Source: a virus. Taken from it: 22,139 nucleotides of DNA. The notes beneath the pieces are model-generated. The model saw only the letters and a program-made list of their open reading frames with translations, made no database searches and was not told the origin of the DNA. The translations under genes were made by a program, and so were the position numbers. Shown one piece after another: positions 1 through 22,139 of the stretch (positions within the stretch are counted from its first letter, which is position 1; every line of letters starts with the position of its first letter). The stretch lies in the IMG/VR virus record IMGVR_UViG_3300034198_007456, positions 1 to 22,139 of that record; one strand, written 5' to 3'.

Positions 1-779
1 CCAGCAGAGATAGCCAACTCGGTGGAAGCACCGCCAGTAAAAGGTGCCGCAATAAGCGACGGAAGTTCCAATCCGAGAAATGCCATAGTATGGGCAATCT
101 TTGGGTTAACCATGGAACGCAGTTGCTCCTTGGTGTCGTTTGACAAATTAAGGCTTTTGAACTGCTCAAGAAGCGTTTCGTCGCCTTCGCTCATCAACCT
201 TGAATGATGCAGGAACTTGCGGGCTTCATTCCACTGTTGGGCTCTATCTTGCCAATTTCCGCTTACCTTCCCGTGCATTACCGAATTGATAAGGGACCGA
301 AAATTAAACAACCAAGAGTCTGGGTTCTCGGATTGTGCGGCGATGCCCCACATGTCTCTGAGGCCCCTAGCGGCACCCTCGACGGTGCTGTAACCTACGT
401 TTCTGATGCCTTTAAGGCTAAGGCCCTCTTCGGCAATGCCTTCAATCAAGTTAACTGGCAATTTGGCGATTTCTCCAGCCGCCTGACCAAACATGCTTAA
501 GTAATCGGTGTGCCTGTTGCGAAGTGCGGTCTCGATGTTATTCCAGTTTTGCTCGGCATCTGGTGCACTAAGGTCTAAGCCTAAATGGTCGTTCTCCTCA
601 TAGAACTTTGCAGTGTCCTCTGGGGATTCAAGTTTAGCCAAGCCATAGGAGCCATCTCCCTGCTTTTCAATCGAAGGACCTAAATCGAGGCGATTGCCAG
701 CGTCGAGGTACTGTTGAGCGTAAAATGCTCCCTCGTTGCGGTCTAGGTTCTGGCTGTTTTGGTCAATTTGGTCAGGCAT
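1..779 (-). CDS. Partial large internal-virion/ejection-like protein (N-terminal 259 aa, cut by window edge)
   Basis: An open frame starts at ATG 779-777 and stays open for 259 codons to the left edge, so the C-terminus is missing. The start overlaps the stop of the upstream gene as TAATG, which fixes the start by translational coupling. The visible part begins MPDQIDQNSQNL, is mostly helical and polar, and becomes hydrophobic near residues 231-259 (MAFLGLELPSLIAAPFTGG), resembling a membrane-interacting segment. No enzymatic motif is visible in this part. It is the last of seven consecutive uncharacterised genes after the tail nozzle candidate. In short-tailed phages that position is typical of proteins ejected with the DNA, and the terminal one is often very large and may carry a lysozyme or transglycosylase domain. 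The role is inferred from position and composition only. Confidence 0.75.
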   Translation of the reverse strand, partial: MPDQIDQNSQNLDRNEGAFYAQQYLDAGNRLDLGPSIEKQGDGSYGLAKLESPEDTAKFYEENDHLGLDLSAPDAEQNWNNIETALRNRHTDYLSMFGQAAGEIAKLPVNLIEGIAEEGLSLKGIRNVGYSTVEGAARGLRDMWGIAAQSENPDSWLFNFRSLINSVMHGKVSGNWQDRAQQWNEARKFLHHSRLMSEGDETLLEQFKSLNLSNDTKEQLRSMVNPKIAHTMAFLGLELPSLIAAPFTGGASTELAISA

Positions 780-1759
780 TAGAGTGGCTTGGATTGGCGA
801 AGAAGACGGCTGTTGTTCATTCCAGTGGCTTTACCCTGACTTTCTGGAAGCAGGTCCATGCCATTGGCTTGTGCGGTACTTCTAAGTTTCTCCAGAGTCA
901 TCGCTCTTACCTGTTTGAGCAATCTCATTTCATTGCCCCCAAATCTCGTTAGGGTGTGGCTGGCTCTCTGCGGGGTCATGGACTCCACGACCGAAAGGTC
1001 ACGGTCAGATACGCCACCTCCTAAGCCTTTGGCTTCAGACATGATTCTGGTGAAATCCAACAGGACTCTAGATTCTAGGCCTCTGGCCTTGGTCGATGCT
1101 TCGCTATAACCAACGCTAGTTAGGAAGGTCTCCTTGCCGTATATTTTCTCAAGTTCGTTAAGGTTTTTAAGCATTCCCTGACTGGTACCGATAAGGGCTC
1201 TAAATCTTTCAGCGGCCTCATCGCCACCCTTAAACGGAACGCTGGTTACGCCGTTCTGGTGGGCTAAAGCATGCACGGGTACGGTGTATGGACGACCATC
1301 AGGGCCAACGCCTTGACGTTCCCCCTTAGGCACAATACGCATTTTCACCTTACCCCTAGGTGCGGACGGGTCTGTTTCATCCCCTTCTCCTAGGTCAAAG
1401 TCATGGTCCTCGTACATCTGGAAGACGTTCCTGCCTTCCTTGGAGCCAATAAGGGCCTGAGCGGCACCCATGTCGCCAAGTTTGTTGGCGTAGAAGTCAG
1501 CATCCTGACCGAATGGGCTAGGGGCCTTCTGAGAGCCACCACCACCACCGCCACCAGAGCCAGCGGCATACCTAGCACGGACGTCCTTAGTAGCAAACAA
1601 CGGGGCAACCCCAGCCAGCGGGTTCATCCCAGCCTGCTTGTAGGCCATGGACTGGGCAGGGTAGTAGCCCTGAGGTTGCTGAGGCTGAGGCTGGGCACCA
1701 GCGTTCCCTAGGACGTCTTGGGGGCTTACGCTGAACTCAGGGTCATAATCGGATTCCAT
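779..1759 (-). CDS. Gly/Gln-rich putative internal virion protein
   Basis: This 326-aa protein is not recognised by family. Residues 1-60 are rich in Gln, Pro, Tyr and Gly. A poly-glycine linker (GSGGGGGGGS, around residues 67-76) separates this from a more ordinary, probably helical C-terminal two-thirds. There is no signal peptide, membrane helix or catalytic motif. Its ATG overlaps the stop of the upstream 300-aa gene by one base (TAATG), and its own stop overlaps the next start in the same way, so the three are almost certainly translated together. An AGGA lies about nine bases before the start. A flexible low-complexity N-terminus plus position in the post-nozzle cluster suggests an internal or ejected virion protein. 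The motif QDVLGNA near residue 14 recurs as QDVLANA in the 461-aa protein two genes upstream. Confidence 0.8.
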   Translation of the reverse strand: MESDYDPEFSVSPQDVLGNAGAQPQPQQPQGYYPAQSMAYKQAGMNPLAGVAPLFATKDVRARYAAGSGGGGGGGSQKAPSPFGQDADFYANKLGDMGAAQALIGSKEGRNVFQMYEDHDFDLGEGDETDPSAPRGKVKMRIVPKGERQGVGPDGRPYTVPVHALAHQNGVTSVPFKGGDEAAERFRALIGTSQGMLKNLNELEKIYGKETFLTSVGYSEASTKARGLESRVLLDFTRIMSEAKGLGGGVSDRDLSVVESMTPQRASHTLTRFGGNEMRLLKQVRAMTLEKLRSTAQANGMDLLPESQGKATGMNNSRLLRQSKPL

Positions 1760-2661
1760 TACTGTTGGTCCTGTTGACCCTGTTGTTCTTCCTTAAGCCC
1801 GTACTGAAGTGCTTGCATGGACATTGAGTTACCTTTGCTTGCTTTCATTGGGGCAATAACAATGACACGCTTTGACTTCCCTTTAGTCGCAAGCCCCGGA
1901 AGGACATAGGCTTGCGTACCAGCCTCCTTCATGGTTTCTTCGTCTCCAAGTTCAGCAATTGCATCGGTCAATGCACTATGCATTTCTTGGGCAGAAATCC
2001 TCCCATCAGCCAATTGCTGTTTCATGGCTATGTAATTTTCTTTGCCCATCTGGTCTATGGCGGTTCTTACCCACGGGGATTGAGCACGAAGGGCGTTATA
2101 CTTTGCGGAAGAGAACATTTTGTCACCGCCGAGACGCTCTTGCTGAAACTTAGAGCGGAACTTAGCCATTTCCTCGTTGTGGGCTGGGTTTTTAACACCG
2201 TTTTTGTCATGAGACTCTTCGGTACCGTCGCCCTTCATCATTTGATACCCTAGAAGACCAGCACCGACAGGAATACCATAACCAGCGGCATAACCAAGGC
2301 CATGTGCCGCATAGCCAGTGGCATTTAGCCCACCAAGAACATTTTTAGTGTAGTCTTCCATGACGGCAGGAACCCCTTGAACGGCTGGCTTAAAGTCTGC
2401 TGACGCAGGATTTAGCACAGACTGATTCGTAACTGGATTGTAAGACGTATAGGCTGGAGTTCCAACTTGTGGAGATGCTTTAATCTCTGGAGTCTTTACC
2501 CTTTGAAACGTCTTTTTGACGATTTCTCTGGTGGTATGCTTTCCGCCGCCAGCACCTACGAAGAAATCCTCCATAAGCCTTGCTGGCTTGGTAAGAATTC
2601 TGGCAAGCAATTTTGGCGATTGCCTGAAAATTCCACGTCCTATGCTGGTAGCGATGCTCAT
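1759..2661 (-). CDS. Putative internal virion protein with a Gly/Ala-rich hydrophobic segment
   Basis: This 300-aa protein has no family I recognise. The N-terminus is basic and amphipathic (residues 1-50, many Arg and Lys). A middle Gly/Ala/Tyr-rich hydrophobic stretch around residues 112-142 (GLGYAAGYGIPVGAGLLGYQ) could insert into a membrane. The C-terminal part is helical and ends in a Gln-rich tail (EEQQGQQDQQ). There is no catalytic signature. The ATG at 2661 follows the previous stop by 16 bases, and its leader is A/T-rich with no Shine-Dalgarno. Its stop overlaps the next gene as TAATG. A basic amphipathic head, a membrane-prone middle and the genomic position fit an ejection protein that helps DNA cross the cell envelope. 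That is inference, not homology. Confidence 0.8.
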   Translation of the reverse strand: MSIATSIGRGIFRQSPKLLARILTKPARLMEDFFVGAGGGKHTTREIVKKTFQRVKTPEIKASPQVGTPAYTSYNPVTNQSVLNPASADFKPAVQGVPAVMEDYTKNVLGGLNATGYAAHGLGYAAGYGIPVGAGLLGYQMMKGDGTEESHDKNGVKNPAHNEEMAKFRSKFQQERLGGDKMFSSAKYNALRAQSPWVRTAIDQMGKENYIAMKQQLADGRISAQEMHSALTDAIAELGDEETMKEAGTQAYVLPGLATKGKSKRVIVIAPMKASKGNSMSMQALQYGLKEEQQGQQDQQ

Positions 2662-2677
2662 TTGATTATTTAGTTAA

Positions 2678-4063
2678 TTATCGAGTTTGTCTGCGATTTT
2701 GAAGGAAATTTTCGGCATTTCGTCTCCCCCTAACTTCCTCAAGGGTCCTGCCCGCTGGGGAAAGTAAGTTGGTACCAACGAAATCGTAGTCCGTAAGCAT
2801 GCTTCTTGGGGATTGTTTTCTAGTTGGTATCCCAGCGGACCTAGGGTCTAATGGGTTCATTGTTGGCATTGGAATTCTTGCAGGCCCAACAGTATCACGC
2901 ATGGTATAGGGAGTCGTGTTAAGCAATCTAGGCACGTTATTTTCCGTGGCTGACCTTACTCGGTACTCGGAGAATCTGCCTTGTGCATCTGGGTATTCAG
3001 GCCTGTCCTGCTGGACCCTTAGGTGGGTTTCTTTCAACGGGACATTTGCATAGTTTGGCTGAGAGCCCACTTGGTACCCCCGCAGAGAGCCAAGCATATC
3101 TGTGCTTGGCATTGCATCTCTCAAATTATCAAGAGACATACTTGGAATATCCTTAGTTCCGTAATACCAATCTGGTCCAGAAACTGGCTTTGAAACGTCT
3201 TGCTGAAGCATTCTTGCTGTATTTGCATCCCTAGAATCGTAAAACCCAGAATTAGTCGCTTGAGCCATGTAATCTCCAACCATGGTTCCATCCTTGTTTT
3301 GTGGAGTTTTCTTGTTCCAATCCGAAGAAAGAGACTGAGATGGCATTTGGTCTGGAGTGATAATCCCAGCATTAAGTAGCCTCATTGCGTTTGCCATTGC
3401 TTGGTCTCTTCCTTGACCAACTTGACTTGATGGTGCTGGAGCGTAGGGGCTTTCGGAACGCTGAGTCCCAGTGTTTCTCGTCAAAAGGTCACGCATTTTG
3501 TCCATTCCGTACATTTCTGGGAGTGCCGCCGATGGAGTTACGCCCCTGCTTTGCATGTAATCCCATTGCTGAGAGGCAACAGGGCTATTTCCGTAACGCT
3601 GGTCTCTTAATTGCGTGGCCATTTTTCGGCCTTCAATTTGGTCTTGAACGGCTTGGTTAGGATTGGTTCTGGCATTTGCCAAAACGTCTTGAGAGCCAAC
3701 TGGCTTTTTGGGCTGAGCGGTTCCTTGGGCGGATGGGTTGTATGCTTTTGGAGTAGAGTTATCTGATGCAGGCCTTCCAACAATCATGTCAGAAAACCCA
3801 GTCCAATCGTCTCTGAGATTCTGTGCATCATCTTCAGTCATCCAACTTGGGTGAAAATCGTTGTTAACACCTTGGACAATCCCCTGATGCGACCCAAGAT
3901 AATTTGCTAATTCAAGTTTTTTGTTAGCATCTATGTCCCTGAATTTTGGGTGGTTCTTGACGTAATGGTTGATGGCGGCTTCGATATTGCCACTGTTGTA
4001 AATTCTGATGAATTCAGAGTTCCCAGTTGCGTCCCATGGGTCCCTTGTAGGTAATGTATCCAT
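2678..4063 (-). CDS. Low-complexity putative internal virion protein
   Basis: This 461-aa protein is unrecognised. Residues 1-95 look like a compact helical domain. The rest is rich in Pro, Gln, Ser, Asn and Arg, with little predicted order, apart from a helical patch near residues 125-160. It contains the motif QDVLANA, shared with the 326-aa protein. There is no signal peptide, membrane helix or enzyme motif. The gene is separated from its upstream neighbour by six bases and from the downstream one by 16. The start ATG lies in an AT-rich leader with no Shine-Dalgarno. Base composition is visibly AT-richer than in the capsid genes. Position after the tail genes makes an internal virion or ejection role likely. 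A structural linker or an accessory tail protein are alternatives. Confidence 0.8.
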   Translation of the reverse strand: MDTLPTRDPWDATGNSEFIRIYNSGNIEAAINHYVKNHPKFRDIDANKKLELANYLGSHQGIVQGVNNDFHPSWMTEDDAQNLRDDWTGFSDMIVGRPASDNSTPKAYNPSAQGTAQPKKPVGSQDVLANARTNPNQAVQDQIEGRKMATQLRDQRYGNSPVASQQWDYMQSRGVTPSAALPEMYGMDKMRDLLTRNTGTQRSESPYAPAPSSQVGQGRDQAMANAMRLLNAGIITPDQMPSQSLSSDWNKKTPQNKDGTMVGDYMAQATNSGFYDSRDANTARMLQQDVSKPVSGPDWYYGTKDIPSMSLDNLRDAMPSTDMLGSLRGYQVGSQPNYANVPLKETHLRVQQDRPEYPDAQGRFSEYRVRSATENNVPRLLNTTPYTMRDTVGPARIPMPTMNPLDPRSAGIPTRKQSPRSMLTDYDFVGTNLLSPAGRTLEEVRGRRNAENFLQNRRQTR

Positions 4064-4069
4064 AATTGA

Positions 4070-5035
4070 TTAAAGATTTCTTGGCGTTCTCATTGGATAA
4101 GGAACGTTTTCTGTCGGCTTAACAGTGTACTCCCTCTTGGTTGTGCGTGGATTTCCGTATTTGGCATCTCCTTCATCGGCAAATAAGTCTGGGAATTTAG
4201 CCCTAACCTCTTGTTCAGAAATACCTCCGTATTCTCCGTTGGGGTCTCCATACATGTCTATCGCATGTTTCCTAAGGGCATCCCTAGTTCTGTTGGAATT
4301 GGCCCTATCGGCAATCATCTCGTCCATGGCGTCGTATCCAACGTCCATTTGACGATTTCCGATTCCCCTGCCAGCCAAAGTGGCCCAAGGGTTCATCACA
4401 TCCCCGAGCATAGACATCGCATTTTTAGTTCCGTGAAATCCAAGGCCAGGAATATTCATCCCATAAAACGCACCAACCTCTGGATTGTCAAAATAATCAC
4501 CAGTGGATTCCATGTAACGCTTAGCATCCTCAACGGAAATTGAAAGACCATGCTTTTTCTTGGCATAATCTTGGATTCTTTGGATTCTTTGATTATCGGT
4601 TTTTTCCGTCATTGCATCTACCGCAAAATTTCCAATCAATCCTCCAATGGTGGACTTAACCCCGCCTCCGCCCAAAAACATGTCAGTAGGTTTTCCAATT
4701 GCACTGACTCTTGCTTTTGGGACAAATTGACTACCCGCTATAAGTCCACCTAACGTAGTTCCAGCGTCCTTTATGTTTTCAAGTCGATTGGTTCTTTCTT
4801 TGTCAAATCTGGCTGGGTTAGTCGCATTGACCGTTGGTGTGCCCCTGTTGATGTATGGAATTCCAGACGAAAAAGGGACCCCAGAACTAAATGGTTGAGG
4901 TGTTGGGATTTCGTGAGTTCTCTGAACATCAACGGGAAACCCCCTTGGGTCCGTGGGGTTGGCAAAGTTATCAAGGCTAAATGGCGATGAAATTACCGCT
5001 TGCTCATCTCTTGAAATTCTTCTGTTTGAAGCCAT
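4070..5035 (-). CDS. Putative internal virion protein
   Basis: This 321-aa protein is of unknown family. Residues 1-75 are disordered and Pro/Ser/Asn-rich, with a short internal repeat (PFSSGV, PFSSGI around residues 48-58). Two Gly-rich, mildly hydrophobic stretches follow (TLGGLIAGSQF around 93-103; FLGGGGVKSTIGGLIGNFAV around 119-138), then a charged helical region. The tail is basic and Pro-rich. There is no catalytic motif. The start ATG has no Shine-Dalgarno in its leader and lies eight bases after the previous stop. Local G+C is low: the 60 bases from 4561 contain 21 G or C. Gly-rich amphipathic segments and the gene's place in the post-nozzle cluster suggest an ejected membrane-interacting protein. 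This is inferred from context. Confidence 0.78.
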   Translation of the reverse strand: MASNRRISRDEQAVISSPFSLDNFANPTDPRGFPVDVQRTHEIPTPQPFSSGVPFSSGIPYINRGTPTVNATNPARFDKERTNRLENIKDAGTTLGGLIAGSQFVPKARVSAIGKPTDMFLGGGGVKSTIGGLIGNFAVDAMTEKTDNQRIQRIQDYAKKKHGLSISVEDAKRYMESTGDYFDNPEVGAFYGMNIPGLGFHGTKNAMSMLGDVMNPWATLAGRGIGNRQMDVGYDAMDEMIADRANSNRTRDALRKHAIDMYGDPNGEYGGISEQEVRAKFPDLFADEGDAKYGNPRTTKREYTVKPTENVPYPMRTPRNL

Positions 5036-5043
5036 TGTTTTGG

Positions 5044-5661
5044 TTAGGAATGAAGGTCTTCGTCGCCATACCCACTTGGGGCTGGCTTAGGTAGGGGCTT
5101 TTTGCTTGCGGCGGGGACTGGCTTTTTAGCCTGTTGCCAGCCAGCGGCACCCAAAGAGCCTTGGCTAAGCATATTGGACACGTCGTGCTCACCGACAAAA
5201 CCGCTGTAACCCTTGTTAAAGCCCGCCGAACCATGTCTTCGGTTTTTAAGCATCTGGAGGGTTCTGGCCGCTTGCTTGTGCTCTGGGCTATCTGGCTCGT
5301 ATTGCTGGATTACGTTACTAGCCCAATCGAGCATGGCCTGCTCTTCCCCGCCAAGAATGTCCTGAGCCTGCTGTTCTTGTGCGTTTGCTTGTGCGGCGGC
5401 GGCTTGCTCTTTGTACGCTTGGTTCATCTGGCCAATGCCCATCTGGGCGGACAGGGTTTTGTCGGCCAAGGCCATCTTGTTGCGAAGGTCGTAGTTGTAT
5501 TGGTCGGCAATCCCATGACGCTGAGCCATGCTTTGCAGGCCGATAGAGCCAAACGCTTGGGCGGCGGCAGTAACGTTCTGGAGTTGAGGGATTTCAGCGT
5601 TCATGAGGCCAGTGATGCTATCACGGCCCCCACGGTAATCGCCTAATTGTAGTTGGTTCAT
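5044..5661 (-). CDS. Helical Ala/Gln-rich putative internal virion protein
   Basis: This 205-aa protein is unrecognised. Residues 25-130 are strongly helix-forming and rich in Ala, Gln, Met and Glu, compatible with a coiled coil. The C-terminal 40 residues are Lys/Pro/Ala-rich and probably disordered (KKPVPAASKKPLPKPAP). There is no membrane helix or enzyme motif. The start overlaps the stop of the upstream 229-aa gene by four bases (ATGA), so the two are likely translationally coupled and probably act together. Ala/Gln-rich helical proteins of this size next to large low-complexity proteins are typical of the internal-core or ejection sets of short-tailed phages. The assignment rests on composition and order. 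Confidence 0.8.
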   Translation of the reverse strand: MNQLQLGDYRGGRDSITGLMNAEIPQLQNVTAAAQAFGSIGLQSMAQRHGIADQYNYDLRNKMALADKTLSAQMGIGQMNQAYKEQAAAAQANAQEQQAQDILGGEEQAMLDWASNVIQQYEPDSPEHKQAARTLQMLKNRRHGSAGFNKGYSGFVGEHDVSNMLSQGSLGAAGWQQAKKPVPAASKKPLPKPAPSGYGDEDLHS

Positions 5662-6347
5662 TTGGTGTTGGCGGCAAGGCCAGTCGCAATAACAGACTGG
5701 AATGCCAGTACTTCTTCGTAAGGTCTTGGATTGGTGCCAGCGTCAGGGGCGGTAGCGGCAAGAACATCACCAGCGGCCTTAGACTGGCGAATCTGCTGAG
5801 AGCGAATCTGTCCCATAGCGTGGGCTTCAACGGCAGAGGCGGCGGCGTCAGAGACCAACTGGGATTCAATTGGGACAACCAAAGGCATCTGGCCAACAGC
5901 ACCATAGGTAGCACCAATGAGGGCTGAAAGATTCTTTGTAGCCGTATCGATAACGGCCAATTTCCTGTCTTGGGTAGCCTGATTGGTGAACAAGCCTACA
6001 TTGGTATGGCCACCACCAAAGGCGGCACTCATCCCAAGCAGGTACTGGGCGTATGCCGTATCGGCGTTAGTAGTACCAACTGAGTTGTTTATCTCAGTTA
6101 ACTTAGCCGACCAGTGTGCATTGATGCTGGTGTAAAGGGCTTCTTCTGCGGCCTTAAATCTGTCTTTGAGTACAGTGCCAACATTGGCCTCCGCCGTTGC
6201 CCAGTACCCAGTAGTCTGCATCAACTCAGCCAAAGTTTTGACCGTGTACTCCATTTCAGCCGCAGAATCACGGGTAATGAATTTAAAGCCCTCCTGACCA
6301 CCGCCAGTGCGGTCGTAATCTGGGTAAAGTTTAGTAGGGAGAGCCAT
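5658..6347 (-). CDS. Ala-rich helical virion-associated protein
   Basis: This 229-aa protein is not recognised. It is mainly helical, with an Ala-rich second half (around residues 125-200) and a short N-terminal Gly-rich patch. There is no signal peptide or clear membrane helix, although MGQIRSQQIRQSK lies in a long amphipathic helix. Its ATG overlaps the nozzle gene's stop as TGATG, and its own stop overlaps the next start as ATGA. It therefore sits in a tightly coupled trio running from the tail nozzle candidate into the internal-protein cluster. Possible roles are a tail-associated protein or the first ejection protein. The sequence does not decide between them. Confidence 0.8.
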   Translation of the reverse strand: MALPTKLYPDYDRTGGGQEGFKFITRDSAAEMEYTVKTLAELMQTTGYWATAEANVGTVLKDRFKAAEEALYTSINAHWSAKLTEINNSVGTTNADTAYAQYLLGMSAAFGGGHTNVGLFTNQATQDRKLAVIDTATKNLSALIGATYGAVGQMPLVVPIESQLVSDAAASAVEAHAMGQIRSQQIRQSKAAGDVLAATAPDAGTNPRPYEEVLAFQSVIATGLAANTK

Positions 6348-7771
6348 CAGAATACACTAAAGATAGAGCGGCCAGCAACGGTTGCATCAACAGATACAGA
6401 GTAAAAGAACGGTCTTCCAGCAGAAACAACTACTTCTATCTTGGCTCCGCTAGACTTTTTCCCAGCCAAAGCACGTCTAACCGTTGTGCCTATGTTGCCA
6501 TTGACCTTATCGATGGGTGTCGAGGAGTCTGGATTGACCGTCAAAAAACGCATTTCAACAGTGGCAGAGCCCTTGGTGTCCATCTTCATGGTCACGGCAT
6601 CGTACCGCTTATCTAGGTCGGTTCTGAAATTGTAGTCTCTGGTCCTGAAGGAGGCAGTGATAGCCACCCCGTCGTCCGTGTCGCCATCATCTAACTTGTA
6701 GACAGTGCCATTGGGGGTAACCGCATAGACATGTGGAACGCCAGTGTTGTCCCTAGCCTTGACCAAATGCTTGATTACAAATGGGTACCTGTCGATAGAC
6801 TCAAAAGTGCCACTTAGGGCTGTGTTGACCACCAAGACGTTTGTATTGTTCGCACTGCCAACATCAGGGTAGGCTAGGTAATAACGCCCCTGAAGGCCAA
6901 CGGCAGAGCATCCGTTGAGTTGTACGTGGGTTCTCCCCCCGAAAAGGTCATGGACGGGGATGCTGATGGGCAATTCGCCCTCCACCATGCCCTTACCTAG
7001 GTCGATTTTGTTGATACCGCCATTGTTCAGCCAAAGAATAGTCCCATTGGTCTCCCCTACCGTATCGGCGGCGGCGATGCCCTCTTGGGCCGACATGAGC
7101 CTGACCTTGGTAAAGAAGGTCTCATTAGGCTTCCCATCAGCCAAGGCGGCGGCGGTGAAGGCTGGCTCTATCTCGTAGATGCCAGCGTCCCCGAAGGCGT
7201 ACAACTTGCGAGCGACGTTGGAGTAATGCAGTTTATGAATCTCGTCGTAGGTCCCTAGGGTCAGGGAGACGGTGTCTGGGTCGAAGGGCTGGAGGCCACC
7301 GAACAGGCTGAACCAAATCTGGTCACCCTTGGCGTAGGCCATGCGACCGACTACATTGCAACAAGTGGTGAAATCATAGGCCCCATTCCAGTTGGTGGCA
7401 TTCGCAACCTCAATGGACCCAAGCGTGGCATACCCCTGACCAGCACACTTGATATAAGGCCTTGGAGGGGTAGGCTGAGTCGTAACGGCCACATACGGGT
7501 CATTGGTGCAGAGGCTTTTTACCTGACCGTCGGCGGAGAAAATGTGGATGAAGTCGTGATACCCCGCAGAGGCGGCGGCATAGGCACAGGTATCTAGCAG
7601 TGGCTCGGACACCTTGACGCACCCGTTGCGTGGACGCATCACCCCAGCGTCTATCCGCATGTTAATGACAGACTCTAGGATGCCCTTGTTCGGGTCAAAG
7701 GCGGAACTGTTAGGGAAACTGTTGAAGCCCCCGAAGGAGACCTCGCCGTCCTGTTGGAATTCTCTAGGCAT
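6347..7771 (-). CDS. Putative tail nozzle / tail stabilisation protein
   Basis: This 474-aa protein is rich in beta strands. It has a start typical of phage tail nozzle proteins: an early segment in which the gene product restates arginine- and glycine-bearing residues (VINMRIDAGVMRPRNG, residues 35-50), followed by repeating strand-turn units with Gly-Asn/Asp turns, as in beta-propeller-containing nozzles of short-tailed phages (P22 gp10, T7 gp12). The last 90 residues form a separate beta domain. Cys residues cluster at 51, 62, 88, 109, 137 and 138, which is unusual for a phage structural protein. The start ATG is preceded by C/T-A-rich sequence without a Shine-Dalgarno. It follows the 410-aa gene by one base and couples to the next as TGATG. 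The fold is my reading of the pattern, not a search result; a different tail-hub protein is possible. Confidence 0.6.
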   Translation of the reverse strand: MPREFQQDGEVSFGGFNSFPNSSAFDPNKGILESVINMRIDAGVMRPRNGCVKVSEPLLDTCAYAAASAGYHDFIHIFSADGQVKSLCTNDPYVAVTTQPTPPRPYIKCAGQGYATLGSIEVANATNWNGAYDFTTCCNVVGRMAYAKGDQIWFSLFGGLQPFDPDTVSLTLGTYDEIHKLHYSNVARKLYAFGDAGIYEIEPAFTAAALADGKPNETFFTKVRLMSAQEGIAAADTVGETNGTILWLNNGGINKIDLGKGMVEGELPISIPVHDLFGGRTHVQLNGCSAVGLQGRYYLAYPDVGSANNTNVLVVNTALSGTFESIDRYPFVIKHLVKARDNTGVPHVYAVTPNGTVYKLDDGDTDDGVAITASFRTRDYNFRTDLDKRYDAVTMKMDTKGSATVEMRFLTVNPDSSTPIDKVNGNIGTTVRRALAGKKSSGAKIEVVVSAGRPFFYSVSVDATVAGRSIFSVF

Positions 7772-7772
7772 G

Positions 7773-9005
7773 TTAGGTTAGGGGTGTTAGGGATGTTGCT
7801 TGGTCAATTCCGTAGAACCAATTACCAGTTATCGTAGTCGAAGAGTCCATCACATAAGAAGACGTGACGTCATCGTAACTCCAAACCGATGGCGACCAAG
7901 TGCCGCCGTAAATTATTCTGTACATAGCAGATGGCTCTAACTTAGGGAAGGATTGCATCACAATTTTAGGAGTGCCATCCGTCACTTCAACATAGCCAAT
8001 TTGGTGCCTAAAAAGGGTGCTAGTTGTATTGGGAGGATTAAACCAGTTTCCAGACATTGGCGTAGATGATTTCTTTAACTCAACCTTAGTTATGGAATCG
8101 GCAATCCATTCATACCCTTCCTCGTCTGGTGCTATGTTTCCTGCACCAATGGTAGCGGCATGAGTAAATTCTAGGAAGAAATAAGAAGTCTCTGTAATTT
8201 CGAAATAAGGATTTGATTCTTCAACACTGCTTACGGGAACGTCATTTATGACGGGGGTGTAGAACGTGTACTGATTAGTCCATGGAGACTCTGGAACCCA
8301 ACTACGGTATGATACCCCAGAATACTGATTCCAATCAACTATGTTGTCGTACTTGAATTTAACCCTAAACGTTCCAGCGGTACCAGATTCAGTAAGGTAA
8401 ATGTCGTAAAATCTGTTCGTTGTTGATTCCTGAACTACAACATCGCTTTTCCATAGTTGCAAAAGATGCCAGTCCTTTATCCCCCTACCAGTGCTCTTCT
8501 TGATTACTGCTATCTTTATGTCTTTATAGTCCAAATCGTCTTCGTTAACCCAACTAAGGAACCACACATTTTCAGTCGAATGCAGGACCAGATAGATGCT
8601 GTCTGGTGCACCTCCTCCTATCAATTCTGTCTCGTCCCAGTCCGCACAACCCTTCTCGGCGTCTATGTATTCTCCATTATCCTCATTAGTTCTGCCAAAG
8701 TCAGGCCTTTTGAGGATAACCGCCGACCCACTCTTTGCTCCAGTGGCAAATGGCTTGGCGTTCATCTTGGTTCTGTTCTGACTAAGGCTACGCTGGGACA
8801 TGCCGTGCGTAGTGACGGCTATTGACATGGCAATTTTCTCTGGGAAACGACGTGGTTGCCACTCTTCGGTGTATACGGCTTTCTTGTCTGCAATAATTCC
8901 AAGGTAGCAGAACAACTTAGAGCCCTTGCTCCACTCAACCTGCCAAGGATGGTGAACCGAATAAGGGGCCGTGGGTACGACCACACTGCCCCTTCGGTAA
9001 AACAT
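7773..9005 (-). CDS. Tail-region beta-rich protein of unknown function
   Basis: This 410-aa protein is not recognised. It is rich in Trp, Tyr, Ser, Thr and Val, with alternating strand-like segments and few helices, as expected for a phage tail or receptor-contact protein. There is no catalytic triad, collagen repeat or membrane segment. Its ATG overlaps the fibre stop as TAATG, with GAGGA four bases before the start. It is thus coupled to the collagen-like fibre upstream and followed one base later by the nozzle candidate. Base composition is AT-rich (17 G or C in the 60 bases from 8161), unlike the capsid gene (36 of 60 from 12361). Rapid exchange or relaxed constraint in a host-range gene would explain this. 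A tail-spike, fibre-attachment or hub role is inferred from position. Confidence 0.75.
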   Translation of the reverse strand: MFYRRGSVVVPTAPYSVHHPWQVEWSKGSKLFCYLGIIADKKAVYTEEWQPRRFPEKIAMSIAVTTHGMSQRSLSQNRTKMNAKPFATGAKSGSAVILKRPDFGRTNEDNGEYIDAEKGCADWDETELIGGGAPDSIYLVLHSTENVWFLSWVNEDDLDYKDIKIAVIKKSTGRGIKDWHLLQLWKSDVVVQESTTNRFYDIYLTESGTAGTFRVKFKYDNIVDWNQYSGVSYRSWVPESPWTNQYTFYTPVINDVPVSSVEESNPYFEITETSYFFLEFTHAATIGAGNIAPDEEGYEWIADSITKVELKKSSTPMSGNWFNPPNTTSTLFRHQIGYVEVTDGTPKIVMQSFPKLEPSAMYRIIYGGTWSPSVWSYDDVTSSYVMDSSTTITGNWFYGIDQATSLTPLT

Positions 9006-10276
9006 TAGGTCCTCGCTGGAACGTAGTATGTCGTCCCGCTGACTACTACGGCTAATTCATACGGGTAGTGAGCAGAGTCATAACCCCCAACGGAGAATCC
9101 GCTACCGTTAGCCTGTTGTGAGACTCCAGAAATTAGGGGGGTTGGAAGTGCCGCCCAAGTCTGATTTTGTCTAACGTAATAATTGTAATCATTTGGAGAT
9201 TCTGAGGCAAATGACGCTCCACTAAGCACCCTACTGCCGCCAGATGTGTTGACGACAAGAGCAGCACCATCCGAAATTCCAGTAGTTATGGTATTAAGCA
9301 CTTCCCCAGAAGTGACCGCACCATCGGCACCGTCAGCCCCATCGGCCCCATCGGCACCATCAGCACCGTCGGCCCCAGCAAGTCCATTAAGTCTATTCCA
9401 GTTGGCAGTATCAACGTCTGGAGTAGGCGGGCTACCGATTAATGCAATCGCCTGTAAAGCAACATACAAGATACTGTCGTAGGTCACAACTTCACCTTGA
9501 GCATAGGCGGTAAAAGCACTCCAAGCACCGACAAAAACAAATCCAACCCCGTCAGCACCGTCAGCCCCGTCAGCACCGTCGGCCCCATCAGCCCCGTCGG
9601 CACCGTCGGCACCATTACCCGTTGCCGCCGTTGTCATGGTAGTATTGTCAGGGAAGGTTAAGCCAGTAGGCGTTACCTTCATGTGGCTAGCACCATCGTA
9701 AACATCAAGACCGTTATACTCAACCGTGGTTGCTTTTGTGTTGTCGGAAGTAAGTTCGACCCCAAGACCCCAGCCGCCCAACTCGACGTCAGAAGTTGCA
9801 TCACTGTTTATCACAATGTTCTGGTGTGATACTTCCGTCCCCTTGCTTGTGGCACTATCCCATACACGCAGAGTCGTTCCAGCAAGGCTGTCCAAGTAAA
9901 GCGGACGAGGGGTAACGCTATTTTGTTCGGTCGTCGTTAGCCAACCCGCTTGCCAATTGAACTCGTAGCCAATCGAGCAGACTAGGCTGATGCCGTAGTT
10001 GCCCCCTCGGCTAGTGTCGAAGTTGCCCTTCGAGATGTACTGACCAGAAGTACCGTCAAAGACGATGCCACCCGTCATAGTGCCACCAGCAAGCGGAAGG
10101 TAAGAGCCACCACCGCCACCACCAGCACCAATTGCCGTATCTACTTCATCAATGGAGTAGACGTCTAGGTTAGCCCTAGCATCCGAAACGTCCTGAAGGT
10201 CGCTAAGATTGTTAGCCACCTTGAGGGCCGAAGGGTCAGTTTCAGCACCCCCTCCGCCTCCATTGTAGATAGGCAT
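9005..10276 (-). CDS. Collagen-like tail fibre protein
   Basis: This 423-aa protein has several hallmarks of a phage tail fibre. An N-terminal Gly patch is followed by NLSDLQDVSDARANLDV (residues 23-39), a common fibre helix motif. YLPLAGGTMTGGI (around 59-71) and the strand GLTFPDNTTMTTAATG just before the repeats are also typical of fibres. Two pure Gly-Ala-Asp collagen-like blocks (7 and 6 repeats, around residues 222-242 and 301-318) flank a roughly 55-residue module with the pattern W..FTAYAQGEVVTYDSILYVA...W, like carbohydrate-binding CBM5/12 modules. The C-terminal 100 residues are the probable tip. It should trimerise and bind a cell-surface ligand. Its ATG overlaps the upstream stop and its stop overlaps the downstream start (both TAATG). 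Confidence 0.88.
   Translation of the reverse strand: MPIYNGGGGGAETDPSALKVANNLSDLQDVSDARANLDVYSIDEVDTAIGAGGGGGGSYLPLAGGTMTGGIVFDGTSGQYISKGNFDTSRGGNYGISLVCSIGYEFNWQAGWLTTTEQNSVTPRPLYLDSLAGTTLRVWDSATSKGTEVSHQNIVINSDATSDVELGGWGLGVELTSDNTKATTVEYNGLDVYDGASHMKVTPTGLTFPDNTTMTTAATGNGADGADGADGADGADGADGADGVGFVFVGAWSAFTAYAQGEVVTYDSILYVALQAIALIGSPPTPDVDTANWNRLNGLAGADGADGADGADGADGADGAVTSGEVLNTITTGISDGAALVVNTSGGSRVLSGASFASESPNDYNYYVRQNQTWAALPTPLISGVSQQANGSGFSVGGYDSAHYPYELAVVVSGTTYYVPART
9323..9376 (-). repeat. Collagen-like repeat, six 9-base GAD units
   Basis: Six tandem 9-base units each encode Gly-Ala-Asp. The units differ only at synonymous third positions (Gly GGT/GGG, Ala GCC/GCT, Asp GAC/GAT), so they are not identical at DNA level. 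This is the distal block in the fibre gene and precedes the C-terminal tip. Tandem units of this kind can expand or contract by slippage. Confidence 0.95.
9551..9613 (-). repeat. Collagen-like repeat, seven 9-base GAD units
   Basis: Seven tandem 9-base units each encode Gly-Ala-Asp, again with only synonymous variation. This is the proximal block in the fibre, separated from the distal block by the Trp/Tyr-rich binding-module-like segment. The Asp in the third position replaces the hydroxyproline of animal collagen. Bacterial and phage collagens commonly use charged residues there. Confidence 0.95.
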
Positions 10277-10566
10277 TACTGTGCGTAGTAATAGGTGTAG
10301 CCAGTTCCGTTAATCCAAACTTCGCCGTTATAGCCAGAGAACTCTAAAGTGCCTCCGTCGGCGGACGAACCAGTCGTGGCCGCACGAAGTTTAATTGGAA
10401 TTCCAGCACCATCAGCCTGAAGCCAAACCTCAGCGACGGTGGTGCCAGTATTGGCGATGCCGAACAAGCGGCGGTTACGGACGGCATCAAGCACCTTGGC
10501 CTTGGAGCCGTTAGCAAACGAGGTCACGGTGACGCTCGGAATCTGTTGGGGGAGTAGTTTGAACAT
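10276..10566 (-). CDS. Small beta-rich virion protein
   Basis: This 96-aa protein starts at ATG 10566-10564, two bases after the adaptor stop. A good AGAGGA lies nine bases upstream, which decides this start over a longer frame running back into the adaptor gene. The pattern (NRRLFGIANTGTTVAEVWLQADG, then a Gly-rich strand and INGTGYTYYYAQ) resembles a common class of small phage structural proteins with a single beta-sandwich. These are often placed between connector and tail genes and are sometimes called decoration or tail-associated proteins. There is no Cys or membrane helix. The stop overlaps the fibre start (TAATG), linking it to the fibre gene. Its exact role (fibre collar, adaptor partner or capsid decoration) cannot be told from sequence. 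Confidence 0.8.
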   Translation of the reverse strand: MFKLLPQQIPSVTVTSFANGSKAKVLDAVRNRRLFGIANTGTTVAEVWLQADGAGIPIKLRAATTGSSADGGTLEFSGYNGEVWINGTGYTYYYAQ

Positions 10567-10567
10567 G

Positions 10568-11314
10568 TTAGTATCCTCTAAAGTTAATTGGTCTTGTCGA
10601 GCCCTGTTGACGCAGGGTCTGGTCAAGGGCGGAGTCTACCGCTTTGGCGTAGTCCGCTTCTGCCGACTGGGCCGCTTCAAGTTCGTTCGTAGAGCGGCGG
10701 AAGTCAGCGTGGACGCCATGGATAACGGCGTTAGCGAAGAGTTTTGGGATGACGACCCTTTCCCACGAAGCAACCGTAGGAATAGAGCCAGTGCCTGAAG
10801 GATTCGTTCCCGTGTAGACGTAGAAGTCCCCTTGGACTGGGTATCCGTTGACTGGGACGAGGGAGCCGCTTTCGGAGCCCGAGTCGTAGTAGACTTGTGC
10901 ACCCGTGCGGTACGATTGGGCCGTGCTCCATGCGTCACCGAAGAGCCTTGGCGATTCTTTGCGGCTTTCGACCCAGACGATGCTGTCCCTTTTGCCCCTG
11001 AGCGTGATGTTTCCATTGAGAAGTTCAAAGTCACGCTGGGTGGCACTATGGGATAGGGGGTCCTTGTCCCAGATAGTGATTACCTGCCCCTTAATGGGGT
11101 CTAGCGGTACGGTTCTGCGTTCGCCATCGAGGACGACCTCGCAGGCAGTAAGAACCTTAAGGTCGGTCCATTCGTTCATTTCCCACACGGAGCGTAGCCG
11201 CATGGAAGCGAAGTCCCTGACCATAGCAAAACGCTCTGGGGTAGTCAGGCTCCTGTCCAGACCTGCAAGTTGCAGGGCCGTGTGCAGGACTTCGCTGAAA
11301 TAGACGCTTCTCAC
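10568..11314 (-). CDS. Putative head-tail adaptor (connector) protein with inserted CBM-like module
   Basis: This 248-aa protein begins with a GTG directly after the previous stop, with GGAAGAAG just upstream. Residues 1-50 form a helical region containing Trp (LRSVWEMNEWTDL), typical of portal-binding adaptors of short-tailed phages. The last 65 residues are helical and end in the conserved-looking RQQGSTRP, where this adaptor group often has QQGQ. A segment around residues 127-190 (W.TAQSYRTGAQVYYD...FYVYTGTNPS...WERV) looks like a carbohydrate-binding module inserted between the two helical parts. By position (capsid, small genes, adaptor, fibre, nozzle) it should join the portal to the nozzle. 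I am moderately sure of the adaptor role and less sure that the insert binds sugar. Confidence 0.65.
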   Translation of the reverse strand: MRSVYFSEVLHTALQLAGLDRSLTTPERFAMVRDFASMRLRSVWEMNEWTDLKVLTACEVVLDGERRTVPLDPIKGQVITIWDKDPLSHSATQRDFELLNGNITLRGKRDSIVWVESRKESPRLFGDAWSTAQSYRTGAQVYYDSGSESGSLVPVNGYPVQGDFYVYTGTNPSGTGSIPTVASWERVVIPKLFANAVIHGVHADFRRSTNELEAAQSAEADYAKAVDSALDQTLRQQGSTRPINFRGY

Positions 11315-11719
11315 TTACTTCTTCCACATGTCAGCACCAAGAATCGAAGCCCTAGAAGGAGTCGTGACTTGAGGATTCTGCGGGAGCGGATTGATTTGCG
11401 AAGGAAAGGACGTATCCCTGAAGTATGGATGTTGGTCCCTGAATGACGAAAACCCGCTTTGGTCTGGGAGGAATGCGGAAGTTTGGCTAGGAAATACTGG
11501 GGATGGGTTTACAGGCATTTGTGCTTGCTGTGTAATCGGTGCCTGAACCCCCCGATTAATTTGAGGCGGCTCTGGGAGCGTCAAATTCGCTGGCTGAATA
11601 GGGAGCGGCGGAGGAGTAGTAAGCGAAAATTGGACAGGTGGAAGGCCCCTAGAGCGGTGCATTGAGCCCGATGGTCTTGGAGGGGTTGGAGGAATTGGTG
11701 GAGTGTTTCCAGTAGCCAT
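11315..11719 (-). CDS. Proline-rich protein of unknown function
   Basis: This 134-aa product starts at ATG 11719-11717 (MATGNTPPIPPTPPRP), five bases after the stop of the upstream 123-aa gene. A longer frame reaching 11815 would lie over that gene, so this start is preferred. Proline makes up about 29 of 134 residues, concentrated in the first half. The second half is rich in Ser, Phe and Gln and ends in a short Lys-containing tail (ILGADMWKK). The chain is probably extended and disordered. There is no signal peptide, membrane segment or enzymatic motif. There is no Shine-Dalgarno in the leader. The stop abuts the adaptor start. It may be a minor head or connector-associated protein. I recognise no family. 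Confidence 0.72.
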   Translation of the reverse strand: MATGNTPPIPPTPPRPSGSMHRSRGLPPVQFSLTTPPPLPIQPANLTLPEPPQINRGVQAPITQQAQMPVNPSPVFPSQTSAFLPDQSGFSSFRDQHPYFRDTSFPSQINPLPQNPQVTTPSRASILGADMWKK

Positions 11720-11724
11720 AGTAG

Positions 11725-12096
11725 TTAAGAAAGTATACGGCCTTTGGCATCTACGAGGCCCTTGGTGCCGTTGACCAGCAGGGTGGTGTTCTCCGCTTTG
11801 GAGTTCACCCTGCACTCGGGGTTATCACGAAGGAATTCCTTCATGAACCCATCGTCACGCCAGCAAGCGTATCCCATTCTCATCCCCCAGTAGTGGTAGG
11901 ACTCCTCTGGAATACGGGCCGACATTTGACCCAGACCTTCAACGTGACGGTGTTGAAGTTGGTTAAATTGGGCCATCGCCTTTTTAGTAGCGACGGCTTG
12001 AGCCTTACGGAGGGCCCACCCCCGACGGAACTCGGCTACCATGTCTGGTATGAGTTCGTCAGGGATGGATTCGTGGATGGATTCAATGCCAGCCAC
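11725..12096 (-). CDS. Small conserved-looking protein between capsid and adaptor genes
   Basis: This 123-aa protein starts at GTG 12096-12094, 12 bases after the capsid stop (TAATCGGGTACGGACGTG). Residues 1-50 are helical and charged (PDMVAEFRRGWALRKAQAVATKKAM). A central Trp/Tyr/Cys region (YHYWGMRMGYACWRDDGFMKEFLRDNPECRV) follows, then a short C-terminal part. The two Cys and the Trp-rich patch are notable. There is no recognisable domain. In phages of this order the gene after the capsid often encodes a head-completion or decoration protein, but the helical charged N-terminus does not match decoration proteins well. Treated as hypothetical structural. Confidence 0.75.
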   Translation of the reverse strand: MAGIESIHESIPDELIPDMVAEFRRGWALRKAQAVATKKAMAQFNQLQHRHVEGLGQMSARIPEESYHYWGMRMGYACWRDDGFMKEFLRDNPECRVNSKAENTTLLVNGTKGLVDAKGRILS

Positions 12097-12108
12097 GTCC
12101 GTACCCGA

Positions 12109-13515
12109 TTAGGCGTTGTTCGTCTTGTAGTCGAACATCCCGAACGTCAGAGGACTGTGGACCAGCAGAGCGGCCATAGCCTCCATCATACGGCGAGGAC
12201 CACCACCGTTTTCGGTGAGTTCTCGGACCTGAGCGATGTTGCCGCCGTAGCGGATTTCGAGCATGTCCCACGGAATCACGAAGCCCTTGCACTTGGCGTT
12301 ATCGAGGTGCAGAGACGCACGATACTTGGCCAAGGTGAGAGCGGCGAGACGGTCAGCGGCAGACGACGAGGCGGCAGTGACAACAAGGTTGTCGCTCAGC
12401 AGGGCGTTGTTAGCCGTGGACAGGACGACGGCCTTCTTGGCCTCAAGGTTACCCGCAGACACCGTGATGGTACCAGAGGAGTTACCGTCAGAGGTGATGG
12501 CCTTGACTCGGTTAGATTCCGTAGTGGTGACGCCGTCGTACAACTTGAACGAAGAGACGCTGGAAGCAACGGTCTCAATGATAGTGTACGGGTTAACGCC
12601 AGCATGAAGGAACTGAGACGGGATGAGGGCCAACTTACCGAAGTCACCCTCGAAGTAGTCGACCGAGGCCGAGATAGTGTCGGCGTTGGCGTCTCGGGTG
12701 GAGCGGATACCAGTGGTGGACGAAGGGCCAGCGGGCGAACGGCTGGTATAAACCAGTTCCGTGAACTGACGCTTGAGTTTCGTGCCGACAACGGCTTCGT
12801 GGTTCTTGAACTGACCAGTCTGCTCGTAAACGGAGGTCATCAGGTCCTGAACGGTATTCTCGTTGAGGGTGCTGACGTCCGTACCAGTGCCGACGATGGA
12901 CGATTCAGGGGTGACGAAGTTAACGTCGATATCACGGATGGACTGCGACTGAGTGCCGTACTTGTCGGCATTGGTCGTGGCGGTAGCCTTGTCCTTCTTC
13001 AGCCAAGCCGTAAGGCAACGGGTGCGATACGGGGTAGTGCCATCATCGATGGCAGGCATGATATCAGAAGTGAACGTGATTTCCATCGAACGCTTGAGGT
13101 CGATGGTAGCCTTAGCCAACTGACGGCTCAGTTCGTTCTGAACACCAGCGATGTTCAGGATATCCTGAGTGAGGTTGGAGACGTGCACCGCTCTGCGGAA
13201 CAAGTGGATGTTATTTTCGACTTCAGTGCGGTAACCAATGGTGTACTGCTTGAAGGCGTCGTTGGTGGAAGGGTTCGTCGGGTCGACGTCCTTGCCATCA
13301 AGGATGCCGAGTTCGACGGACGGCTCGGGGTTGCGGTCGACCTGCCAGCGGAAAGTGGTATTTCCGGGCTTAGAGCCACGCTTAGCCATCGAGGTGATGG
13401 GCGTTTCCTTAGCGTCGACGTTGGTGATGAGGTCAGAGAGTTCTTCACGGATACCAACACGGGCACCTTGAAGCGGACGCTGATTTTGGAACTGGTTCTC
13501 GAATAGTGAGGCCAT
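12109..13515 (-). CDS. Major capsid protein, HK97 fold, DUF5309/SU10-type
   Basis: This 468-aa protein builds the icosahedral shell. Its N-terminal pattern GIREELSDLITNVDAKETPITS (residues 21-42) followed by a RWQVD strand matches the DUF5309 capsid family (phage SU10 type). That family starts with a short arm, a conserved R-E-L-S-D helix and an ETP loop. The remainder has the mixed long-helix and beta character of HK97-fold proteins, with a helix rich in Leu, Arg and Lys around residues 130-150 (ELSRQLAKATIDLKRSMEITF). It follows the scaffold by 18 bases and precedes small head genes. No SD precedes the ATG. There is no N-terminal delta domain or protease gene nearby, so a separate scaffold protein, not a delta domain, is expected to shape the prohead. 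Local G+C is high. Confidence 0.9.
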   Translation of the reverse strand: MASLFENQFQNQRPLQGARVGIREELSDLITNVDAKETPITSMAKRGSKPGNTTFRWQVDRNPEPSVELGILDGKDVDPTNPSTNDAFKQYTIGYRTEVENNIHLFRRAVHVSNLTQDILNIAGVQNELSRQLAKATIDLKRSMEITFTSDIMPAIDDGTTPYRTRCLTAWLKKDKATATTNADKYGTQSQSIRDIDVNFVTPESSIVGTGTDVSTLNENTVQDLMTSVYEQTGQFKNHEAVVGTKLKRQFTELVYTSRSPAGPSSTTGIRSTRDANADTISASVDYFEGDFGKLALIPSQFLHAGVNPYTIIETVASSVSSFKLYDGVTTTESNRVKAITSDGNSSGTITVSAGNLEAKKAVVLSTANNALLSDNLVVTAASSSAADRLAALTLAKYRASLHLDNAKCKGFVIPWDMLEIRYGGNIAQVRELTENGGGPRRMMEAMAALLVHSPLTFGMFDYKTNNA

Positions 13516-13533
13516 AGGGATGATGATTAGGAA

Positions 13534-14520
13534 TCAGATGAACTTATTTCTGAACACTTCAGACAAGTCGTCTAGGGAAGAAGTCCGTTTATAGCGGTCT
13601 GCGGCCTGTTGTGCCATTACGCCATTCGCTTTGGGAGCGGACGACGCCGAAGGCATAACATTGCTGGTTGGCTGTACTGGTACTCTCTGCGGGGCGATGC
13701 CTTGACGAGCAGATGCTTTCTGCTGTTGATAAGACACCATCCCGTTAGCGAGGTGTGCGGCGTAGATTTCGTAATCGGGGAATCTCTTCAACTCTGGAAC
13801 GGCATCGACGAAACGCTTAGCCATAATGGCACGTTTGTCATTTTCGTTATCGAGCCAAGGGAACTCCTTGCGAGCGGTGGCCCTGAAAGCCTTGCTCTTG
13901 GTCACGTAATCTAACTGCTGGGGGAGTTGGTCTTCAACCGCACGAAGTGCCGTGACTTTCGCCTTGGCAATCTGCTCCTTGGAGATTGGCTCTTTCCCAT
14001 CCTCGTAGTACCCGTCTGGGTAACGTTCGCAAAATAGTCGGATTTCCTTCTGACGCTCGTACTCGGCCTGAATTTTCTCTTCGGAATCGAAAGCGTTGAA
14101 TGGATTTGCTTCGTTTCTTGGAGCGGCCTTTTGACGCTTGAGCGTTTCGAGTTCACTTTCCAACTTTTTGGTGCGTTCCTCAGCCTCTTTACGCTGAGCG
14201 GTCAGTTTCGAGATTCGCTTATCGACACCTTTCGGGGCCCTCTGCTCCTCTTGATACTGCTCCTCACCCTGAGTTTCCTCAGTCTGTTGTTCTGGCTCGA
14301 CTTCCGACCCATCTGAAAGGTCTTCGTCGGCCTCGACCTGTTCATCAGCAGGTCGCACTGCTCCTTGCTGACCGTCAGCGAGGGCTCTTCCAAAGAATTG
14401 GGAGAGTTTTTCATCATCAGCGAGTTCGGCACGTTCGCTTGGTTGGGCCATGAGTTGATTAGCCTCGGGCTCAAGGCCGAGGAGTTCGTCGTTAGACGGG
14501 ATATTGGAGTCTGGTTCCAT
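13534..14520 (-). CDS. Scaffolding protein
   Basis: This 328-aa protein sits directly before the capsid gene and has the composition of phage scaffolds. The acidic N-terminal half (residues 1-95, many Asp, Glu and Gln) is followed by a charged coiled-coil-like helix (around 100-135, KLTAQRKEAEERTKKLESEL). A basic C-terminal stretch ends in a short hydrophobic tail (LSEVFRNKFI). Scaffolds nucleate and template prohead assembly and leave before or during packaging. There is no protease motif (no Ser-His-Asp pattern visible), so it is not an obvious protease-scaffold fusion. Its leader is the longest gap in the minus-strand block, with no Shine-Dalgarno. Confidence 0.82.
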   Translation of the reverse strand: MEPDSNIPSNDELLGLEPEANQLMAQPSERAELADDEKLSQFFGRALADGQQGAVRPADEQVEADEDLSDGSEVEPEQQTEETQGEEQYQEEQRAPKGVDKRISKLTAQRKEAEERTKKLESELETLKRQKAAPRNEANPFNAFDSEEKIQAEYERQKEIRLFCERYPDGYYEDGKEPISKEQIAKAKVTALRAVEDQLPQQLDYVTKSKAFRATARKEFPWLDNENDKRAIMAKRFVDAVPELKRFPDYEIYAAHLANGMVSYQQQKASARQGIAPQRVPVQPTSNVMPSASSAPKANGVMAQQAADRYKRTSSLDDLSEVFRNKFI

Positions 14521-14593
14521 AGTCAGCGTTGCTTGCTACGCAGAAGTAGTACGAAGGTTGTTCAAATTGAGATAGAATCAAGTCAGTTGGTCA
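14521..14593 (-). other. Longest gap in the minus-strand block, upstream of the scaffold gene
   Basis: This 73-base gap separates the 90-aa gene from the scaffold. It contains TTGATT and TTGAAC, but neither has a convincing -10 box at the normal spacing. A weak short inverted repeat (CTAC...GTAG) lies near the scaffold end. It is the only place between the terminase and the left edge where a promoter for scaffold and capsid could easily fit, but I see no clear signal. Confidence 0.3.
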
Positions 14594-14866
14594 TCAGCCT
14601 CCGCTTTGACCCGAGTTGGACTGCTTTTCCCCTGTCCTCACCTTTGTCATGAAGTCCCTGTTGGCCTGAAAAAGACGCAGAGCGTCGTTGTAGGCTGTAA
14701 TTTGACCAACAGCGAAGGCTTTTTCCTCGCCGACGATTTTTGGGTTCATGACGGTGATGAGGCAGTTCTGGAATTCTGCGTCCAAAAGGAACAGAACTGA
14801 GTTGTAGAGTTCTTCGGCGTCCTTGTTGACGAAGCCGAAGGTGCGTGTGTTTTGGTCTATTTCCAT
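14594..14866 (-). CDS. Small protein between portal and scaffold genes
   Basis: This 90-aa protein is not recognised. It has a mixed helical, slightly acidic sequence (LYNSVLFLLDAEFQNCLITV around residues 20-39) and a Ser/Gly/Gln-rich tail (SNSGQSGG). There is no membrane segment or known motif. It starts three bases after the portal stop, without a Shine-Dalgarno, and so is probably translated by re-initiation from the portal gene. Genes in this slot of similar phages tend to be minor head proteins or assembly factors, but nothing in the sequence decides it. Confidence 0.72.
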   Translation of the reverse strand: MEIDQNTRTFGFVNKDAEELYNSVLFLLDAEFQNCLITVMNPKIVGEEKAFAVGQITAYNDALRLFQANRDFMTKVRTGEKQSNSGQSGG

Positions 14867-14869
14867 AGA

Positions 14870-17107
14870 TTAGAGCATTCCAGTCCCTTGCATGGGCGGA
14901 GGCACCCCGCCAGCCTGTTGCTGTTCCTCTGGGGCGACCTGTTGTTGTTCCTGCTGAGATTCCTGCATCTCTCCTTGAATCTGTTCGGACGCTGGAGTGA
15001 CTCCGATTCTGCCGATTTCCTTGTTCTTTTGCTGGTCGATAGACATTTGCAGGTTCTTCGAATAGTTCTGGAGCAAGATTTGGAAGATTCTGTCTCCCTG
15101 AGCCGCTTGCTGGGCCTTGGGGTTCTTCTGAAGGATTTCCTGAAGATAACGCATCTTCGATTCGGCGGTAGGGTCGTTTTCCACGTACATGGCCTCGTTC
15201 CCGAGCATCATCATGCCCACGTCGTTGATAACGTCCTTGTACAATTTCTGGGAAGCCGTCGTTTGGTCAATGACGAGTTCTCTAGCCGCATCTGGGCTAA
15301 TGGCCTCGACGACCAACTTGACCAACTTATTGCGGTCAATGACGCCGCCGCTGTCGAGCGGAACGACCGTCTCGACGATAGCCTTGAGTTTCTCCATGAC
15401 GAACTCTGGGTCAGTATCTCTGACGTCAAAGCGAACGTTGAAGTCGTACTGGCTGTGAATATCCGACATGTTCTGCTTCAGAGGGGCATTGGTGATGCGA
15501 GTCACTTCTTCCTCTGGCATGAACTGGAGGCACAGGGAGAACATCTGCTTGTACACCTGAGTCCAGAACTGGAGCCAGTTGTTCACCTGCAACTGTTGGA
15601 GCATTCTTACCTTGTTAGGGTCAATTTCCTCTCCGACGATGAAGCCGTAGAAGTTGCCAAGGTTGATTTCAATCTGCTTGATAATCTGGATGGCGTACTC
15701 GGCTTTACCCTGAGGTGGGTCCATCCAAGTGTAGTCATCCTTCGTCGAAACTGGGAGCACTTGTCCCGGAGCAATCCTGTTCAAAGCACCAACTCTCTTG
15801 ACCACTTTGACAGGCGGCATGATTTCAAGAGCGGTACGGTCACGGAAGGCGTCGTGCTGGGCTTTAACTTCGTCCTGCTCGGTCTTGCTGATTTCAGGAA
15901 TGCCTCTGCTTTCAGTCACCTGACGACGAGACATTTCAAAACGAATCGGGATAAACGGATACTCGCCGTGGGCGTAGTTAAGCATCTCTTGGATGGCATA
16001 CAGGTCATTCCCGACGTGAGGAGAAAACACCGTGTAGTAGATGGAAGGAATGTCGTTTTCGTCCAACTGGCGGTAGTAGGCCCAAACAACTTCAATGAGG
16101 TGGTCGCCTCTTAGGATGTTGGAGTTAAGTACCGTGGTGGTGGGAACGAGGTTGGGGTCGTTAAAGTAGTAATGGTTACCCATCGTCTTCGAAGCGGCTT
16201 CAATGAACTCAGGACTCCAGTTGGCATCTTTGTTCATCGAGCGTAACTCCACTTCCGTCATGTACTGGCGTCTAAAGATTACTCTGGCTTGCTGGAGGTC
16301 GCTGGTTTCTGGAGGGAAGCAGACTTCGTCATACGGCTTGAGGGCCGTAATCTTTGGCAAGTTCTTCTCAATGTAGACTTCTTCCAGTTCACCTTGACCT
16401 TCTTCACGCATCTTTCGGACGAACTTACGTAGGTCCTTGACCTTCATCTGTGGCATCTGCTGGCGGCACAGTTCGATGGCGTAGTCCTCCTTGGACTCAT
16501 TCATGATGGCTTGGATAAGCATCGAGGCACTGGTGATGCCCATCTGCTGTTCCTGCTCGGCGACGCCGTACAGTTCTTCCATGGTCATGGTCTGGCGGCG
16601 AAGGCCAATCTTTCTGTCCCAAGTAATCTGGGCACACGACCAACCATAGGTAAGCATATAGTCGGCTACCAATTCGGCCTCCCTGTGGAACTCGGACCTC
16701 AACTTGGTCTCAACCAACCACCGCATCAGGCTGGTGGCAGAGGAGGCGGCGAGGGTGTCGCCAATCTCCGTACCGCCCACCTTCAAGGTGCTGGAGTTGA
16801 AGGCGGTCATCAGTAGAGCCTTCTGGTCTCTGATAAGTCTGTCGATAAGGCGGCAACGAACGTCGGACGCACCTTCAAACGGGAAGGCTGGGTCGCCGTC
16901 TGGTCTGGCCCAAGAATGCTTTTTGCCGTCGTCGGTCTGGCCAGCCCATCGGGCGTAGCGAACGTCGTCAGCCCACACCATCTTCGACACCATGGTGCCG
17001 AAGTAGGCCGAACGCTGGTACTCGACTAAGAGTCTGGCGATATCTGGTTTGTCCTCATGGTACGCCAAAGGGTCCTTGAGGAATTGCTTGTCTTTAAACT
17101 TGCTCAT
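14870..17107 (-). CDS. Portal protein
   Basis: This 745-aa protein forms the dodecameric DNA-entry ring at one capsid vertex. The length is close to that of P22-like portals and far above the roughly 500-aa siphophage type. Supporting patterns are the N-terminal PAFPFEGASDVRCRLIDRL (around residues 74-92), which is common in portals of this group, and the segment with the sequence ESRGIPEISKTEQDE just beyond the middle. A long C-terminal helical part ends in a Gln/Glu-rich tail (residues from about 710), resembling a flexible barrel extension. It overlaps the 66-aa gene by 14 bases and lies downstream of the large terminase, the usual order. No SD precedes its ATG. Confidence 0.92.
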   Translation of the reverse strand: MSKFKDKQFLKDPLAYHEDKPDIARLLVEYQRSAYFGTMVSKMVWADDVRYARWAGQTDDGKKHSWARPDGDPAFPFEGASDVRCRLIDRLIRDQKALLMTAFNSSTLKVGGTEIGDTLAASSATSLMRWLVETKLRSEFHREAELVADYMLTYGWSCAQITWDRKIGLRRQTMTMEELYGVAEQEQQMGITSASMLIQAIMNESKEDYAIELCRQQMPQMKVKDLRKFVRKMREEGQGELEEVYIEKNLPKITALKPYDEVCFPPETSDLQQARVIFRRQYMTEVELRSMNKDANWSPEFIEAASKTMGNHYYFNDPNLVPTTTVLNSNILRGDHLIEVVWAYYRQLDENDIPSIYYTVFSPHVGNDLYAIQEMLNYAHGEYPFIPIRFEMSRRQVTESRGIPEISKTEQDEVKAQHDAFRDRTALEIMPPVKVVKRVGALNRIAPGQVLPVSTKDDYTWMDPPQGKAEYAIQIIKQIEINLGNFYGFIVGEEIDPNKVRMLQQLQVNNWLQFWTQVYKQMFSLCLQFMPEEEVTRITNAPLKQNMSDIHSQYDFNVRFDVRDTDPEFVMEKLKAIVETVVPLDSGGVIDRNKLVKLVVEAISPDAARELVIDQTTASQKLYKDVINDVGMMMLGNEAMYVENDPTAESKMRYLQEILQKNPKAQQAAQGDRIFQILLQNYSKNLQMSIDQQKNKEIGRIGVTPASEQIQGEMQESQQEQQQVAPEEQQQAGGVPPPMQGTGML

Positions 17108-17294
17108 TGATGGAAGGGGTGGAGTTGTTGGAAAGGAATGCCTTGATATCGTCTCGGTAGAACATGTTCTGCTTCCCTTGCGTCTTGAAGATACGAAGGA
17201 CGCCTTGTCTGCGGAGTCGGATTAAGGTTGTTTTGGATAGACCGAAGAGCCTTGCGGCTTCGGCTAGTCTTAGGAGTGGCGGGGTCTGGTTCAT
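17094..17294 (-). CDS. Small winged-helix DNA-binding protein (MerR/excisionase-like HTH_17)
   Basis: This 66-aa protein is nearly all one DNA-binding domain: helix-turn-helix at residues 8-30 (LRLAEAARLFGLSKTTLIRLRRQG), then a wing with the diagnostic ...MFYRDDIKAFL (residues 44-54). This is the HTH_17 or excisionase layout. It starts one base after the large terminase stop and overlaps the portal by 14 bases, so it is made with the packaging proteins and is very unlikely to be chance. Such domains act as excisionases, transcription regulators or DNA-packaging recognition proteins. No integrase is present in the window. It could be a compact regulator of late genes or a small-terminase-like subunit. 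Function is not determinable from sequence, though the fold is clear. Confidence 0.85.
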   Translation of the reverse strand: MNQTPPLLRLAEAARLFGLSKTTLIRLRRQGVLRIFKTQGKQNMFYRDDIKAFLSNNSTPSINEQV

Positions 17295-17295
17295 G

Positions 17296-18924
17296 TTAAT
17301 AAGAGCCTCCGAATAGTGGCTTATTTGAGTTCTTTTCGGCGTACTCTGGTTGCATGACCGCTATGTAGCGTAGGGCGTCGATAGGGTCCTTGCTGGAGCC
17401 CTTTTCGCCGTCAGTACCAGTCCACTCACGCAAGCACCACATGAGGTTCTTGCATTCTTCGGAGATAAAAAGTTTGGGTTGGTTGACCGTAGAGACGGGT
17501 TCGTTCTGGTCGTAGGAGAACCAATCGTTGATAACGGAGATGCCTTCCTCCAGCCTTAGACCAGCGGCGGGGGTAAAGTACATTGGGTTCGGCTCCTCAT
17601 CGAGCAATTGAAGGAGCGTTGTGCCACCCTCCTTGTTGATGACTGGGGAGCCAGCGGCTCTAGGGTCGATGAATCTTTCGGTAATTACCTCCTCGCCCTC
17701 CAGTTCTTTGATGTGGTCTTTGATTTCATTAAGACCCATGCCAGCACCCTGCTTTTGGGCTGGGCCAGCCCGACCATCAGGTTTCTCGGATGGCAATGCC
17801 CATTCGCCCATGCTTATGTCTGGCCATTCACGGTAGACGTACTTGTTGCCATCCTTGTCTACCCTCATCCAAAGCATGAACCAGTTTCTGGCACCAGCGG
17901 GGTCGACCGCCATATAGTTGGTGCCTTCTTTGGGGATTTGGTCCTTGGGTATGATGTTTGGCTCTCCGAACCTTGGGAACTGTGAACCCGCAAGGGATTC
18001 AGCCCATCCATACGCACGAATCTTTATTTCGTAAGGACCTCTCCCACGAAGTGCTAACTTGATTTGTTCAAATGGAGAGTATCTATTCAGGACCGAATGA
18101 AACCAGATGACATTAGCGGACCCCTTGGAGCACTCTGCGATGTAGGGCATGTGTCCTTTAGGGATACTTGGCACATTCTGTGTATCTGGAAGGAGGTCTG
18201 CAAAGAGAGACTTCTTGATACGGCAACCCGCTACGTAATCTTTTACTACTGGGGTAAACCCAGTGATTGGGGTAAAGGTGAGTATCATCTTTCCCGAACG
18301 GGTGACTAGTCGGTAGCGAAGCGTCTCAATCCAGTCCTGCGGAACTAGTTCGTCGCACCAAATAAGGTCAGGTTCACCACCTTCGATGACCTTTTTCTCC
18401 TGACCGTAGTTCATGAAGAAGCACTGGCTTCGGTTTGGAAGGACGAAGGTGGCATCGGTATACCCGTTCTTCTGGGAGTACTGGATGTTGGTTACCTTAG
18501 TCTTTCGAGCGTTTTTGAACTCTGGCGGCATGTACTTCCAGATGACCGCCTGTTGCATTTGAATGGATGTTTGGCTTGTGGTGTGCAGGCACCAAACACG
18601 GCTGTTGGGTCGGGAGCACAACAGTTGCATTACTCTTTTTGCGGCATACTCGGTTTTGCCAGCACGGTTTCCCCCCATAATGAGCAACTCCGAACCACTC
18701 ATGAGTAATCTATCTGAGTCTGACCAACTCGTCGGTTCATACCCATGCCTGTAAGGGTCTTGAACCTCAGCCTGAATTTTTTCTTCTCGGCGGCGGATTA
18801 CCTCAACCGTAGCCTCCGTACCCATTGCACGGGCCATCTCAAGCACCTCATCCTCGCTAGGAAGGTGAATGATGGGATGCTTTGTTAGTTTCATCCCCGC
18901 CACGGTTACGGTGTCAGCGGACAT
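17296..18924 (-). CDS. terL: Terminase large subunit (ATPase and nuclease)
   Basis: This 542-aa protein drives DNA packaging and cuts the concatemer. The ATPase has Walker A GGNRAGKT (residues 84-91), Walker B DLIWCDE (186-192) and the coupling motif ILTFTPITG (214-222). The nuclease half has the three acidic positions expected of RNase H-fold terminases: Asp341 in MAVDPAG, Asp420 in RFIDPRA, and Asp513/Asp516 in KDPIDALRY. All key residues are present, so it should be active. The ATG overlaps the upstream stop (TAATG), preceded by the purine-rich GAGGAAGAGGAAGAG that encodes the upstream poly-Glu tail. It lies upstream of the HTH gene and portal. No small terminase is adjacent, which is unusual. 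Confidence 0.97.
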   Translation of the reverse strand: MSADTVTVAGMKLTKHPIIHLPSEDEVLEMARAMGTEATVEVIRRREEKIQAEVQDPYRHGYEPTSWSDSDRLLMSGSELLIMGGNRAGKTEYAAKRVMQLLCSRPNSRVWCLHTTSQTSIQMQQAVIWKYMPPEFKNARKTKVTNIQYSQKNGYTDATFVLPNRSQCFFMNYGQEKKVIEGGEPDLIWCDELVPQDWIETLRYRLVTRSGKMILTFTPITGFTPVVKDYVAGCRIKKSLFADLLPDTQNVPSIPKGHMPYIAECSKGSANVIWFHSVLNRYSPFEQIKLALRGRGPYEIKIRAYGWAESLAGSQFPRFGEPNIIPKDQIPKEGTNYMAVDPAGARNWFMLWMRVDKDGNKYVYREWPDISMGEWALPSEKPDGRAGPAQKQGAGMGLNEIKDHIKELEGEEVITERFIDPRAAGSPVINKEGGTTLLQLLDEEPNPMYFTPAAGLRLEEGISVINDWFSYDQNEPVSTVNQPKLFISEECKNLMWCLREWTGTDGEKGSSKDPIDALRYIAVMQPEYAEKNSNKPLFGGSY

Positions 18925-19541
18925 TACTCTTCCTCTTCCTCCGCATCATGTGGCGTTGCCGCTGTGCTGGTATTGAACTGTTGGAAATTGATGACGGGGA
19001 AGGCACCGTTCCAATGCATACCCTGAAGGGTTCTAGGTCCAGCGGTAATGCCCATATCAAACATGCCTTGGTTAGGAACGAAGTGCTTGCTCGTAAGGAT
19101 TGCGGGGCCAGCAGACGCCCCCTTAAAGAACTTGGCCACGGAGCCGCTAAACGGCACACCTCGTCCGAAGGACGAAAACATTTTTCTAGGCGTCCTCAGA
19201 ATACTCTTCGGCCCGCCTCCCGTAACCCTGCCCTTAACATCATGCCGAGGAGTCTTCTTCTCCCGTTCCTGCATTCGCTGGGCCTCATGAGTACCGATAC
19301 CGTAGGGGCTTTTTGCGTTATCGGCGGTGAATGCGGCCTTGAGGCCGTAGTTCTGCTTTACCTGTTTGTCGTGTGATTTGTCACCTGAGAGACGTTCCGT
19401 CATGCGGGCTTTCTCATCAGTACCAAGTTCGAACGACTTGTTTACCTGAGTGGGGTCAAGGAGGTGGTTCGTGCCCTTAGAGGGTGCGAAGACTTCAAAG
19501 TCCTGTTCTTCGTTATTCCGTCTCATCTGGCTGTTCCTCAT
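18924..19541 (-). CDS. Uncharacterised basic protein upstream of terminase
   Basis: This 205-aa protein has no recognisable family. It is basic and rich in Arg, Lys, Gly and Ser through residues 20-150, with a Phe/Gly patch (around 121-135: FSSFGRGVPFSGSVAKFF), and ends in an acidic tail (DAEEEEE). There is no enzymatic signature or clear membrane helix. Two in-frame ATGs compete because a 15-base direct repeat duplicates the start region. The first (19541) has a strong AGGAGG nine bases upstream and is preferred. The second (19526) has GAGGA and would give 200 aa. It overlaps the upstream 219-aa gene by 29 bases and couples to terL (TAATG). Its context suggests a packaging- or virion-associated protein. 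Confidence 0.78.
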   Translation of the reverse strand: MRNSQMRRNNEEQDFEVFAPSKGTNHLLDPTQVNKSFELGTDEKARMTERLSGDKSHDKQVKQNYGLKAAFTADNAKSPYGIGTHEAQRMQEREKKTPRHDVKGRVTGGGPKSILRTPRKMFSSFGRGVPFSGSVAKFFKGASAGPAILTSKHFVPNQGMFDMGITAGPRTLQGMHWNGAFPVINFQQFNTSTAATPHDAEEEEE

Positions 19542-20172
19542 CTGGCTGTTCCTCCTTTGGCTTAGAACCCCTTCGCATGTTGCTTACGGCACCCCAAAAG
19601 GCGGCACCAGTAGCACCAGTAGCGGCAATCCATTCCCTACCCATCTGGATTTCCTCTGGGGAAAAGTCGTACGGGCGATGCATGTACTGCATGTTCATGT
19701 TCCCCTTGAAAGCGTCGTAACGCATCTTCAAGGTCGGGATTCCGTCTGGGGAAAGAGATGCACCCCAATCTCCCTTGTACCAAGGGCCATACTTCGCCTT
19801 GGTATGACCGTACGGCAGATACTCGCCGAAGTGGGCTGGCTTGAAGTTACCGCTGTTCCAATGCTCGGTGATATCACGCCCGCCAAGGAACACCCTTTCG
19901 GAGTCCCCATTGGGGACGAACTTCAAGTCCCTTGGGGCCATGTACGCCCTTGGAACGATGGAGCCTACGCCTTGGTTCTTGACCACGTCTTTTTCTGCGG
20001 CGGCGGTGAACTTGCCTAGGAAGGCGTTAATCGTGTATCTTCCTGCCTGACCGCTCGCCTTGTTGGCAAGCACCTTGGAGCCGACATAGCCTGCGGCTTT
20101 TTTCTCGGCAGAGCCGACGGCGGAGACAATCCCACGGATTGCACCCGCTATGGCTTTGTCTGCTAGTCCCAT
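19513..20172 (-). CDS. Uncharacterised protein with N-terminal amphipathic helix
   Basis: This 219-aa protein starts at ATG 20172-20170, one base after the stop of the 41-aa gene, with GGAAGAAG upstream. A longer frame that would overlap the small gene was rejected. Residues 1-35 form an Ala/Gly/Lys amphipathic helix (LADKAIAGAIRGIVSAVGSA), resembling membrane-binding or antimicrobial-type helices. The middle is aromatic and Gly/Pro-rich (residues 85-160). Residues around 180-200 (IAATGATGAAFWGAV) are mildly hydrophobic. The C-terminus is acidic and repeats EEQPD because of the 15-base duplication. I do not recognise it. It could be a virion protein or lysis-related. Confidence 0.78.
   Translation of the reverse strand: MGLADKAIAGAIRGIVSAVGSAEKKAAGYVGSKVLANKASGQAGRYTINAFLGKFTAAAEKDVVKNQGVGSIVPRAYMAPRDLKFVPNGDSERVFLGGRDITEHWNSGNFKPAHFGEYLPYGHTKAKYGPWYKGDWGASLSPDGIPTLKMRYDAFKGNMNMQYMHRPYDFSPEEIQMGREWIAATGATGAAFWGAVSNMRRGSKPKEEQPDEEQPDETE
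19524..19553 (-). repeat. Tandem 15-base duplication carrying two start codons
   Basis: Two adjacent exact copies of a 15-base unit (on the minus strand AGGAACAGCCAGATG) lie in the overlap of two genes. In the upstream gene they encode EEQPD twice. In the downstream gene they place two ATGs in the same frame 15 bases apart, each preceded by a purine-rich Shine-Dalgarno-like stretch. The copies are identical, so the duplication looks recent or constrained in both frames. Confidence 0.92.
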
Positions 20173-20173
20173 T

Positions 20174-20299
20174 TTACTTCTTCCAGAACGCCAAGAAGTC
20201 CCTGACCTTCTGGATGCAGTTGGGGTTGTTAACCCCAAACATAAACCCGAGGGCGAAGGCGGCGAGGAATAGAGCGGCGGTGATAATTAGACCGTACAT
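20174..20299 (-). CDS. Small single-pass membrane protein (41 aa)
   Basis: This 41-aa frame runs from ATG 20299-20297 to TAA 20176-20174. Residues 3-24 form one clear hydrophobic helix (YGLIITAALFLAAFALGFMF), followed by a short basic C-terminal tail (ending FWKK), giving a positively charged end likely to face the cytoplasm. It lies between two real genes, with the next ATG one base after its stop, and it fills an otherwise empty gap in a packed operon. Upstream AAAAG is a weak ribosome site. The size and topology fit a holin-like, pinholin-like or other small membrane protein, but no lysis gene is next to it, so the role is open. Confidence 0.7.
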   Translation of the reverse strand: MYGLIITAALFLAAFALGFMFGVNNPNCIQKVRDFLAFWKK

Positions 20300-20322
20300 G
20301 ACTTTTTATTGGCGGGCGGCGG

Positions 20323-20493
20323 TTAGCACCACTTCTTACCTTTGTAGTTAGTGCGACCTGTCGACTTCTGCTCGCCCTTCATGGCTCGCTTGGGCATGGG
20401 TTGCTGGTACTCGGGTTCGGTCTTCATAATCTTTTCGCCCTTCTCGAAGTATTTCGATTCGGTCGATTCCTTGTCATTCTTTGGGTTCTTCAT
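20323..20493 (-). CDS. Small basic protein (56 aa)
   Basis: This 56-aa frame runs from ATG 20493-20491 to TAA 20325-20323. It is Lys/Glu-rich, with an N-terminus of MKNPKNDKESTESKYF and a C-terminus ending GRTNYKGKKWC. There is no membrane segment or known motif. The start overlaps the end of the 161-aa gene by 20 bases, and without this gene there would be a gap of 174 bases in a block that is otherwise nearly gapless. The leader has no good Shine-Dalgarno. Its reality rests on spacing and a plausible composition, not on homology. It is probably a minor nucleic-acid- or virion-associated protein. Confidence 0.6.
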   Translation of the reverse strand: MKNPKNDKESTESKYFEKGEKIMKTEPEYQQPMPKRAMKGEQKSTGRTNYKGKKWC

Positions 20494-20959
20494 GGTTCTT
20501 GGTTCTTTGGATTAGTTGATTAATTCGCAGGATGGAAGTTGGGCGATGTTCGCAAAAATAGCGACCACCACGATATTTAACCGCTATGGGCAATTGTGGT
20601 TTGAACGGGGTTGAGTCGAAAACGTTGCAAAAGGCCCGCTTTCCGTCTTCGAGCGTAATTTGCATTATCCGACGATTGGGGAAGCCGACCTTAAAAACGA
20701 CCGCCTTGAGGACTTCCTCCTTAGGCTTGTCTGCGGGGACAGCGACCTTCTCGCCGTCAACCAGACCAAATCGCTTAAATACCCTAACTTGCCCCTCTTC
20801 AGTTAAAGCGACTGGGCAGGTCTGAATCGGTCTGCTCCCCATTGGGATGCGTTCCCAGTCTCTGCCCTCTACGAGGTCGGTCTTGCGGAATGCCACCAGT
20901 TCGTCCTTGGGGACGCCCCATCGCTCGATGACCTCAGACTCCTTGAGTAGTTCAGTCAT
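20474..20959 (-). CDS. Putative DNA-binding protein with N-terminal HTH-like and C-terminal beta domain
   Basis: This 161-aa protein overlaps RusA by eight bases. Residues 1-65 look like a helix-turn-helix-like domain (LLKESEVIERWGVPKDELVAF...ALTEEGQVRVFKRFGL), resembling phage proteins that place a HTH beside a second domain. Residues 85-145 form a beta-rich domain (FPNRRIMQITLEDGKRAFCNV...YFCEHRPTSILR), the layout of a small OB-like or SH3-like fold often seen in phage nucleic-acid proteins. There is no catalytic motif. Coupled to the resolvase, it probably works on DNA, perhaps recombination or replication. I cannot name the family. Confidence 0.7.
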   Translation of the reverse strand: MTELLKESEVIERWGVPKDELVAFRKTDLVEGRDWERIPMGSRPIQTCPVALTEEGQVRVFKRFGLVDGEKVAVPADKPKEEVLKAVVFKVGFPNRRIMQITLEDGKRAFCNVFDSTPFKPQLPIAVKYRGGRYFCEHRPTSILRINQLIQRTKNHEEPKE

Positions 20960-21440
20960 TGGTCAAATGGATGCGGATGGCCTCGCAGTACTCGTCGTCA
21001 ATCCACGGGGCTGGCTTGATGAACACCCCTACGAAGGGACTGGAAGTGCGGAACTTCATGACCTTGCCAAAGACCACCTGAGAATCGTCATGCCAGAAGC
21101 CGAGGTCAGTCAAAGCATCGCACATGGACTTGGCTAGGTTGTCGAAGTCGGGCTTCGTCGTCATGGGGGCCGACTTGCCCTTGTCCGACTTGATTAACGG
21201 GAAACCGTAGTAGAGCGTTAGTTCAAGCGGGCCCTCGTACGGCTTGTCGGGGGCATGCTTCTTGGCCATCAACTTGAACTGCTCAATCCACCGCTTGATT
21301 TGAGAGTTGGCCATCTTACCGATAAATTGCCGTCCATCCCGAGTCTTAAGGATACGGAGGTCCGCTTGGTGCGTCGTCCGAATGGGAGGCATGTCCACCA
21401 AGAATCGGCGTTCAAAGTAATTGCTTCTATCCTCTTGCAT
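20952..21440 (-). CDS. rusA: RusA-family Holliday junction resolvase
   Basis: The protein is 162 aa from ATG 21440-21438; a TTG nine bases upstream would add three residues. It cuts four-way DNA junctions as a dimer and is used by phages to resolve branched DNA before packaging. The diagnostic motif is present: KPDFDNLAK (about residues 96-104), then a following Asp in CDALTDLG (108) and the DDSQV segment (118-122), which together give the Mg2+-binding acidic residues. The N-terminal strand FLVDMPPI also fits. It ends in a C-terminal strand typical of the family (VFIKPAP). It is the first gene of the minus-strand block and reads away from the plus-strand HTH gene. Confidence 0.93.
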   Translation of the reverse strand: MQEDRSNYFERRFLVDMPPIRTTHQADLRILKTRDGRQFIGKMANSQIKRWIEQFKLMAKKHAPDKPYEGPLELTLYYGFPLIKSDKGKSAPMTTKPDFDNLAKSMCDALTDLGFWHDDSQVVFGKVMKFRTSSPFVGVFIKPAPWIDDEYCEAIRIHLTND

Positions 21441-21441
21441 C

Positions 21442-21478
21442 GTTGACAACAGATGACCCCCATCTACGTTATGTCAAC
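21442..21478. promoter_or_regulatory. Face-to-face TTGACA boxes in the divergent start region
   Basis: A 7-base inverted repeat, GTTGACA at 21442-21448 and TGTCAAC at 21472-21478 with 23 bases between, places a consensus -35 TTGACA on each strand, each reading through the other. The plus-strand box has TACGTT 16 bases downstream as a poor -10. The minus-strand box has only weak -10 candidates. It could be overlapping divergent promoters or an operator for the HTH protein. The plus-strand ATGs at 21453 and 21471 lie within it, so a plus transcript from this box would begin near or after them. Confidence 0.4.
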
Positions 21479-22085
21479 CGTGGACAACGAACGATTAGAT
21501 ACCAACCCATCCTCGAACCATAACGCCACCCGTGTCTCCGCCGAACGGAAGCAACAGGTCGAGGACATGCTCAGGTCGGGTACACCCGTCCTAGAGGTAG
21601 CCAAGTTGGCTAAAATGTCCCCCAACAATGTGACGGCCATCAAGAAGACCATGCCAGAGTCCACGGGCCTCCAAGACGAGTTCAAGGCCACCACCGTCCG
21701 CAACCTGAAAGCCTTCGTCCAGAGGGCTTCCCAGAAACTGGTAGACGAACTGGACTCCCTCCACGTCTCGCAGGTCCCTATCGCCATGGGCATCGCCATA
21801 GACAAGATTCAGACCCTCCAAGACCAGCCACAGGCGGTCGTTGAGCATAGATTCAGTATCTCCCATGAAACGCTCGACTCCCTGCTCAAGTCGAAGGGCT
21901 TTAGCCCTGATGGGAAAAAATTCGACGTCATCGACCTAGACGTCAAGTCGACCAAGCCAGAAAGCACTCAGTCCTTCCTGTCGTGGGCTGAAGACCCTAA
22001 GTCTTTTTTGGGGAAAACAGTAGTAGATGTGAATCCGTCACAGGAAATCGACGTCTCGTCTCCTCGACCCCCCCCGCCCCCTTAA
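21453..22085 (+). CDS. Helix-turn-helix protein, candidate small terminase subunit
   Basis: This 210-aa protein is the only plus-strand gene. ATG 21453 and ATG 21471 (MSTVDNER) are both possible, with no Shine-Dalgarno for either. Residues 31-68 form a clear helix-turn-helix (ERKQQVEDMLRSGTPVLEVA...SPNNVTAIKK). A helical region follows (80-125) with the phrase VPIAMGIAIDKIQTL, then EHRFSISHETLDSLL (131-145). This HTH plus AIDK-type layout is often annotated as a small terminase or HTH protein in phages. The tail is disordered and ends in six prolines with one arginine. Its neighbours are RusA on the other strand and, beyond, terL about 2.5 kb away. No other small terminase is obvious. A transcription regulator is the main alternative. 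Confidence 0.75.
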   Translation: MTPIYVMSTVDNERLDTNPSSNHNATRVSAERKQQVEDMLRSGTPVLEVAKLAKMSPNNVTAIKKTMPESTGLQDEFKATTVRNLKAFVQRASQKLVDELDSLHVSQVPIAMGIAIDKIQTLQDQPQAVVEHRFSISHETLDSLLKSKGFSPDGKKFDVIDLDVKSTKPESTQSFLSWAEDPKSFLGKTVVDVNPSQEIDVSSPRPPPPP

Positions 22086-22108
22086 TCATGTGCTAGGTAG
22101 TCATGATT
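22084..22108. repeat. Short inverted repeat after the plus-strand gene
   Basis: AATCATG and CATGATT form a 7-base inverted repeat with an 11-base loop. It starts at the plus-strand gene's stop codon. It is AT-rich and has no T-run after it, so it is a poor terminator. It may be an operator or chance. The remaining bases to the window end show no gene. Confidence 0.35.
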
Positions 22109-22139
22109 GGACTTCGCACAATAGTCATTATGTCTAGTC

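Follow-up and report, generated by a model that had tools for sequence, protein, structure and literature searches.

A conserved winged-helix mini-protein gene at the terL–portal junction of a phage lineage and its possible role as an accessory BldC-like regulator

The window, meaning the whole 22,139-nt stretch of viral DNA to whose numbering all positions refer, contains a small gene (the mini gene) at the junction of the genes for the large terminase (TerL) and the portal protein. The genes and features required for the following discussion are:

14870..17107, minus strand: portal protein gene; SU10_portal match under the cut-off (25.8 versus 30)
17094..17294, minus strand: mini gene at the terL–portal junction, encoding a 66-aa HTH_17/MerR-type winged helix
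17296..18924, minus strand: terL, large terminase (PF03237, 34.4 bits; phrog_2, E 3e-17)
17306..17310, minus strand: GGAGG, Shine-Dalgarno-like motif, 11 nt before the mini gene ATG
20474..20959, minus strand: gene X, predicted winged helix with C-terminal domain; no Pfam match in the window copy
20952..21449, minus strand: RusA-like Holliday-junction resolvase (PF05866, 73.2 bits)
21471..22085, plus strand: gene P, likely small terminase (TerS), predicted HTH with helical hairpin

The mini gene starts with ATG and comprises 66 codons. A single nucleotide separates the terL stop from its start, and its last 14 nt are shared with the beginning of portal. The initial annotation had described a 66-aa HTH domain with this gap and this overlap, in agreement with the coordinates and the HTH_17 match. 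Its wording that the protein is fused into the junction has to be corrected, since the gene is a separate open reading frame joined to neither terL nor portal.

The HTH_17 model (PF12728) matches the mini-protein with 46.5 bits (E 4.4e-12, cut-off 27), and both of two relatives tested also exceed the cut-off. The excise model TIGR01764 is matched above its cut-off by the window protein (31.6 versus 28.8 bits) and by neither of the two relatives (24.2 and 27.8 bits). Among the PHROG families, the excisionase and transcriptional regulator family phrog_66 was the best match (E 1.4e-8), next to a weak match to the TerS family phrog_57 (E 0.0017); across 24 mini-proteins the former was found in 24 and the latter, again weakly, in 5. 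AlphaFold2, run on 24 relatives, gave a mean pLDDT of 86.1 and about 95 over residues 11–50. The predicted fold is a confident MerR/excisionase winged helix (wHTH) followed by a low-confidence tail, with helices at residues 10–17, 21–29 and 47–57, strands at 35–37 and 43–46, 9 residues after the last helix and no second domain in the model. Profile comparison retrieved BldC (6amk, E 4e-5; 6ama, E 5e-4) and RdfS (E 0.0019), and BldC chains were top-ranked in a Foldseek search with the model. VIA gave Pukovnik Xis (4j2n, Z 8.8), BldC (Z 7.5) and RdfS (8dgl, Z 6.0) together with the packaging-linked entries 7lw0 (Z 7.6), 7lwr, 7lxs, gpNu1 (1j9i, Z 5.5) and Rpp (6hn7, Z 6.3). The closest solved relatives are Pukovnik Xis, a packaging-motor entry and BldC by structure, and BldC and RdfS by sequence; the structural matches do not discriminate, because MerR-type folds all match one another. 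A PADLOC match to mad1 (E 1.2e-7) was read as a common HTH domain and set aside. No match was obtained by tblastn of two mini-proteins against 50,697 phage records or by scanning cellular genomes with the mini-protein profile, and a literature search of limited scope met no paper on the gene.

Relatives were collected in four scans of viral contigs, many of them incomplete: two with TerL of the window's lineage, one led by the TerL of Phage C75C1 and one by TerL of a sister lineage. All 78 loci of the first scan that extend to the junction have the mini gene there (L044 and L068 end before it). Over both own-lineage scans, with repeats counted once and the window included, it occurs at the terL–portal junction in 114 of 133 contigs, and these 133 contain 114 distinct TerL sequences. 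It is present in all 75 contigs with a TerL at least 76% identical to that of the window and in 39 of the 58 with about 57–63% identity. The recurrence at the same junction that the initial annotation had proposed to look for is thus documented, and absence from close relatives, named there as grounds for rejection, was not encountered. Profile scores are bimodal, at least 72.5 where the gene is present and at most 8.2 where it is absent, the upper value being flattered because the profile was rebuilt from the positives. In the 19 negative contigs terL ends close to the start codon of portal, and no remnant of the mini gene was seen in the locus. Searched over whole records, Pfam HTH_17 gave nothing in any of 8 records without the mini gene. 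All 9 records carrying the gene were matched at E up to 0.01, 6 of them above the curated cut-off.

The sister lineage was reached via contig L275, whose TerL is 49% identical in the scan. Its portal gene directly adjoins terL, and the mini gene is absent from all 80 readable loci (L339 is too short). L275 itself (JAFMIZ010000069.1), which carries a related terL–portal pair, was binned with a Pedosphaera MAG, a weak hint at the host group of the phages. On a quick TerL tree of 66 ingroup rows the presence of the mini gene needs 5 changes, and 6 on a likewise quick tree with 14 sister-lineage rows added; the starred branches alone force 3–4. One gain and about five losses fit this distribution, in which counts alone cannot tell gain from loss. 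Owing to the several lineage losses and the absence from the whole sister lineage, we regard the mini gene as accessory and not as a core part of packaging.

Pooled pN/pS of the mini gene was 0.09 over 139 pairs (93 of the 114 sequences entered, 79 of them distinct), and the 18 computable pairwise dN/dS values range from 0.02 to 0.19. The mini gene is real and under strong purifying selection, which together with its recurrence in 114 of 133 contigs places it beyond chance. The sequences for pN/pS were chosen by a motif that fixes P5 and L7, and the residue counts given below were therefore taken from another count, over 85 distinct sequences.

In 110 of 114 loci the mini gene begins between −1 and +5 nt relative to the terL stop. 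GGAGG was found upstream in 64 of 114, and none of the motifs sought in 35. In the window, GGAGG forms part of the last terL codons, GGA GGC. GGA accounts for 882 of the 4492 glycine codons in these terL genes and leads the terminal Gly-Gly pair of terL in 71 of 103 cases among the rows listed, the GGAGG and Gly-Gly counts not being independent because the rows are related. A terminal Gly-Gly occurs in 40 of 49 tree rows with the mini gene versus 4 of 17 without, a comparison that contains only 4 independent pairs. Since GGAGG is present in 19 of the 49 rows with the mini gene in this subset, the Shine-Dalgarno reading rests mainly on the close relatives of the window. The HTH_17 match, predicted fold, junction conservation, start spacing and selection all support the earlier proposal of a DNA-binding protein made in step with TerL.

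The mini-protein had also been considered as an alternative small terminase. In PMC9611059, TerS is described as an N-terminal HTH with a helical-hairpin core and a protomer of 15–21 kDa. The mini-protein has the N-terminal HTH, and as modelled its 66 residues comprise neither a helical-hairpin oligomerisation core nor a protein of that size. Nor is the gene present throughout the lineage: 19 of the 133 contigs lack it, as do all 80 readable loci of the L275 lineage. In spite of an HTH adjoining terL and the phrog_57 match, it is very improbable that the mini-protein is itself TerS: gene P fits better, and phages without the mini gene still carry gene P. The suggested comparison with this plus-strand gene favours it by architecture, distribution and synteny.

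The start codon of gene P is uncertain (its open reading frame opens at 21453, and a GTG at 21480 is also possible). Its model, of modest confidence (pLDDT 65.9, pTM 0.29), places HTH helices at residues 24–60 and a hairpin at 68–96/99–116. With this model, Foldseek gave no match at E below 0.35, and the best VIA matches (Z 6.2) are non-terminases, followed weakly by TerS of P74-26 (Z 5.4) and G20C (Z 5.2); because the fold searches are weak, it is architecture and synteny that support the TerS reading. Of 16 genomes or fragments compared, 15 contain gene P: all 10 that have the mini gene and 5 of the 6 that lack it, the remaining one (G027) being a 31.7-kb fragment. In the clade led by Phage C75C1, 50 of 66 loci have a relative of gene P that ends no more than 900 nt upstream of terL, the usual place of TerS, and in 27 of these 50 it abuts or overlaps terL. 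We conclude that gene P is probably the small terminase and that the mini-protein probably is not.

The slot between terL and portal was initially held to be normally empty or structural. It is indeed empty in the lineages without the mini gene, but in the C75C1 lineage it often holds a predicted winged helix. There, a homologue of gene X lies directly after terL (L256:3107-3490), whereas gene X of the window is found upstream of terL. A pattern sort over 70 readable loci of this clade gave 24 hits for the full form (wHTH and C-terminal domain) and 26 for the C-terminal part alone. By hhalign, the full slot form was related to gene X of the window at 96% (E 1e-9) and to the mini-protein at 38%, which is not secure. 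An origin of the mini-protein in gene X or in the slot wHTH is not supported by hhalign, which gave only 15% and 38%. Like the mini-protein, the C75C1 slot protein is a predicted wHTH encoded directly after terL; it comprises about 125 aa with an extra C-terminal domain, in contrast to the single wHTH of 66 aa. In L219 and L231 an extra open reading frame with an HNH-like motif, presumably a homing endonuclease, lies directly after terL. As the slot also holds these homing-endonuclease-like frames, insertions may be especially frequent there. Small DNA-binding genes recur in this slot across large lineages of uncultured phages.

Among the 85 distinct mini-proteins, A13, T38 and G40 are invariant (85/85 each), followed by P5 (84/85), L7 (83/85), R28 (77/85) and R26 (63/85, with K in a further 15). 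In the alignment to BldC, L7, T38 and G40 correspond to the interface residues Leu11, Thr42 and Gly44, and R26 to the base-reading Arg30. According to PMC5859096, BldC binds direct repeats head-to-tail with these residues at the interface and Arg30 reading bases, and the G44E exchange abolishes binding; head-to-tail oligomers are likewise described for RdfS in PMC11963761. Because the most conserved residues match Leu11, Thr42 and Gly44 and, with less constancy, Arg30, the mini-protein is likely, as judged from sequence comparison, to bind DNA and to assemble head-to-tail. Other BldC positions are changed: that of Lys26 usually carries S, R or T and that of Trp31 usually L, T replaces Phe21 in 27 of 85, and Glu16 is not kept. 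The curated BldC model NF033787 gave 18.2 bits, below its cut-off of 77. BldC (6amk, 6ama) is a 68-residue single wHTH of the same fold and size, and the 66-aa mini-protein is similarly modelled without a dimerisation or effector domain. Unlike the phage protein, BldC is a host developmental regulator.

We favour, at close to an even chance, an accessory BldC-like regulator that is made with TerL, a stand-alone BldC/excisionase-type winged helix whose gene lies within the late gene run, coupled to terL and portal. This preference follows from the repeated loss and the lineage-restricted gain. The recognition helix with R26 and R28 would enter the major groove, the T38-x-G40 wing would contact the neighbouring protomer, and monomers would assemble head-to-tail on DNA in the manner of BldC. 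Late in infection the protein might then repress or reset phage or host promoters as a transcription regulator, and this regulation might follow how much of the packaging motor is produced. Against such a role, a regulator within the terL–portal gene pair is unusual, and the tight coupling to terL suits packaging equally.

Our scans revealed neither a target promoter nor an array of direct repeats for the mini-protein. Direct repeats with a period of 8–11 bp in non-coding DNA showed no clear excess in phages with the mini gene over those without it, a weak test because the non-coding set still shows codon periodicity. Scans for tandem repeats and promoters yielded no feature linked to the gene. 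At 21443-21477, where RusA and gene P start in opposite directions, an inverted repeat TTGACA-N23-TGTCAA lies between the two starts. Most of the aligned relatives retain it, at varying spacing, one subgroup having matching changes in both arms (TTGACCC/GGGTCAA), and it is a possible operator. A sigma-70 reading was dropped, since no −10 box was seen by eye. The repeat could not be tied to the mini gene, as G007 and G018 have the gene and showed no exact copy at gene P.

The coupling to terL also keeps a packaging cofactor under consideration, which we regard as possible and on balance unlikely. Here the mini-protein would be a stand-alone DNA-recognition module working with TerS (gene P) and TerL, either steering the motor like the wHTH of gpNu1 or pairing with TerS like Rpp. 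The start spacing, the GGAGG inside the last terL codons, the VIA matches to 7lw0, 7lwr, 7lxs, gpNu1 and Rpp, the weak phrog_57 matches and the other predicted wHTH protein in the C75C1 slot are consistent with it. About five lineage losses, the consistent absence from the L275 lineage with its abutting terL and portal, and the cross-matching of all MerR-type folds argue against it. The gpNu1 DNA-binding domain of lambda terminase and Rpp are MerR-like wHTHs tied to packaging with a fold like that of the mini-protein; as modelled, the mini-protein lacks a further domain with which to dimerise or contact TerL, and its gene is found downstream of terL in phages that have another TerS candidate. 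For the satellite protein Rpp, PMC6739421 shows that such folds can join TerS. Rather improbable is a split of packaging recognition, in which the TerL-coupled mini-protein would polymerise on phage DNA like BldC and mark it or hand it to TerL alongside an ordinary TerS. If true, this would be a separate DNA-reading packaging factor that was gained once and lost repeatedly.

There is very little to expect from an excisionase (recombination directionality factor) of a temperate phage. The TIGR01764 score, the phrog_66 matches in all 24 proteins and the Z score of Pukovnik Xis point in this direction, and Pukovnik Xis and RdfS share the wHTH of the HTH_17 group; the mini-protein is without the extra N-terminal helix of RdfS described in PMC11963761. 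The gene lies among packaging genes, however, and unlike in excisionase systems no partner integrase was found in a search that covered tyrosine integrases: Phage_integrase (PF00589) is matched in 0 of 33 records of relatives, which are possibly fragments, with a positive control in 14 of 14 genomes. In lambda, the TerL and portal genes flank that of gpW, a protein of comparable size. The chance is similarly slight that such a slot holds a head-completion or connector protein with a reused winged-helix fold and lost DNA binding, as conservation is among the highest at the basic recognition-helix and wing residues and lineages without the mini gene have no replacement at the junction. If the mini-protein guides packaging, part of DNA recognition would lie outside TerS; if it regulates transcription, promoter control would be tied to motor synthesis. 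Because the gene is naturally present in some phages and absent from others at a single junction, both the packaging and the regulator idea are testable.

Further observations concern the structural genes. A predicted fibre-like protein at 9005-10276 on the minus strand contains collagen-like Gly-Ala-Asp repeats, which 9-bp tandem repeats encode. Near the end of the structural gene run, very long open reading frames were found in two relatives, one of 2560 codons (G017 21798-29480, L167) and one of 3691 codons (G018 32180-43255, L170-L171). In the window, a 537-codon frame at 11893-13506 on the plus strand runs antisense to the major head protein gene and is probably a shadow frame of codon bias.
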